In this document: positions 1-62,356 of the stretch, in pieces
How positions within the stretch are numbered: position 1 is the stretch's first letter
Layout of the letters: every line of letters begins with the position of its first letter
Assembly (NCBI RefSeq): GCF_900109885.1
Contig: NZ_FOBS01000020.1
Span: forward strand, 1-62,356
Direction: 5' to 3'
From: Syntrophus gentianae
GTDB lineage: Bacteria; Desulfobacterota; Syntrophia; Syntrophales; Syntrophaceae
DNA: 62,356 nucleotides
Translations under genes and position numbers: made by a program
The notes under the pieces: generated by a model
What the model saw: only the letters and a program-made list of their open reading frames with translations
What the model was told of the DNA's origin: nothing
Database searches by the model: none

Positions 1-207
1 CTGATGACTCAGGAACTGATCCGAACCCTTGCCGCTCATTCTCTGAATAATCTGCGTGTCCTCAACCAGATGGCTGCGGAATTGCTGGACACCGCCGCTG
101 AACGAAACTTGACCAGACTCGACGAATCACTCTTCCTTGAATTGTTCACCCCAACAGCCTCAAAACCGCACCGCTCCAAATCACAACAGCCTGCCAAATC
201 TCTGTGA
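1..207 (+). CDS. C-terminal end of a transposon-type AAA ATPase (ExeA/TniB-like), cut by the window edge
   Basis: The open frame runs in from base 1 and ends at TGA 205-207. The visible ~68 residues (TLAAHSLNNLRVLNQMAAEL, then a Leu/Glu-rich helix ending FLELF) resemble the C-terminal helical lid of the small AAA+ ATPases that accompany DDE integrase-type transposases. In such elements the ATPase activates the transposase and helps choose targets. The Walker motifs would lie left of the window, so the family call rests on the tail alone. No matching transposase gene lies to the right, so this is the right-hand gene of the element. Moderate confidence. Confidence 0.5.
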   Translation: MMTQELIRTLAAHSLNNLRVLNQMAAELLDTAAERNLTRLDESLFLELFTPTASKPHRSKSQQPAKSL

Positions 208-321
208 TTCAATCTTACCAACTTCATGCTCCGGGGCGTCGCTTGGCGCCCTGGAGTGTCGGTGATGTCGTATTCCATCAATTTGCCTGTCCGTCTTTCC
301 CTCACTTTTTGTGGCCGCTCT

Positions 322-348
322 CAATTTACCCAATTTACCCAATTTACC
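322..348. repeat. Three tandem copies of a 9-bp unit
   Basis: CAATTTACC occurs at 322-330, 331-339 and 340-348 without interruption. It lies between the transposon ATPase fragment and the LysE gene. Short transposase-binding iterons near an element end, or simple slippage, would both explain it. Confidence 0.8.
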
Positions 349-493
349 CCGTGTAGTTTTGGGTCAGATGATCAATTTCTGATCCCCTCAAAGGGAATCC
401 TTCCGGCGGGTCAATATATCGCTTCTACAGGAGATTTTCTTGAAGGGCACGAAGGTTTACTCGTCTGAGAAGGGAAAGATTCGATTCGGGTCA

Positions 494-511
494 ATAGTTG
501 GGGTGAAATCG
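494..511. repeat. Copy 1 of a dispersed 18-bp sequence
   Basis: ATAGTTGGGGTGAAATCG here matches 13119-13136 at 17 of 18 positions. Sequences of the type ATAGTTGGGGTCA are familiar as ends of small mobile elements in proteobacteria; assigning these copies to such an element is inference. Confidence 0.5.
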
Positions 512-728
512 AGGAGAATGATCTTTCTGGTATAACTGGTTGAGATATTTTCGTATGAGCATTCTAAAAACTCGGCTGATCCTTAACCATTCGTCGTCGT
601 TCAGAACTTCAACGCAAGGACAGCGCTACACAGAAGAGCATGAAATCGTCAATGTGTAACTTGTCAATTCAGCGAACATCTTTAAGCTGCCGATGATGTT
701 GGCATTAGCCGTCGCAGGAGGACGCACC

Positions 729-1355
729 GTGGATATCAAACTTTGGTCTGCTTTTGTCCTTGCCACATCGGTCCTGCTCATTATCCCCGGCCCGACCGTC
801 CTCACAGTAATCAGCTATTCCTTGGCTAATGGTCGATCCGCTCATGTTCCGCTTGTTGCCGCCATTGCCCTTGGCGACTGCACGTCTCTTTCATTGTCAT
901 TGCTGGGCCTCGGGCCGTTACTCACCACCTCTGCCCTGTGGTTCAACATTATCAAGATCATAGGTGGTTTGTACCTCCTTTGGCTTGGTGTAACTCTGTT
1001 GCGATCTGGCATTTCCACTGTTGAATTACCAGAACCTCCGGGACCCACAACCCGCTGGCGACTCTTTTTCAATACCTATTTGGTTACTGCACTCAATCCT
1101 AAGGGTATCGTCTTCTTCGTAGCTTTCCTGCCCCAATTCGTCAATCCTGCCACTGATGTAACATTCCAGTTATGGGTACTTGCTGTGACCTTTGTCATTA
1201 TGGCAATGGCCAACGCCACGGTATATGCTTCCTTTGCTGCTTCCGCTCGGCGAATACTCTCGTCCCCTCGTGCCCAACGCCACTTTAAACTTGCTGGCGG
1301 TTTCCTGCTCTCGGCGGCCGGTATATGGGCGCTTCTTGCCCGTAGGGCAACATAA
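729..1355 (+). CDS. LysE/RhtB-family amino-acid exporter
   Basis: A 208-residue membrane protein with about six hydrophobic segments and the LysE/RhtB N-terminal signature (LIIPGPTVLTVISYSLANG). The family exports amino acids or derivatives such as homoserine, threonine or lysine across the inner membrane; the substrate cannot be read from sequence. I chose GTG 729 because a full AGGAGG (716-721) lies 7 nt upstream; an in-frame ATG at 693 lacks a ribosome site and would add a non-family extension. The later motif LNPKGIVFFVAFLPQFV is also typical. The gene stands alone between mobile-element debris and the nuclease gene. Confidence 0.85.
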   Translation: MDIKLWSAFVLATSVLLIIPGPTVLTVISYSLANGRSAHVPLVAAIALGDCTSLSLSLLGLGPLLTTSALWFNIIKIIGGLYLLWLGVTLLRSGISTVELPEPPGPTTRWRLFFNTYLVTALNPKGIVFFVAFLPQFVNPATDVTFQLWVLAVTFVIMAMANATVYASFAASARRILSSPRAQRHFKLAGGFLLSAAGIWALLARRAT

Positions 1356-1594
1356 GCATGCTTATCTCTTTCACAGATGTTTAAGGGGGGATGGGGTGAT
1401 GCCATCAGCTATCCACTCACTCTACAACCCTGCCTTTCCCCGACACAGGCAACGAAAGGCATTCCCTTCAACCATCTCTCCGTCATGCAATGGCTCGATA
1501 TAGTTAATCTTTTGTATATCAGTTATTCCATTTTAATGCTTGATGTGATATAAGGTTTGCACTGTTTTCAATATGTTCGTGCTGGGTTGTAGAT

Positions 1595-2155
1595 ATGAAA
1601 CTTCGCAAGACCCATTCGATAGCGGCATTTCTTGTTTTCCTTTTTTCAATTCTATTATTGCCTCCACCATCATACGCTCTCATTGCAACCGTCAAAGGCA
1701 TCGTTTCGAAAGTATCTGACGGCGACACTCTGCATGTGATTACCGAAAAAGGCAAAGATCTGAAAATCAAATTGTATGGCTGCGATGCTCCTGAAATTGA
1801 AAAAAGAAACAAGCGGACCGGCCAGATAACGATCCCCGGTCAACCCTATAGCGAAGAAGCCAAACAGGCACTAAAAAAGATGATCTATAAGAAAAGGGTT
1901 CGTGTGGATATTATTGACATTGGCCGTCATCATTGGATGGCATCATTGATCTGGCTTAAAAAGCGATGCATTAACCTGGAAATGGTCAGAGAAGGTTACG
2001 CAGAAGCCTATCGGGAACGCCTAAAACAACCCTACTATGCGGAATTCAGCTATACCGAGCAGCAGGCAAAATTTAGGAAAAAAGGCATCTGGGGGTTGAG
2101 CAATTACGAAAGGCCGAGTGAGTTTCGGAAACGATTGAGAATAAGGGGAAGTTAA
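1595..2155 (+). CDS. Secreted staphylococcal-nuclease-fold protein
   Basis: 186 residues with an N-terminal signal peptide (hydrophobic core at about residues 9-28, ending near SYA). The rest has the SNase fold: SDGDTLHV (Asp and Thr of the calcium site), then LYGCDAPEIE with the catalytic-region Asp and Glu, then a C-terminal QAKFRKKGIWG helix typical of the family. The family hydrolyses DNA and RNA. Aligned by eye to the Staphylococcus enzyme, catalytic Arg35 is Lys (KIKLYG) and Arg87 falls in RHHWMASLIW where no Arg aligns. Catalysis may therefore be weak or absent, and a nucleic-acid-binding role is possible. Single gene, no evident operon. Confidence 0.8.
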   Translation: MKLRKTHSIAAFLVFLFSILLLPPPSYALIATVKGIVSKVSDGDTLHVITEKGKDLKIKLYGCDAPEIEKRNKRTGQITIPGQPYSEEAKQALKKMIYKKRVRVDIIDIGRHHWMASLIWLKKRCINLEMVREGYAEAYRERLKQPYYAEFSYTEQQAKFRKKGIWGLSNYERPSEFRKRLRIRGS

Positions 2156-2708
2156 ATATTCCTGTCCACTACTTGTAAGATTCTTCAGAAAGGCAAACAC
2201 TTAATGAAGCCTGAACCGATAAACACCCTCTGGGATGCCGAGTTTTCACCCCCAACCTCCACACCATAAACATGCATGCGAATCCGGACCGGCGGTCACA
2301 GAGGGGCGTGGTATAACGAAAAATCTTGAAAAACACAGCTCTCGATAAGGTGTTCTTTACAAATGGGATTGGTTCTTTAGACTGGACCCCGGAGCGTGTG
2401 ATCGAAAAAAGAAAGGCCACCCGTGGGAGTGATACGAGTGATGCCACCACAAACGTTCACTTCCCAGGGCATGGTCAGATCCCGGAGAACCCAGGCTGAC
2501 GGCCTTTCGACCTTCGATGGCAGAATAAGGCCACCGTGGAGTGGCATGCACTATTCACGAAACAGATGCTCTCACTCCATGGCAGGATCAATCTTGGAAC
2601 ACTGTTGCACCAGAATTGATGGCCTACCCGCCACGAAGGCTTGGTTGTATTATACTGCTGAATGGTTCGCCGATCAATGACAATTTCATGAATTGAAAGA
2701 GAAAGACA
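2156..2708. other. 553-bp stretch with no recognisable gene
   Basis: Only short open frames without family resemblance are visible on either strand. I see no tRNA, terminator or clear repeat. It may be decayed sequence. Confidence 0.5.
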
Positions 2709-3005
2709 ATGATGAGATGTCATGCATGTTCAAAGGAATTGGACATTATCCCTCCTATCGGAAGAAGGGAAGTTTGCGTTTTTTGTGGATCAGATCTCCA
2801 CTGTTGCCTGAACTGCAACTTCTATAAGATGGATGCCTATAATGATTGTCGGGAGCCCCAGGCGGCAAGAGTTGTTGAAAAGAGACAGAGCAACTTTTGC
2901 GATTATTTCACCTTTAAATCTTCCCCACAGGATAATCAAAAAAAGGCTGATGAAAAGATTGAAGATGCCAAGATGAAGCTGGAAGCGCTTTTTAAGAAAA
3001 TCTAG
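2709..3005 (+). CDS. Small conserved zinc-ribbon protein
   Basis: About 98 residues with two cysteine pairs in a ribbon arrangement: CHAC near residue 5 and CVFCGSDLHCCLNC at about residues 23-36. It then has CREPQAARVVEK and NFCDYF, and ends in a charged helix. I recognise this as a small conserved hypothetical found in deltaproteobacteria; the function is unknown, and the cysteines suggest structural zinc. ATG occurs at both 2709 and 2712; either could be used. The ywbE-like gene starts 22 nt downstream in the same direction, so the two are probably co-transcribed. Confidence 0.75.
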   Translation: MMRCHACSKELDIIPPIGRREVCVFCGSDLHCCLNCNFYKMDAYNDCREPQAARVVEKRQSNFCDYFTFKSSPQDNQKKADEKIEDAKMKLEALFKKI

Positions 3006-3027
3006 AGGATTCCTTCAACGGGAAGAT

Positions 3028-3231
3028 ATGCTCATGAATGGAAAAAACCGATCGGATATCAAACCAGGGACACATGTAAAGATTGTCCAGAAACAGGATC
3101 AGCGCTCCGGGAAACTGACCGAAGGAACGGTTGTGGATATTCTGACAAAGTCCCCCGTGCATCCCCACGGCATCAAGGTACGGCTGCAAGACGGTACAGT
3201 CGGCCGGGTCAAGGAAATCCTCGATGCTTGA
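3028..3231 (+). CDS. ywbE: YwbE-family small protein
   Basis: 67 residues that match the YwbE (DUF2196) pattern nearly end to end: NGKNRSDIKPGTHVKIVQK, QRSGKLTEGTVVDILTKS, HPHGIKVRL and VGRVKEIL. The family is a small KOW-like beta-barrel protein of unknown function, possibly RNA- or ribosome-linked. A second in-frame ATG at 3034 would give the usual N-terminus. It follows the zinc-ribbon gene closely. The family call is firm; the role is not known. Confidence 0.85.
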   Translation: MLMNGKNRSDIKPGTHVKIVQKQDQRSGKLTEGTVVDILTKSPVHPHGIKVRLQDGTVGRVKEILDA

Positions 3232-3424
3232 ACATGACTCAGCCACATTTGTCATATTCATCTTAAAGAGCTGATCTGGCAAACCTGGAAAGGTTCATAA
3301 GTGGTAAAGCTGCTCTATAATATCCATGTGCAAAAAGGATCAAAGCAGATGTTTTTTTGTCATGGAAGTAACAGGGGACTGGTTGTCTGGGGCGATAAAT
3401 GCCACGTCCTTTTACTTTATTAGA

Positions 3425-4015
3425 TCAGAAAAGCTCACCGCTTTGTCTTTTGGGAAGTTTTTCCAGCAGTGGCACCGCATGCTTGAAAGCTTTCTCCAAT
3501 CTTCGCGCTAAATCCGCATCACCCGCATCAATACGCACGATAGGTCGATGTTCCGGATTACCAGGGTCACCGTCTTTGGAAACCGTAAAGACTTTGCAGT
3601 TGTCATCAAAAAAAAGGACTAAGCAAGAATCCGTCACCTTTGCTGAATATAATGACTTCAGATCACATACAGCATGCATCGTAATCCAGTTTTTAGATGA
3701 CTCCAGAAACCAGCTGCTGTTGGAGGAATCCATGTCTACTCGTTTCTGTTTAATGGTCACCATATAATCACTTCCGACATCGAACGAAGTAGATTCTATG
3801 ACCATCGTAGCATCACCGCTGTATTTGAATCCCTTCAAGGCGTTGATTTTTTCCTTTACAAACTTGAGAGTATCGTCCAGTGTCGGCCCAGCATTGTTCT
3901 GCGGCGCAGGTTCCGGAGTCTGGCTCTTATCTTCAGCTTGAGAAGATTGCGCACCATAAACAATCGAAAATATGATGAACATTGCCAATATTGATGTTCT
4001 TAACGTTTTTCTCAT
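3425..4015 (-). CDS. Predicted exported protein of unknown function
   Basis: 196 residues. A signal peptide is clear (hydrophobic residues 9-24, likely cleavage near SSQAE), followed by a Pro/Glu/Gln-rich linker and a mixed alpha/beta domain with two cysteines (HAVCDL, DSCLVLF) that could form a disulfide in the periplasm. The repeated word 'KGFKYSGDATMVIES' segment and beta-rich middle recall lipoprotein-carrier-like (LolA-like) domains, but I cannot support that as a call. It lies alone, convergent with the ywbE gene. Confidence 0.55.
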   Translation of the reverse strand: MRKTLRTSILAMFIIFSIVYGAQSSQAEDKSQTPEPAPQNNAGPTLDDTLKFVKEKINALKGFKYSGDATMVIESTSFDVGSDYMVTIKQKRVDMDSSNSSWFLESSKNWITMHAVCDLKSLYSAKVTDSCLVLFFDDNCKVFTVSKDGDPGNPEHRPIVRIDAGDADLARRLEKAFKHAVPLLEKLPKRQSGELF

Positions 4016-4389
4016 AGCCAGGTCTCCTTGGAATTATCCATAACAACTGAATATAACGCCTAAAAACGGTGAGTCTCATACAGACCACCGGAAGTTTTGC
4101 ACGCTCAATAGTAATAATTCGCTTTTTTGATTTCGAGAAGTAATCTTGCATGGTTCTCTGATGCTGTCAATCGTCAATCATTGAGTACAGGGAGGCATTA
4201 CCTTGGAAGCATTTCCCGCTTGATTCCAGGTCATGATCAGTTGTATTGAACAAGCCGTTTCAAATTCAGAAGCTGCAGTGCTCAAGCGTCGGAGGGTCGC
4301 GATAAAGATCAGGACAGCCATTCTGCCCGGCATCAATAAAATCAGCAATGCCTCACGTTATAAGAAATTGATTTAGAAGGAGAATATCG
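4016..4389. other. Divergent intergenic region, 374 bp
   Basis: It separates the minus-strand exported protein from the plus-strand flavoprotein and should hold both promoters. I could not pick a convincing promoter pair. At its right end AAGGAG (4377-4382) is the ribosome site of the flavoprotein. Confidence 0.4.
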
Positions 4390-5802
4390 TTGAAGAGCAT
4401 ATGGGATGAGGAATACGACATTGTCATTATCGGCTCGGGATTCGCCGGCCTCTCTGCAGCAATCGAAGCGGGAAAAGTCTGTCCATCGGTGATCGTCCTG
4501 GAAAAAATGCCGGCGCCGGGAGGCAATTCGTCAATCAGCGGAGGATTGTTTGCCGCTGCGGCCTCTCCCCTCCAGGCCAAGGATAGAATCATCGATTCAC
4601 CGGAACTTATGCTTTCCGACATGCTTGCAGCAGGGCTTGAACTCAACAACAAGGAACTTGCCCGCATCGTTGCGGAAAATTCCACCGAAGCGCTTCTTTG
4701 GACCATCAAGGAACTGGGTGTCAAATATAAACCCAGGTTGAGCCACCTGGGGGGACATTCCGTGGCAAGGACTTATAACACGGCAAACACGTCGGGATCG
4801 GGTATCATCAAACCAATGCTGGCCAAATGCCGTGACCTCGGCATTCCCATCCGCCTCAAAACATACCTCACCCAGTTTATCTTGAGTAAGAGCGGTGAAA
4901 TGGAAGGCGTTGCAGTCCGGGAGGACTATCTCTTTCCCAATCGCAAAAGCGGCGTGTTGAAGCGAATCAGGGCAAAAAGGGCCGTGATCCTGGCAACGGG
5001 AGGATTCAGCCAGGACAAAGAGTTCAGGGTCATTCAGGACCCCAAGTTGACGGAAGAAATCGAGAGCACCAATCACCAGGGCGCAACGGCTGAAGGTCTT
5101 ATAGCCGCATTGAAGGCCAGCGCCACTCCAATCCAGCTCTCGTTGATACAGCTTGGCCCCTGGGCGTCCCGGGATGAAGAAGGTTTCGGTGTCGGTTCCA
5201 TGTTCTCCATGCTGGCGGGGTTCCCCTACGGAATCCTGATAGATGTCAGGACCGGCAAACGTTTCATAAACGAGCAGGCCGACCGCAAGCTCCTGGTTGA
5301 CGCCATGTTGAGCTCCGACAGGGAGTCCATTGCCATCGTCGATCAAAAAGGGGGGCAGCACGCATCCACCCTGGACCAGTGCCTGAAGCGCGGGGTCGTC
5401 AAGAAATTTGAGTCTATAAAAGAATTGGCCGCGGCGAATACGGTGCCCCTCGCTCCACTGAAGGAAACGATAGAAGTCTATAACTCTCTCATTGAAAAAG
5501 GCAGGAACGACGCGTTCGGCAAACCGCTGCCTATAGATCTCCAGCCTATCAGGGTCCCGCCTTATTATTCCATACGCCTGACCCCCAAAATCCATCATTG
5601 CATGGGAGGCATCCAGATCAATGCGGAGGCACAGGTCGTTCATATCGAGACACACCGACCGATCAGCCGTTTTTATGCAGCGGGAGAAGTCACGGGGGGC
5701 GTGCATGGCGCCAGCCGGCTGGGCAGCAACGCCATTCCAGAATGCATCATCTTCGGCAGGATTGCCGGGATAAATGCAGCCGCGCAAAAGCCGCGACCAT
5801 AA
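4390..5802 (+). CDS. FAD-dependent oxidoreductase of the fumarate reductase / flavocytochrome c group
   Basis: 470 residues starting at TTG, with AAGGAG 7 nt upstream. The N-terminus has the Rossmann FAD motif (DIVIIGSGFAGLSAAIEA) and an acidic strand end (VIVLEK). It also has the soluble fumarate reductase landmarks RFINEQADR (holding the active-site Arg), HHCMGGIQI and GGVHGASRLGSNA. There is no heme domain or signal peptide, so it should be cytoplasmic. The substrate-clamping His of fumarate reductases (AHPT region) appears replaced (IQLGPW), so fumarate may not be the substrate; related enzymes act on urocanate, acrylates or oxosteroids. No obvious redox partner is adjacent. Confidence 0.8.
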   Translation: MKSIWDEEYDIVIIGSGFAGLSAAIEAGKVCPSVIVLEKMPAPGGNSSISGGLFAAAASPLQAKDRIIDSPELMLSDMLAAGLELNNKELARIVAENSTEALLWTIKELGVKYKPRLSHLGGHSVARTYNTANTSGSGIIKPMLAKCRDLGIPIRLKTYLTQFILSKSGEMEGVAVREDYLFPNRKSGVLKRIRAKRAVILATGGFSQDKEFRVIQDPKLTEEIESTNHQGATAEGLIAALKASATPIQLSLIQLGPWASRDEEGFGVGSMFSMLAGFPYGILIDVRTGKRFINEQADRKLLVDAMLSSDRESIAIVDQKGGQHASTLDQCLKRGVVKKFESIKELAAANTVPLAPLKETIEVYNSLIEKGRNDAFGKPLPIDLQPIRVPPYYSIRLTPKIHHCMGGIQINAEAQVVHIETHRPISRFYAAGEVTGGVHGASRLGSNAIPECIIFGRIAGINAAAQKPRP

Positions 5803-5815
5803 AGCCTTTCAAGCG

Positions 5816-5845
5816 GATATCGGGCATATGATGATACCCGATATC
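5816..5845. repeat. Inverted repeat downstream of the flavoprotein gene
   Basis: GATATCGGG (5816-5824) pairs perfectly with CCCGATATC (5837-5845) around a 12-nt loop, 14 bp after the stop. There is no T-run, so it could be a weak or Rho-assisted terminator, or an mRNA-protecting stem. Confidence 0.55.
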
Positions 5846-6069
5846 TACTACCCTGCGCGCCCATACTGGGTAAACAGGCGAAACAACAGCAAAATATCTT
5901 GAGGCAGTTTCACTGAATGGCTTGATGACTTTCTCCTTAACATTCTTCACGACCCAGCCAGCCGCCTCTGTTGCATCCCAAAGTCCATAATTGACTTATT
6001 AAAATAACTATGCAAAATTACAGTTGGTAATGCCTTAAACCATGGCGAAAAAGGTGGGGGAGTATAGAC

Positions 6070-6840
6070 ATGAAAGACAAAATCAGGAAATTTGCATTTG
6101 ACCAGGGCATTGACGATATCGGCTTTGCGGCGGTTTCGGACTACAACAGCCCGCAAAGTCCAAAGATTGAGACTCTTTATCCTGAAGCAAAATCGATTGT
6201 CGTGACCTGCTTTAAAGAGATGTCCCATATTGACAGCCCCAGCCCGCAGATCGCAATGAACGGGCGACTGGACTTACAAGAATTCACACGGATGACCAAT
6301 TATAAAATCGCGAGGTTTCTCGAGAAAGAGTGCGGTGCGCGAGCGATGAGCGTTCCTCTTTCCTATCCGATGGAGTTAAGTCCGCAAAATCCGAGGAGCG
6401 TTGCCGATGTTTCCCTGCGTCATGCGGCGGTCGCAGCCGGCCTGGGCGTCTTCGGCCGCCACAATCTGGTGATTCATCCGCGTTTGGGAGCACGGGTGCT
6501 TTTCATGGCGGTACTTACCGATCTGGAACTTCCTTCCGATCCAAAAGTGACGGAAGATCTCTGCACCCGATGCAACATCTGCGTAGAAAGCTGCCCAGCC
6601 TCAGCGCTCGATACCGAGGGGCAAACCGATGTTGGAAAATGTCTTATGGTTTCTCAACCCTACGGACTTCCCAAAATAATCGGCTTCTGGATGAAATGGA
6701 TGGGAAAGTCGCCGGAGGAACGGAAGAAGATGCTTTTCAGCAAGGATTTCTTCATGACCTACCAGGCCAGCTTCATCGGGTTCCAGTACTTTTGCTTCAA
6801 ATGTTTCAATTCCTGCCCCGTGAGAGGAAACGATTCGTAG
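6070..6840 (+). CDS. Iron-sulfur protein related to epoxyqueuosine reductase
   Basis: 256 residues. The N-terminal two thirds matches the cobalamin-binding region of QueG-type proteins (the FAFDQGIDDIGFAAVSDY start, then SLRHAAVAAGLGVFGRHNL). The C-terminal third carries a 4Fe-4S ferredoxin motif (CTRCNICVESCP, about residues 163-174) and a later cysteine group (CFKCFNSCP). Full QueG is longer (about 350 residues) and ends in HEAT-like repeats, which are absent here. It is therefore more likely one of the shorter anaerobe paralogues of unknown substrate than the queuosine enzyme itself. The DUF169 gene converges on it 26 bp downstream. Confidence 0.7.
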   Translation: MKDKIRKFAFDQGIDDIGFAAVSDYNSPQSPKIETLYPEAKSIVVTCFKEMSHIDSPSPQIAMNGRLDLQEFTRMTNYKIARFLEKECGARAMSVPLSYPMELSPQNPRSVADVSLRHAAVAAGLGVFGRHNLVIHPRLGARVLFMAVLTDLELPSDPKVTEDLCTRCNICVESCPASALDTEGQTDVGKCLMVSQPYGLPKIIGFWMKWMGKSPEERKKMLFSKDFFMTYQASFIGFQYFCFKCFNSCPVRGNDS

Positions 6841-6865
6841 AATAAGTTGGTTCAGAACTTCTTTC

Positions 6866-7621
6866 CTATCCTTCCTTCTTGATCCTTTTTTTGACTTTAT
6901 CCCACGACTTGGTGATCAGGAAGCTTTCTTCCATGTTATTCACCATGGTCAAAAATTTCGGCCAGGGAACCGAAAAAGTCAGGACACGAGAAGGCACACA
7001 GAGACGTGCGGAGACATCAAACATACCCAATACGGCGCGAGGATTTGAAGATTGGAGCTCCCGATAGGGATAATCCACAATGGTTGCACACCCGGCGCCA
7101 AAGGGAGAAATGACGCCGTTGGGCTGCGGTTCTTCAAAATTGGCCAGGGTAAAGAGTCCAGACAGGACATCGGGAGAAGCAAAAAAGATGATCACCAACG
7201 GGTTGTCCTCAACTTCCATTTCGTCGAATCGCTTAAAAAGGATGCAGGGGCCGGGCGCTTGAAAGGTCTGCTGATGTTTCAAATGCTCCGCAACCAGTTC
7301 CGGAGATTTTTTGTACCGTTCTCCCTCAAGTTTTCCAGGGATGCCATAGGATAGAAAATATCCGAAATCCGGGGAGAGTTCGCTTTCGAACCCCAGGTAT
7401 CTCTTTCCGCCGAAACAGCCGATGTTGCCGGAATCGAAACATTGCGTCTTTCCCTTTCGGACTTTTACGAGATCAGCCATTAGACAACGATGCCCTTTGG
7501 GTGGTTTCGCCAGGAGTTTCGGTTCTGCCGAGTCGGCATAATAAAAGCCGATCGGCAATTCAGCACCAGGAAAATACCGGGACCAGCGCTTTAAGAATCG
7601 CTCCTTCACTTCAATGTCCAT
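6866..7621 (-). CDS. DUF169 family protein
   Basis: 251 residues resembling the DUF169 (COG2043) family throughout: ELPIGFYYAD near the start, the CLMADLVKVRKGKTQCFD cysteine region, GCFGGKRYLGF, and GAGCATIVDYPYRE near the C-terminus. The family is common in anaerobes and methanogens and has conserved cysteines but no established biochemistry. The start has a GGAGGAG-type ribosome site (GAGGAGAG just upstream). It is convergent with the QueG-like gene; co-function is not implied by the arrangement. Confidence 0.8.
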   Translation of the reverse strand: MDIEVKERFLKRWSRYFPGAELPIGFYYADSAEPKLLAKPPKGHRCLMADLVKVRKGKTQCFDSGNIGCFGGKRYLGFESELSPDFGYFLSYGIPGKLEGERYKKSPELVAEHLKHQQTFQAPGPCILFKRFDEMEVEDNPLVIIFFASPDVLSGLFTLANFEEPQPNGVISPFGAGCATIVDYPYRELQSSNPRAVLGMFDVSARLCVPSRVLTFSVPWPKFLTMVNNMEESFLITKSWDKVKKRIKKEG

Positions 7622-7844
7622 TTCTCTCCTCCTTTTGTTTTTTTGGAATCAACCAGAGATCTGAAAAAGAAAAAAAAAGCAATGGTACGGTTCAGAATTG
7701 ACCTTTCGGGAAAAGCCTTTGCATGTAAAAATCAAACCGGGCAAAAGTCCATTCCAACATGGTGTAAAATATCATCCATAATTTTAGTCATAACCCGTTG
7801 CAATCTTCTAAATACGATTTCGTAACTAAGGGAGGCATGAACGC

Positions 7845-8864
7845 ATGTATCAACAATTGTCAATGGAAAGGATCAGCCGTTATGCTCGGCTTGCCTTACC
7901 CCTCATGTCCAAACATGACATACCCTTAATACCAGAAAATTATTCTGTTTGGTTTACATATGTTTCCGGTGTCGACAAAGATCTGACGAACAGGATCGAC
8001 ATGATTATTAAAAATGGAGCTTACTTCACACATACGACAAATGAAGAACTCTATCGTCAATTTTTCACCGAAAAAAATGATCATGAATTAGAAAGGATAC
8101 ATAAGGATTTACATCTGGCCTTGGTCACGATTATCAAACATCTGATGGAATTGTCCGGTCAGTCCCAGGATTACGAATCCTTTGTTTCTGATTCTGTCAG
8201 TATATTGTCCGAAAAATCTTCATTAGAAGATATCAAGAAGATTACCAGGGAAATCATAAAAAAAACAAAAATAATGACGACATTCAGCAAGACCCTCAAG
8301 AATGAATTGAGTCATACCATGAAAACCCTCGATGTACTCAAGAAAGATTTCGAACAGATCAAAATGGAGATCATCGAAGATTTTCTCACAGGGATGGCCA
8401 ATAGAAAAGCTTTCGATGAAACCCTTGCCATCAAGATGGAAGAAGCCATGGTTGAGTCCACGGATTTGTCCTTACTACTCATCGATATAGATCATTTTAA
8501 AAAATTCAATGACAAGCATGGACATCTGATAGGAGATGAAGTGTTGAAGTTTGTGGCGAAGAAGACAAGAGAAATGGTGCGGGGAATCGATTTTGTGGCA
8601 CGCTTCGGCGGTGAGGAGTTCGCTGTTCTTCTGCCCCAGACTTCGCTTAAAGGGGCTGTGGTGGTGGCAGAGAATATCAGAAAATTCTTTGCCCAGGTAC
8701 AATTAAAGGCTTCATCAACCTCAAAACCCCTGGGAAGTTTAACGGTATCCATCGGTGGAACAAGTTATCGCCCGGGAGAACCTCCGGAAACATTTCTCGA
8801 CCGTTGTGATCAAGCACTTTACTCTGCCAAGAAGGCGGGCAGAAACAAGGTAGCTTGCGCGTGA
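7845..8864 (+). CDS. Diguanylate cyclase with GGDEF domain
   Basis: 339 residues. The N-terminal ~165 residues are a helical sensor-like region without transmembrane segments, and a coiled region precedes the GGDEF domain (about residues 180-337). The active loop reads FGGEEF, and RGID sits five residues upstream, so the inhibitory I-site (RxxD) is intact. It should make cyclic di-GMP and be feedback-inhibited by it. AAGGGAGG (7828-7835) gives the ribosome site. Cyclic di-GMP commonly controls pili and exopolysaccharide, both encoded in this window, but no direct link can be seen. Confidence 0.9.
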   Translation: MYQQLSMERISRYARLALPLMSKHDIPLIPENYSVWFTYVSGVDKDLTNRIDMIIKNGAYFTHTTNEELYRQFFTEKNDHELERIHKDLHLALVTIIKHLMELSGQSQDYESFVSDSVSILSEKSSLEDIKKITREIIKKTKIMTTFSKTLKNELSHTMKTLDVLKKDFEQIKMEIIEDFLTGMANRKAFDETLAIKMEEAMVESTDLSLLLIDIDHFKKFNDKHGHLIGDEVLKFVAKKTREMVRGIDFVARFGGEEFAVLLPQTSLKGAVVVAENIRKFFAQVQLKASSTSKPLGSLTVSIGGTSYRPGEPPETFLDRCDQALYSAKKAGRNKVACA

Positions 8865-9225
8865 CGGACCTATGACGAAATGATTAACATAGAAACCTTA
8901 CGGGTTGCACGTCCATTGGTGCTCCAAATCTAAAGAAACTTGCCACAAAAATACGCTCTCCTCAAATTTCACTTTCAATAAAAATCCGGCACGCCTTGTA
9001 TTCCCCCTGAAGGTTTTCAGCTAATTCTAGCAAACAGATTCTGTTTCTGATAAAGTTACTACTAAGTGGTTAATATGTTTATTAATGCTTTTTTATTGAT
9101 TGCTTCGACCAATCGATGGGGACTGGCTGCTTTTTTTAAAAAAAAATGTCAGATCGAGCCCTTCTCCCTACCTATTCATCTTTCCTGCTGTCGACTTTTC
9201 TCGACAGGCAACGAAACAAGGTTTA
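8865..9225. other. 361-bp intergenic stretch before the hybrid kinase
   Basis: AT-rich with several T-runs. I see no gene, tRNA or strong hairpin. It presumably contains the kinase promoter. Confidence 0.4.
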
Positions 9226-12003
9226 ATGGAAATGAAAATGAGTGATAGCAATCAATTGTATCAAGAACTTATCGAGGAAAATACCCGCCTGAAAAAAAGG
9301 ATTCAGGAATTTGAAGAGCAAGGAAATCCGACGGAAAACAGGAAGGAAACCTTTCTTGAAAATGAAGCGCTCTTTCGATTTATCGTGGAGAATTCCCTCG
9401 ATATCATCTCTATTTTCGACCTGAACCTGCAGCTTTCCTATGTCAGTCCCGCTGTTTCCCACATCCTGGGGTTTACCGTCGAGGAGGCAATGGAACAAAC
9501 CCTTGACCCGATCTTTCCCCCGGAATCCCTTGAGCGCATCCGCTCGGCTTTTGCAGAAGAAATGCAACAGGAAGCATCCGGAAAGGCCGATCCAACAAGG
9601 GTGCGCATCCTGGAGGTTGAAGCATATAAAACGGACGGCTCCCGCCTCTGGATGGAGATTAGATTCTCCTTCCTGCGAAATCGGGAGGGCAAGGCTCTCG
9701 GCATCCTGGCCGTATCCCAGGACATCAGTCATCGTTATCAAGTGGAACAGGCGCTGCGAGAATCCGAAGCATACCTCCGAACCATCTTCGACAACACGCA
9801 CGATGCCATATTTATTCACGACGTTGAGGGAAACATTCTGGACTGCAACCAGAGACGGCTGGAGTTATACGGCATTACTCGTGACCAGGCCCTTTCCGGA
9901 TCCATTGTCAAGGATTTCTCCGCCCCGGACAATCCCTTTGAAAAGCTGCCTGGCCTATGGAAGCGGGCCCTGGAAGGAGAACCGGTATCCTTCGAATGGA
10001 AGGCAAAACGACCGAAAGACGGGTCCACTTTCGATATGGAAGTCTCGCTCAAGCGGATTGTTTTGGGCGGCCGGCCGGTCATCCTTTCAAATGCCCGGGA
10101 TATCTCTGCCCACAAGGCATGGGAGGCTGCTCTGCGAGAGAGCGAGGAGAAGTTCCGCGCCCTGGTGGAAAACTGCGGTGACGGGATTCTCCGTATAGAT
10201 CGAAACCATCGTTATCTCTATGCCAACTCCGTCGTCACGGAACACACGGGCATCCCTGCCGGGAACTTTATCGGCAAGACCATCCATGAACTCGGCCTTC
10301 CGGAGGAGATAGGCTCCCCGTGGTACAACGCTGTCGAGCAGGCTTTCTGTTCCGGGGAGATTCAGCGTCTTATCTTTCAGTTTCCCAGCGGCCGGTGGTT
10401 TGAATCAATCCACATCCCGGAAAGGGACGATACGGGACAAGTCAAGGCGGTGATTGCCTCGGTGCGCGATATAACAGAACACAAAAAAAACGAAGTCATG
10501 CTGGCAAGACTTTTTCAGGCTGCCCCACTGGTTATCTGCGCCACCAATTCCCGGCGAATCATCACCAAAGTCAATGATTTTGCCTTTAAGACCTTCGGCT
10601 ATACTCCGGAAGAAATGCTGGGGCGTGATCCAGCATTCCTCTATTTCAATGACCAAGACTATCAGGATGCGGCAGAGGCGCTCTACACCCCGGACAATCC
10701 CACTAGGGAACTGCGGATGAAGCGAAAAAACGGCCAAGCCATCTGGGCACTGATCAGCCGTTCCCATCTCAATGGCATGGACACTTCTGACGGATCGATC
10801 GTTGTCGTCCAGGACATCACAACCCGTAAAGCCCTGGAAGAACAACTCCGGCAGGCCCAGAAGATGGAAGCCATCGGCCAACTGGCGGGGGGCGTCGCCC
10901 ATGACTTCAACAACATGCTCCAGGCCATCCTGGGTTACACTAATATCGTGCTGCACATGCTCGAACCGGATGACAAACGGTATAAAAAGTTGATGGAAGT
11001 TGAAAAGGCCGGGGAAAAGGCGGCCCAGCTGACCCGGCAGTTGCTCGCTTTCAGCAGGCGGCAGGTGCTTAAGCTCGGCCCGCTGGATCTGAACCAGATC
11101 ATCGATGATCTGCTGAAGATGCTCCGCCGCCTCATCGGTGAAAACATCGACTTGAATCTTGTTACGGACAAGGCATTATGGACGGTAAACGCCGACCGCG
11201 GGCAGATGGAACAGGTGCTCCTCAATCTCTGCGTCAATGCCCGGGATGCCATGCCTGACGGAGGATGGCTGTCCATTGAAACAGCCAATGTCTCGTTCGA
11301 CGAGGACTATTGCGTCAGACATGATTGGGCAAAGCCGGGGGATTACGTCCTGTTGAGCATTACCGATTCCGGCTGCGGCATGGACGAAGAGACAAAACAG
11401 AGGATATTTGAACCCTTCTTTACTACAAAGGATCAGGGACGTGGCACCGGACTGGGACTGGCGACTGTTTACGGCATCGTGCGGCAGCACGAAGGGATGG
11501 TCTATGTCTATAGCGAAGTCGGGAAGGGAACCAGATTCAACGTCTATCTACCGGCCATTGAAAAGCCGGCGGATGAAATCCCTGCCGAAGCACCGGAACC
11601 GGTCTCCGGAGGGCCTGAAACCATTCTGCTGGCAGAGGATGATGAACCGCTCCGGTTTCTGACGGAAGAGATCCTCAAGTCGGCGGGTTATCGCGTACTG
11701 ACGGCCGTCGATGGGGAAGACGCTCTGCGCGTCTACCGGGAACATGGACAGGAAATCGACCTTTTGCTGCTGGATGTCGTCATGCCCCGGAAAGGGGGAC
11801 ATGAGGCCTGTGATGAAATCCGCACGATCCGCCCCGGTATTCCCTGTATTTTTATGAGCGGCTACAGTGAAGACGCCATTTCCAAGAACTTTGTCGTGGA
11901 ACAGGAATTCCGCCTGATCCAGAAGCCGTTCAAGAGCTTGGACTTATTGAGAACATTACGGCAGGAGCTGGATCATCCTCAGCGGGAAGGCGTTCGGGAA
12001 TAG
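9226..12003 (+). CDS. Four-PAS hybrid sensor histidine kinase
   Basis: About 925 residues, apparently soluble. After a short coiled coil come four PAS domains (roughly residues 40-165, 178-295, 303-420, 425-540). Next is a HisKA segment with [17 protein letters not shown] (phospho-accepting His), then a HATPase domain with [16 protein letters not shown] and [15 protein letters not shown], and finally a C-terminal receiver domain with phospho-accepting Asp in LLLLDVVMP. It should relay phosphate to a partner that is not adjacent. ATGs occur in frame at 9226, 9232 and 9238; AAGG at 9218-9221 favours one of the first two. The open frame continues upstream to 9100, but that part has no family resemblance. 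Confidence 0.9.
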
Positions 12004-12425
12004 CTGTCGCTTTAGAAAGGGAGGTTTCTCCCAATGACATGGATCTGGCACGCTCCAGCCACAGACAGCTTGTCTTTTGATTTATCCATTGCTCTATCAA
12101 AAATGTGGATTAATCCTTGCCATTATCTATTTATACGTCTTTTATCCCAGAGTAAGAATTTTGAGCTTCCCAAAAATCATCCTATCCCCGATTGCATGAT
12201 TGCTCCCTTTGATTTACAATTCTACAAGATTAGTGTTCGATAGCATCGTTACTAATTCAAAAAGAGTTCCACAGGTCAGCGTTGTTTGTAAAAGGAAAAA
12301 CGGTCTGGCACAATCCGATGACTTCACCGGCATGGAAAAAGGAGGTGATAACATCTTTACATGCCCTATGGATGACTTTCCTTGGAGGGCTATTTGCTCT
12401 CTAATTAACCGAAAGGAGACGTGAA
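12004..12425. other. 422-bp leader region of the first PEP-CTERM gene
   Basis: It contains a small GGGAG/CTCCC hairpin after the kinase stop (about 12018-12031), the conserved 57-bp block (12103-12159), a GGAGGTGATA sequence (12341-12350), and the ribosome site AAAGGAG just before the ATG. No gene is supported inside it. Confidence 0.7.
12103..12159 (+). promoter_or_regulatory. Conserved PEP-CTERM upstream block, copy A
   Basis: ATGTGGATTAATCC, 12 nt, ATTTATA, 4 nt, TTTTATCCC, 2 nt, AGTAAGAAT. The same segments with the same spacings occur at 49365-49421, upstream of the other PEP-CTERM gene; 44 of 57 positions are identical. GGATTAATCC inside it is a perfect 10-bp palindrome, and TTTTATCCC carries another ATCC half. 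It ends 266 bp before the start codon at 12426. It looks like an activator or operator site plus promoter for a PEP-CTERM regulon; that role is inference. Confidence 0.75.
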
Positions 12426-13103
12426 ATGAGAAGATTGGTCTTATTGATTACCGTTTTAGCGTTCCTGGTAACTGCACCAAAGACCTTTGCGGGCATAGTA
12501 GCAGATCCCGGCTTTGATTTATTGCCAGCTGGTGTTGGAGTAGAGGGTAGCGGAGGGTTGGTTGGCCCATTCTGGACAGGGTATTCAACAGGTAACCCTA
12601 CATTCTGGTATCAGACATGGGCATGGCAGAATGCTGCTGTTACGCCTCCGAACGTGCAAGAATGGTGGGATGGAAACCTGATTGGAACAAGCGGCATTTA
12701 TCAGGCAAACATCCCTGTCGTTGTGGGACAATGCTATACAGCAAGTGTCTGGTACACTGATCCATGGCAAATGGGAGCTTTCAGCGCCGATATAAGAATT
12801 GGGATTGATTTTCTTGGAATTGCTCCAGGTCCGGGTTTAGGTCTCGGTGCACCGTTAACTACGATCTGGTCGCCATGGGTTCCCGTTGGGATGAATTGGG
12901 CTCAATTGGTTACGCCTGGCATGGTTTCTCCCGCCGCCATGGCAACATTGTATATAGAGACCCGGTCCCGTCCAGGATCAGGTCTGCCTGACAGGGTATA
13001 CATAGATGATGCTCAGATGCAGGTCGTCCCTTTACCCGCATCGATACTCCTTCTTGGTCTTGGTCTTGTTGGACTGACAGGAGTCAGAAGAACGATGAAG
13101 TAA
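12426..13103 (+). CDS. Exported PEP-CTERM sorting-domain protein
   Basis: 225 residues with a signal peptide (residues 1-22, cleaving near TFA), a beta-rich body full of Trp, Gly and Pro (about 23-195), and a C-terminal sorting tail: VPLPASILLLGLGLVGLTG followed by basic RRTMK. Such tails are recognised by exosortase (EpsH/XrtA type) during export to an exopolysaccharide-rich surface. No exosortase gene lies in this window. The body has no family I recognise, though the layout recalls carbohydrate-binding jelly-roll domains. AAAGGAG precedes the ATG. It shares only its tail with the protein at 49871-50488, yet both have the same upstream block. Confidence 0.85.
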   Translation: MRRLVLLITVLAFLVTAPKTFAGIVADPGFDLLPAGVGVEGSGGLVGPFWTGYSTGNPTFWYQTWAWQNAAVTPPNVQEWWDGNLIGTSGIYQANIPVVVGQCYTASVWYTDPWQMGAFSADIRIGIDFLGIAPGPGLGLGAPLTTIWSPWVPVGMNWAQLVTPGMVSPAAMATLYIETRSRPGSGLPDRVYIDDAQMQVVPLPASILLLGLGLVGLTGVRRTMK

Positions 13104-13118
13104 AAATTCAGGTGGGTG

Positions 13119-13136
13119 ATAGTTGGGGTCAAATCG
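13119..13136. repeat. Copy 2 of a dispersed 18-bp sequence
   Basis: ATAGTTGGGGTCAAATCG matches 494-511 at 17 of 18 positions. It lies 15 bp after the PEP-CTERM stop codon. Possibly the end of a lost small mobile element. Confidence 0.5.
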
Positions 13137-13262
13137 TTTGGGAAACAGGCCTTCGAGATAGGATACCTTAACCCTGCCGCCTAAACCCACGATTTACCGT
13201 TTAGTCTTGATGTTATTTTCTTTCCATCCTTGGTTTTATCGAAAAAGGGATAAAGAGGAACA

Positions 13263-13306
13263 AAGAAAGGGCCTCCCAGTTCGACGAACATGAGAGGCCC
13301 TTTCTT
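13263..13306. terminator. Bidirectional terminator between PEP-CTERM gene and HU
   Basis: A 13-bp perfect stem (AAGAAAGGGCCTC at 13263-13275 with GAGGCCCTTTCTT at 13294-13306). Its loop contains a second small stem (GTTCG/CGAAC). It sits 21 bp after the HU stop and beyond the PEP-CTERM gene, so it can serve both. Confidence 0.8.
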
Positions 13307-13327
13307 CTTCAATTCAATTAGCTAAGA

Positions 13328-13603
13328 TTATTTTTTTGCTACGGCATCCTTCAGCTTCTTGCCTGCTGTAAACTTGGGGACTTTCTTCGCTTTAATTTTG
13401 ATTGGTTTCCCGGTCTGTGGATTTCGTCCAGTTCTGGCTGCCCTCTTGGCAACCTTGAACGTGCCGAAGCCGATGAGTGTTACGGATTCACCCTTCTTAA
13501 GAGCTTCTGTCATCGATCCAAGAACACATGCAACAGTTTCTTGCGCTAACTTCTTTTTCCCAACAACTTTTGTTACTGCCTCAACCAAATCACCTTTATT
13601 CAT
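13328..13603 (-). CDS. hup: HU-family DNA-binding protein
   Basis: 91 residues matching HU from end to end: MNKGDLVEAVTKVVG dimerisation helices, GFGTFKVAKRAARTGRNPQTG (the beta-arm with its RNP motif that inserts in the minor groove) and IKAKKVPKFTAGKKLKDAV. HU bends and compacts DNA in the nucleoid. It stands alone, ends at a strong terminator, and has GGAGGAAAAGGG just before the ATG. The long AT-rich region upstream (13604-13830) should hold its promoter. Confidence 0.95.
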   Translation of the reverse strand: MNKGDLVEAVTKVVGKKKLAQETVACVLGSMTEALKKGESVTLIGFGTFKVAKRAARTGRNPQTGKPIKIKAKKVPKFTAGKKLKDAVAKK

Positions 13604-13832
13604 CCCTTTTCCTCCATAGAAATGTTGTTTGTCAATAACTACGGCAGTTACACAGCCTATTCAGGCCGGAAGTATTATGTAAAGGGCATTTAATAAAAAG
13701 TCAACAAATATTATTAATAATATCAGCAATTAACGAGATAAATTTTGGGATGTCCCCGTCAATTAGGATTTTCAGCTCATTACATCCTGCTTCCTGAAGA
13801 GGCATCAGGAATTATTGCGTTACAACGACAAA

Positions 13833-13854
13833 GACCTACTCGCTTGAGTAGGTC
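13833..13854 (-). terminator. Probable terminator of the pilin operon
   Basis: GACCTACTC (13833-13841) pairs with GAGTAGGTC (13846-13854) around a 4-nt loop, 32 bp past the pilX stop. Read on the minus strand it is followed by TTTGT. A 9-bp stem with a short U-run supports termination. Confidence 0.65.
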
Positions 13855-13885
13855 CGTCCGAAAAAAACCTAAGCACAGATATCCG

Positions 13886-15523
13886 TCAATTGGTCACTTG
13901 ACGCCAGGAAATCTTTTCCAGATTTCTTACCCGCGGTGTTCCCGGCGGCAGATTACTCAGACTGATGTTGTATGACCAGTTTCGGGTCGGTGCGTTGTAA
14001 ACGCTGCCCGTCCCTGGCCATTTTGTTGTAGCCTGCTGACTTTGCCAGAGGCACGCCAGAGATCCACCATAGGTGAAGGTCTGTCCGGACCAGTTTTCCA
14101 GAAAGCGGATGAGATTTTCCACACCTCCACTGTAATTGCTTCCGGCAGTCGCCACATTCCCGGTCACAACGGCAGTATTGACCGTTGTGGCGGTAGCGGG
14201 GCGGCTGGATATGCCGGAGGCGCTGTTCGTGTCGTTCCAGCTGTTGGAAAGGACCGTCAAGGCATCGGAGAAAACCGCGGCCGCCTTGTTGTCCGTATTG
14301 TAATCGCCCTGGATGTAAAGGGGATTGTTTGTAGCCACGGAAAGCCCTCCGGTAGGCAGGCTGCTGCCGTTTATCAGACGTACCGCTGGGTTCGTGATGT
14401 TGTCGGAAGAAACATAGAGAATGCCGGAATCACATCCTGTGGGAGGATCATTCAACGCAGCCATAGCCACGGGGTTTGACGCAAGCACTGAGACATCCAC
14501 CTGCACGGTAGACATGACTTTGCTTTCCCGCTGGTCCGTAAAATCGGAGCTGGTGACGGTGATGGGATTCGTATAAGTCCCGCCGGCCGTAAGATCGAGA
14601 ACGTTGCCGCTCTTGTCATAGGCGGTACCGTCAATGATGCGCAGTCCGGATTGTGCGTGGAGGCTGCTGGAATCGGTGGTGCCGAGAATGTCAATGGGGT
14701 TTGAACTCGATGTTGATAAAGGCATATTGAGACTCGTAATGCCATGGTCTTCCGATTTGACCGTTCCACCCCACGTACTGGTCGCATCCTCCTTCCACGT
14801 TGAGCTGGAACTGTCAAAATTCAGCCCTTTAAGCGTTCCGGAGGAATTCGCGATCATCACGTTATTGGTCCCGGGCGAAACGGTAGAGTCCTTCCTCCCA
14901 TGATAAATATCGCCGGCCGCCGTGACTCGGGTATTGATCGTGAGCGTCGCTGAGGAATACATATACATATCGCTGTTGGAATGAATGCGGCCGCCAGAAA
15001 AGGTCATGTTGGCCCCCGGGAGCATTTCGAGGTCCTGTTCGTAGAAGATGCCGAACTGGAACAAGGGGATAAGCTGGTCTTCCATATTATAGATCACCGT
15101 GGCTCTGGAGTTTGTGTTGTTTTTGGCGGCGGTGGAAGTAATTGTATAATTCTGGCAGTAAGCCATCAGTCCGGCATAATCCCCCTTCGTCACTGTTTTC
15201 TGAGTCTCAGTCCCTACTTTGGCAAGGAACCCGGAAGTTGTAAAAGAAAATCCGCTCATCGTTGGCGGAACAACGCTGGAGGTGGATCCATTCAAGACCT
15301 TCAATGCAGCGCGCAGCCGGTTCACTCCATACTCGGCGCCGGCTTCGGCGGCATAGAGGACCTCCTCTCCTGACCTATAATTGCCGCTGATTTTCAAGTC
15401 CGTGGTGCTGTTCAGAAGAGCCGTGGTTCCGAGAATGGCTAAAACGGCAACAAGGAGTATCCCGACCACCAGCATGACACCTTTTTCATCTGCCAACGGT
15501 TTTATGATTCTGTTCAGTTTCAT
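13886..15523 (-). CDS. pilX: PilX-type type IV pilus assembly protein, unusually long
   Basis: 545 residues. The N-terminus is PilX-like: a basic start, DEKGVMLVVGILLVAVLAIL membrane helix, then LNSTTDLKISGNYRSGEEVLYAAEAG, the typical post-helix stretch. Minor pilins of this type are processed or inserted in the inner membrane and prime pilus assembly. Usual PilX is under 200 residues; here a ~400-residue Ser/Thr/Asn-rich extracellular-type domain follows, with strings such as FSGGRIHSNSDMYMYSSATL that suggest beta-helix repeats. It is the last gene of the fimT-pilV-pilW-pilX group, and no pilY1 or pilE follows, so the extension may replace part of PilY1's role. That is inference. Confidence 0.75.
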   Translation of the reverse strand: MKLNRIIKPLADEKGVMLVVGILLVAVLAILGTTALLNSTTDLKISGNYRSGEEVLYAAEAGAEYGVNRLRAALKVLNGSTSSVVPPTMSGFSFTTSGFLAKVGTETQKTVTKGDYAGLMAYCQNYTITSTAAKNNTNSRATVIYNMEDQLIPLFQFGIFYEQDLEMLPGANMTFSGGRIHSNSDMYMYSSATLTINTRVTAAGDIYHGRKDSTVSPGTNNVMIANSSGTLKGLNFDSSSSTWKEDATSTWGGTVKSEDHGITSLNMPLSTSSSNPIDILGTTDSSSLHAQSGLRIIDGTAYDKSGNVLDLTAGGTYTNPITVTSSDFTDQRESKVMSTVQVDVSVLASNPVAMAALNDPPTGCDSGILYVSSDNITNPAVRLINGSSLPTGGLSVATNNPLYIQGDYNTDNKAAAVFSDALTVLSNSWNDTNSASGISSRPATATTVNTAVVTGNVATAGSNYSGGVENLIRFLENWSGQTFTYGGSLACLWQSQQATTKWPGTGSVYNAPTRNWSYNISLSNLPPGTPRVRNLEKISWRQVTN

Positions 15524-15568
15524 ACATTCTCCTTATCAATATTCAAATCTTGAATTTTTCTAGCAGAA

Positions 15569-16375
15569 TTACCACTTTTTCTTAGTTGTTGTCTTCGTTG
15601 TCGTCGAAGTGGTTGATGACGATGATGTCGTTGATGAAGTTGAAGTCGTTGATGATGATGAGCTTGATGATGAGCTGGAAGAGGAGCTCGTTGTTGAGGT
15701 CGACGCCACGATGCTGTCATCCGTTGGCAGATTTCGAATAGCCACCTCGGAAGCAAGGGTGTAGGTCCGGTAGCTTCCCGTGTTTGAATCCGGTTTGGCA
15801 GACTGTGCCGTCAAGGATACCTGCACCGCCCTGATACTATCGAGTTGGGCGGACGTTGGAGTCGTTGTCTGGGTTTCGTCATCGAGAATGTACGTAAAAT
15901 TTAAATTTTCAATATGTTCCACAACCGGATTCTTCGTCCCGTTGGACGTTCTCCCCAGGCACTTCACTCCATCCGAGGTATAGAGGTCATAGCTGATGTT
16001 TTCATTCGGATTTGTAGAATCAGCGGTGGTGTCTCCATCACCGTCGAGGTCGGAAATGAAACTGATGGAATTGGCCGTCGCGGCAGTGATCCCAGGCTTG
16101 TTCGTACCGGTCATACTTGTAGGATTATAGCCGGCGATCCGGATTTCCCGGGAAAGCATGTCCATGGCGGCCCGGGCATTCTGTTGCAATTCCACAACCT
16201 GTTCCTGATTACTGAATGTTTTATTCTGCACGTTAAAGATATTGTACATTGCATAAAGAACAATCAGCCCTATTGCCATTGCAACTAACAATTCAAGAAC
16301 GGTAAAACCGAGCGCCCTGGGATTTTTTTTTAAATATCGTTGCATAGGAGAGAGAATCCTTTCTGCAATGAACAT
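15569..16375 (-). CDS. pilW: PilW-type minor pilin with Ser/Thr-rich tail
   Basis: 268 residues. The prepilin signature is ALGFTVLELLVAMAIGLIVL, with cleavage expected after Gly by the peptidase at 18358. The body (ELQQNARAAMDMLSREIRIAGY) is PilW-like. The last ~45 residues are almost only Ser and Thr, ending in KKKW; the DNA there is a run of degenerate GTT/GAT-type triplets. An inner ATG at 16345 gives a shorter, more typical leader. The start lies 8 bp after the pilV stop, so translational coupling is likely. The Ser/Thr tail could be an O-glycosylation target or simply a slippage-prone linker. Confidence 0.8.
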   Translation of the reverse strand: MFIAERILSPMQRYLKKNPRALGFTVLELLVAMAIGLIVLYAMYNIFNVQNKTFSNQEQVVELQQNARAAMDMLSREIRIAGYNPTSMTGTNKPGITAATANSISFISDLDGDGDTTADSTNPNENISYDLYTSDGVKCLGRTSNGTKNPVVEHIENLNFTYILDDETQTTTPTSAQLDSIRAVQVSLTAQSAKPDSNTGSYRTYTLASEVAIRNLPTDDSIVASTSTTSSSSSSSSSSSSSTTSTSSTTSSSSTTSTTTKTTTKKKW

Positions 16376-16383
16376 GTCATCGA

Positions 16384-16833
16384 TTATTGTGCTACCGAGG
16401 AGCTTAATGTGACCTGACGGGAATTACCCATCCATGACCACGTCACACTTACGGTAATGTTTTTCATATCATCTGATGGATCGGCATCTGCAGCATCGGG
16501 ATCCACCGTTGCAATGGTCCACGATCTTGTGAAGTATGCACCGGACGCCGAAGTTTGAACCGTTCCGGAACTCGTTGCATAATCCGTATTGGTACCGTCT
16601 GTTAAAGACGCATAATCCGTATTTTTTAATTCTTCCAGTTTCTCCCCGGCCAATGTCGTTGCAGTTGTACTGGCCTTGCTGGAGGTGTTGGCCCTGACGA
16701 CCGTCGCGGTTAAACCGACCATTTCCGTCAGGGCGACAACGAGAATCAAAATGGCCACTAATACCTCAAGCATTGTAAAACCGGCGCTGCTATCTATCCG
16801 TCTCATCTCTGTTTTTATAATGTTAGGTCTCAT
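16384..16833 (-). CDS. pilV: Type IV pilus modification protein PilV
   Basis: 149 residues with the PilV prepilin N-terminus: SSAGFTMLEVLVAILILVVAL, Gly-Phe cleavage site and Glu at mature position 5, followed by TTATTLAGEKLEELKNTDY, common in this family. It is a minor pilin that helps initiate pilus assembly in the inner membrane. It lies between fimT and pilW on the minus strand with short gaps. Alternative ATG at 16806 would shorten the leader; neither start has a strong ribosome site. Confidence 0.85.
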   Translation of the reverse strand: MRPNIIKTEMRRIDSSAGFTMLEVLVAILILVVALTEMVGLTATVVRANTSSKASTTATTLAGEKLEELKNTDYASLTDGTNTDYATSSGTVQTSASGAYFTRSWTIATVDPDAADADPSDDMKNITVSVTWSWMGNSRQVTLSSSVAQ

Positions 16834-16872
16834 AATTGTTATAGAAAAATTTTAGGGTTAAAATGGTTAAAA

Positions 16873-17343
16873 TTATGAATTTTCATCAATTTTGATACGC
16901 CCGCCTGTAGAAATCTTGATATAGAGTTGATCCCCCCTTGAGTTGGAGACGGTTATTTTTCCGTTAAGAGCTGTCCCGTTTCCATAAAACACAGGATTGT
17001 ATCCCGATGAAGACGATGCAAAAGTAACATCGTAGTAATCCGGATGAATATCCTTGGAAGGTCCGCCTTCTCCCGTATCCACGGTCAGGTTTTTATTCAC
17101 GTCCCGGGCAATCTGATATTGATGGTCGTTGGCTAACGATACAAGGACCCAATTATTTTGACTGACCGCCTGCATCCGGGCGTTCATCAAGTCGGATGCA
17201 ATCACACGGGCGGCGCCGCTCAATCGGCGTTGCGTCATGAATTCCTGAAAGTTGGGAGCAGCGATGGCGGCCAGAATCGCCATAATGGCCATGGCAACGA
17301 CCAATTCAATTACGGTGAAACCTCTTGACGAATCCTGCGTCAT
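16873..17343 (-). CDS. fimT: GspH/FimT-family minor pseudopilin
   Basis: 156 residues starting at the ATG that follows AGGAGAG with proper spacing; an upstream in-frame ATG at 17385 gives an atypical leader. The prepilin motif is SSRGFTVIELVVAMAIMAIL with cleavage after Gly. The rest follows the FimT/GspH pattern (AAPNFQEFMTQRRLSGAARVIASDLMNARMQAVSQNN, broken here into recognised parts, then a beta domain ending GGRIKI). First gene of the fimT-pilV-pilW-pilX operon, whose promoter should lie between 17344 and 17600. Confidence 0.85.
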   Translation of the reverse strand: MTQDSSRGFTVIELVVAMAIMAILAAIAAPNFQEFMTQRRLSGAARVIASDLMNARMQAVSQNNWVLVSLANDHQYQIARDVNKNLTVDTGEGGPSKDIHPDYYDVTFASSSSGYNPVFYGNGTALNGKITVSNSRGDQLYIKISTGGRIKIDENS

Positions 17344-17666
17344 TTTTTCTCTCCTGCATGAATGAATCGGTAAATTCCCGCGCAACTTTAATGTCCTCTC
17401 ATGTCCCTTTGGCTGGTACGTTATGTCAAAAAATACAGGGCCTTGTCAATATCTGACAACGACTTAATCTGTGATTTTATTCACTATTTAAGAACATTGT
17501 TTTTCTTCCGGCTCGGCATCCATTCGCTGCTTATGTTGATGCCCGCAACCAAAGAATATTGACTTATTTTTAAATTCATGAAATTAGTAAAATCCATGAT
17601 TTGAGATGCGAGCCTTGCAATCAACTTCCCCCTTTCTTCAATAGACACGATGGCGAAGGCATACTT

Positions 17667-18347
17667 ATGATCATCACCGATTTACTCAAGCAGATCCCTC
17701 TCTTCGAATCCATGGCGGATGTCGAACGCCAGCAGTTGTCAACGCTTCTTCAGCGCCGTCAGCTTCGGAAAGGAGGAATACTCTTTCGCAAAGGCGATAA
17801 AGGGTCTGCCTTTTTCATCATCATTAAGGGACTGGTCAAAATCAGTGTTTCCAGCAAGCTTGGCGATGAAGTCACCCTGGCCCTTCTCAGGAACGGAGAT
17901 TTTTTCGGGGAAATGGCCCTTCTGGACGAGCAGCCCCGTTCAGCCGATGCCGTGGCTCTTGAAGACAGCCTCCTTTATGTCCTTGATCGCAATGATTTCT
18001 TCCCTTTCCTCTTTAAAAACGAAAACGCCGTTCGGTCCATACTGCGGGCTCTCTCCCTGCGTCTCCGGAGAGCGGATGATTTGTTTACGGAAATATCCTT
18101 CCTCACGGTCCCGGCCCGCCTGGCCAAGCGCCTTGTTGAACTTGCCGAGCCTCTGGAATCTCAAAGGAGCGAACCGAAAGAATATAAAATTCGAATGTCT
18201 CAGCGGGAACTCGCCAGCATGCTGGGTGTCACCCGGGAAAGCATTAACAAGGAATTGAAGATTCTGAAAGACAAAGGGCTGGTCGAGACTTCAAGAAACA
18301 GCATCCTCATTCGAGACATTGATCGCCTGAAGCGTCGCACCCGTTAA
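17667..18347 (+). CDS. Crp/Fnr-family transcription regulator
   Basis: 226 residues from ATG 17667, preceded by GAAGG 7 nt upstream. The N-terminal cyclic-nucleotide-type beta-roll (about residues 10-130) contains GDFFGEMALLDEQPRSADAV, close to the cAMP-binding signature including Arg. The C-terminal winged helix has SQRELASMLGVTRESINKEL, the recognition helix of this family. No cysteine cluster is seen, so it is not an oxygen-sensing FNR. It is divergent from the pilus operon and convergent with prepilin peptidase, so control of pili is plausible but unproven. Confidence 0.88.
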   Translation: MIITDLLKQIPLFESMADVERQQLSTLLQRRQLRKGGILFRKGDKGSAFFIIIKGLVKISVSSKLGDEVTLALLRNGDFFGEMALLDEQPRSADAVALEDSLLYVLDRNDFFPFLFKNENAVRSILRALSLRLRRADDLFTEISFLTVPARLAKRLVELAEPLESQRSEPKEYKIRMSQRELASMLGVTRESINKELKILKDKGLVETSRNSILIRDIDRLKRRTR

Positions 18348-18357
18348 CAATCCATCT

Positions 18358-19134
18358 CTATAACTGGTGGTACAGGAACAGATTGACGGCACATTCGCCG
18401 ACAAAGAGGTAGGCTACGGCCCCAATCGAAAGAAAAGGCCCAAAGGGCACGGCATATTTCATATCCCGCCCCTTAATCAACATCAGCGATATCCCGACAA
18501 GGGCGCCTGCCAGTGAACTGACCAGAAGGATGAACAACAGGGATTTCCACCCGAGAAAGGCGCCCAGCATAGCCAGCAGTTTGATGTCCCCACCCCCCAT
18601 GCCTTCCCGCTTGGTTGCCACTTCATAAAGTACGGCAATGAGATAGAGCGATCCACCGCCGATGAGCAATCCCAGGAGCGCCTCCATAAAAGGAAGTTTC
18701 ATGACAAATACCGCCAGCAGAAAGCAGATCGGAATTCCAGGCAGGGAGATGACATCGGGAATGATCTGATGATCGATGTCAATGAATGTAATGAGGATCA
18801 ACGCACTGACAAAGATAAAAGCGGCAAGAAACTTCAGGGTCAGGCCGAATTTCAAGAAGAGGAACAGCCCCATCAAGGCCGTCAGTCCCTCAACGAAGGG
18901 GTATCGCGGGGAAATCCTTACACCGCAGGCACGACAGCGGCCTCTCAGAAGCAGATAGCTGAGCAGCGGGATGTTGTCGTAGAAATGGATGGGACGCCCG
19001 CATGCCGGGCAATGGGAAGCCGGTTTGACAATCGACATGCCTTCAGGAATCCGCCAGATGCAGACATTCAAAAAGCTCCCCACCACAGCCCCCAGACAGA
19101 AAGCGAATATTGCCCCTATTTCCATGATCGCCAT
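18358..19134 (-). CDS. pilD: Prepilin peptidase (A24 family, N-methyltransferase domain)
   Basis: 258 residues from the ATG with GAAGGGG upstream; an in-frame ATG at 19176 would add 14 residues. The N-terminal domain has VVGSFLNVCIWRIPEGMSIV and two zinc-binding Cys pairs (CPACGRPI, CRACGVRI). The peptidase domain has both catalytic aspartates, in TFIDIDHQIIPD and GMGGGDIKLLAMLGAFLG. Eight or so membrane helices. It cleaves prepilin leaders and methylates the new N-terminus, and so should process the pilins encoded at 13886-17343. It converges with the Crp-like gene, with only 10 bp between them. Confidence 0.93.
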   Translation of the reverse strand: MAIMEIGAIFAFCLGAVVGSFLNVCIWRIPEGMSIVKPASHCPACGRPIHFYDNIPLLSYLLLRGRCRACGVRISPRYPFVEGLTALMGLFLFLKFGLTLKFLAAFIFVSALILITFIDIDHQIIPDVISLPGIPICFLLAVFVMKLPFMEALLGLLIGGGSLYLIAVLYEVATKREGMGGGDIKLLAMLGAFLGWKSLLFILLVSSLAGALVGISLMLIKGRDMKYAVPFGPFLSIGAVAYLFVGECAVNLFLYHQL

Positions 19135-19384
19135 TTTAAACCCCTTCCATTTCGCATCACTCAGCGTTCTATGCAAATAACATGCGTTTTCTCGGTTCCC
19201 GTGATCACAGGGCGGCCGCTCTTGTTATCCTTATGCGTGAAAAAGGATACAGTTCTCTCCCCTGGAGAGAAGCAGCCTTCTATCATGCCGGAAATTCCAA
19301 GCCAATCAAAACTCTGCCTCCTTGACATCTTCCGGACCGTGGCCTATACACCCAAAGAAAATCGAATCCAACCTGTTGGGAAAG

Positions 19385-20512
19385 ATGAATTCGCCGGAGG
19401 AGGAGGAAAAAACCGCTTTGAATGATGAATCCTTCATGAAACGCGCCTTGAGGCTTGCCCGGAAAGGTGAGGGATGGGTCAGTCCCAATCCGATGGTCGG
19501 CTCGGTCGTCGTAAAAAACGATCGCATCATCGGGAAGGGCTATCATCAGAAATTCGGACAGGCTCATGCGGAAATCAATGCCTTGAACAGCGCAACGGAA
19601 TCTCCGGAAGGCTCCACCATCTATGTTTCCCTCGAACCCTGCAGTCATTATGGAAAAACGCCGCCCTGCGTAGAAAGCCTCATCGCCGCCCGACCTGAAC
19701 GAGTCGTCATCGGCACAAAGGATCCCAATCCCGTCGTGGCAGGCCGGGGAATCGAAGCCCTGAAACGCCAGGGGATTAAAGTCACCGTGGGAGTTCTTGA
19801 AACAGCCTGCAGGGAACTCAACGAATCCTTTTTTAAATTTATCCAGACACAGGTCCCCTTCGTGACCTTGAAATGCGCCCAAACCCTGGATGGAAGAATC
19901 GCAACGTCGACCGGCCATTCCCGCTGGATCAGCTCCCTCCCGTCACGGCGGTTTGCCCACCGCCTGCGCCATGCCCACGATGCCATTCTGGTCGGCATAG
20001 GCACCGTCGTGTCTGATGATCCGGAGCTGACAGTCCGTCTGGTTCCCGGCAAAAATCCTTTAAGGATCGTGGTGGACAGCCACCTCCGGATTCCTCTGAC
20101 GGCGCGCCTGTTGAAAAATCAGGACGAGGCCAAAACCCTCATGGTCACATCGGACAGAGCGGAGGAAGAAAAACTCAAGGCGTTAAGAGATATCGGCATT
20201 GATGTGCTCATTCTCCCGGAAGCGCGCCCCGGCAGGATTGACCTGAGGCGTCTTCTCCAGGAACTGGGGAAGAGGAACATCGCCTCCGTGCTCATTGAAG
20301 GCGGCGCCGGCATTATTACCTCGGTAATCGCCCAGGACCTTGCCGACCGGCTGATTGCCATTTTGGCCCCCAAGATTGCAGGTCAGGGCATTGAAGCCGT
20401 GGGGCAACTGAACATCACCCAGATGGACCAGGCGATCGGATTGGTTTTCAGGAAAATATCCCGAAAAGGCGAGGATCTGGTCATCGACAGCCGCTTCCGC
20501 CGGCCGGAATGA
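19385..20512 (+). CDS. ribD: Riboflavin deaminase/reductase RibD
   Basis: About 375 residues. The N-terminal deaminase domain has HAEINAL and PCSHYGKTPPC, the zinc ligands and catalytic Glu. The C-terminal reductase domain starts near TLKCAQTLDGRIAT and ends near VLIEGGAGI. It performs the second and third steps of riboflavin synthesis. ATG 19385 is listed, but TTG 19418 has a better ribosome site (GGAGGAGGAGG) and gives the usual N-terminus (NDESFMKRALRLARKG). No other rib gene follows and I see no FMN riboswitch upstream. Its 3' end overlaps the convergent glycosyltransferase gene by 32 bp. Confidence 0.9.
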   Translation: MNSPEEEEKTALNDESFMKRALRLARKGEGWVSPNPMVGSVVVKNDRIIGKGYHQKFGQAHAEINALNSATESPEGSTIYVSLEPCSHYGKTPPCVESLIAARPERVVIGTKDPNPVVAGRGIEALKRQGIKVTVGVLETACRELNESFFKFIQTQVPFVTLKCAQTLDGRIATSTGHSRWISSLPSRRFAHRLRHAHDAILVGIGTVVSDDPELTVRLVPGKNPLRIVVDSHLRIPLTARLLKNQDEAKTLMVTSDRAEEEKLKALRDIGIDVLILPEARPGRIDLRRLLQELGKRNIASVLIEGGAGIITSVIAQDLADRLIAILAPKIAGQGIEAVGQLNITQMDQAIGLVFRKISRKGEDLVIDSRFRRPE

Positions 20513-22361
20513 TCTTTTCCTTGCGGCTCAGCCGATAAAGTCCGTAGGTATATGCCTGCTCGTGGGCGACGGCGATTTTTTCCAGACGGTAACGTTCCCG
20601 GACTCCCTGACAGATATCCCATTGCGGATCCTCCATGGAGTTGCACCAGTAACTCTGATGAAAATAGACTTGTCCCGGATATCGCCTCATAAGATCCTGG
20701 ATCACCTCGGGGTTGGTGATGGCGGCGTAACTCTGAATCGCGCTCTGGCCCCAGAGCAGAAACATGTCGGGGGTCTGGGTTAATACAATGGACCGCCTGG
20801 GAATTTTCTCTATGAAAGCCCTGGCATACCGGTGATCGTATCGGGAAGACCAGGCTTCCTCCCCCTCCGTTCGGATCAGGGGGAGAAACTGGACCCAGGA
20901 AAAGACCAAAAGAAAGATCAGTCCAAAAGCCGCACCGCGGCCCTTCAGAATTTTTTTCATCGTCCCGGCCCCCAGCCCTGCCAGGGCGGCAAGAGGCATA
21001 AAGGAGAGCAGGGCGAAGCGCTCATCGGCGCCGTAGTCATAACTGCCGGCATAGAAAAAGAGAAAAATTCCCCAGAAGAACAGAAACCAGGTCTCAAGAA
21101 CAAGTCTTGCGCCAAAGGTCCGCCTTTCCCCACTGAACAGTCCGACAAAGGCCAACAGGGTGAATAACAGGGGGAAGGACTGATTGTTCAGATAATAGAG
21201 GCCGTTGACGTGGAGATTCTGCAGGAAAAAATCGGCGGAAAATTTCGGTCCCGTCGCCCCCCAGGACTGTCCACCGACGGCATGGAGATGCAAGAGGTAG
21301 GGACAGAGCAGAAACAGCAGCACAAGCCCTGCCATCCATCCCTGCCGCGTAGCGATCCTTTTGAAAAAATCGAGGTTCGGAAGCCATCGGCCGTCGTCAT
21401 GACTGGCGGATCGGACCGAAACCCCGCTGCCGTCCTCTTTAAAGAAGAAATTTCCGCAAGCAACATGCAGAAGTGCGGTGCAACCCAGCAATGGCAAGAT
21501 AAACCCCGACTCTGGACGGAATTGGCAGGCGAAAGGCACAACGGCGGCAGTAAGGAATAAATGCCTCAAGAGGCCGGTGCGCAGGTAGATAAAAAAACAC
21601 AGCAGGGACAATCCCACGAAGAAAAGGGCTGAAGGCTCGGCTGCCGCGGTGTTCGACCAGATCAGATGGGCGGGGATCAGAGCCATGACGAGCGCGGCGG
21701 AGGCCGCAGCAAAGCGATCCAGGCTGATGACTCGGACCATGAAAAAAACCACGAGAATGTTTCCTATGTAAATCAGGTTATTCAGCGTAAAGGCGTATTC
21801 TTCATCGACACCGAAAACCTGAAAAACCAGGCTGATCAGAAAAGGCCAGCCACAGGGGTCCTTGTTATAGTCGAGCCACCGCGCTTTATATTCGCCATAT
21901 TCGAAAGTGCCGAAGTCACAGGACCCCGCCTGGTTGACATAGGCAATGTTCTGTCCGACATCGGCGTAGATGTCTTCATCATAATAGATTCGATGGGTGC
22001 GGACCGGGGCCTGAAAAATCAGGAGCAGCGCCATCAGAAGAATAAAGATCAGGATCACTCCCTCTGTTCTTAGTGCCAACCGCCATCGCCGTTTACTCTG
22101 GAATTTTTCCGAGTTCTTTTCACGTAGGAACAAATTGCGGAGTACGACTGAAATATCTCCTCTGCAGAAAACCACCGCCATGGCGATCAGGAAGAAATTC
22201 AGCCGGAGACTCCAGGGAATTCCTTTCATCAGCGCAAGTTGAAGGGTCTTTGACGGCAGGAAGACTGTTCCGTAAACCAGAACGGCGATCAGGAGCAGCG
22301 AAAAAACAACCAAGCCTGACAGAAACCAGCGATTTCCATAACTCCTGCTGAACATCTTCAA
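20481..22361 (-). CDS. GT-C (family 39-like) membrane glycosyltransferase
   Basis: 626 residues with about ten or more hydrophobic helices. After the first helices comes a luminal loop with YYDEDIYADVGQNIAYV, the acidic motif (DE) typical of polyprenyl-phosphate-sugar-dependent transferases of the PMT/ArnT type. The C-terminal ~140 residues form a soluble periplasmic domain. It should transfer a sugar from a lipid-phosphate donor to a lipid, glycan or protein on the outer face of the inner membrane. Last gene of the minus-strand group with the carbamoyltransferase, radical SAM protein and GT2, which could supply its donor. Confidence 0.75.
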   Translation of the reverse strand: MKMFSRSYGNRWFLSGLVVFSLLLIAVLVYGTVFLPSKTLQLALMKGIPWSLRLNFFLIAMAVVFCRGDISVVLRNLFLREKNSEKFQSKRRWRLALRTEGVILIFILLMALLLIFQAPVRTHRIYYDEDIYADVGQNIAYVNQAGSCDFGTFEYGEYKARWLDYNKDPCGWPFLISLVFQVFGVDEEYAFTLNNLIYIGNILVVFFMVRVISLDRFAAASAALVMALIPAHLIWSNTAAAEPSALFFVGLSLLCFFIYLRTGLLRHLFLTAAVVPFACQFRPESGFILPLLGCTALLHVACGNFFFKEDGSGVSVRSASHDDGRWLPNLDFFKRIATRQGWMAGLVLLFLLCPYLLHLHAVGGQSWGATGPKFSADFFLQNLHVNGLYYLNNQSFPLLFTLLAFVGLFSGERRTFGARLVLETWFLFFWGIFLFFYAGSYDYGADERFALLSFMPLAALAGLGAGTMKKILKGRGAAFGLIFLLVFSWVQFLPLIRTEGEEAWSSRYDHRYARAFIEKIPRRSIVLTQTPDMFLLWGQSAIQSYAAITNPEVIQDLMRRYPGQVYFHQSYWCNSMEDPQWDICQGVRERYRLEKIAVAHEQAYTYGLYRLSRKEKIIPAGGSGCR

Positions 22362-22421
22362 GAGGCCTGCCTCCCCTTTGTCATCCCGTCCATAGCAGAG
22401 ATGAAGACCGGCAAATGCAGG

Positions 22422-24149
22422 CTATTCCTGATTTTTCGGATTGAGGTTTTCAACGAGCAAATCCTCCATAAAGAGATAGCGGATGCCTGTCCGTTTCAGG
22501 ACATCAAGAGCCTCTTCCGGAGAACAAACCAAGGGCTCTCCGTGGATGTTGAAACTCGTGTTGAGCACGATCCCGTACCCCAACTCTTTCTTCAAATTGG
22601 CCAACAGATCCCGAAAAGGCGGATTTTCATCCATCACGAAATGAGGCCGGCAGGTACCGTCAACATTGATCACGCCCTGCATCGTATCGAGATGTTCCTC
22701 TCGAACCCGAAATCCCATGGTCATAAACCGGTTGTTGCGAATGTCTTTTCCATTCAGATCAAGGATCGCCGGTGCATCCTCGATAAGCATGCTGGGGCAG
22801 AAAGGCTGGTACCAGACCCGTTTTTTCAGCAGGATATTCAGCCGATCCCGGATCCGGCGGTCGTCCGGACGGGCCAGAATGCTGCGGTTTCCCAGCGCCC
22901 GCGGACCTATTTCCATCCGCCCCTGGAACCAGAGGATGATCTCACCGTCGAGGATCAGACGAGCCGCCGTTTCGGAAACATTCTCCAAGCGGCGAAAACG
23001 GATCGAAGGATCCTCATTTCCGGCCAAGGGAACCTCCTCCCGGGAAAAGACGGTCCCCAGGTAGAGATCGTTCAACGGGCGGGGAAAATGACCCGTCCGC
23101 TCCCGGTTCGCCATGATTGCCGCTCCCAGCGCCAGTCCCCCGTCCCCCATGTGTGGAAAGACAAAGATGTTCTCGCAGCTCGGCAGAGAGGCAATCTTCA
23201 TATTCATCTTGATATTGGAAAAGACCCCCCCGGCAGCGGCGATCTTTCGCATTCCGGTCCTTTTGAGAGCCTCGTCAGCAAGATCAACCACGCATTTCTC
23301 CAGGACCCGCTGGGCCATATAGGCAAATTGCTCCGAAGGATAGCGCCAGAGGACCTTTCTCATCTCCCGGAACATGGCCGTGGAAGACAGGTCGGACACG
23401 ATATCCAGTCCTTCAACCCGGATGATTTTCATCAGGGGATTTTCACTGTCATCGATGGGCCAGGCATAGTTTGCAAGGGCCATGACTTTCCCTTCGTCCT
23501 CCAGTTCCCTCATGTTCATCAGGTTGGTTGCGTGCTCGAAATAAATCCCGAGGGAAACTCCGGCGGGCATGGCGTGAACCAGTTTCATCTGCTGATCCTT
23601 GAATGCCCAGATCGATCCGGAAAGACCGTCTCCAACACCGTCCAGGGTGATGACGAGGCACTCCGGGAAACCACTGCAGGAGGCGGCCGCCATGGCATGG
23701 GCGGCATGGTGATCGACAAAATCAAGTTGGTAAATGGAAAATCCCATGGCTTTCAACCGGTTGTCAAAGTAACGGCGGCTGAATGCCCTGGATATGGAAT
23801 TCGGCGGATATTCGGTGAAACGGTATTTAAAAGACTTTTTCAGGGGATCGAATGTACCGGGGGCTTTTTTTCTCCTGCGGATGAGATAATATTCCTCCTT
23901 CAGGCCGGGAAAGATCCGCGTGAGCGTCTTGGCCGGATCCGTCGTGGAGGCAGCAATGATCCCAACATCGGATGGCGAGATGGCGGCGTAGGAAAGACAG
24001 GCCTCAATGGATCGCCGGGGAAATCCGACCTCCAGTTTTCTGCGGCTCAGCCGTTCTTCGTTGACGGCAAAAACGACCCGGCTTCCCTCCAGAAGGGCGG
24101 CGCCGGCATCATGGCCGTCCCAGATTCCCAATACATAGTTTTCTTTCAA
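22422..24149 (-). CDS. NodU/CmcH-family carbamoyltransferase
   Basis: 575 residues. The N-terminal Kae1-like domain begins VLGIWDGHDAGAALLEG and has NEERLSRRKLEVGFPR and DHHAAHAMAAASCSG with the metal-binding histidines. The C-terminal YrdC-like part includes GRMEIGPRALGNRSILA and LNTSFNIHGEPLVCSPEEAL. Such enzymes use carbamoyl phosphate and ATP to O-carbamoylate sugars (NodU), antibiotics or other hydroxyls. It lies between a radical SAM gene and a GT-C transferase, which suggests carbamoylation of a surface sugar. The acceptor cannot be read from sequence. Confidence 0.88.
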   Translation of the reverse strand: MKENYVLGIWDGHDAGAALLEGSRVVFAVNEERLSRRKLEVGFPRRSIEACLSYAAISPSDVGIIAASTTDPAKTLTRIFPGLKEEYYLIRRRKKAPGTFDPLKKSFKYRFTEYPPNSISRAFSRRYFDNRLKAMGFSIYQLDFVDHHAAHAMAAASCSGFPECLVITLDGVGDGLSGSIWAFKDQQMKLVHAMPAGVSLGIYFEHATNLMNMRELEDEGKVMALANYAWPIDDSENPLMKIIRVEGLDIVSDLSSTAMFREMRKVLWRYPSEQFAYMAQRVLEKCVVDLADEALKRTGMRKIAAAGGVFSNIKMNMKIASLPSCENIFVFPHMGDGGLALGAAIMANRERTGHFPRPLNDLYLGTVFSREEVPLAGNEDPSIRFRRLENVSETAARLILDGEIILWFQGRMEIGPRALGNRSILARPDDRRIRDRLNILLKKRVWYQPFCPSMLIEDAPAILDLNGKDIRNNRFMTMGFRVREEHLDTMQGVINVDGTCRPHFVMDENPPFRDLLANLKKELGYGIVLNTSFNIHGEPLVCSPEEALDVLKRTGIRYLFMEDLLVENLNPKNQE

Positions 24150-24197
24150 CTTTTTCTCCCTGACTTTATTTCCCTGCCGGGACAGAGGACGAGCAGG

Positions 24198-25604
24198 TCA
24201 ATCGCTCGTCCAACTTGAAAACCGCTTCAGAGAAAGAAAAATATCTCGGAAAGCACCCATCTCCATCATGGACAACATATTTCCCCAGACTTGCGGTCGC
24301 CGATAAAAGCTCCTGTAGGCATATCGACGAAAGGCCTCTACCCGCCCCGAAGGCAGGTCCGGCAGTTCGAGACTGGCGTGATTTTGTGATTGACCAAATG
24401 CCGTTTTCAACCAACCACAGGAAAGGGCTTCCTCATACAATCTCGTTCCAGGAAAGGGTACAGCTGCGTAGAACTGCGCCACATCGAGAGGAAGGGCCAG
24501 GGCCAGAGCCAGCGTTTCGTTCATCGTCTCTTCCGTTTCACCAGGCAGGCCCAGGATGAAATGGCCGGCAACCCGGAGTCCCGCCTCCTTGGCCATAGAT
24601 ACGGCATCTTTTGCCTGCTCGACGGTAATCCCTTTTCCCGACCGCTTCAGGATGGCATTGTTGCCCGACTCGATCCCATAGCTGATCATCCACAACCCGG
24701 CCTTTTTCATGATCTTTAATGTTTCCCGATCCACCGTATCCACCCGGCTGTTGCAGGTCCAGGAGAGATTTTCCTGTTTTTCAAGAAGTCCCTGGCAAAA
24801 CTGCTGTACGTAACGCCGGTTCAGGGTAAAGGTATCCGCCCAGACGAGAAACTCGCGGATTCGATGGCGGTGAACGTTCGCCATGACCTCGGCCAGAACA
24901 TTCTCAACGGGACGGTATCGGGGTGATTCTCCATAATAGAGAGAGGCTGTGCAGAAGGAGCATCGATAGGGGCACCCCCGCATCGGCGCCACCATGAGGA
25001 ATTTTCTCCCCTTCAACGGGAGGCGGTAGGGGTCAAGATCCAGAAGATCCCAGGCCGGCATCGGGATCGAATCGGCATCCAGAAAAGGCGCCGAGGGATT
25101 ATGGCAAATGCGCCTATTTTTTCCGTCCCGGTACGAAAGACCGGCCACATTCCCGGGAGGCGCTCCCTCTTTCCGGCAAAGGTTTCGGATAATTTCCTCA
25201 GGCTCATGGCGAATCACAAAATCAATTTCCGGTTCCTGAAAGGCCTCTTCAGGGACAAAGCTGACATGCGTTCCCATGACGCCGGTCCGTGTTTCGGGAG
25301 AAACGCTTTTGATCCCTCCCGCCAGTTTCAAATCAAAGGAAAAAGTCGGCGTTCCCGTCGACCAGAGGGCGATATCCGGTCGATCCATCCGAATTTCACC
25401 GTAGAGAGCTGAAGCGTTTTGACCAACGGCGGAATAATCTTTAATTCTAACCTCATGCCCATCTTCAAGGAGCATCGTCGCCGCACAGGCCAATGAAATG
25501 GGGGGCCATTGGGTCGCCCAGGCCCCGGCTTCCTGGGTACACCTCCCTTCCCTCGTATATCCCATACTGGAAGGCGATGGGGGATTAAAGAGCCAGACCT
25601 TCAT
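24198..25604 (-). CDS. Radical SAM protein with N-terminal B12-binding-like domain
   Basis: 468 residues. The N-terminal ~150 residues have the cobalamin-binding fold outline (PPISLACAATMLLEDGHEV, then IKDYSAVG), but the expected DxHxxG ligand motif reads DYSAVG, without His. The radical SAM core has RGCPYRCSFCTASLYYGE (CxxxCxxC, 4Fe-4S) and continues through GIESGNNAILKRSGKGI and HFILGLPGETEETM. Class B members methylate or rearrange unactivated carbons. It ends 48 bp before the carbamoyltransferase and begins 1 bp after the GT2 gene, so it is in one transcription unit with them. Substrate unknown; probably a glycan or lipid. Confidence 0.82.
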   Translation of the reverse strand: MKVWLFNPPSPSSMGYTREGRCTQEAGAWATQWPPISLACAATMLLEDGHEVRIKDYSAVGQNASALYGEIRMDRPDIALWSTGTPTFSFDLKLAGGIKSVSPETRTGVMGTHVSFVPEEAFQEPEIDFVIRHEPEEIIRNLCRKEGAPPGNVAGLSYRDGKNRRICHNPSAPFLDADSIPMPAWDLLDLDPYRLPLKGRKFLMVAPMRGCPYRCSFCTASLYYGESPRYRPVENVLAEVMANVHRHRIREFLVWADTFTLNRRYVQQFCQGLLEKQENLSWTCNSRVDTVDRETLKIMKKAGLWMISYGIESGNNAILKRSGKGITVEQAKDAVSMAKEAGLRVAGHFILGLPGETEETMNETLALALALPLDVAQFYAAVPFPGTRLYEEALSCGWLKTAFGQSQNHASLELPDLPSGRVEAFRRYAYRSFYRRPQVWGNMLSMMEMGAFRDIFLSLKRFSSWTSD

Positions 25605-25605
25605 T

Positions 25606-26307
25606 TCAGTTCAGGTACAGATACTTGATCACACTGTATACATACCGGAAGGCAACGCTTCCCAATCGTATTTTTGAACAACCTGCCTTGCGGCAATATT
25701 CGTGTGCAGGGACTTCCGCCATCCGATAGCCTTTCTTCAGCGTCTTGATGATCATTTCCTGTTCAATCGTTGTAATGTCCTCCTGCAGATCGAGGTTTCT
25801 CAGCACATCCGTACGAATCGCCCGAAATCCGTTCTGGCTTTCAGAAAGCCGGACGTTGAACCGCTTGTTGATGAGGGTCGTGATGAATGAGCTTCCGGCG
25901 AGGCGGAAACACTCATCAAAACCGCCATGAAGTTCACTGGAGCCGCCGATCAGGCGGGATCCGGAAACATGATCCGCCTGACCCTCAAGAATAGGCTGGA
26001 TCAGTTTAGGGATGTCTCTGGGATCATGTGACCCATCCGCATCGATAAATACCGTTATTTCCTCCTTCAGATGCGCAATCGCCGTGCGAATGGCCTCCCC
26101 CTTCCCTTTGCCGTGGTCGGCGACCACCTCGACGCCAAGGGCTCTGGCGATGGATGCGGTATCATCCTCTGAATTACCATCAACAACCAGAATAGAAGAC
26201 GCATGGGGCTTCACATTCAAAATGATTTCCGCAAGCGTCCCTGCCTCGTTCAATGCCGGGATAACCACGCCGACCGATTCCCTGCCGCTCTCAATCCCTT
26301 TTTTCAT
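25606..26307 (-). CDS. Family 2 glycosyltransferase of the dolichol-phosphate-mannose synthase type
   Basis: 233 residues, soluble. GVVIPALNEAGTLAEII begins the GT-A fold; VDGNSEDDTASIA is the nucleotide-binding acidic strand; VFIDADGSHDPRDIPKLI holds the DxD metal motif; and ESQNGFRAIRTDVLRNL is the typical DPMS/Gtr acceptor region. It lacks C-terminal membrane helices. It probably makes a polyprenyl-phosphate sugar, the kind of donor used by GT-C enzymes such as the one at 20481. It is tightly linked to the radical SAM gene (stop and start 1 bp apart) and follows the FAD oxidoreductase gene by 18 bp. Confidence 0.85.
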   Translation of the reverse strand: MKKGIESGRESVGVVIPALNEAGTLAEIILNVKPHASSILVVDGNSEDDTASIARALGVEVVADHGKGKGEAIRTAIAHLKEEITVFIDADGSHDPRDIPKLIQPILEGQADHVSGSRLIGGSSELHGGFDECFRLAGSSFITTLINKRFNVRLSESQNGFRAIRTDVLRNLDLQEDITTIEQEMIIKTLKKGYRMAEVPAHEYCRKAGCSKIRLGSVAFRYVYSVIKYLYLN

Positions 26308-26325
26308 CCCTGATACCCACCTTCT

Positions 26326-27921
26326 TCATCCCTCTCTCATAATCGCCCATTGAGCCGCACGAATACCGTCCAGGGCGGAACTGACAATCCCCCCTGCATA
26401 ACCTGCGCCTTCCCCGCAGGGGAAAAGGCCCTGAATTGAAACACTCTGTCCATCTTTCCCCCGGACGATGCGGACCGGCGATGATGTCCGGGTTTCCACA
26501 CCGATCAGAACCGCTTCCCCTGTGATGAATCCGGGCATTTTCTCGTTGAAGACGGTCAGCCCACGTTTCAGTGCCTCCACGGCAAATCCGGGAAGGGCCC
26601 GATTCAGGGACGCCGGAAAAACCCCGGGAAGAAAACTGGTTTGCATTCCCTCCTTCGTGGGCCGGCCTTTGAGAAAATCAACCAGCCGCTGCGCCGGAGC
26701 GAAATAATTTCCGCCGCCCAGGGCATAAGCTTCCTCTTCCCACCGCCGCCGAAAGGAAAGTCCGCAAAGGGGATCCGTTGACTTTCCTGCAAAATCCTCT
26801 GTGCGAATATTCGCCACGACGGCGCTGTTCGCAAAAGGTCCATCGCGCCTGGAGAAGCTCATTCCGTTGGTGATGACGCCTCCTTCGCCGGAACTGCAGC
26901 CGATGACCCGTCCGCCGGGGCACATGCAGAAGGTGTAGACCCCCCGGTCCAGATCGGGAATGCGAGTGGTCAGGACGTACTCGGCAGGAGGGAGTTCCGG
27001 TCTGCCGACCCAGGGACCGTACTGGATCTCGTTGATCAGCGCCTGGGGATGCTCGATTCGAAAGCCTGCGGCAAAGGGTTTTGGCGCAAGTCGAACCCCG
27101 CGCCGAAGGAGCATCCGGTAGGAATCATCGGCGCTCTGTCCGATTGCCAGGATGATTTGCTCCGTCGCGATTTCTTCCCTATCGTTGATCACCATCCCGG
27201 CAATTTTTCCCTGATGGACCACCAGATCCGTCATTTTCGCATTGAAACGGATTTCAGCCCCCAGGTTCTGGAGTTCCCTGCGCATTTGAACAACGACCTT
27301 GCGCAATCGATCCGTCCCGATATGGGGCTTGGCCTCGATCAGGATATCCGCAGGGGCCCCCATCTCCACAAGGGTTTTCTTAACCCAGGCGGTCAGGGGA
27401 TTTTTGACACGGCTTGTCAGTTTCCCGTCAGAAAAGGTCCCCGCCCCACCCTCTCCGAAATGGACATGACTTTCCGGGGAGAAAATCCCTTTTTCCCAGA
27501 AATCCTGGACATCCCGGACCCGCTCGGGCACGGACTTGCCCCTCTCGACGAGAAGAACCGGCGCCCCGGATCGGGCCAAGACAAGGGCCGCAAAGAGGCC
27601 GGCCGGTCCGGAACCGACCACGACCGATCTTCTCAGGGTTTTGACGGATTTTATTTGAGGATCTCTCGGATGAGAGGGCTCCGCCTCCACGGAAATCCGG
27701 CGATCGCCTCGATTCGGGATATCGGTGAAATCGGACAGGGTCACCGCCAACGCGTAGACGAAGAAGGGGGGACGGTTTCGACGGGCGTCGAGAGACTTGC
27801 GCAGAACGTCCAGGGACAAAACGGCCTTTTCGGATACTCCCAGAATGCCGGCTGCCGCCTCTTTCAACTTTTCCTCTCCGTCCCCCAGGGCAAGGGAAAT
27901 ATCTATGATTTTCAACCGCAT
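26326..27921 (-). CDS. FAD-dependent dehydrogenase of the COG2509 type
   Basis: 531 residues. A ~95-residue N-terminal extension precedes the FAD Rossmann motif SVVVGSGPAGLFAALVLARSGA. Then come HFGEGGAGTFSDGKLTSR, GFRIEHPQALINEIQYG, CMCPGGRVIGCSSGEGG and, near the end, GLFPCGEGAGYAGGIVSSALDGI, all characteristic of this uncharacterised family. Its reaction is unknown; homologues occur widely in anaerobes, often alone. It is the first gene of the minus-strand run that continues into GT2, and may simply be a co-transcribed neighbour. Confidence 0.85.
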   Translation of the reverse strand: MRLKIIDISLALGDGEEKLKEAAAGILGVSEKAVLSLDVLRKSLDARRNRPPFFVYALAVTLSDFTDIPNRGDRRISVEAEPSHPRDPQIKSVKTLRRSVVVGSGPAGLFAALVLARSGAPVLLVERGKSVPERVRDVQDFWEKGIFSPESHVHFGEGGAGTFSDGKLTSRVKNPLTAWVKKTLVEMGAPADILIEAKPHIGTDRLRKVVVQMRRELQNLGAEIRFNAKMTDLVVHQGKIAGMVINDREEIATEQIILAIGQSADDSYRMLLRRGVRLAPKPFAAGFRIEHPQALINEIQYGPWVGRPELPPAEYVLTTRIPDLDRGVYTFCMCPGGRVIGCSSGEGGVITNGMSFSRRDGPFANSAVVANIRTEDFAGKSTDPLCGLSFRRRWEEEAYALGGGNYFAPAQRLVDFLKGRPTKEGMQTSFLPGVFPASLNRALPGFAVEALKRGLTVFNEKMPGFITGEAVLIGVETRTSSPVRIVRGKDGQSVSIQGLFPCGEGAGYAGGIVSSALDGIRAAQWAIMREG

Positions 27922-28133
27922 AATCAGTTCCTTATTGAAATTAAGGCTATTCTGTTATAAAGCTACGCCATAGCTCATGGAAAATGGATAAATTTCTTAT
28001 AGAACCTTGATGGGGCATTTTATTTCCCATACTGAAGTCACTTGCAAAGATTTGTCAACCCCGATTCCCGGAAGCAATTCGTCCATGAATCTTAAATTCC
28101 GAAAGAGAAATTCCGTAAAGTGAGGATGTCTTA

Positions 28134-28637
28134 ATGTCCTGGTACGCTGTTCACACAAGGAGCCGTCATGAAGACAAGGCCTATGCCGGACTTGTGCAGA
28201 AAACCATTACAACTTTTTTACCAAAAATTGAGGTGTGGAGTTCAAGAAAGGACCGCCGGAAGAAAATCATGATCCCTCTTTTTCCCGGATACCTTTTCGT
28301 CGAACTGCTTTCTCTGGATAATCAAACCAAGCTGGATGTCCTCAAGACCTTCGGCGTCGTCCGCATTCTCGGCAAGCCGACCGGTTCTGAACCCATTGCC
28401 GTACCCGACGATAAGATCGAGGCCATCCGGCGCATTGTGGAGTCCAAGGTCGAGGTTCAGAATCTTTCCTACCCCCAGGTGGGAGAGGCCGCCAGGATCG
28501 TCGACGGTCCCTTTAAGGGAATAGAAGGCACGGTCCTGAAAACGGATTTTGAGAAAGACCTTTTTGTCATCACCATCGAACTGTTGCAGCGCTCCGTGGC
28601 CATCAAACTGGAAGGCTCCCAGATTGAGAAGATCTGA
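28134..28637 (+). CDS. NusG-paralogue antiterminator (UpxY/RfaH type)
   Basis: 167 residues. The N-terminal NGN domain starts SWYAVHTRSRHEDKAYAGL and has IPLFPGYLFVEL and VVRILGK. The C-terminal KOW domain has VGEAARIVDGPFKGIEGTVLK. It is shorter and more diverged than housekeeping NusG and sits away from secE/rplK, as specialised paralogues do. RfaH, UpxY and LoaP proteins ride with RNA polymerase through long polysaccharide operons. Here it heads a plus-strand unit that ends in gmd and fcl, so antitermination of surface-glycan genes is the natural inference. I found no ops-like sequence. Confidence 0.88.
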   Translation: MSWYAVHTRSRHEDKAYAGLVQKTITTFLPKIEVWSSRKDRRKKIMIPLFPGYLFVELLSLDNQTKLDVLKTFGVVRILGKPTGSEPIAVPDDKIEAIRRIVESKVEVQNLSYPQVGEAARIVDGPFKGIEGTVLKTDFEKDLFVITIELLQRSVAIKLEGSQIEKI

Positions 28638-28668
28638 AAACTGGAACGGGATATAAGACACCTAGAAA

Positions 28669-29079
28669 ATGAGCATTTCACCGGAAAAAGAAAAGGCCAT
28701 TGCGGAACGGATGACCCGCCTGGGGATTTCTGAAGACGATCTTCGGGAAACCTTTGTCCGGTCTTCAGGGCCGGGCGGTCAAAATGTCAACAAAACGTCT
28801 ACCTGTGTCCATCTGGTTCATCTGCCCTCCGGGCTTTTCGTCAAATGCCAGCAGGACCGTTCGCAGACCGTCAACCGCCTCCTGGCCAGACGGCTGCTTC
28901 TCGACCGGATCGAACGGTTGAAAACGGGGCAGATCAGTGCCGAAAAGGCTCGAACCGAAAAGATCCGGCGGCAGAAACGACGCCGGTCAAAACGGGCTCA
29001 GGAAAAGACCCTTGAGTTGAAACACAGGCAATCCGAGAAGAAGAAACTCCGGGGAAAAATCGGAGGAGAAGATTCCTGA
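28669..29079 (+). CDS. ArfB-like GGQ release factor homologue
   Basis: 136 residues. A short N-terminal helix leads to the peptidyl-tRNA hydrolysis motif RSSGPGGQNVNKTSTCVHL; the C-terminal third is very basic (EKIRRQKRRRSKRAQEK). It lacks the codon-recognition domains of RF1/RF2. This layout matches ArfB/ICT1-type factors, which rescue stalled ribosomes by inserting the basic tail into the empty mRNA channel. A substrate-neutral call as a small RF-family protein is also fair. It is 31 bp after the NusG paralogue and 21 bp before the siroheme decarboxylase homologue. Confidence 0.8.
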   Translation: MSISPEKEKAIAERMTRLGISEDDLRETFVRSSGPGGQNVNKTSTCVHLVHLPSGLFVKCQQDRSQTVNRLLARRLLLDRIERLKTGQISAEKARTEKIRRQKRRRSKRAQEKTLELKHRQSEKKKLRGKIGGEDS

Positions 29080-29100
29080 CATTCTTCAGGAGGGATACTT

Positions 29101-29631
29101 ATGCCGGATTTGCTGGAAAAAGGAGGAGAAGAAGTCTCCCTGACCTTGGAGGAGAAGGAGATTCTTGCAGCCCTCCAGGATGACATTCCCTTGACCTCCC
29201 GCCCCTTCGCCGCTTTAGGGAAAAACCTGAGTCTCTCGGATGATGAGGTGATCCGGATCATCCGACGACTGGCAGAGCGGGGAATCCTGCGGAAATTCGG
29301 CGCCATTCTCCGTCACTCCCAGGCGGGATTTACGCAGAACGCCATGGTGGTCTGGGCTGTTCCCGAGCATCGCGTTGAAAGCGCAGGAGCAATTCTGGCT
29401 TCCTTCCCGGAAGTGTCCCACTGTTACGAGCGAACGCCTCCCTTTGAAGGGAGATACAACGTCTTTACCATGGTTCATCAAAAAAGGATGCCTATTCCTG
29501 ATTCGGTCCGGAAGATGGCGGAAGCGGCAGACCTCCCGGATTATCAGATCCTCACCAGCGAAACCGAGTATAAAAAGAGCAGCATGGCCTATTTTTCGAC
29601 CGGACTCTCAGGAAAAGATGGAGAAAAATGA
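29101..29631 (+). CDS. AsnC-type siroheme decarboxylase subunit (AhbA/AhbB/NirDLGH-like)
   Basis: 176 residues. A helix-turn-helix-like N-terminal domain (EKEILAALQDDIPLTSRPFA, RRLAERGILRKFGAILRH) is followed by an AsnC-type ligand domain with MVVWAVPE, VSHCYERTPPFEGRYNVFTMVH and EYKKSSMAYF. These are hallmarks of AhbA/AhbB, which remove two acetate carboxyls from siroheme to give didecarboxysiroheme in the alternative heme pathway of sulfate reducers and other anaerobes. The enzyme usually needs an A and a B subunit; only one is here. The stop overlaps the hemL start (ATGA), tying it to tetrapyrrole supply. Confidence 0.85.
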   Translation: MPDLLEKGGEEVSLTLEEKEILAALQDDIPLTSRPFAALGKNLSLSDDEVIRIIRRLAERGILRKFGAILRHSQAGFTQNAMVVWAVPEHRVESAGAILASFPEVSHCYERTPPFEGRYNVFTMVHQKRMPIPDSVRKMAEAADLPDYQILTSETEYKKSSMAYFSTGLSGKDGEK

Positions 29632-30922
29632 CAAAATCCAGATCGGAACAGTTTTTTGAAATTGCGGAAAGGCTATTGCCGGGCGGGGTCAATAGCCCCG
29701 TGAGGGCCTTCCGGTCCGTCGGCGGGATTCCCCGCTTCATCGACCGGGCCGCGGGTTCCCGGATCTACGATGTCGACGGACGGGAATATATCGATTATGT
29801 CGGATCCTGGGGACCGATGATCCTTGGTCATGCCCACCCTCAGGTCCAGGAAGCGATCCGGAAGGCCGTTGAGCGGGGAACGAGCTACGGCGCTCCGACC
29901 GTCCAGGAAATCGAACTGGCAAGGAGAATCATCGAGGCTTTCCCCTCTCTCGAAAAAATCCGTATGGTCAGTTCGGGAACGGAAGCCACGATGAGCGCCA
30001 TCCGCCTGGCCCGCGGCTGCACGGGTAGAGAAAAGATCCTCAAATTTGAGGGCTGTTATCATGGTCACGCCGACTCGCTCCTGGTCAAGGCCGGCTCCGG
30101 CATCGCCACCCTGGGCATCCCCGGCAGTCCCGGGGTTCCGGCCTGCCTTGCCGAACTGACCATCACCCTTCCTTTCAACTCGGTCGAAGCCTTCCGCACG
30201 GCGGTGGATCGCTACGGGAAAGAGCTGGCCTGCGTCATTGTCGAACCCGTGGCCGGCAATATGGGCGTCGTCGAACCCCTGCCGGGATTTCTGGAAACGC
30301 TCCGGGAACTGACCCGTCAGGCGGGAATTCTCCTCATTTTTGACGAGGTGATCACCGGATTCCGCCTCACCTACGGCGGCTATCAGAATCTCTGCGGCAT
30401 TGAACCCGACCTGACCTGCCTCGGGAAGATCATCGGCGGAGGGCTTCCCGTCGGCGCCTTCGGCGGCAGGCGGGATCTCATGGATTATCTGGCCCCCGTC
30501 GGACCCGTCTACCAGGCGGGCACCCTCTCCGGAAATCCCCTGGCCATGGCGGCAGGCCTCGCCACTCTGGATATCCTGAGCAGTCAGCGTGCAGACTATG
30601 ACGTTTTGAACCACCGGACGGCGGAACTGTGCGCCGCCATGGGCCGCCTCTTCCAGGCGGCGGATATCCCGGTGCGCATCAACCGCGCAGGCTCCCTTTT
30701 CACGCTCTTCTTCTCCGATCATGACGTCGTGAATTATGAAACAGCCAGCTTGAGCAATACGGACCGTTATGCCCTCTTCTTCAAGGGCATGCTGGAACGG
30801 GGCATCTACCTCGCGCCGTCGGCTTTCGAAGCGGCTTTTGTCTCTTTTGCCCATTCCGAGAAAGACCTGGAGGAGACCCTCTCGGCCTGCGCCGAAACGA
30901 TAAAAACCATGAAAGGCGGAAT

Positions 30923-30926
<4 letters not shown>
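29628..30926 (+). CDS. hemL: Glutamate-1-semialdehyde 2,1-aminomutase
   Basis: 432 residues, full length for HemL. Landmarks: [18 protein letters not shown] at the start, [48 protein letters not shown] with the PLP-binding Asp, and [18 protein letters not shown] with the PLP lysine. It isomerises glutamate-1-semialdehyde to 5-aminolevulinate. Both ends overlap neighbours by 4 bp (ATGA): the siroheme decarboxylase upstream and gmd downstream, so translation is coupled across heme and sugar genes. Confidence 0.96.
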
Positions 30927-32933
<2,007 letters not shown>

Positions 32934-33030
32934 AAAACATTTCCGACAGATTTATTTTATATTTTAGCCATGAATCGGCTGCTTTCTGATTGACTTAATA
33001 AATGGATTCGTGATAGAAGGCGCAGCATAA

Positions 33031-33321
33031 ATGGATAAAGAATCACGAAAGACCCTCATGCGGATTGCATACGCGAGCAGCGTAGGCATCGGAATGGTTC
33101 TTGCCATTTTCGGCTGTTTGTATTTTGGCAGGTACCTTGACCAGCAATTCGGAACTGGGTTGCGTTTTACGATTATTTTCCTGCTTCTCGGCATTGCGGC
33201 TGGTTTTCGGAATCTTTATTACATCATCAAGAAGTATTCTGTTGATGAAGAATCAACGACCGATTCGGGCGATATAAAAAGTGGATCCGATAGAAAAAGC
33301 CCCCCTTCAGAGAAAACTTGA
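33031..33321 (+). CDS. atpZ: AtpZ/AtpI-like small membrane protein
   Basis: 96 residues with two membrane helices: SSVGIGMVLAIFGCLYFGRYL and FTIIFLLLGIAAGFRNLYYI, separated by DQQFGTG, the AtpZ pattern. A charged, Ser-rich tail follows. AtpZ proteins assist F1Fo ATP synthase assembly and may form an ion channel with AtpI. The 3' end overlaps the next gene by 41 bp in a different frame, so the two are tightly coupled. Confidence 0.8.
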   Translation: MDKESRKTLMRIAYASSVGIGMVLAIFGCLYFGRYLDQQFGTGLRFTIIFLLLGIAAGFRNLYYIIKKYSVDEESTTDSGDIKSGSDRKSPPSEKT

Positions 33322-33673
33322 AATCACCAACTGGGTGGTTCTAGGTCTTCTTATCCTTGGCAGTACCATCCTTCAGTCCTTCCACTTTTCCCTGGGGGTT
33401 CTGCTGGGTGGCTTAATCAGCATTGTCAATTTCTACTGGCTTCACCAGAACCTCCGCAACACCTTTCAGCGCCTGATGGATGGATCTAAATCATCCATCC
33501 TGCTCAAATACTGCGTCCGGCTCGCCGTAACCGCAGTTATTCTCTACCTCATCATTGCCTATCGAATCGCGGACGTCCTGGGCCTGCTCCTGGGTCTTTC
33601 CATTGTCGTCATCAATATGGTTTTCACCGTCATCATGACGTTTCATAAAAAAAATTTTGAGGAGGTTAGTTAA
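33281..33673 (+). CDS. atpI: ATP synthase subunit I (AtpI)
   Basis: 130 residues from GTG 33281, with four membrane helices (WVVLGLLILGSTILQ, FSLGVLLGGLISIVNFYWL, LAVTAVILYLIIAY, GLLLGLSIVVINMVF). AtpI helps assemble the c-ring of Fo. It begins inside atpZ and ends 3 bp before atpB. The long 41-bp overlap with atpZ suggests coupling; if a later start were used the overlap would shrink, but no good alternative is visible. Confidence 0.78.
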   Translation: MDPIEKAPLQRKLEITNWVVLGLLILGSTILQSFHFSLGVLLGGLISIVNFYWLHQNLRNTFQRLMDGSKSSILLKYCVRLAVTAVILYLIIAYRIADVLGLLLGLSIVVINMVFTVIMTFHKKNFEEVS

Positions 33674-33676
33674 TCA

Positions 33677-34330
33677 ATGGAGTCTCTGTCGTTTCTTCAC
33701 AACCCCTTCGTCCCGGATCACGTGACGTATATGTGGTTTGTCATGGCCCTGCTGATCGTGTCCGCACTGATCGTCAGGGGCGCGCTGGAGCTGTATCCGG
33801 GTAAGTTCCAGAATGTCATGGAAGTCGTCATTGGCGGGCTCAATACCTTGGTTATGGATACCATGGGACCTCACGGAAAACCGTTCTTCCCTCTTATTGC
33901 AACGATTGCACTCTTTGTCCTCCTATCCAACCTTCTCGGCCTGGTTCCCGGTTTCGGATGCCCCACGGCGAATTTGAATACCAACGCGGCCATGGCGATT
34001 TCAGTCTTTGTCCTGACGCATGTCATGGGCGTCAAGGTTCATGGCGCAAAATATGTCAAACAGTTCCTGGGACCGGTAGCGTGGCTGGCTCCTCTCATGC
34101 TCCCCATTGAGCTCGTCAGTCATCTGGTCCGTCCCCTGTCCCTCTCAATCCGACTTTTCGGCAACATGGAGGGTGGACATATCGTTATCATGGTGTTGCT
34201 CATCCTGGCTCCCTTTCTCGTTCCTGTACCAATCCTGATCCTGAAACTCCTCATCTGCTTCATCCAGACCCTCGTCTTTTCGCTCCTTTCCATGATGTAT
34301 ATCGGCGGGGCCATGGAAGAGGCTCATTAA
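33677..34330 (+). CDS. atpB: F1Fo ATP synthase subunit a
   Basis: 217 residues with five to six membrane helices. Helix [27 protein letters not shown] holds the essential Arg (SIRLFGN) of the proton or sodium path, and the following helix matches the family ([23 protein letters not shown]). Subunit a forms the half-channels facing the c-ring. GAGGAGG precedes the start. The c subunit (atpE), which usually follows, is absent; a strong terminator comes 36 bp after the stop. Confidence 0.93.
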
Positions 34331-34365
34331 TTTAAGGATTCATCTTCTCGAATGCTCCAAAACGG

Positions 34366-34410
34366 CAAAGGCCGCGATCCTCAAGCTGAGGGTTGCGGCC
34401 TTTGTTTTTT
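34366..34410 (+). terminator. Strong intrinsic terminator after atpB
   Basis: An 18-bp stem (34366-34383 with 34387-34404, two G-U pairs) closes on a 3-nt loop and is followed by TTTTTT. It also lies just past the minus-strand engB stop and may serve both genes. Confidence 0.9.
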
Positions 34411-34430
34411 CTGATGATCTCACCCCGAAA

Positions 34431-35006
34431 TTATTTCAGTCTTTGTATTTCCTCCCAGATTTGATCCCTGCCCAGACCCGTCTTCGCGGAGAAAGTAATC
34501 GGCATATCCGGAAGGGAAAGAACTTCCCGGATGGCGCGTGATCTGTTTTTGCTTTCCCCCCGGGAGAGCTTGTCCGCTTTGGTCAGAACGAAGAGCGTCT
34601 TTCGAGCGTAAAAATCCAGCCAGGCCTTAAGCGCCAGATCTTCCTCCGACGGGTTTCTCCGGATGTCGAGGATGAGAACAACCAGTTTCAGGCATTCCCG
34701 TTCCCGCAGATACGCCTCAATCATGGGGCCCCATTCCCTCTTGACGGACTCGGGAACCCGGGCAAAGCCGTAGCCGGGAAGATCGACGAACAACAATTCC
34801 TGGTTGATATTGAAAAAATTGATCAACTGCGTCCTGCCCGGCGTATTGCTGGTCCGGGCAAGCTGTTTTCTGCGGACGAGGGTATTGATCAGCGACGATT
34901 TTCCCACATTCGACCGGCCGACAAAGGCCACTTCGGGCAGAGTTCCCTGAGGATAGCCCGAGGGCGCTGTCGCACTCTTGACAAACTCCACGGTCACGAT
35001 TTTCAT
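34431..35006 (-). CDS. engB: Ribosome-biogenesis GTPase EngB/YsxC
   Basis: 191 residues with all GTPase motifs: GRSNVGKSSLIN (G1), TRTSNTPGRTQ-like switch region (ARTSNTPGRTQLINFF), DLPGYGFA (G3), LTKADKLSRG (G4) and FSAKTGLG (G5). EngB acts in late assembly of the large ribosomal subunit. Its ATG overlaps the stop of the upstream sigma-54 regulator gene by 4 bp (ATGA), an unusual partner for this housekeeping gene. Confidence 0.95.
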   Translation of the reverse strand: MKIVTVEFVKSATAPSGYPQGTLPEVAFVGRSNVGKSSLINTLVRRKQLARTSNTPGRTQLINFFNINQELLFVDLPGYGFARVPESVKREWGPMIEAYLRERECLKLVVLILDIRRNPSEEDLALKAWLDFYARKTLFVLTKADKLSRGESKNRSRAIREVLSLPDMPITFSAKTGLGRDQIWEEIQRLK

Positions 35007-36442
35007 GATCCGGTTTTTCCCTCGACGGTGAGTTTCTCCTCTTCCGGACTTCTCTCAAAGCCGTCGCGTTCAAAGGATATCCCGTATTTATCCAGTTTCC
35101 GTTCAAAGGTGGGCCGCGATATCCCCAGAATATCGCAAAGTTCCCCCTTGTTTTTTCCCCTTTCCAGTTTCAGGATTTTCCGAATGTGCTGCTCTTCCAC
35201 ATCATCCAGGGTCAACAGCTCACCGGACTTCCCCCATTCCTCCAGCCGGGAGACGTTCCCTGTTTCGGAAACAACGGGCTTTTTAAAAAGTTCCGGGAAA
35301 TCGCCTCTCTCCAGAATCCTTCCCTTGGCCATCACGCCGGCACGAACGAGGAGGTTCTCCAATTCCCGCACATTGCCGGGCCAGTCATTCGAAAGAAAGG
35401 CTCCCATCACCTCTTCCGAAACCCCGACGATCTGCCGGCGAAGTTCCCGATTAATCTTGGTTATCAGAAAAGAAACCAGCCTGGGGAGATCCTCCGACCG
35501 ATCCCTCAGGGGAGGCATTTTGATGGAGACGATATTGAGCCGGTAATACAGATCAGACCGGAAATGTCCCTCCCGGACCAATGTTTTAAGATCCTTGTTC
35601 GTCGCCGCAATGACCCGGGCATGGACCTGTACTTTATCCTTTCCTCCCACCCGTTCAAACTCCATTTCCTGAAGCACGCGGAGCAGCTTGGCCTGGAGGT
35701 TGATGGACATCTCGCTGATTTCATCAAGAAAGAGTGTCCCGTACCGCGCCAGCTCGAATTTCCCCAGTTGCCGGTTAAAGGCGCTGGTGAACGAACCTTT
35801 CTCATGGCCGAACAACTCCGATTCCAGAAGCGTTTCCACAATGGCGGAACAGTTGACGGCGATGAAGGGTTCATTCGGTGAGGTATGGCTGTGGATGACT
35901 TTGGCGATGAGCTCCTTTCCCGTCCCGCTCTCGCCTTCGATCAGAACGGTGGTTCGGCTTTGAGAGATAACCCCGACCATCTTGAAGATTTCCCTCATTT
36001 CCCGTCCGGCGCCGATGATATCCCCCTTCTTGAATTCCGGGAGGTTTTCCCTGGGCAACCGGTCCGTCCTCCTGTCCAGCTCCAGAGTGTTCAGCGCCTT
36101 CCGGATTGCCGAAAAAAGCTCGTTCAGATCGACGGATTTATGGATATAATCGAAGGCGCCCATTTTCATGACCCGGATGATCTTCTCCATGTCGGGATAA
36201 GCCATCATCGCGATCACTTTTATCTGTTCCTTTTCTTCCAGCAATTCCTCCAGAACCGTAAATCCGTCCACATCGGATAGAGAAACATCCAGAACCACCA
36301 GGTCCGGGGATTTCTGGACACAGAGGTTCAATCCGTCCGTTCCCGTAGAGGCCGTATAGGTCTCATATCCTTCCTTCACCAGAAAGAGTTTAACCGTTTC
36401 CAGGGCTGAGCGATCCCCATCAATGACAAGAATTCCGGACAT
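35003..36442 (-). CDS. NtrC-type response regulator with altered sigma-54 contact motif
   Basis: 479 residues. Receiver domain (1-120) with phospho-accepting Asp in LVVLDVSLSD; AAA+ domain (about 140-375) with Walker A GESGTGKE, Walker B LFLDEIS and an arginine-rich sensor region; C-terminal Fis-type helix-turn-helix (EQHIRKILKLERGKNKGELCDILGISRPTFERKL, seen in parts). The sigma-54 contact loop reads GSFTSA where GAFTGA is expected, so coupling to sigma-54 may be changed or lost. No histidine kinase is adjacent. It is co-transcribed with engB through a 4-bp overlap. Confidence 0.88.
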   Translation of the reverse strand: MSGILVIDGDRSALETVKLFLVKEGYETYTASTGTDGLNLCVQKSPDLVVLDVSLSDVDGFTVLEELLEEKEQIKVIAMMAYPDMEKIIRVMKMGAFDYIHKSVDLNELFSAIRKALNTLELDRRTDRLPRENLPEFKKGDIIGAGREMREIFKMVGVISQSRTTVLIEGESGTGKELIAKVIHSHTSPNEPFIAVNCSAIVETLLESELFGHEKGSFTSAFNRQLGKFELARYGTLFLDEISEMSINLQAKLLRVLQEMEFERVGGKDKVQVHARVIAATNKDLKTLVREGHFRSDLYYRLNIVSIKMPPLRDRSEDLPRLVSFLITKINRELRRQIVGVSEEVMGAFLSNDWPGNVRELENLLVRAGVMAKGRILERGDFPELFKKPVVSETGNVSRLEEWGKSGELLTLDDVEEQHIRKILKLERGKNKGELCDILGISRPTFERKLDKYGISFERDGFERSPEEEKLTVEGKTGS

Positions 36443-36533
36443 ATCTCCTAAATCTCGATACTCGAATTTCGACAGGCGCTTTTCATCACCTTAGACTTTG
36501 ACCGCCTTCCAAAGGACCGAAGCCCTTTTCGAA

Positions 36534-37142
36534 CTACTTCTGCAGTTTTTCCAATTCCTGAACCAGGATTTCCAGAGACGGCCGTTTGTTGATGTCCTGG
36601 ACATCAATATAGCGGATGATGCCCTTTTTATCGATAATAAACAAGGCCCGTTCAGACACTCCGTCGGACCGCAGGATTCCGAATCGAGAAGCGGTTTCCC
36701 CATGGGGATAGAAATCGGACAGAACGGGAAACCACAAGTGGCCCATCTGGTTCGTCCAGGAAAAGAGCGTCGGGATGTTGTCCACCGATATTCCGAGCAG
36801 GATCGCGTCGTTCTTGTCAAAAATGTCCTTGACGATGTTATAGCCGGGCCACTGATCGGAACAGACGGGAGTCCAGGCAGCGGGGACAAAGGAAAGCACC
36901 ACGTTCTTCCTTCCCCGATAATCCTTCAGCGAAACGAGTTCGCCGGAAATCGATCTCAGCGTGAAATCCGGAACCGGATCACCCACCTTTACCTTCAGGA
37001 CACTGTCCATGGGTTTCAGACTTCCCGGATTATAGACATTGTCCTTGTAGGCATCCGACAGGCCGTAAGCTGCAGAGCTGGACAGGAAAACGAGGGTAAC
37101 GGCTGTAAAAAATCCAGCCAATCTGTTTTTATATTTCGTCAT
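36534..37142 (-). CDS. Periplasmic peroxiredoxin-like protein
   Basis: 202 residues with a signal peptide (LAGFFTAVTLVFLSSSAAYG, cleavage near residue 27). The thioredoxin-fold domain begins VGDPVPDFTLRSISGELVSL and has the peroxidatic site AAWTPVCSDQWP (Thr and Cys of PxxxTxxC-type). Later parts (LGISVDNIPTLFSW, FPVLSDFYPHGETASRFGI) match AhpC/AhpE-type enzymes. It probably reduces peroxides in the periplasm. It follows the TlpA-like gene by 10 bp in the same direction, which may supply its reductant. Confidence 0.83.
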   Translation of the reverse strand: MTKYKNRLAGFFTAVTLVFLSSSAAYGLSDAYKDNVYNPGSLKPMDSVLKVKVGDPVPDFTLRSISGELVSLKDYRGRKNVVLSFVPAAWTPVCSDQWPGYNIVKDIFDKNDAILLGISVDNIPTLFSWTNQMGHLWFPVLSDFYPHGETASRFGILRSDGVSERALFIIDKKGIIRYIDVQDINKRPSLEILVQELEKLQK

Positions 37143-37152
37143 GACCTCCCCC

Positions 37153-37746
37153 TTATTGAATGCCGGTAAGTTTGATCACCAGGTTCAAAAACGTATCGAC
37201 ATCCCCGAAGGCCCCCAGCTTGGAATAAACAATTCGATAAGAACCGTTGGGGTAGTTCTGAAACACAATGAAATAGGGCGTTCTCACTTCCCCGAATTTT
37301 TTATGCAGGACAAAGTCTCCATCGGAAAAGAGGGGAAAAGGAATCTGATATTTCTTTTTAAACGTATCCACCTCATAGGCATTGTTTCCCGCTCCAATCC
37401 CTATCATCTTGATCCTGCCCCGCAGGGACGCCGTTTTCTCGATTTTTTCATACAACGCCTTCACATTGGGAGCTTCGGCCTGGCAATAGGGGCAATACAT
37501 GCTGAAGATTTCCAGGATGACCACGTCTCCCTTAATCTGCGTCATTTTGAACGTTCCTTTTCCCAGGAAGGGCAGGCCGCGGGAAAGACCGAGATAATTC
37601 CTTTCCGCCGCATCCTGGGGGATGGCCAGTTCAAATTCGGGCAATGCACCACGAGCCTGGGGAGGTGAAACCGCACAGGCATTTTTCACCATGACGGCCA
37701 AGGTGACGGCCAAAACCAATCCCAAGATGGTTGAGAAGCGTTTCAT
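37153..37746 (-). CDS. Periplasmic TlpA/thioredoxin-like protein
   Basis: 197 residues from the ATG placed 7 nt after AAGGAGG; another ATG six bases upstream is too close to that site. A signal peptide (FSTILGLVLAVTLAVMVKNACA) precedes a thioredoxin fold with active site FSMYCPYCQAEAPN (CPYC). The family shuttles electrons or reduces disulfides outside the membrane. It is the first gene of a two-gene operon with the peroxiredoxin. Confidence 0.83.
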   Translation of the reverse strand: MKRFSTILGLVLAVTLAVMVKNACAVSPPQARGALPEFELAIPQDAAERNYLGLSRGLPFLGKGTFKMTQIKGDVVILEIFSMYCPYCQAEAPNVKALYEKIEKTASLRGRIKMIGIGAGNNAYEVDTFKKKYQIPFPLFSDGDFVLHKKFGEVRTPYFIVFQNYPNGSYRIVYSKLGAFGDVDTFLNLVIKLTGIQ

Positions 37747-37973
37747 AGTCATTCCTCCTTTATAAATGGACAATGGTTCTCTATCAGGAAAAGCAGATGA
37801 AATCAATATAGGTTAAGGGTTTTTATGTGTCAATGGCAATGGTTGTACAGGTCGCGTCCTGAGCAAAATATTGTCTACAAAACGCCCTCCGGTTATGGTA
37901 TCAGATTGGTGAATTTTTTAGAGAAAAGACATCAACAAAACGATCGTTTCAAGAAAGGAAGTCGGCAAAATTC

Positions 37974-39335
37974 ATGAAGGTAAAGATTTTTCTGGTTGTC
38001 GGGTTAATCTTTCTCATAGGGATGACAGGCTGTCAAAAACCTCAGATACTGGTTCCCTCGCCACCGGAACCTCAAACACAGGTACCTCCGAAACAGGCGC
38101 CTCCGGAATCTCAGATACAGGAGAAAGAACTGCCTCCGGCGCCTGAAAAACGGGATTACTCCAGGCAGCTTTCGCCGGGAGAACGCTCCCTGCGAAAAAT
38201 AACCGATCCGGCCGAAATTCCCGACTTTACCGAGGCCTGTGAAGACCTGTCCAATTTGGAGATGGCCATTCATAACAGCCTGAACTATCTCAAAAAACCT
38301 TCAAGCAAGCAGTTCTTTCCCTCTGGCGAGGTCCAGCACCAGCAAATGGAGGAGAGCCTGAAGGCCTTTGCAGAGCTGATCAATTCCGGGCACAGAGGCG
38401 CCGAGCTCAATACCCTTCTTCGGGAACAGTTCGATGTCTATACCTCTGTCGGCTGCGATGGCAAGGGAACGGTGCTCTTCACCGGCTACTTCACCCCGAT
38501 CTTCGACGGCTCCCGGGAATCCAGCGAACGCTTCAAGTACCCCCTGTACAGCCAGCCGGAAGATCTCGTAAAGGACCCTGAAGGCAACATCCTCGGCAGA
38601 CGCACCGGGGACGAAATGACCCCTTATCCGCCCCGCGCCGAGATAGAGAGCACCGGGATGCTGAAGGGCAGGGAAATCATGTGGCTTGACGACCCCTTCA
38701 AGGTCTTTATCGTCCACGTGCAGGGATCGGCCAAAATCCGGCAGCCAGACGGCTCGCTCATCGGGATCGGCTATGCCGCGAATAACGGTCATCCCTACAA
38801 AAGCATCAGCCAGAAGATGATCGCTGACGGAAAGATCTCAAAGGACCGGATGAGCCTGTCCTCGATGATCGAATACTTCAAGGCCCATCCGGATGAGGTT
38901 TCAGAATATACCAGTCTCAACCCCCGCTTCGTCTTCTTCCGGATAGAAGACGGTCAACCCCGGGGATCGCTCAATGAACCGGTGATCCCCTTACGGACCA
39001 TTGCCACCGACAAGTCCATCTTTCCCCGGGCAGGTCTGACCTTTATTTCCACCACCCTGCCGCGGGCGATGGGCGGCAATGTTTCTCAGGAGCCATACCT
39101 TGGCTTTGCACTGGATCAGGACGCCGGCGGCGCAATCCGCGCCCCGGGAAGGTGCGATGTCTACATGGGACAGGGCGATACCGCCGGAAAGCTGGCCGGA
39201 CAGACATACCGGGAAGGCCGGTTGTATTACCTGTTTTTAAAACCGGAATATCAAGCGGTCAGCCCGGATGAACAACCCGCGGCAGAAGAGACAGAAGGAG
39301 AAGAAGCCGTTGCCGAACCGGAGTCCGGTGGCTAA
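37974..39335 (+). CDS. mltA: Membrane-bound lytic transglycosylase A (MltA), lipoprotein
   Basis: 453 residues. A lipoprotein signal ends IGMTGC (Cys ~20), followed by a ~40-residue Pro/Gln/Glu-rich linker. The MltA domain has VLFTGYFTPIFDGSRE and ends with the 3D-type catalytic stretch FALDQDAGGAIRAPGRCDVYMG with the active-site Asp. It cuts peptidoglycan to anhydromuropeptides, acting from the outer membrane side. The C-terminus is acidic. AAGGAAG-like ribosome site. Single gene facing the SDR downstream. Confidence 0.92.
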   Translation: MKVKIFLVVGLIFLIGMTGCQKPQILVPSPPEPQTQVPPKQAPPESQIQEKELPPAPEKRDYSRQLSPGERSLRKITDPAEIPDFTEACEDLSNLEMAIHNSLNYLKKPSSKQFFPSGEVQHQQMEESLKAFAELINSGHRGAELNTLLREQFDVYTSVGCDGKGTVLFTGYFTPIFDGSRESSERFKYPLYSQPEDLVKDPEGNILGRRTGDEMTPYPPRAEIESTGMLKGREIMWLDDPFKVFIVHVQGSAKIRQPDGSLIGIGYAANNGHPYKSISQKMIADGKISKDRMSLSSMIEYFKAHPDEVSEYTSLNPRFVFFRIEDGQPRGSLNEPVIPLRTIATDKSIFPRAGLTFISTTLPRAMGGNVSQEPYLGFALDQDAGGAIRAPGRCDVYMGQGDTAGKLAGQTYREGRLYYLFLKPEYQAVSPDEQPAAEETEGEEAVAEPESGG

Positions 39336-39429
39336 CCGGCTTGTACGGACAAGCGGTCGGTAGTTCCATTGCGTCCAAGTTATAAAGCCTTTTTCTAATG
39401 ATAATGAAGCAACTATATGGAGGTAAAAT

Positions 39430-40218
39430 ATGCAATTTGGAAACAAGGTGGTCTTTATCACAGGTGGAACAAAGGGCCTTGGGCGGGCAATGGCGGAAGC
39501 TTTTCTCGCAGAAGGTGCAGCTGTTGCAGTGAACGGGCGAAATCCTGATGCAACCGCAAAATTCGCAGAAGAATTCAAGGGGCAACGAATTCTTGTCTAC
39601 AATAACGATATTACAAACTTTGAAGAAATGGAACAAACAGCAACCGAGGTGGTCAATTCATGGGGCAAGGTAGATATCCTCATTAATAATGCCAGTATCG
39701 TCAACCCTCTTGTCCCGGCAGAAAAGATAAAGAAAGATGATTTTGACAAGGTCATCGATATAAACTTGAAAGGGACGTTCTATGCGACACAAGCCTTCGG
39801 AAAAAAAATGATCACGCAAAAATCTGGTCGGATTATCAATATTGCTTCACAGGTTGCCCTGTTCGGAGAAAAAGGCTTCCTCCCCTATGCAATCAGCAAG
39901 GCTGGCCTTATTGCCATGGCGCGGGGTCTTTCCTACGAGTGGTCAAAATACGGCGTGACCATTTGTACTCTGGCGCCTGGTTTCATCAAAGGCGGAATGA
40001 ACGAAGGTCTTATCAAAAAAGAGGCTTTCGTTAATTTTCTGTCCGGGAAAACCCCTATAGGCAGAATGGGAACTGTTGATGAAGTCGTTGGGACCGTCCT
40101 TTTTCTTGCCTCTGATATGGCACATTATATTAATGGTGAAACGATCGTTATGGATGGCGGCATGACTGGCTATACCCAGGAAGGTCTCCTCGATTTCTTC
40201 AGCAAGCCAAGAACATAA
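39430..40218 (+). CDS. SDR-family oxidoreductase
   Basis: 262 residues. NAD(P) motif ITGGTKGLGRAMAEAF, NNAS motif (ILINNASIVNPL), catalytic Ser in NIASQVALFG, and YAISK (YxxxK). It ends YINGETIVMDGGMTGY, typical of classical SDRs such as 3-oxoacyl-ACP reductases and short-chain alcohol dehydrogenases. The small residues after the glycine motif do not settle NAD versus NADP. The substrate is unknown; nearby acyl-CoA genes hint at a 3-hydroxyacyl substrate, but they are not in the same unit. GGAGG precedes the start. Confidence 0.85.
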   Translation: MQFGNKVVFITGGTKGLGRAMAEAFLAEGAAVAVNGRNPDATAKFAEEFKGQRILVYNNDITNFEEMEQTATEVVNSWGKVDILINNASIVNPLVPAEKIKKDDFDKVIDINLKGTFYATQAFGKKMITQKSGRIINIASQVALFGEKGFLPYAISKAGLIAMARGLSYEWSKYGVTICTLAPGFIKGGMNEGLIKKEAFVNFLSGKTPIGRMGTVDEVVGTVLFLASDMAHYINGETIVMDGGMTGYTQEGLLDFFSKPRT

Positions 40219-40356
40219 TCAATATTAACCCTGGCAGCAAAGGGGTTCTGTTGTCTTATGGAAATTCTGGAATGGGCCAGCTGGATGGTTTTTTCCTGGT
40301 GCCTGTTTACGGTTTTTTTAATTCACCCAGTCACAATTTGGTCACAAAATAAAGGA

Positions 40357-40386
40357 AAGGACTTGGCCAGAAATGGTCAAGTCCTT
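40357..40386. terminator. Hairpin between the SDR gene and tRNA-Val
   Basis: AAGGACTTGGCCA (40357-40369) pairs with TGGTCAAGTCCTT (40374-40386), 13 bp with one G-U pair and a GAAA loop. On the minus strand it lies immediately 3' of tRNA-Val and on the plus strand it is followed by GATTTTCTT. It can end both transcripts. Confidence 0.75.
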
Positions 40387-40394
40387 GATTTTCT

Positions 40395-40469
40395 TGGTAG
40401 GCGGTACTGGGATTGAACCAGTGACTTCTACCGTGTGAAGGTAGCACTCTCCCGCTGAGTTAACCGCCC
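40395..40469 (-). tRNA. tRNA-Val, anticodon CAC
   Basis: 75 nt on the minus strand, starting GGGCGGT and ending with encoded CCA. The acceptor stem pairs with ACCGCCT (one G-U), the anticodon stem CTACC/GGTAG encloses TTCACAC giving anticodon CAC, and the T-arm has GGTTCAATCCC. It reads GUG codons. Confidence 0.93.
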
Positions 40470-40551
40470 ATCGTTGTACGGGTGCAAGCTATATCCTAAA
40501 GAATCCTCTTTTTCAAGGGGAAAAAATCGATCGTTTCCATTGCACGATTCA

Positions 40552-41370
40552 TCATTCATCTTTGCAGAGACCCCTGTAGAATTCAACCCGCCTGTCTCGA
40601 TAGAGATGGTTGTAAGGATTGAGATTTTTGTCCCTGGCCAGGGAAATGTCGATTTCGACGACCGCAACCTCGTCAGCAACCGGATCGGCTGAATAGAGGA
40701 CATCGGCAGTTGGACCGGTAATCTGACTTCTTCCCGTAAACCGAAGGGTCTTGCCGTTTCGATCATCCTGGCCGGTCCGATTGGCCGTGACGGCATAGAC
40801 GTGATTCTCCAGACAACGGGTCCTCATGCCGTCCTGGCAGAAGGGCAGCACCAGATTGGCGCAATGGCAGATCAAATCCGCCCCCTTCAGGGAAAGGATC
40901 CTCATGGTTTCGGGGAAAAACCAGTCGAAGCAGATCATGATCCCGATGCGGCAGCAACCAAGGTCAAAAATTCCGGGTTCCTTATCCCCCGGTTGGAACC
41001 AGAGTTTTTCCTCACTGAAGAGGTGAATCTTCCGATAGGTACCCACATATCCCGTAGGTGAAACGAGCACGGCTGAATTAAAAAAGCGGCCATTGTCCCA
41101 TTCCGCCAGCCCGCCCACAATAAAGCAAGAGTTCCGGGAAGCGAGCCCGCAGAGAAATTCCGTTGTTTTTCCATCAGGGATTTTCTCGGAGAGCCTTTCA
41201 ACCTCCTCCAGGGAAGTAAAGAGATAACCCGTATTAAACAGTTCGGGAAGCACGATGACATCCGCCTTCATCCCGTTGATCAGGCTCCCCGCCTTTTTCA
41301 GATTCTCCTCAACGTCTCCGAAAATCGGTTCAAACTGGACGAATCCCGTCTTCAAGATACCCTCACCCAT
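40552..41370 (-). CDS. Nitrilase-superfamily carbon-nitrogen hydrolase
   Basis: 272 residues with the catalytic triad: Glu in VLPELFNTGYLF, Lys in TYRKIHLFSEEK, and Cys in IGIMICFDWFFPETMR. Cytoplasmic. The family hydrolyses amides such as omega-amides or N-carbamoyl compounds; the CFDWFFPE block resembles N-carbamoylputrescine/beta-ureidopropionase-like and omega-amidase branches, without settling the substrate. It sits between tRNA-Val and the gcd group and points away from the latter. Confidence 0.87.
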   Translation of the reverse strand: MGEGILKTGFVQFEPIFGDVEENLKKAGSLINGMKADVIVLPELFNTGYLFTSLEEVERLSEKIPDGKTTEFLCGLASRNSCFIVGGLAEWDNGRFFNSAVLVSPTGYVGTYRKIHLFSEEKLWFQPGDKEPGIFDLGCCRIGIMICFDWFFPETMRILSLKGADLICHCANLVLPFCQDGMRTRCLENHVYAVTANRTGQDDRNGKTLRFTGRSQITGPTADVLYSADPVADEVAVVEIDISLARDKNLNPYNHLYRDRRVEFYRGLCKDE

Positions 41371-41697
41371 ATCAGTCCTTTATCGCCTCTTCCTGAATTT
41401 CTTACCGGTCATTCTCTGATATCATCTTTACTCTGGAATTGGAACCACAATAGAGACTCCCCCTATTATCAAGTTTCCCTGTTCCCCTAACACATGGATT
41501 TTTCATTTCTATCCAAGAGAGTTCCCGGACCTTATACATCAGCCGATTATTTAAAATATTCGTTGACAAAAACGTCCTTAATGGGGTAAGAGCCCAAAGA
41601 ATTTGGTAGACGTTAGACAGGCGGTTACAGAGGGATTCCATCACGGAATAGCCCTTGGCAGTTGAAATTCATTCAAACACACTGGTAGGAGGAGATT
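41371..41697. other. Divergent promoter region before the biotin carrier gene
   Basis: 327 bp between the amidase and the biotin carrier. A possible sigma-70-type promoter is TTGACA (41563-41568), 17 nt, GTAAGA (41586-41591); the -10 is poor. AGGAGGAG before 41698 is the ribosome site. No gene seen. Confidence 0.4.
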
Positions 41698-41907
41698 ATG
41701 GAAGTAACTGTACCCATGGAAGGAAAGATTGTAGCAATCAAAGTTAACGTCGGCGATAAGGTCAGTGAAGATGACGAAATCGCGGTCATGGAAGCCATGA
41801 AGATGGAAATGCCTGTCGTTTCTCCAGCTGACGGCGTCGTTAAAGAAATAAAGGTCAAAGTTGGTGACAAAGTTGCAGCTGAGCAATCTTTGATGGTCAT
41901 CGAGTAG
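41698..41907 (+). CDS. Minimal biotin carboxyl carrier protein
   Basis: 69 residues, a stand-alone biotinyl domain. The hammerhead fold repeats IVAIKVNVGDKVSEDDEI and VKEIKVKVGDKVAAEQSL flank VMEAMKMEMPV, the biotinylated lysine site (AMKM). It carries CO2 between a decarboxylase alpha subunit and a membrane or second transferase partner. The Ala/Pro-rich linker of usual GcdC/OadA-type carriers is missing. It lies upstream of the acyl-CoA dehydrogenase and gcdA and is probably the carrier for GcdA. Confidence 0.88.
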   Translation: MEVTVPMEGKIVAIKVNVGDKVSEDDEIAVMEAMKMEMPVVSPADGVVKEIKVKVGDKVAAEQSLMVIE

Positions 41908-42210
41908 ACCAGTTCTCCCAGATATTACACACCGAATACGTAAGAATACACCCCTATACCGATCTTTGCAGAGCGGATTGGCCGCGTTAGAATGCAGGGA
42001 ACTCAATACAGAAACGCCGTGCCGACAATTCAACTTCGGCACGGCGTTGATGGCCACAGAATGCTTAAAAGTTGTAAGCCGATTATCCAATACACAAGAG
42101 AATGTCAGACATGGCGGATAGACGATATCCTTATTTTTCGGAAGGATAAGGCTAGGACTGGTTTAAGCACTTTGCTGCGGCATTAATACTTTAAAAGAGG
42201 AGGCTTTACT
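41908..42210. other. 303-bp gap inside the gcd group
   Basis: No gene is supported. It contains the strong 12-bp hairpin at 42013-42048 and, before the dehydrogenase, GAGGAGG. The transcript probably runs through, with the hairpin setting expression ratios. Confidence 0.5.
42013..42048 (+). promoter_or_regulatory. Strong intercistronic hairpin between biotin carrier and dehydrogenase
   Basis: AACGCCGTGCCG (42013-42024) pairs perfectly with CGGCACGGCGTT (42037-42048) around a 12-nt loop. It is not followed by a T-run on the plus strand, so it is more like an mRNA-stabilising or processing element, or a partial attenuator, than a full terminator. Confidence 0.7.
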
Positions 42211-43362
42211 ATGGATTTTGCGTTATCAGAAGAACTCGAAATGTTGCGGACCATGGCGCGTGATTTTGCTGCCGAAAAGATTGCACCCTTTGCAGACAAA
42301 TGGGACGAAGAACACTACTTCCCCTATGAGGAAGTCGTGAAACCGATGGGTGAGCTGGGCTTCTTCGGTACGGTCATTCCGGAAGAGTACGGCGGAAACA
42401 ACATGGGCTGGCTGGCCGCCATCATCCTCACGGAAGAAGTCGCCCGCGCCTCCAGCGCGCTTCGTGTCCAGATCAACATGGAAGGCCTCGGCTGCGCCTA
42501 CACCATCTGGAAGTACGGAACGGAAGAAGCCAAGAAGAAATATGTCGAAAAGCTGGCAACCGGCCAGTATCTCGGCGGCTTCGGAATCACCGAATTCAAT
42601 GCCGGTTCCGACGTTATGTCCATGAAATCCACCGCTGAGGACAAAGGGGACCATTATGTGCTGAACGGCTCCAAAACCTGGATTTCCAACGCCAGCTGCG
42701 CCGATGTCATCGTTTACTACGCTTACACGGACAAGGCTGCCAAAGGCAAGGGTTTGTCCGCATTTGCCGTGGAATTGAAGAACAATCCCGGCATCCGCAC
42801 CACGGATCTGGACAAGATGGGAAGCAAATCCTCACCAACGGGCGAAATCTATCTCGATAACGTCATCGTCCCGAAGGAAAACCTCCTTGGCAAACCCGGC
42901 CAGGGAGCCCAAATCGTATTCGGTTCTCTCAATGGAACCCGCCTGTCCGCCGCTGCCGGTGGAATCGGCCTTGCCCAGGCCTGTCTCGATGCCGCCATCA
43001 AATACGCCAATGAGCGTGAGCAATTCGGCAAACCGATCGGCTCCTTCCAGGCGAACCAGTTCCTCATCGGCGAGATGGCCTGCGATCTGGAAGCCGCCAG
43101 AATGATGGTTTACAAGGCTGCCTGGCAGAAGGATCAGGGCAACCTGGGCAACACCTTCGAAGTCGCTCAGGCCAAGTATCTTGCCGGCGAAGTGGCCTAC
43201 AAGTGTGCCATCGGCGCTATGCGCATCTTCGGCGCCTATGGTTATTCCACGGAGTATCCGGTGAACCGTTACTATCGCGACGCTCCCACCTATGCGATGG
43301 TGGAAGGTTCGACGAATGTCTGCAAGATGATCGTCGGCGGTGCGCTGCTTGGTGCGAAATAA
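42211..43362 (+). CDS. Acyl-CoA dehydrogenase, probably non-decarboxylating glutaryl-CoA dehydrogenase
   Basis: 383 residues of the acyl-CoA dehydrogenase fold: GFGITEFNAGSDVMSM, GSKTWISNA, YANEREQFGKPIGSFQ, IFGAYGYSTEYPVNRYYRD. The catalytic Glu is in YAMVEGSTNV. Compared from memory with glutaryl-CoA dehydrogenases, the Arg that clamps the glutaryl carboxylate is present (SSALRVQ). The positions that are Glu and Tyr in decarboxylating enzymes are Ala (EEVARASS) and Val (AMVEG), as in non-decarboxylating enzymes of sulfate reducers. With gcdA next, the expected route is glutaryl-CoA to glutaconyl-CoA to crotonyl-CoA, or the reverse. Other acyl-CoA substrates remain possible. Confidence 0.85.
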   Translation: MDFALSEELEMLRTMARDFAAEKIAPFADKWDEEHYFPYEEVVKPMGELGFFGTVIPEEYGGNNMGWLAAIILTEEVARASSALRVQINMEGLGCAYTIWKYGTEEAKKKYVEKLATGQYLGGFGITEFNAGSDVMSMKSTAEDKGDHYVLNGSKTWISNASCADVIVYYAYTDKAAKGKGLSAFAVELKNNPGIRTTDLDKMGSKSSPTGEIYLDNVIVPKENLLGKPGQGAQIVFGSLNGTRLSAAAGGIGLAQACLDAAIKYANEREQFGKPIGSFQANQFLIGEMACDLEAARMMVYKAAWQKDQGNLGNTFEVAQAKYLAGEVAYKCAIGAMRIFGAYGYSTEYPVNRYYRDAPTYAMVEGSTNVCKMIVGGALLGAK

Positions 43363-43371
43363 TTCAGACTA

Positions 43372-43389
43372 AATGAGGTTTTCTCACCT
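43372..43389 (+). repeat. Short inverted repeat between dehydrogenase and gcdA
   Basis: TGAGGT and ACCTCA pair over a 6-nt loop, 10 bp after the dehydrogenase stop. Weak; perhaps a minor pause or processing site. Confidence 0.4.
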
Positions 43390-43440
43390 CAAAATACGTT
43401 ACACGTTAGATTTGTAGATATAAGCTGAGGAGAGTTTTTA

Positions 43441-45213
43441 ATGAGACAATATTTTGAAAAGATGGACGATCTGGGCAAACCCATGAAACCCGCCCAGATT
43501 GAAAGGATGAAGGATAACGTTGCTCAGATTGAAGCTGTGTACGCAGACGTTGCCGCAGCAGTCGATAAGGCAAAGAACGCGGGTGTTCCGGCGGAAGATG
43601 TCCATAAAAAAGGTGACATGACCGTATGGGAACGCATTGAATACATTGTGGATCCCGGAACCTTCTGTCCTCTGCATACCCTTTATAATCCCGCAGGAAA
43701 TAAAGAGGGCGTGACAGGCGTTATGGACGGTCTTGCCCGGATCAGCGGCAAGTGGTGCGTTCTGATCGGCTTCGACAACAAGGTTACCGTCGGCGCCTGG
43801 ATTCCCGGTCAGCCGGACAACAACCTCCGCGCCACCGATATGGCAAAGATCCTCAATATCCCCATTGTCTGGCTGGTCAACTGCTCGGGTGCCAGACTTC
43901 CCGAACAGGAAAAATTCTATGCCAACCGACGCGGCAGTGGAACCTGCTTCTTCCGTCATGCGGAACTGGAAAAGATGGGAATCCCCGTCCTGGCAGGAAT
44001 CTACGGAACGAACCCGGCAGGCGGCGGTTACCAGGGCGTCAGTCCGACCATCCTTCTTGCCCATAAAGACTGCAACATCGCCGTCGGCGGCGCAGGCATC
44101 GTCAGTGGCATGTCCCCCAAGGGGTTCTTTGATGAGGAAATCGCCGAGGCGCTCATTGACGCCACGCGTAAATTCCGAGCAACGCCTCCAGGAAGCGTTA
44201 AGGTTCACTATGATTCAACCGGATTCTTCCGGGCTGTCTTCGAGACACAGACCGGCGTTCTGGATGCTCTTAAAGAGTATATGTCTTATATTCCGGCGTA
44301 TCATCCCAAGTTCTTCCGGGTCGCCCAGCCGGCAGCGCCCAAATTCGATCCGAAAGAAATTTCGTCCATCATCACCTTCAATCAGAAGATGGTCTATGAT
44401 TTCGATAACCTTCTGGCCCGCCTGGTCGACAATTCCGAGCATATGGAATTCCGGTCCGGTTACGGACCTGAAGTCTACACTGGTCTGGTCAAGATCGACG
44501 GCTTCCTGATTGGCGTCATCGGCAACCGCCAGGGTGTCCTGCCCAACTACCCGGAATACACCAACGAGTACATCGGGGTGGGCGGCAAGCTGTATCGCCA
44601 GGGATTGATCAAGATGAGCGAGTTTGTCACGCTCTGCGATCGTGACCGTGTTCCCATTGTGTGGTTCCAGGATACCTCCGGAATCGACGTCGGCGACATC
44701 GCTGAAAAAGCAGAGCTTCTCGGCCTCGGTCAGTCGCTCATCTACTCCATCGAGCAGACCGAGCTTCCCATGATGCTCGCCGTCCTCCGCAAGGGTTCGG
44801 CAGCGGCCCATTACGTTATGGGCGGCCCGACGGCCAACAACCACACGGCCTTCACACTGGGCACGGCTACGACGGAAATCTACGTCATGCACGGTGAGAC
44901 CGCAGCAACAGCGAGCTTCGCCCGAAGACTCGTGAAAGAAAAGGATGCCGGCAAATCGTTGCAGCCTGTTCTTGACAAGATGAATGCCCTGGCAAAGGAA
45001 TACTACGACAAATCCCGTCCGATTTCCTGCGCCGTAACAGGGATGGTGGATGAAATCGTCCGTTACGAGGACATCCGCAATTACATGGTGGCCTTCGCCA
45101 ACGCAGTCTACCAGAATCCGAAATCCATCTGTCCGCAGCATCACATGATACTGCCGAGAGTTATCCGGTCACAGGTTGTCAAAGGATTGGATAGACCCAA
45201 GGCGGGAGAGTAA
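43441..45213 (+). CDS. gcdA: Glutaconyl-CoA decarboxylase alpha subunit (carboxyltransferase)
   Basis: 590 residues, full length. Two crotonase-like carboxyltransferase halves with NCSGARLPEQEKFYANRRG, YGTNPAGGGYQGVSPTILLA, AVGGAGIVSGMSPKG, VGGKLYRQGLIKMSEFVTLC, QDTSGIDVGDIAEKAELLGL and ICPQHHMILPRVIR. These match GcdA of Acidaminococcus closely by memory. It moves CO2 from glutaconyl-CoA to biotin; in the complete enzyme the membrane GcdB then releases CO2 and pumps Na+. No gcdB is in the window. A short biotin carrier lies upstream. Propionyl- or methylmalonyl-CoA carboxyltransferases are relatives but less similar. Confidence 0.9.
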   Translation: MRQYFEKMDDLGKPMKPAQIERMKDNVAQIEAVYADVAAAVDKAKNAGVPAEDVHKKGDMTVWERIEYIVDPGTFCPLHTLYNPAGNKEGVTGVMDGLARISGKWCVLIGFDNKVTVGAWIPGQPDNNLRATDMAKILNIPIVWLVNCSGARLPEQEKFYANRRGSGTCFFRHAELEKMGIPVLAGIYGTNPAGGGYQGVSPTILLAHKDCNIAVGGAGIVSGMSPKGFFDEEIAEALIDATRKFRATPPGSVKVHYDSTGFFRAVFETQTGVLDALKEYMSYIPAYHPKFFRVAQPAAPKFDPKEISSIITFNQKMVYDFDNLLARLVDNSEHMEFRSGYGPEVYTGLVKIDGFLIGVIGNRQGVLPNYPEYTNEYIGVGGKLYRQGLIKMSEFVTLCDRDRVPIVWFQDTSGIDVGDIAEKAELLGLGQSLIYSIEQTELPMMLAVLRKGSAAAHYVMGGPTANNHTAFTLGTATTEIYVMHGETAATASFARRLVKEKDAGKSLQPVLDKMNALAKEYYDKSRPISCAVTGMVDEIVRYEDIRNYMVAFANAVYQNPKSICPQHHMILPRVIRSQVVKGLDRPKAGE

Positions 45214-45254
45214 GAATAGCGGCAGATACCCTTTTATCGGGTAGCTGAATAAAT

Positions 45255-45292
45255 AAAGGCCGAAGCATGATTTTTCATGCTTCGGCCTTTTC
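45255..45292. terminator. Bidirectional terminator between gcdA and mobA
   Basis: A perfect 16-bp stem (45255-45270 with 45275-45290) with a TTTT loop, followed by TT on the plus strand and preceded by an A-run that becomes a T-run on the minus strand. It lies 41 bp past gcdA and just past the mobA stop. Confidence 0.93.
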
Positions 45293-45295
45293 ATT

Positions 45296-45955
45296 CTATT
45301 GATGCTTGAGAGTAAGAGCCTGCTGCAGATCCTGCTCCGTATTGATGTTGAGAAACATCATCCCTTCAGGATCATAGGACCGGATGACGGACTCAGGAAT
45401 CGTTAAAACCCGCATCCCTTTGAAGACACCGATCACTTTGAGACGATCGCCTCTCTCCAGAAGATTTTTTATGGTGGGCAGAGCGCGTCGGGAATAAATG
45501 GCATGAAGGGGGAAATAACCTTCCGAAGTTTCCGGAATAACCACATCATACCCGGCCACTTGACCCATCATGTACCGGATAAACTCGACATTCAGATAGG
45601 GCATGTCACAGGCGCATAAGAAGACATAATCAAAAGAGGCATAATAAAGACCGGCATAAAGCCCACCCAGAGGCCCCTTTCTCTTATAGATGTCGGTAAC
45701 CAGAGCGACATCCTGATCGAGATAGAGGAGCGGTTCATTGGTTACAAGAATGACCTCGGGGAACAGTTCCTTGAATTGCCTCACGGTTCGATCAATGAGC
45801 CGTTCGCCGTCAATCTCCAGGAAGGCCTTGTTAATTCCCATTCGAGAGCTTTTTCCTCCGGATAAGATGATTCCCGTCATTCTTTCTTTTGTCGTGCTCC
45901 CTGTTTCCGGAAAATCCTTCCCCGCTTCCAAAATGCTGTTTTTCTTCACTTCCAC
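45296..45955 (-). CDS. mobA: Molybdenum cofactor guanylyltransferase
   Basis: 219 residues from GTG 45955. The nucleotidyltransferase motif is TGIILSGGKSSRMGINKAFLEI (seen in parts), with Lys for GTP binding, followed by FLCACDMPYLNVEFI with the metal-binding Asp. MobA attaches GMP to molybdopterin to give the cofactor of DMSO-reductase-type enzymes such as formate dehydrogenases. The first 25 residues precede the family's usual start; ATG at about 45880 would be the shorter form but has a weak ribosome site. It follows the helicase gene by 15 bp. Confidence 0.9.
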   Translation of the reverse strand: MEVKKNSILEAGKDFPETGSTTKERMTGIILSGGKSSRMGINKAFLEIDGERLIDRTVRQFKELFPEVILVTNEPLLYLDQDVALVTDIYKRKGPLGGLYAGLYYASFDYVFLCACDMPYLNVEFIRYMMGQVAGYDVVIPETSEGYFPLHAIYSRRALPTIKNLLERGDRLKVIGVFKGMRVLTIPESVIRSYDPEGMMFLNINTEQDLQQALTLKHQ

Positions 45956-45970
45956 ACTGTTATCCTTTTT

Positions 45971-48724
45971 TCAATGCCAGAGTTCCTCAAAATGGCGGCA
46001 CCGTGAATCCAGAAAGACCACCTGGCCTCTGTCGTTCTCGGAACGGATCAACCGTCCGATTCCCTGCTTCAATTTAATCATAGCTTCATAATAGTAACGA
46101 TTCCAGAACTCTTTTGCCGGCAGCATTTTTTTGCGGGCAATCTGCAGGGGATCAAAGGGATACGGAAAGGGTATCCGGGTAATAATGACCTGTGTCAGGG
46201 TATCCCCTTGAAAGTCCACACCATACCAGAAGGTGTCCACCCCGAAAAGGACGCTCTCCTTGATCAACCGGAATTCATCGATCAGGTTGCCTGTGGGCTG
46301 GCCCGTCGTCTGAATCAGCAGGGGGAACCCATTGGCGACGATCTCATCGCCTGTCTGTATAGCCACCGCTTCCAGATCAGCGTAGCTGGAAAAAAGAACA
46401 AGGGTGCGTCCCCTGTTGCGGCGGATCAGTTCCGGAAGCAGCTCCGCCACGGTTTTCAGCCAGACCTGTTTGTTCTCATAACTACCGTTCACAGCGCTCT
46501 TCGGCAGGATCATCTTCATGGATTCCCGGGAAAAGGGAGACGGGAGGGCTGAGAAACGAAATTCTCTTTTCTCCCGATCCAGCAGAACCGGCTGCTCATT
46601 CCCCCCGGATGCCGGGGTCGCCTTCTCCCCGTCCGGGCAATCCATCCCGACGATTCTGCAGAAGTCATCAAATCGGTTTCGCTGGCGCAGGGTAGCCGAT
46701 GTATAGACGATGCCGTCCCGCTTACCGTAAACATGCCTCTGAATCAGCCCGGAGACATCCACGGCATGAACCATGAGCAGCCAGTTTCGAGAGTAAAGCT
46801 GACAGGCGGCAACCCTGTTATCGGAGCGGATCGTCTTTTCCAGAAGGAGAAAATTCTCACCTTCCGAAAAGAGCCGGGACAACGCATTTTTAATGCGCTC
46901 CTGAGAACGGGGCAGAATTTTCAGCGCCCGGGCGGTATCCGGATCTTTCAGGAAGGACAAGCTTCTGACAATGGTCTTCAGAAGATCAGCGAACAGACGG
47001 AGCACTTTTTCTATGTCCCCTTCCGGGTAGGCAACATGAGAGATCGGCAGTTCGAGAAGCTCCCCTTTTGTGTAGGAAGGAAAAATCGTCCGGAGCACGT
47101 TGCCGAATACCTGAACAGCCTGTTGAAATTCGCTCAGCAGTTCATAGCATTGCCCAATGGCCGTCTCCACCTCGCCGGCCGCCTTCCGGGAAATCCTCTG
47201 AAGGGCCAGTTCCAGATAAGCCACGGTATCCATGATCTCGCGGGAATTCACGGAAAGACGGAAAGCGTTCCGTACGGCCTGCTCGAAGTGATTTGCCTCG
47301 TCAATGATACAGTTCCGGAACAGTCCCGACAATTCCTCATCGAGATCAATCAGGGCCAGTTTATGATGATTCGTGATCACCACGCGGGCGGATCGAGCTT
47401 CGGCAAGGGCCACCTGGGCGGGACAGAGGAAATGGTGGCCCGTACACCCCGTCTTGGCGGAAATCTCATTCTGGAGCTGGCGGAAATAAGGGGAAACATT
47501 CAGGTAACGGCCTACTCTTTCCCCCACCGCCTCGCCATCGGCCTGCCGAAAAAGAAAGATGAGATGGACAAAGTACAGCCATGTCAGCAAAGGAACGCCC
47601 TTCAGATCCTCTTCAAAGGCCGAATTCAGTTTTTCAGCACAGAGATAGTTGGATTTGCCTTTCAGCAGGGCGACACCAATCTCCCGGTAATCCCGTTCCA
47701 ACTCGACGGTCCGGGAGATTTCCCGCGCGTATATCTGATCCTGGAGACTTTTCGTATAGGTCGAGATCACGACCCGGACATCCGGATTAAGGCGAAGATA
47801 TTCCATAACCGGGATCAGATAGCCCTGGGTCTTTCCCGTTCCCGTACCGGCCTCGAGGGTCAGAACGGCCCCGTCATTCAAGGCCTCTGTCACACGCCGG
47901 GCATATTCCAATTGGGTTTCCCGAAACTTGAAACCCGGAGTGCCATCCGCCATTCCTTGGAAAAGAGATTCGATCCGCTGTTCCGGTATTCTCCTCCGAC
48001 CTTCCTGGTCCTGAGATGAAGGAAAGACAGCCCTCGCCTTTTCCAGAAACTGCATCCAGTTTGCCGTATCGGTCTGGGTAACAGGCGAAAAAAGCCCGCC
48101 CCAGTATTCCTGATAATGCCGGGCAAGATGTAGAAGGACCTCACCCAGCAGGGTGTCACTCGCCTCCAGGTAATACCGCAGCGCCGCAGAAGACGGATGC
48201 CTTTCATCATTTAACCGGACACCGCAGATGTGTCGAACAAGTTCGATGGACAGATCCACCAGTTCCGCAGCGGAAAAACTGATCTTCTCGCGCCTCTTGC
48301 CGGTTAGATATTCCCACAGCCCGCGGGGGGAAAAGGATTCGACATGGGGAAGAAAATACTCGGCGGCAAAGCTGAGATCCACACAACGGTCCTTGGCGCA
48401 GAACCTGAGCAGGACATCCAGTACGGAATAGGGGTCCAGGACCAGAATAAATGCCTGCCCCCCGAGAAAAGACCTTAGCCGGGATGCCACCTCTTCCGCG
48501 GAGGGTGCATCCTTGAGAGAGTCCCTTGCAATGTTAGAGTGGTAACGCTCCCGTTCGGTAAGATACCGGTATCGAATCAAGGAAGAAAAATCGCGGCGGG
48601 AAGCGTCCCGGGACAGGATCGCTGCGGCAATTTCATAGATCCGGTTGCCGTCGTCTTCCTTCAGGCCCGTATGGGCATAAACAAAGGCCACTTCATCAAT
48701 AGAACTGTGATAGGGTTTCAGCAT
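45971..48724 (-). CDS. dinG: DinG-family ATP-dependent helicase
   Basis: 917 residues. The first ~250 are helical without recognised motifs (no exonuclease domain). The helicase core has Walker A AGTGTGKTQGY, box II IIDEANHFEQ, and motif VI KQGIGRLIRSENDRGQ near the end. In the iron-sulfur region I see only three clear cysteines (SNYLCAEK and KTGCTGHHFLCPA), where four are usual. DinG/XPD helicases unwind 5' to 3', resolving R-loops and repair intermediates. It precedes mobA in the same direction with a short gap. Confidence 0.88.
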   Translation of the reverse strand: MLKPYHSSIDEVAFVYAHTGLKEDDGNRIYEIAAAILSRDASRRDFSSLIRYRYLTERERYHSNIARDSLKDAPSAEEVASRLRSFLGGQAFILVLDPYSVLDVLLRFCAKDRCVDLSFAAEYFLPHVESFSPRGLWEYLTGKRREKISFSAAELVDLSIELVRHICGVRLNDERHPSSAALRYYLEASDTLLGEVLLHLARHYQEYWGGLFSPVTQTDTANWMQFLEKARAVFPSSQDQEGRRRIPEQRIESLFQGMADGTPGFKFRETQLEYARRVTEALNDGAVLTLEAGTGTGKTQGYLIPVMEYLRLNPDVRVVISTYTKSLQDQIYAREISRTVELERDYREIGVALLKGKSNYLCAEKLNSAFEEDLKGVPLLTWLYFVHLIFLFRQADGEAVGERVGRYLNVSPYFRQLQNEISAKTGCTGHHFLCPAQVALAEARSARVVITNHHKLALIDLDEELSGLFRNCIIDEANHFEQAVRNAFRLSVNSREIMDTVAYLELALQRISRKAAGEVETAIGQCYELLSEFQQAVQVFGNVLRTIFPSYTKGELLELPISHVAYPEGDIEKVLRLFADLLKTIVRSLSFLKDPDTARALKILPRSQERIKNALSRLFSEGENFLLLEKTIRSDNRVAACQLYSRNWLLMVHAVDVSGLIQRHVYGKRDGIVYTSATLRQRNRFDDFCRIVGMDCPDGEKATPASGGNEQPVLLDREKREFRFSALPSPFSRESMKMILPKSAVNGSYENKQVWLKTVAELLPELIRRNRGRTLVLFSSYADLEAVAIQTGDEIVANGFPLLIQTTGQPTGNLIDEFRLIKESVLFGVDTFWYGVDFQGDTLTQVIITRIPFPYPFDPLQIARKKMLPAKEFWNRYYYEAMIKLKQGIGRLIRSENDRGQVVFLDSRCRHFEELWH

Positions 48725-48953
48725 GGGTTACGAGAGGTCTTTCTCTGTAAGGATTGCGCCTTCAGGATTAAGTCTCTTATGAGCGTGCATCGTCACTCCG
48801 GTTGTCAGCCAGAACGAGCCGCCGGGCATCCCTTTATCATACAAGACCCCATGACTAAACAGAAAATAACCACTTTTACAGCATAAATATTTTCAATTTT
48901 TGTATGGGAGTGTCCCCCACCAGGGCAGGAATTAAAAAAATTCACGCATGTTC

Positions 48954-48983
48954 TTGACAAGACAAGGTTGTTTAGGATAGAAA
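48954..48983 (+). promoter_or_regulatory. Probable promoter of tRNA-Thr
   Basis: TTGACA (48954-48959) is followed after 18 nt by TAGAAA (48978-48983), about 30 nt before the tRNA. The -35 is perfect; the -10 is fair. Confidence 0.5.
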
Positions 48984-49012
48984 GTCTTCCTCATATATTC
49001 AATATAAACGAA

Positions 49013-49087
49013 GCCGGAGTAACTCAGGGGTAGAGTAGCTGATTCGTAATCAGCAAGTCGGGGGTTCAAATCCCCCTTCCGGCTCCA
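49013..49087 (+). tRNA. tRNA-Thr, anticodon CGT
   Basis: 75 nt with encoded CCA. Acceptor GCCGGAG pairs with TTCCGGC (one G-U), anticodon stem GCTGA/TCAGC encloses TTCGTAA giving CGT, and the T-arm is GGGGG/CCCCC around TTCAAAT. It reads ACG codons. Confidence 0.95.
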
Positions 49088-49096
49088 TAAAATCAA

Positions 49097-49127
49097 GGGG
49101 TTGCAGATTTCTGCAACTCCTTTTTTT
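49097..49127 (+). terminator. Intrinsic terminator of tRNA-Thr
   Basis: GGGGTTGCAG (49097-49106) pairs with CTGCAACTCC (49111-49120), 10 bp, ATTT loop, then seven T. Confidence 0.9.
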
Positions 49128-49178
49128 GTGCCATCGTTGGCCCTTATTGGCCCTAATTTTTGCCCGTTGGCCCCACGA

Positions 49179-49208
49179 AAAAAAGCCGTCGCAAAGAACG
49201 GCTTTTTT
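49179..49208. terminator. Second hairpin downstream of tRNA-Thr
   Basis: AAAAAAGCCGT (49179-49189) pairs with ACGGCTTTTTT (49198-49208) around an 8-nt loop, A-run before and T-run after. Looks like a bidirectional terminator; perhaps the relic end of a lost gene. Confidence 0.75.
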
Positions 49209-49364
49209 CTTTTCTTGCTTCTGCAGATTTCTTATCTGTCGTTAGACAGAGTTACTTGACAGCCTGTGTAAAGACGGCCTCTGGCCATTACTTTCTAAAA
49301 GAGAGTTTTGGCAGTTCACTCCATCCATCCAAGATTTCGATCGTTAATTCATGACTTCAAAAAA

Positions 49365-49421
49365 ATGTGGATCAATCCAAATCCTTAACAATTTATAAAC
49401 CTTTTATCCCGTAGTAAGAAT
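49365..49421 (+). promoter_or_regulatory. Conserved PEP-CTERM upstream block, copy B
   Basis: ATGTGGATCAATCC, 12 nt, ATTTATA, 4 nt, TTTTATCCC, 2 nt, AGTAAGAAT, matching copy A (12103-12159) at 44 of 57 positions with identical spacing. It ends 449 bp before the ATG at 49871. The inner GGATCAATCC keeps the GGAT/ATCC palindrome with one centre change. Confidence 0.75.
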
Positions 49422-49870
49422 AATAGAGGGACTAAAAAATCAGGTTGTCTGACGATGTATAATATTGTATTTTTTTACCATGTAAGTTGGTAAGGATTGG
49501 CCTAAGTTCAAGAACATATGAACATAAATCTGCTCAGTAATCAGCTACTCGTATGATTTCGCTAGAATGTTCGTATTCTGACCGACTCACCATTTCATAT
49601 ACACCTGTCATAAATACTCAGCAGATCTTCTCTCATTTCAAACAGATGAAAGACAGGCTTTTAATCAACGGATAAACACTCACCTTTTTTTTCAGAAAAT
49701 ATGGCGGTTCATTTTGACTTTGAGGCAACTATCGTTCAAATCAATTATCTTGCCAGCAATCATTAATTGTCGAACACGGGGAGGTGATATTCTAATCTGA
49801 GATGATCATTGTTGTTGAGGGCTTGTAGGAGGAAAAGGATAAAAAATAGAAAAAGTAAGGAGGGGAAATT

Positions 49871-50488
49871 ATGAGAAACAAGGGATTGTTTGTTTTGTTC
49901 GTGATTGGTTCATTTTTGCTTTTTAACACGATAGTGAGCGCTGCGCCTATTTTCTTTAACGATCGAGCTTCGTTTAATGTAGCAGCTGGTGGTGGGTTGA
50001 GCTTCGAAAGCTTCGAAAATGATTTCGCAGTAGCTGAGACAATTGTTTTCAATGGTTTTACAGTGAGCGAAACAAGCGGTATTAATGCGCTCGGGCAGCT
50101 TAGAGATTTTCCAGGTTTGGTTAATGCGATCACCGACGGAACAGGGGGGCTTGGTTACGATGATAATGATGACAGCATTGGTAGTTTTTTTGCTTTTACT
50201 AATGCAATCAGTGCCTTCGGCTTAGACATAGCAACAAATCCTGGCAGCACCATTACGATAGGAGGCAGTGTGAACTATGTCCTGCCCCTGGGGAATAACA
50301 CGCCATCGTTTTGGGGTGTGATTGATACCGCGGGCATCACCTCGATCACGTTCGACGCAAGCGGTGGGCCTAACGTCGGGTTCGACGCTGTTTCGTTTGG
50401 TCAAGTGGTTCCTATCCCCGCTGCGGTGTGGCTCTTCGGTTCCGGTCTGGTTGGGTTGGCAGGACTAAGGAGAAAGTTCCAGAAGTAG
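49871..50488 (+). CDS. Exported PEP-CTERM sorting-domain protein
   Basis: 205 residues. Signal peptide with LFVLFVIGSFLLFNTIVSA (cleaved near residue 26). The mature body is beta-rich and acidic (FFNDRASFNVAAGGGLSFES, ETIVFNGFTVSETS), similar in outline to the extracellular domain found in many PEP-CTERM proteins. The tail is VPIPAAVWLFGSGLVGLAG followed by basic LRRKFQK, a standard PEP-CTERM signal for exosortase processing. AAGGAGGGG precedes the start and a terminator follows. It shares no body similarity with the protein at 12426-13103 that I can see. Confidence 0.88.
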   Translation: MRNKGLFVLFVIGSFLLFNTIVSAAPIFFNDRASFNVAAGGGLSFESFENDFAVAETIVFNGFTVSETSGINALGQLRDFPGLVNAITDGTGGLGYDDNDDSIGSFFAFTNAISAFGLDIATNPGSTITIGGSVNYVLPLGNNTPSFWGVIDTAGITSITFDASGGPNVGFDAVSFGQVVPIPAAVWLFGSGLVGLAGLRRKFQK

Positions 50489-50513
50489 CGAAACATATAT
50501 TCGCTTATTACGG

Positions 50514-50545
50514 AAAGGCAGGGTCAGAAATAATCCTGCCTTTTT
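50514..50545 (+). terminator. Intrinsic terminator after the second PEP-CTERM gene
   Basis: AAAGGCAGG (50514-50522) pairs with CCTGCCTTT (50535-50543) and is followed by TT; 26 bp past the stop codon. Confidence 0.85.
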
Positions 50546-50670
50546 CGCACATTTCAACCAGCAATCTTTGCCTCATGCACCTTCCCCTAATGCAATACTC
50601 GCAGATGCTATGCGTAACAAAATGACTTTTGTTGACGGTGTCTGTAAAGTCAAGTATCGGTCAGGACATC

Positions 50671-50960
50671 TTATCCGAACACTCGGTCAATCTGCCTTCG
50701 ATGATTCTGGAATGGGGTATGAGTGTATATCTGGGTTGTTGCAATATCGTTGTGACCCAGCATGTCCTGGATGGATTTAATATCCGTGGCCGCTTCCAGA
50801 TTCCAGATTGTGGCTTGCAAAGGCATGCCTCAGGCATGTGGGGCATGATCCGCTTTTTGCTGCCCCCTGCCCTTCTGACACTTGATTCCCAGGCCGTCTG
50901 GAACGTCGTTATATTTCCCCATACATAGGTTTTGTCCTGAGCTGTTTCCTGCCTTTGCAA
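50671..50960 (-). pseudogene. Tyrosine recombinase (integrase) C-terminal remnant with frameshifts
   Basis: Read on the minus strand, one frame gives TYVWGNITTFQTAWESSVRR and KKRIMPHM. A second gives LRHAFASHNLESGS if one C near 50829 is ignored. A third gives ATDIKSIQDMLGHNDIATTQ and IYTHTPFQ to the TAA at 50671. Together these are the catalytic box of a phage/XerCD-type integrase, with HMLRH, LGH and the nucleophile Tyr in QIYTH. At least two frameshifts (near 50829 and 50790) break it, and the N-terminal part is missing. It is probably a dead integrase from an element near tRNA-Thr. Confidence 0.75.
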
Positions 50961-50986
50961 TCTAAGCGTTCCCGCCAGTGCCTTGG

Positions 50987-51036
50987 AAGAAGCGGGTTCC
51001 AACTCATCAACTGATGTGGAACCCGCTTCTTTTTAT
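50987..51036. terminator. Bidirectional terminator after the Tim44-domain gene
   Basis: A perfect 15-bp stem (50987-51001 with 51017-51031), an inner CATC/GATG stem in the loop, and TTTT after it. It lies 6 bp past the minus-strand stop at 51043. Confidence 0.88.
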
Positions 51037-51042
51037 TAGGGA

Positions 51043-52020
51043 TTACGCCTGGGTGATTGCCGACAGCTGCCAGGGATAATTTCCTACCGGCCGCGTGAAC
51101 GTCCAGTATTCTTCGAATTTCACAGGCTCGGTTTTGCTGCCAGCCAAGACTTGGCCAGATGCCTCGTCAACCGTGTAGTCCAGCAGATTCGCGATAAAAC
51201 AGACTGTGATGAAATCCTTCCCGGACTCCTGCCAGGCCTCTGTGATGTCCACTGTCCGGACGGCTATATTTTCGAGCCGGTTGATCCGGTTCTTGCTTTT
51301 CAAATCATCGGCATCCCTTTGAAGAATTCCGAACATCTCGTCGGTGAGAGAAGTACGGATCGTTGACAGATCACGGTTTGCCCAGGCCCCTTGGACTTTG
51401 AAGAAGTTGTCCATGCACTGATCCTTGAAAAGCTGTTCGTCGAACGAGGGATCCATTTGCTTGATGTAGGACAGATCGGTGGTCACATTGTTTTCGCGAT
51501 GTTGTGGGTCGCCATAGGAAGGTGAAACGGTGGCAGATCCGTATGTCATCGGTTGCTGGGGCTGTGACGCCTCTCGGTAGTATCCCGGGCCAGCTGTTGC
51601 CATCGCTTCACGCCTTTTCTTCTTGATAAACCACCAGATCCCGTAAAGAATCGCTCCAACCAGTGCAATTTCGAAAAGACCGATTCCACTGCCGCCGAGT
51701 CCGCCACTGCTGGCCATGCCAAGGCTACCGAAGAGCATGCTGCCCAGAATACCACCCAAGATACCGCCAGCGAGACCACCAGCCATGTTTCTCAGGAAAC
51801 CACCGCTCTGGGGCTGGTTCGTGGCAGGTGTCATCTGTCGTGACGGGTTGATGGTGCTTTTAGAGGGAGAACTGGGCGATGCGTAAGTACGAGATCCTCG
51901 GCTGCCGAAAGACTTGCTGCCACCTGCTCTGGCAAAAGCGTCAATCTCCAGGACGTAAAACAGCATTGCGACCAGACTGACAATCACAAGCCCATATTTT
52001 ATAGACTTTTCCATTAACAT
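51043..52020 (-). CDS. Tim44-domain membrane-anchored protein
   Basis: 325 residues from the ATG that has AAGGAG 6 nt upstream (an upstream ATG at 52050 has none). N-terminal hydrophobic anchor (YGLVIVSLVAMLFYVLEIDAFA), a Ser/Pro-rich stretch, a Gly-rich region (GGLAGGILGGILGSMLFGSLG), a second helix (LFEIALVGAILYGIWWFI), and a C-terminal Tim44-like domain (about 190-325) with CMDNFFKVQGAWANRDLSTI and FEEYWTFTRPVG. Bacterial Tim44 proteins are of uncertain role; some bind membranes or lipids. The likely place is the periplasmic or outer face of the inner membrane. Confidence 0.82.
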   Translation of the reverse strand: MLMEKSIKYGLVIVSLVAMLFYVLEIDAFARAGGSKSFGSRGSRTYASPSSPSKSTINPSRQMTPATNQPQSGGFLRNMAGGLAGGILGGILGSMLFGSLGMASSGGLGGSGIGLFEIALVGAILYGIWWFIKKKRREAMATAGPGYYREASQPQQPMTYGSATVSPSYGDPQHRENNVTTDLSYIKQMDPSFDEQLFKDQCMDNFFKVQGAWANRDLSTIRTSLTDEMFGILQRDADDLKSKNRINRLENIAVRTVDITEAWQESGKDFITVCFIANLLDYTVDEASGQVLAGSKTEPVKFEEYWTFTRPVGNYPWQLSAITQA

Positions 52021-52151
52021 ATTTTTCTCCTTATAAGATGTTTTGTGCAATTAATAAGGCACGAGGATTATACCCGATTACTACCCACCAAACTGGAAGG
52101 ATAGCCCGTGGCAATCGTACCGTACGCACTGAAAATCCTTTGATTTTTAAA

Positions 52152-52466
52152 TCAGGATATAAACGGGGAGCCCCTATTAGGGTAAATGTAAGCTACTTGA
52201 GAAGAGATGAAGATGGATGTAATTTCATGGATAGCTGCACTTAACAAAGGGAAATAAGCCACCAAGTTAAGAGGAGCAGTTAATGTCGGAGGTACGGACC
52301 CGATTTTGTTTTTTCCCAGGACCCCGGTAAGATTTTTGATCTTACAGACGGAACGGGAGCGCAGTAAAAATGTCTTGTCACTGTAGGAGAAGGCCCCTGC
52401 AAGAATCACAAGGAGGAAGCATGCGGAGGATATTAAAATGATCTTCTTAATCAGGGAGTCGTGCAT
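52152..52466 (-). CDS. Possible small exported or membrane protein
   Basis: 104 residues with one N-terminal hydrophobic segment (IILISSACFLLVILAGAF) and a following region FLLRSRSVCKIKNLTG that reads like coding sequence with a lone cysteine. I do not recognise the family. No strong ribosome site. It may be a real small protein or chance; the hydrophobic start supports the first only mildly. Confidence 0.35.
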   Translation of the reverse strand: MHDSLIKKIILISSACFLLVILAGAFSYSDKTFLLRSRSVCKIKNLTGVLGKNKIGSVPPTLTAPLNLVAYFPLLSAAIHEITSIFISSQVAYIYPNRGSPFIS

Positions 52467-52720
52467 AGAAAATTTTTAACCGTTTAACCTTATATGAAAA
52501 TCACAGCTATCATTTATTTTTTATTCGCGTCAAGGGATATCTTGATCATATCGGAGTCAAGGGTGCATCCTTTGCTGATCTCAAAAAGGTTGATGGATGC
52601 TGAGTATTCTTTTCGGAAAAACTTTCTCCAATCATTGACAAACATCAAAATCGTGACTTTTATAAGAATGTCTGGAAGCGCTCTCTATCATGCAAATTCC
52701 CATGACTGGAGGTATTTTTT

Positions 52721-53050
52721 TTGCAGCCAAGAGACAAGATAATGAAAAAATACAGCAACAGGCATATAATGGATTTAAAAAAAAGCGAAAGGGGGTTAGG
52801 AGAAATGTTATTGAACTTAACTGACGAACAGAAAAATTCTGTAAAGATTACCTATAACTCTAACCGCTTCGTAGTCAATATAGGTAAAAATGATCCCATA
52901 CTCAGAGAGTATTATTCAGTGGACAATATGATGAAGGAATTCGATGAGAATGGAATTGAAAAAGCGGAATTTGATGATAGGGCTCACTTTATGTACGAAC
53001 AGAGATATGAATTCCGTATCAATCATGATAGGAAAGAATCCTTGCATTAA
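52721..53050 (+). CDS. Small hypothetical protein with TTG start
   Basis: 109 residues. TTG 52721 has GGAGG 8 nt upstream (52708-52712), while the next in-frame ATG at 52742 has none, so TTG is preferred. The protein is charged, soluble, with the middle SVKITYNSNRFVVNIGKNDP and a Glu/Asp-rich C-terminal half. No family recognised. It ends at a clear terminator, which supports its being expressed. Confidence 0.55.
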   Translation: MQPRDKIMKKYSNRHIMDLKKSERGLGEMLLNLTDEQKNSVKITYNSNRFVVNIGKNDPILREYYSVDNMMKEFDENGIEKAEFDDRAHFMYEQRYEFRINHDRKESLH

Positions 53051-53353
53051 CTTATCGACAATTTGATTGTAGCCGATCACCATGCACAATGCCGGTTGAA
53101 TTCAAATGATTTGAAGGAAACCGGCATTTTATTTTTGACCATCCTTTGTCAATCAGCCGTACATTTCCTCTCCCTTCGGATTATTTGCCGCTATAAACCA
53201 GCCTTTCCGGTCAAGGACAGATCCCTCCAAAATCAATCCCCTTTCCAATTTTAAATTCCATTGACTTCAAAAATAAAAAAATGATAGGGGTTGCGATAAT
53301 TGCTTTTCGCCAGCGACTATTTTTACAAGCCAGCCCCCAGCAAGGAGGTTCCA
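53051..53353. other. Intergenic stretch before the MBL gene
   Basis: 303 bp. It holds the terminator at 53088-53136 and then AT-rich sequence up to the AAGGAGG ribosome site of the hydrolase. No gene seen. Confidence 0.5.
53088..53136 (+). terminator. Terminator after the small TTG-start gene
   Basis: AATGCCGGTT (53088-53097) pairs with AACCGGCATT (53119-53128), with an inner TTCAAA/TTTGAA stem, followed by TTATTTTT. Confidence 0.85.
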
Positions 53354-53986
53354 ATGCTCATTGTTCGACAGATGCAGGTCAGTTCCATGGCTGTTTTCGC
53401 CTATCTTGTCGGTGATTCGGATACAGGAGAGGCCCTGGTCATCGATCCGGCAGCCAACATCAGTGGTATTCTCTCTACGGCCGCCAAAAACAACCTGCAG
53501 ATAAAATATATTGTCAATACCCATGGGCATGTGGACCACATCAGCGGAAACAAGGAAATGAAAGAGAAAACCGGCGCACCCATCATTATTCATGAAGGGG
53601 ATGCCTTCATGCTCGGCCATACCCCACCCATGCTGTTGCAGATGTTCGGAGCGGAAGACTCCCCGCCTGCCGACATCACGGTGAAGGATGGCGATGAGAT
53701 TAACGTGGGCAAGGTCTCTTTGAAGGTTATCCATACACCGGGACATTCTCCCGGAGGGATGTCCCTGTATATTAAAGGATTTGTTTTTACCGGCGATACC
53801 TTGTTCGTTGAAAGCGTCGGTCGAACGGATCTGAACGGTTCGTCCGCACCGCAGATGTTTCGTTCCATCAAGGAAAAGCTGTTTACATTACCGGACGATA
53901 CCCAGGTTCTGCCGGGACACAACTATGGCAGAACATCCACGTCAACCATAGGTCACGAAAAACATTACAATCCCTTTTTGCGGTGA
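53354..53986 (+). CDS. MBL-fold hydrolase (glyoxalase II-like)
   Basis: 210 residues from ATG 53354 with AAGGAGG 5 nt upstream; an upstream ATG at 53300 lacks one. The metallo-beta-lactamase motif [15 protein letters not shown] supplies zinc ligands, with further ligands in [13 protein letters not shown] and FTGDTLF, and a final His in LPGHNYG. Members of this branch hydrolyse thioesters such as glutathione conjugates, or persulfides. The anaerobic setting gives no clear substrate. purC starts 25 bp later on the same strand, so they may be co-transcribed. Confidence 0.85.
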
Positions 53987-54011
53987 AGGAAAAAGAATTC
54001 GGAGGAAGGAA

Positions 54012-54899
54012 ATGAAAAAGATGGGCCTGATTAAAACCCGTTTTGAAGGACTGAAATTGTCTAATGTCGGAAAGGTTCGAGATATCTACGACCTCGGCTC
54101 CCATCTTCTTATTGTGGCTACGGATCGGATATCCGCTTTCGATGTGGTCATGCAGGAACCCATTCCGGATAAGGGGAAAATCCTGACTTCGATGTCCGCT
54201 TTCTGGTTTAGTAAAATGGAGGATATCGTCGGGAATCATCTTGTTTCCATCAATCCCGATGATTATCCTTCAGAGTGCGCACCCTTCCGGGAAGAACTTG
54301 AAGGAAGAAGCATGCTGGTCAAGAAGGCGTCTCCTCTTCCCGTGGAATGTATTGTTCGCGGTTATCTGAGCGGATCAGGATGGCAGGATTATCGACTGAG
54401 TAAAACGGTTTCCGGCATCCGGCTTCCCGACGGCTTGAAGGAATCCTCCAAACTGGCCGTCCCGATTTTTACCCCATCGACCAAAGCACCCGAGGGTGAA
54501 CATGACTCCCCCATTACCCGCAAAGAGACGGAAGACATCCTGGGTGTCGAAAACACGGCAAAGATCATTGAAATCAGTCTCGCCATTTACAACCGGGCGT
54601 CAAAGATCGCCGATGAGGCAGGAATCATCATTGCCGACACGAAAATGGAGTTCGGCCTGATTGACGGGAAGCTGATTCTCATTGATGAACTGCTCACGCC
54701 TGACTCCTCCCGCTTCTGGCCTAAAGCCGATTACATTGAAGGCCGTCCACAGAAGAGCTTCGACAAGCAGTTTCTCCGCGATTACCTGCTTTCCCTGAGT
54801 TGGAATCAAAAACCACCGGCTCCAAACCTTCCGGAAGAAATTATCATCAAGACCCGTGAAAAATATGAGGAAGCCCTGAAACGTCTTGTGACGCAATGA
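54012..54899 (+). CDS. purC: SAICAR synthase
   Basis: 295 residues, full length. Signatures: [60 protein letters not shown], and [20 protein letters not shown] (metal and ATP binding). It joins aspartate to CAIR in purine synthesis. GGAGGAAGG lies before the start. It follows the MBL gene closely. Confidence 0.95.
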
Positions 54900-55245
54900 A
54901 AAATGCCGGATCAAAGAGGTTTTCAGGCGGCAGAGCAGAAGGAACGCGGGGATACTTCAAATTTACCATTTCAGGCGCATCTTCGAGGTGAAGATGTTGT
55001 ATCGGTGCAAGGAGCGCTTTGAATGTGGAAGAGGATAAGTTTGTTCCAACCCTTGACAACGGGAACACCTGTTATTATCTTTTATACCGAAAATCCAACA
55101 GGCACTTCAACAGGTCGTTTTTCCACAATTGGGAGAACCGGGAAAACAAAACGTCGGAAGCCTTCGCCTTCTGCCCTCCCCTTTGCCATCAGGATGGTCA
55201 TAAGATTTGCATAGACGTTTGCATCACTAGAAATGAAGGAAGCTC
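54900..55245. other. 346-bp intergenic region between purC and dnaJ
   Basis: No gene supported. It has a candidate sigma-70 promoter (55053-55081). I did not find a CIRCE element. Confidence 0.45.
55053..55081 (+). promoter_or_regulatory. Candidate sigma-70-type promoter upstream of dnaJ
   Basis: TTGACA (55053-55058), 17 nt, TATCTT (55076-55081). Perfect -35, fair -10; about 165 bp before the dnaJ start. Confidence 0.4.
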
Positions 55246-56313
55246 ATGAGCACAATGGTAAAAACTTGTTATTATGAGGTCTTAGGGGTAACCCGGGAGG
55301 CCACCGAGGACGAAATAAAAAAGACTTACCGCAGACTGGCCATGCAGTACCATCCGGACCGCAATCCGGGAGACCAGGAAGCTGAAGAGAAATTCAAGCA
55401 GGCCGCAGAGGCTTATGAGGTGTTGAGCGACAGGAAAAAAAGGGACATCTATGATCGTTATGGACATGATGGTCTCAACAGCAGCGGATTCCAGGGGTTT
55501 TCCGGATTTGACGACATTTTTTCCAGCTTCGGAGATATTTTTGAAGATATCTTCGGATTCAGCAGCTCCCATTCCCGATCCCGAACAGCGGGGCGTGCGG
55601 GTGCCGATCTTCGGTATGATCTGACCTTGACCTTTCTGGAAGCAGCCTTCGGGGCCGAAAAGGACCTTAAAATCCGCAAATCCGTCACCTGCATGGAATG
55701 CCACGGATCAGGCGCTGATCCCGGATCGGAGATTCGAACGTGCAGTTATTGCGGCGGCCGGGGCCAGGTTCTCCAGAGCAGCGGTTTCTTCAGCATTCGC
55801 ACAACCTGTCCTGAATGTCGTGGCTATGGTAAAATCATTGTCACGTATTGCAGTTCCTGCCATGGCAGCGGCAAGACCACCCATGAAAAAACAGTCCATG
55901 TAAAAATACCCGGCGGCGTGGAAACAGGTTCCCGGCTCCGTCTTCGCGGCGAGGGTGAAGATGGTGAATTTGGAGGGCCGAGCGGTGACCTCTATGTTTT
56001 CCTCTCTGTTGAACCTCATGAATTTTTCGACCGAAGGGGCTATGACGTTTACTGCAGAATCCCAATCTCCTTTGTGCAGGCCGCTTTAGGCGCAAAAATC
56101 GAGGTCCCCACACTGACGGGAGCAGAAAAGCTGAAAATTCCGAAAGGAACGCAGAACGCCACCCAGTTTCGCCTGAAAGGAAAAGGCATCCCTCACATCA
56201 AAGGATTTGGAAGTGGAGACCAGATCATCGAAACAACGGTTACCATCCCGACTTCTCTGACCCGGAAGCAGGAAGAACTTCTGCTTGAATTTGCTAAACT
56301 GGACAAAAAATAA
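55246..56313 (+). CDS. dnaJ: Molecular chaperone DnaJ
   Basis: 355 residues. J domain (1-75) with the HPD tripeptide in [13 protein letters not shown]; a Gly/Phe-rich segment ([12 protein letters not shown]); a zinc region with four CxxCxGxG-type repeats ([32 protein letters not shown]); and C-terminal client-binding domains with [18 protein letters not shown]. It stimulates DnaK ATPase and binds unfolded proteins. GGAAG precedes the ATG. dnaK and grpE are not adjacent. Confidence 0.95.
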
Positions 56314-56329
56314 TGGAGGTATAAGGATC

Positions 56330-56752
56330 GTGTTTAAGTCATTCGTAAAGAGAACCTTGTTCGCAATTTTGTCGATATCCTTGTTTTTCCTCAGCTCTGG
56401 ATGTGGTGTGGAAACAGCCCTCGTTGCCGGTGGCGCCGCAGTGGGTGCGGGAACTGGCACCTTTTTCTTTGTCAATGGGGAATTGAAGACGGACTATCCC
56501 TATTCTTTTGATAAGGTCTGGACGGCCTGCGAGAAGACCGTAGCGGATATGCATGGTACGGCCGTTGATCCCAAGAAAGAAATCAGCGAGGGGACGATCT
56601 CCACCAGAATCAACGATGAAACGGTGAAATTTACGGTAAAATACAAAGATAAAAATCTGACGACCGTAGGCGTCCGTGTAGGAATCATGGGGGATCAGAA
56701 CGCTTCGAAAATGATGCACAACAAGATCAGCGATAATATTCCCAAGGGTTGA
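56330..56752 (+). CDS. DUF3568-type lipoprotein
   Basis: 140 residues from GTG 56330 with AAGGA just upstream. Lipoprotein signal with lipobox FFLSSGC; then GVETALVAGGAAVGAGTGTFFF, a small glycine-rich membrane-like segment; then the DUF3568 body (YSFDKVWTACEKTVADM and VRVGIMGDQNASKMMHNKI). The family is common in deltaproteobacteria; function unknown. It follows dnaJ by 16 bp in the same direction, so it may be co-transcribed. Confidence 0.85.
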   Translation: MFKSFVKRTLFAILSISLFFLSSGCGVETALVAGGAAVGAGTGTFFFVNGELKTDYPYSFDKVWTACEKTVADMHGTAVDPKKEISEGTISTRINDETVKFTVKYKDKNLTTVGVRVGIMGDQNASKMMHNKISDNIPKG

Positions 56753-56785
56753 CAGGCCAGTCCGGCTGTCCACTTCTACCCTATG

Positions 56786-56837
56786 AGCAGGGTGAGATTG
56801 CCCTTATTTCACCTCAGAAACAACGCCTCACCCTGCT
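56786..56837. terminator. Possible shared terminator of DUF3568 gene and ntrX
   Basis: AGCAGGGTGAG (56786-56796) pairs with CTCACCCTGCT (56827-56837), 11 bp perfect but with a 30-nt loop and no T-run. It touches the ntrX stop. Confidence 0.5.
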
Positions 56838-58209
56838 AATCACCCTTGCTTTCCAATCCATAGGCCTTGATTTTCTTGTGCAGATTGCTTCGCTCCAACC
56901 CAATGGACTCTGCCGTTTTTGAAATGTTGCCTTCAAATTCACGGAGTTTTTTTGCAAGATAAGACTTTTCAAAATCCATTTTGGCTTCCCGAAACGAACC
57001 GGCAGCAAAATCCAGCCCGAAATCCCGAAATGGCTCCACTTTATGGCCCTCTTTGGGAAGCGGAGGGATATCTCTTGCGGATATGACGTTTGAGGTCGAC
57101 AAAATGGCCAACCGTTCAATAAAATTTTTGAGTTCCCGCACGTTTCCCGGCCATGAATGCTCCATTAAAAGGGCAATGGCATCTTCTCCCAGGACTTTTT
57201 TGGGTTCCCCCTCCTTCAAGGCATAATCGTTTAGAAACCGTTCCACCAGCAACGGGATGTCTTCCTTCCGATTTCTCAGCGGCGGGACACTCAAGGGGAT
57301 GACATTAAGCCGATAGAAAAGATCCTGTCGGAATCGTCCTTCTTCCATTTCTTTTTCAAGATCTTTATTCGTGGCGGCCAGCACCCGGACATCGACCTGG
57401 ATGACTTTGTTTCCGCCGACCCTTTCAAACTTCTTCTCCTGCAGGATTCTCAATATCTTGGCCTGGGCCTTCAGGCTCATGTCGGCCACTTCATCGAGAA
57501 AGATGGTTCCTTCATGGGCCAGATCGAATTTCCCTCTTTTTTTCTCCGTGGCCCCGGTAAAAGCACCCTTTTCATGACCAAAAAGCTCACTCTCAATAAG
57601 TTCCTCGGGAATTGCGGCACAATTCACTTCAACCAGGGGTTTGTCAGCCCGTTTGCTCTGGCGGTGAATCGCCCGGGCGACCAGCTCCTTGCCCGTTCCG
57701 TTTTCCCCCATGATGAGTATCCAGGCATTCGTGGGAGCCACGATGGAGATCATTTCCTTCAGCTCCATAATCGGGAGGCTGCCACCGGTCAGCTCATACT
57801 CCCGGCTGACCTTCTGTTTCAGTAAAATATTCTCCTCTTCCAGCCGGGACATATCCAGGGCATGTTTGAGCGTGAGGATGACCTTCTCCAGGGAAAGAGG
57901 TTTCTCGATAAAGTCGAACGCCCCCAGTTTGGTCGCTTTCACCGCGGTTTCAATGGTTCCATGGCCGGACATCATGACCACCGGCAGTTTAGGATGCTGA
58001 CTTTTGGCTGTTTTCAGGACTTCCATCCCATCGATTCCGGGAAGCCAGATATCCAGAAGAACAAGCCCGGGAGGTTCCTCATCGAGGATTTTTATGGCCT
58101 CTTCCCCGCTGTTCGCCGTTGAAACCTCATAACCTTCATCAACAAGAATATCCCCCAGGGATCGGCAGATACTCTCTTCATCATCGACAATAAGAATATT
58201 TTTTAGCAT
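56836..58209 (-). CDS. ntrX: NtrX-type sigma-54 response regulator
   Basis: 457 residues. Receiver domain with phospho-accepting Asp in LVLLDIWLPG; AAA+ domain with Walker A GENGTGKE, intact sigma-54 loop EKGAFTGATEKK, Walker B IFLDEVADMS; C-terminal Fis-type helix-turn-helix with ISKTAESIGLERSNLHKKI. It sits 94 bp downstream of the ntrY-like kinase and is its likely partner. NtrYX systems respond to nitrogen, redox or envelope cues; the signal here is unknown. Confidence 0.92.
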   Translation of the reverse strand: MLKNILIVDDEESICRSLGDILVDEGYEVSTANSGEEAIKILDEEPPGLVLLDIWLPGIDGMEVLKTAKSQHPKLPVVMMSGHGTIETAVKATKLGAFDFIEKPLSLEKVILTLKHALDMSRLEEENILLKQKVSREYELTGGSLPIMELKEMISIVAPTNAWILIMGENGTGKELVARAIHRQSKRADKPLVEVNCAAIPEELIESELFGHEKGAFTGATEKKRGKFDLAHEGTIFLDEVADMSLKAQAKILRILQEKKFERVGGNKVIQVDVRVLAATNKDLEKEMEEGRFRQDLFYRLNVIPLSVPPLRNRKEDIPLLVERFLNDYALKEGEPKKVLGEDAIALLMEHSWPGNVRELKNFIERLAILSTSNVISARDIPPLPKEGHKVEPFRDFGLDFAAGSFREAKMDFEKSYLAKKLREFEGNISKTAESIGLERSNLHKKIKAYGLESKGD

Positions 58210-58303
58210 ACGGACTTTTATCTATCTTTTTGAATAATTTTTAAAATAATTTCGAATGGTTCATTTCATAATTGCGACAACGGTCACAATACCTTTTTCC
58301 GGA

Positions 58304-60529
58304 CTACATCACGGTTTCCGCCGCCACGGGAAGATCAAAGGTGACAACCGTGCCGCGGGGTTCGTTGTTGGAGATGGTTATATGCCCGTGATGATCGGAG
58401 ATAATGGAGCTGACAATGGCAAGTCCCAACCCCGTTCCGGTTTTCTTCGTGGAAAAGTAAGGTTCAAAAACCTTCATTTTATACCCGGAAGGAACCCCGC
58501 AACCATTATCGGCAACCTCTGTGACCGCCAGATTTCTCCCCCTGTCATAGATCGTGCGGATTTTTATCGCTCCATCACTTTTATTCACCGCGGCAACGGC
58601 ATTATCCAGAAGGTTGGTCATGACCCTCTTGATCTGCTCCGAATCCAGGATCACCTTCGGCATCTCTTCGCTCAGTTCAAACTCAAAGAGGATATCCTTG
58701 TGAGCATCCTGGTAAAGAGTCACGGCATCGGTAAGCGTTTCATTCAAATTGCCTGGAGCGGGATGCGTAACAGGCATCCGGGCGTAACGGGAAAATTCAT
58801 TCACCAGATTCTTCAAAATCTCAACCTGGTCAATAATGGTTCGGGTGCACTCATAAAAGATGCCTCCCTGATCCCCTAACTGCTCCCCATATTTACGTTG
58901 AAGCCTCTGGGCAGACAACTGAATCGGCGTTAAGGGGTTTTTGATCTCATGAGCCATTCGCCGGGCAACTTCCCGCCACGCCGCCGCCCGCTCTGCCTGC
59001 TGAAGCTGGGTCAGATCTTCAAAGACGATCACCATCCCCATCTCATGGCCCTCGTCATCCCTCACAAGGGTCAGGGTCATGAGAATGGTCAAGGCCCTGT
59101 CCTTGAGCATCAGTTCCAACTGTCTCTCGATCTGCCCCTTTGGACTTTTCTCCAGATCTTTCAGAAGGACCTCGGCCAGAGCCAGATGCTCGCCAAGCAG
59201 GATGTCTTCATATCGTCTGTTGATCACCCTCTCCAGCTTGATATCGAGCATTCTTCCCGCGGCTCCGTTAATGGTCGTAATAAATCCTTTTTCGTCAACG
59301 GAGATCACGCCAGCCGAAACGTTATGAAGAACCGTTTCCATATATTTCCGGCGCTGTTCCAGATTCATATTGGCCTGTTCGAGATTTTCCTTGCTCTCCT
59401 TCAAATCCCTTGTCATCGAATTAAAGGAATCCACAAGAACGCCGATCTCGTCACCGGCGACAATATCAATCTGACGACTCCAGTCTCCTTTGGCAATGCG
59501 CTTTGTCGCGTCGGCAAGGTCAAGAATCGGCACCGTGATTCCCTTGGCCATGAACAAACCGAACCAGGTTGCCGAGAAGATAATGAGCAGCGTGATAATG
59601 GCCAAAGTAATCATGTAGCTGATCTTGATGGGATTCTGCATCAGGTGAAGTTGGCCGTACTGTTCTGAAGCCTTGGATACGATGGATATTTTATCAACAA
59701 TTTCGCGGGGGATGAAATAGCTGACCACAACGGCGCCAATGACTTCGGAAGGATGGGCGTTGGAATAAATGGGGACCAATCCACTGATGAATTCCCCGTT
59801 CTCCGAGGGCTGAATGATGGACACCTCATTTCCGGTAAAAACCTCTTCCATAACCTGAGGGGTTGGAGACAAGGGTTTGATGTCACCTTGCTCCGGACCA
59901 ACAAACACCATGCCTTTTTTGCGATCATCCAGGTATATTTCCACAACCGAGGCCTTGATCTGCTTCTGCCGCTGCTGCACCAGCGTTTTCAGATAGTCTA
60001 CCCTTTCTCCTTCATTGAGTTGATTTTCCATGATATCGGCGCTCAACTGGCCGGCATGATACTTGGCATTTTCTTCATACTGCCGGTAATAGATCTGGGC
60101 AACTTCCAGAGTTTTGTTCAGGGCGTCGCCCACTCTCACATTGAACCAGTTGTCAATACTGAAGGACAAAAAGTTACCCGCCACCAGGAAAAGAAGGATG
60201 GTGGGAATGAGAGAAAGGCAGACAAAAGCCGCCACCAGCTTCGTCCTCATTTTTGACCCGACAACCCCCTGCCGTCTTTCAAAAACGAGTTTCACAACAT
60301 TCCGGATAATGAGAAAGATCAGCAGGATAATCAAAATGATATTGATGTTGATCAGACCGAAAATCAGGATATTGTTCGACTCGGGAAGCAGGTACTCTTC
60401 GTGAAACAGGGAATGTTCAATAAAAGAGAAGCCGATGATGAACAGCACCGTTACAGCAATCAGGATGAGATCGCGACGCCTCCTGTTTCTTTCCTCGGGT
60501 CCGAGCGGTATGCGGTTATTCTTTTTCAT
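58304..60529 (-). CDS. ntrY: NtrY-type membrane sensor histidine kinase
   Basis: 741 residues. N-terminal membrane helices (DLILIAVTVLFIIGFSFI, LININIILIILLIFLII, KLVAAFVCLSLIPTILLFL), a ~150-residue periplasmic sensor segment, a fourth helix, a HAMP domain (ITVPILDLADATKRIAKGDW), a PAS domain (about 390-490), HisKA with VARRMAHEIKNPLTPIQLSA, and HATPase with NNLLDNAVAAVN-like and FSTKKTGTGLGLAIVSSII motifs. It should phosphorylate the NtrX-type regulator downstream. Its ATG overlaps the DUF4390 stop by 4 bp. Confidence 0.92.
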   Translation of the reverse strand: MKKNNRIPLGPEERNRRRRDLILIAVTVLFIIGFSFIEHSLFHEEYLLPESNNILIFGLININIILIILLIFLIIRNVVKLVFERRQGVVGSKMRTKLVAAFVCLSLIPTILLFLVAGNFLSFSIDNWFNVRVGDALNKTLEVAQIYYRQYEENAKYHAGQLSADIMENQLNEGERVDYLKTLVQQRQKQIKASVVEIYLDDRKKGMVFVGPEQGDIKPLSPTPQVMEEVFTGNEVSIIQPSENGEFISGLVPIYSNAHPSEVIGAVVVSYFIPREIVDKISIVSKASEQYGQLHLMQNPIKISYMITLAIITLLIIFSATWFGLFMAKGITVPILDLADATKRIAKGDWSRQIDIVAGDEIGVLVDSFNSMTRDLKESKENLEQANMNLEQRRKYMETVLHNVSAGVISVDEKGFITTINGAAGRMLDIKLERVINRRYEDILLGEHLALAEVLLKDLEKSPKGQIERQLELMLKDRALTILMTLTLVRDDEGHEMGMVIVFEDLTQLQQAERAAAWREVARRMAHEIKNPLTPIQLSAQRLQRKYGEQLGDQGGIFYECTRTIIDQVEILKNLVNEFSRYARMPVTHPAPGNLNETLTDAVTLYQDAHKDILFEFELSEEMPKVILDSEQIKRVMTNLLDNAVAAVNKSDGAIKIRTIYDRGRNLAVTEVADNGCGVPSGYKMKVFEPYFSTKKTGTGLGLAIVSSIISDHHGHITISNNEPRGTVVTFDLPVAAETVM

Positions 60530-61107
60530 TTTTGCAGGCGAAAAGGCTGGACATGCCAGTCTGTCTCAAAATCCCGAAAAGATAAAAATATCCTGAGAAA
60601 TTCCGCATAAAAGGGTAAGCGGTAATTCTCCCATTCGAGTTTGATGCGCGCGTAGTAATTCTGATCTTTGTTCAGATTCCTGATGTTTATGATGGGGACG
60701 CCATTGATCTCAGCCACCGCGAGTCTGGCCGTCTCAAATTCCTGAAAGCTCTCTGTCGTTCTCGGAAACGTTGAAGTCACAAAGAAGGTTTTCTTTACCT
60801 GATTGTACTTGATGTTCTTTATCACCTCAAGCTGCACCAGTCTTTCATCAACCCAGAACTCTTTATCCCGATAGAACTCTATTTTAAAAGAAAACGTCGT
60901 GGAAACACCGGCAAGGATTGCCTTTTCAATATCCGGTGAAAAACGGGACACTCTGGCATAGGCCAGCACATTCATCTTGTCGTTCGTAACCAGCACATCC
61001 TGTATCTTCATCCCTTCGGAATTATTACTCGCAACCAGGTGATAAAGGAAAGGGGCGAGAAATAAAACAAGGACGGCCATCAATAGGATTGGAATTTTAC
61101 TTTTCAT
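60526..61107 (-). CDS. DUF4390 protein
   Basis: 193 residues with an N-terminal membrane anchor (IPILLMAVLVLFLAPFLYHLV). The body (MKIQDVLVTNDKMNVLAYARV, FSPDIEKAILAGVSTTFSF, then VDERLVQLEVIKNIKYNQVK) matches DUF4390. In betaproteobacteria and others this family lies directly upstream of NtrY-type kinases, as here, with a 4-bp overlap. It may be a sensor accessory of NtrYX. The periplasmic site follows from the anchor. Confidence 0.88.
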   Translation of the reverse strand: MKSKIPILLMAVLVLFLAPFLYHLVASNNSEGMKIQDVLVTNDKMNVLAYARVSRFSPDIEKAILAGVSTTFSFKIEFYRDKEFWVDERLVQLEVIKNIKYNQVKKTFFVTSTFPRTTESFQEFETARLAVAEINGVPIINIRNLNKDQNYYARIKLEWENYRLPFYAEFLRIFLSFRDFETDWHVQPFRLQK

Positions 61108-61240
61108 GATTTTCTACTTCATTTTCTTCTTCGAATCTTGAACTTCGTCCGGAATAAAAAGCTTTCCTTAGTAAGGTACGGTCAAAAGGAATTTTCCATG
61201 TTCGTTTCTAACAGGATTGACACTCCCGTGCAACTTCCTT

Positions 61241-61534
61241 TTAAGGGACGGGATGTTTCAGATTCTTCATAATTCTAATGAGGAATTGCCCATTTTCGGC
61301 ATCTTCTCTCTCAAAGGATATTTGTTCCGCTTCATAAAGATTATATTCTTTAACCATAAGCTGCTTGCGGATTTCCAGCGAATTTAAAACGGACTCTCTG
61401 GCATTCCTTGTGGCAAAGGTCAAAATCATTTCACAAGCCGGCTCCAGATCGATTGCCTTCCAGAAAATTATTTCCGTATCCATATTCCTTTCCATTTCTT
61501 TCAAAGCGTTGAAATATTCCTCGCCATGCAGCAA
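61241..61534 (-). CDS. Small hypothetical protein
   Basis: 97 residues, soluble, rich in Glu, Arg and Leu, with a helical middle NARESVLNSLEIRKQLMVKEY. I do not recognise the family. It is divergent from dinB across a ~218-bp region that holds an SOS-box-like palindrome; its regulation may therefore be shared. MDTEIIF at a later Met could be the true start. Confidence 0.5.
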   Translation of the reverse strand: MLHGEEYFNALKEMERNMDTEIIFWKAIDLEPACEMILTFATRNARESVLNSLEIRKQLMVKEYNLYEAEQISFEREDAENGQFLIRIMKNLKHPVP

Positions 61535-61630
61535 CGCAAGCTTACCGTAAAAATAAAAAAATGTAAGAAATTAATTTCTCGAAATCCGCAGAAGATCACC
61601 CGCAGAAGAGTCCGGAAAATTTTCCTTGAA

Positions 61631-61650
61631 AATAGAACAAATGTTCTATT
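61631..61650. promoter_or_regulatory. LexA (SOS) box of GAAC-N4-GTTC type
   Basis: AATAGAACAAATGTTCTATT is a 20-bp palindrome with 8-bp perfect arms around AAAT. It contains GAACAAATGTTC, the LexA core of Gram-positives and some other lineages. It sits 103 bp before the dinB start, as expected for SOS control. Deltaproteobacterial LexA boxes vary, so this is inferred. Confidence 0.65.
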
Positions 61651-61752
61651 TAATAAACTTGCGGACCGGAGCAAAGGCTCCGCACTAAACATCTGCCGGA
61701 TTCCTGCCGGGACATCGGTCCCTGGGGAGGGTTTCCGGGACGGCAGGGAAAT

Positions 61753-62022
61753 ATGATGAACGAGATGATCTTCAGCCTCTCTTCCTGGCCCAGGGCCATT
61801 GTCCATATCGACGGGGACGCCTTCTTCACCTCCTGTGAAGAGGTGATCCATCCGGAGCTGAAAGGCAAACCCCTCATTACCGGCGGAGAGCGGGGCATTG
61901 TAGCCTGTGCCAGTTATTCCGCCAAAAAGCAGGGGGTTACCCGGGGCGTCCCTCTCCATCAGGCAAAGGTCCTCTGTCCCGATCTCATCATCCTGCCCTC
62001 CGATTATGAAACCTACAGGTAA
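61753..62022 (+). pseudogene. dinB: Y-family DNA polymerase (DinB-type), interrupted by IS66 after 89 residues
   Basis: The visible start is PRAIVHIDGDAFFTSCEE (metal-binding Asp and steric-gate Phe), then GKPLITGGERGIVACASYSAKKQGVTRGVP and KVLCPDLIILPSDYETYR, the palm/finger start of a translesion polymerase. The reading frame ends at TAA 62020-62022, within the first bases of an IS66 element (GTAA at 62019), so the gene is cut after about 89 residues. It normally copies damaged DNA in the SOS response; it has a clear SOS box. The remainder would lie beyond the element, outside the window. Confidence 0.88.
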
Positions 62023-62356
62023 CTATTCAGTACTTTGTTCTTTGACACTCATAAAATCAGGCCACTTGCCCTGAAACAGTAGCCGCAAAGCTTCAGACGC
62101 AGTAACGCCTTGTTTCCTGCAAGTCGACAGATAGCTTCGGATTCGGCAGAATATTTTCGCGCCCTCCATTGATCGAAAGCAGCCTGATATCTTTTGTTGA
62201 ACCTTGGTCATTCGCAGGTCATTTTCGGCCTGGTTGTTCGAGAATGGCACATTGTAATCAACCACGAATCGCAATGTCTCGTTCTCGTAATCTCGCAGGC
62301 GTTCCAGAAGATTTCTTGCTTTTGACCTTGCTGTTTTGCCTTTTTTCTTTTTCTCT
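62019..62356 (-). mobile_element. Left end of an IS66-family insertion sequence
   Basis: The element starts at GTAA (62019), the usual IS66 terminus, directly after the dinB codons. It contains the C-terminal part of the transposase gene on the minus strand. An 8-bp target duplication would be ACCTACAG (62011-62018); its partner lies outside the window. Confidence 0.82.
62023..62356 (-). CDS. IS66-family transposase, C-terminal part, running off the window
   Basis: The frame enters from the right edge and ends at TAG 62023-62025. Visible residues include RSKARNLLERLRDYENE, DYNVPFSNNQAENDLRM, KVQQKISGCFRS and FCRIRSYLSTCRKQGV, the hallmark C-terminal region of IS66 TnpC transposases, including the catalytic Glu (NNQAENDLR). 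The catalytic Asp residues lie outside the window. It interrupts dinB. Confidence 0.9.
   Translation of the reverse strand, partial: EKKKKGKTARSKARNLLERLRDYENETLRFVVDYNVPFSNNQAENDLRMTKVQQKISGCFRSMEGAKIFCRIRSYLSTCRKQGVTASEALRLLFQGKWPDFMSVKEQSTE

Follow-up and report, generated by a model that had tools for sequence, protein, structure and literature searches.

The stretch of DNA analysed, hereafter the window, is contig C20 (62,356 nucleotides) of the Syntrophus gentianae genome (G000; 3.71 Mb in 71 contigs). Two of its genes encode secreted proteins with sorting tails, and each is preceded by a copy of a common block and by predicted promoter hexamers, at the following positions.

12107..12162, plus strand: proposed operator block, copy c1 (conserved columns 11-66 of the 11-copy alignment; overlaps the block as first noted, 12103-12159)
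12192..12197, plus strand: predicted -35 hexamer of c1, TTGCAT, distant-spacing class (from the downstream motif and hexamer geometry)
12215..12220, plus strand: predicted -10 hexamer of c1, TACAAT, 17 bp after the -35 (from hexamer geometry); predicted start at about 12227
12426..13103, plus strand: gene for a 225-residue secreted protein with a VPLPA-CTERM tail (TIGR03370, 32.7 bits; cut-off 25.35)
49369..49424, plus strand: proposed operator block, copy c2 (from the 11-copy alignment; overlaps the block as first noted, 49365-49421)
49445..49450, plus strand: predicted -35 hexamer of c2, TTGTCT, near-spacing class (from the downstream motif and hexamer geometry)
49468..49473, plus strand: predicted -10 hexamer of c2, TATTTT, 17 bp after the -35 (from hexamer geometry); predicted start at about 49480
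49871..50488, plus strand: gene for a 205-residue secreted protein with a VPIPA-type tail (TIGR03370, 27.5 bits; cut-off 25.35)

An earlier note on this DNA had called both gene products PEP-CTERM proteins. Both indeed pass the VPLPA-CTERM model TIGR03370, but against the Pfam PEP-CTERM model (cut-off 20.7) the 225-residue protein is borderline, with 24.5 in one search and 20.4 in another, and the 205-residue protein scores 17.9 in one search and gives no hit in another. The block itself was found as the note had described it: positions 12103-12159 and 49365-49421 align ungapped with 44 of 57 bases identical, 266 and 449 bp from the respective start codons. For a random background with the AT-rich base composition of the block itself, the window should contain about 3e-4 such pairs, and other background compositions give still fewer. 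The consensus pattern of the pair, with up to three mismatches allowed, matches exactly twice in the window and in none of 100 shuffles.

Directly upstream of c1 (7845-12003) lie two genes, one for a GGDEF protein, the other for a hybrid histidine kinase with several PAS domains. The domain hits of the two proteins include no DNA-binding domain and so give no link to the block. Beyond the c1 gene, the minus strand at 13886-16833 carries genes resembling those for minor pilins of type IV pili, with hits to PilX_N and, twice, to N_methyl.

Eleven related blocks in the genus Syntrophus

The two window blocks are members of a family with 11 copies in all, seven in the S. gentianae genome and two each in the Syntrophus genomes G001 and G003.

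c1 and c2: in the window
c3: C12:10480, plus strand
c5: C51:7357, minus strand
c6: C43:17705, plus strand
C32 copy: C32:482, minus strand
C30 copy: C30:350, plus strand
G003a and G003b: in G003
G001a and G001b: in G001

Pattern scans yielded copies three to five, c6 among them, and a profile built from five copies then added six: C32 and C30 in G000 and the pairs in G001 and G003, of which G003b and G001b were weak in the first profile search (E 0.01 and 0.06). In a matrix made from all copies but G001b, the lowest-scoring copy was G001b itself with 34.9, compared with 16.3 for the best other site among the loci scored. Leave-one-out scores ranged from 29.9 to 69.2 for the copies, against 17.0 for the best non-copy at these loci; C30 and G001b are orthologous and, each scored without the other, reach only 20.1 and 23.3. 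Any two copies agree at 29-55 of 69 positions, and to some extent the copies share descent.

When the 11-copy profile was run at E 0.01 on 155 genomes of the class, under stricter filters that may miss weak copies, it matched in five: G000, G001, G003 and, with borderline matches, G047 and G136. The latter two were rejected on their matrix scores (17.0 and 12.4), and there is no convincing copy elsewhere among the 155 genomes; profile searches also gave none in G002, the fourth Syntrophus genome. An earlier profile search at E up to 0.1 matched in 27 of 149 genomes, with none below E 0.008 outside G000, G001 and G003; the weak matches outside these three genomes (E at least 0.008) were taken, as a group, to be probable chance matches. 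Exact-pattern scans of wider contig collections returned four stretches from genome contigs and one from a viral contig. The only true copy among them (L094, MVRU01000131.1, Syntrophus sp. PtaU1.Bin005) lies on a contig of G001 (C131); in each of the remaining four stretches the top-scoring site reaches only 1.5-4.0. Also discarded were a profile match in G000:C16 (no site above -11.2) and, as no copies by the matrix, three of seven places of one pattern scan (L001, L004 and L006) and six of ten of another; one of these pattern matches, at C12:5063, fits the second half of the block only.

The earlier note had drawn attention to a GGATyAATCC palindrome. Both window copies have it, but across the family only 7 of 11 copies keep it whole, and it is not the best-kept part of the block. 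A palindrome or tandem half-sites as the core of the block were rejected, as neither autocorrelation nor periodicity of the 11-copy matrix was significant; the best value for an internal repeat or helical periodicity was p ~0.09, near 10.25 bp.

Predicted promoter hexamers downstream of the block

A Gibbs motif search downstream of the block found a TTG-containing motif at two distances on its 3' side. The motif scores 12.59 at width 14 and 15.66 at width 20, compared with at most 10.37 and 11.82 in shuffles, which had fewer restarts than the real data. Taken as a -35 element, the TTG is present in 10 of 11 copies (that of G003b was anchored by hand, the search having picked another site), and 10 of 11 have a TA at exactly 17 bp from the hexamer; of the other spacings between 0 and 59, none has a TA in more than four copies. 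This spacing was noticed by eye ahead of its test, in which the mean -10 score was 1.64 at 17 bp and -0.19 at the next best spacing; none of 2000 shuffles scored as high. The exception is c6, which in the alignment lacks the TTG of the -35 as well as the TA of the -10.

Conservation has the limits expected of a promoter. Two 30-bp stretches upstream of the block show a mean pairwise identity among the 11 copies of 0.25 and 0.26. The value is 0.64 for the block itself, 0.53 immediately ahead of the -35 and 0.74 for the TTGnnT -35; it is 0.36 for the 17-bp spacer, 0.55 for the TAnnnT -10, 0.31 for the 20 bp past it and 0.24 for the leader. This profile changes little when G001b is left out. This bounded segment conservation leads us to read block and hexamers together as an operator with a sigma-70-type promoter. 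The earlier note had suggested that the block may be an operator or promoter; the link to a promoter stands, but the hexamers lie beyond the block ends first noted, 33-61 bp downstream for c1 and 24-52 bp for c2. The long leaders that it thought possible are also predicted here, at 199 and 391 nt. A further motif upstream of the block was rejected: its Gibbs scores at the two widths were only slightly higher (10.1 against at most 9.75 and 12.58 against at most 11.58) than in shuffles with fewer restarts, and its sites were scattered. By hand count on the alignment, c2 and G003a share 24 of 29 bases upstream of the block, a likeness that is not general by the segment profile.

In six copies the -35 begins within alignment columns 84-87, in the other five within 94-96. 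The means of the two classes (85.0 and 95.4) are 10.4 bp apart, about one helical turn. Inside a spacing class the -35 shifts by as much as 3 bp, so any helical phasing may not be strict.

We consider it likely that, in the genus Syntrophus, the block acts as operator for a sigma-70-type promoter that depends on an activator. A putative DNA-binding activator would occupy the operator of about 56 bp, approximately from -108 to -53 in the near class or from -120 to -65 in the distant class, and would contact RNA polymerase at a promoter in which 17 bp separate a TTGnnT -35 from a weak TAnnnT -10, activating rather than repressing it. The activator is probably an oligomer, because conservation extends over about five helical turns, and the difference of roughly one turn between the classes would place it on the same side of the helix in both.

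Class I activator-dependent sigma-70 promoters have their operator upstream of the -35, a weak -10 and a tolerance for spacing changes of one helical turn. The Syntrophus element resembles them in having its proposed operator 5' of the -35, a weak predicted -10 and a spacing shift of about one turn; the proposed operator is unusually long and asymmetric by comparison. The best-kept 3' part of the block, TAAGAAT(TTT), is like one half of the RcsAB box, with one half-site only; the RcsAB system, too, controls an exopolysaccharide. This likeness may at most serve as a lead to a regulator of the NarL/LuxR type.

Genes behind the copies

Eight of the 11 copies have an intact next gene, 66-391 nt past the predicted start, and in six of these eight, a count that includes the orthologues C30 and G001b, the gene encodes a protein with a VPLPA/PEP-CTERM-like sorting tail. 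The distances from predicted start to sorting-tail gene are 199 (c1), 391 (c2), 88 (c6), 79 (C30), 191 (G001a) and 134 nt (G001b). The TIGR03370 cut-off of 25.35 is exceeded by the products of the c1 gene (32.7), the c2 gene (27.5) and a gene beyond c5 (27.8); the c6 (19.4), C30 (21.5) and G001b (19.6) genes stay below it. The G001a gene, not listed among these matches, encodes an NF038122-family metalloprotease with a VPLPPA tail. The tails of all block-bearing sorting-tail genes are of the VPLP or VPIP type. Behind the two G003 copies come genes with no sorting tail: a SHOCT-domain gene that looks lipoprotein-like by eye (147 nt from the predicted start) and a GNAT gene (66 nt). A ferritin-like gene beside the SHOCT-domain gene at G003a has relatives in G001 and G000, but the search gave no block at those loci, and the G001 orthologue of one of the block-bearing G003 genes has none. 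The proposed promoter would accordingly stand mostly, not only, before genes for secreted proteins with VPLPA/PEP-CTERM-type sorting tails.

On a narrower reading, the factor that binds the block would be a dedicated one, serving PEP/VPLPA-CTERM genes. Sorting-tail genes do follow both G001 copies and all four G000 copies whose next gene is intact. A search of G000 with PF07589 at E up to 10, however, gave 38 matches, 14 of them above the cut-off (matches as weak as the remainder also occur in 13 of 14 control genomes), and in only 4 of the 36 loci examined from these 38 is the block directly upstream. A few of these 36 loci stop short of the full upstream region, and whole-genome profile searches returned no further copy; at a fifth sorting-tail locus of G000, on C51, the block lies behind IS-like remnants. 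The dedicated factor is also at odds with G003, where both copies stand before other genes and the two stronger sorting-tail loci (L097 and L100) have no block. We regard it as possible but doubtful. The general PEP-CTERM regulon envisaged by the earlier note is not supported in view of the same 4 of 36 loci, of the SHOCT and GNAT genes of G003 and of G002, which lacks a convincing copy. The genome-wide matrix scan with a count of downstream genes that the note had proposed gave sorting-tail genes at most copies with an intact next gene, but reached only a subset of the sorting-tail genes; the block occurs neither mostly away from such genes nor in the manner of a repeat fragment. The note was half right, in that the block is probably a promoter-linked operator, but one of a subset.

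Three of the seven G000 copies meet IS-like remnants or a contig end soon past the predicted start (L048:10609-11100, L049:6010-7239 and L128:1-364), as if insertions were favoured or tolerated near these three copies. Behind c3 come a 60-residue frame with a signal-peptide-like start and then frames resembling transposase remnants, and behind c5 IS21-like remnants, an 811-residue secreted protein and a VPLPA-CTERM protein; the C32 copy runs to the contig end via a transposase-like start (remnants and transposase start judged by eye). These surroundings would suit a piece of some repeat or mobile element with no regulatory function. Such a fragment is unlikely, since the copies are single, differ considerably from one another and have unrelated flanks, since operator and hexamers are well kept while the spacer between them is poorly kept, and since the predicted starts of eight of the 11 copies stand 66-391 nt before an intact gene. 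Large RTX-type repeat proteins are encoded beside c3 on the opposite, minus strand (L048:5274-8438, by eye, and 8730-10160, by Pfam).

Relation to known PEP-CTERM control

In the passages of Haft et al. 2006 (PMC1569441) that we draw on, a PEP-CTERM control site consists of a 17-nt motif 1, a gap of about 63 nt and a sigma-54 motif 2, paired with PrsR/PrsK/PrsT; motif 1 ends in TTTACA and lies 32-92 nt before the sigma-54 site. This site and the block are both conserved non-coding elements in long upstream regions of single sorting-tail genes and both are thought to bind an activator. They differ in that the block measures about 56 bp, has sigma-70-type hexamers and occurs with no PrsR above the cut-off, whereas the published site is a 17-nt motif with a -24/-12 promoter. 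According to the relevant part of PMC9850573, pepA of Aquincola tertiaricarbonis likewise has a mapped -24/-12 promoter that needs RpoN1, while the Syntrophus promoter is a predicted one of sigma-70 type with an unmapped start. In Desulfovibrio vulgaris, five predicted PEP-CTERM targets are enriched with the regulator DVUA0057, as given in part of PMC3333781.

That the block is itself a PrsR enhancer acting on a sigma-54 promoter would agree with the long intergenic regions and with a sigma-54-like site of score 10 located 43 bp before the c1 start codon. The other five of the six block-bearing genes, however, have sites scoring 7 or 8, which is the level of shuffles, and the conserved hexamers 3' of the block have sigma-70 geometry. 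PrsR (TIGR02915) gives 55 matches in G000, none above the cut-off (best 434.8 compared with 502.6 bits), and for this reason the published sigma-54/PrsR site does not explain the block. We judge this reading quite unlikely. TTTACA is absent from both 57-bp blocks; at c1 it occurs at 12213-12218, a place shared in part with the predicted -10 and about 164 bp upstream of the sigma-54-like site. An element of the transcribed leader acting through RNA structure instead of a DNA site, to which the long distances to the start codons might point, is very unlikely, given that the predicted start lies downstream of the block and that Rfam at gathering scores finds only two tRNAs in the window.

Sigma-54-like sites, scored against a consensus taken from general knowledge, reach at least 10 upstream of 6 of 46 sorting-tail genes, compared with 1.95 expected from shuffles. 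The scan leaves out 6 of 52 loci whose frame is doubtful or cut (L033, L034, L035, L047, L096 and L102) and five weak matches (L103, L104, L106, L107 and L109). The six genes comprise four with VPEP tails, from five such genes scanned, together with c1 and one VPIPA gene of G003; at the VPEP-tailed genes (L018, L019, L020 and L099) the sites lie 45-66 bp upstream of the start codon. The kind of tail and the kind of promoter may be associated. Building on the operator and sigma-70-type promoter that we favour, one might tentatively picture a second, PrsR-independent circuit for exosortase cargo, in which a dedicated activator on the 56-bp operator would drive a selected subset of the VPLPA-type surface proteins through a sigma-70 cassette found repeatedly at unrelated genes, the VPEP genes of the same genome would use sigma-54-like promoters, and tail and promoter type would be linked; we think this somewhat improbable as a whole. 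One exosortase of G000 is above the TIGR02602 cut-off, and its best NCBIfam model is XrtD (TIGR04152; 397.9 bits, cut-off 400). This XrtD-like exosortase (L149:1402-2979, G000:C9) has an EpsI domain fused C-terminally, and sugar-transfer genes, identified by eye, adjoin it.

The promoter class described for PEP-CTERM genes in the cited parts of PMC1569441, PMC9850573 and PMC3333781 is of the sigma-54/PrsR type, and Haft et al. state that more regulatory proteins and DNA motifs must exist for PEP-CTERM systems (PMC1569441). The Syntrophus element is a candidate for such a further control motif, with base-level geometry and in syntrophic bacteria; the literature searched held no report of a Syntrophus PEP-CTERM promoter. 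With it, the choice of exosortase cargo becomes approachable as a promoter question.

Both leaders in the window contain GGAGGTGAT, at 12341-12349 and 49780-49788, 85 and 91 bp before the start codon and with no obvious frame behind it. We take GGAGGTGAT to be a full anti-Shine-Dalgarno match, and it perhaps belongs to a leader peptide or a translational element.
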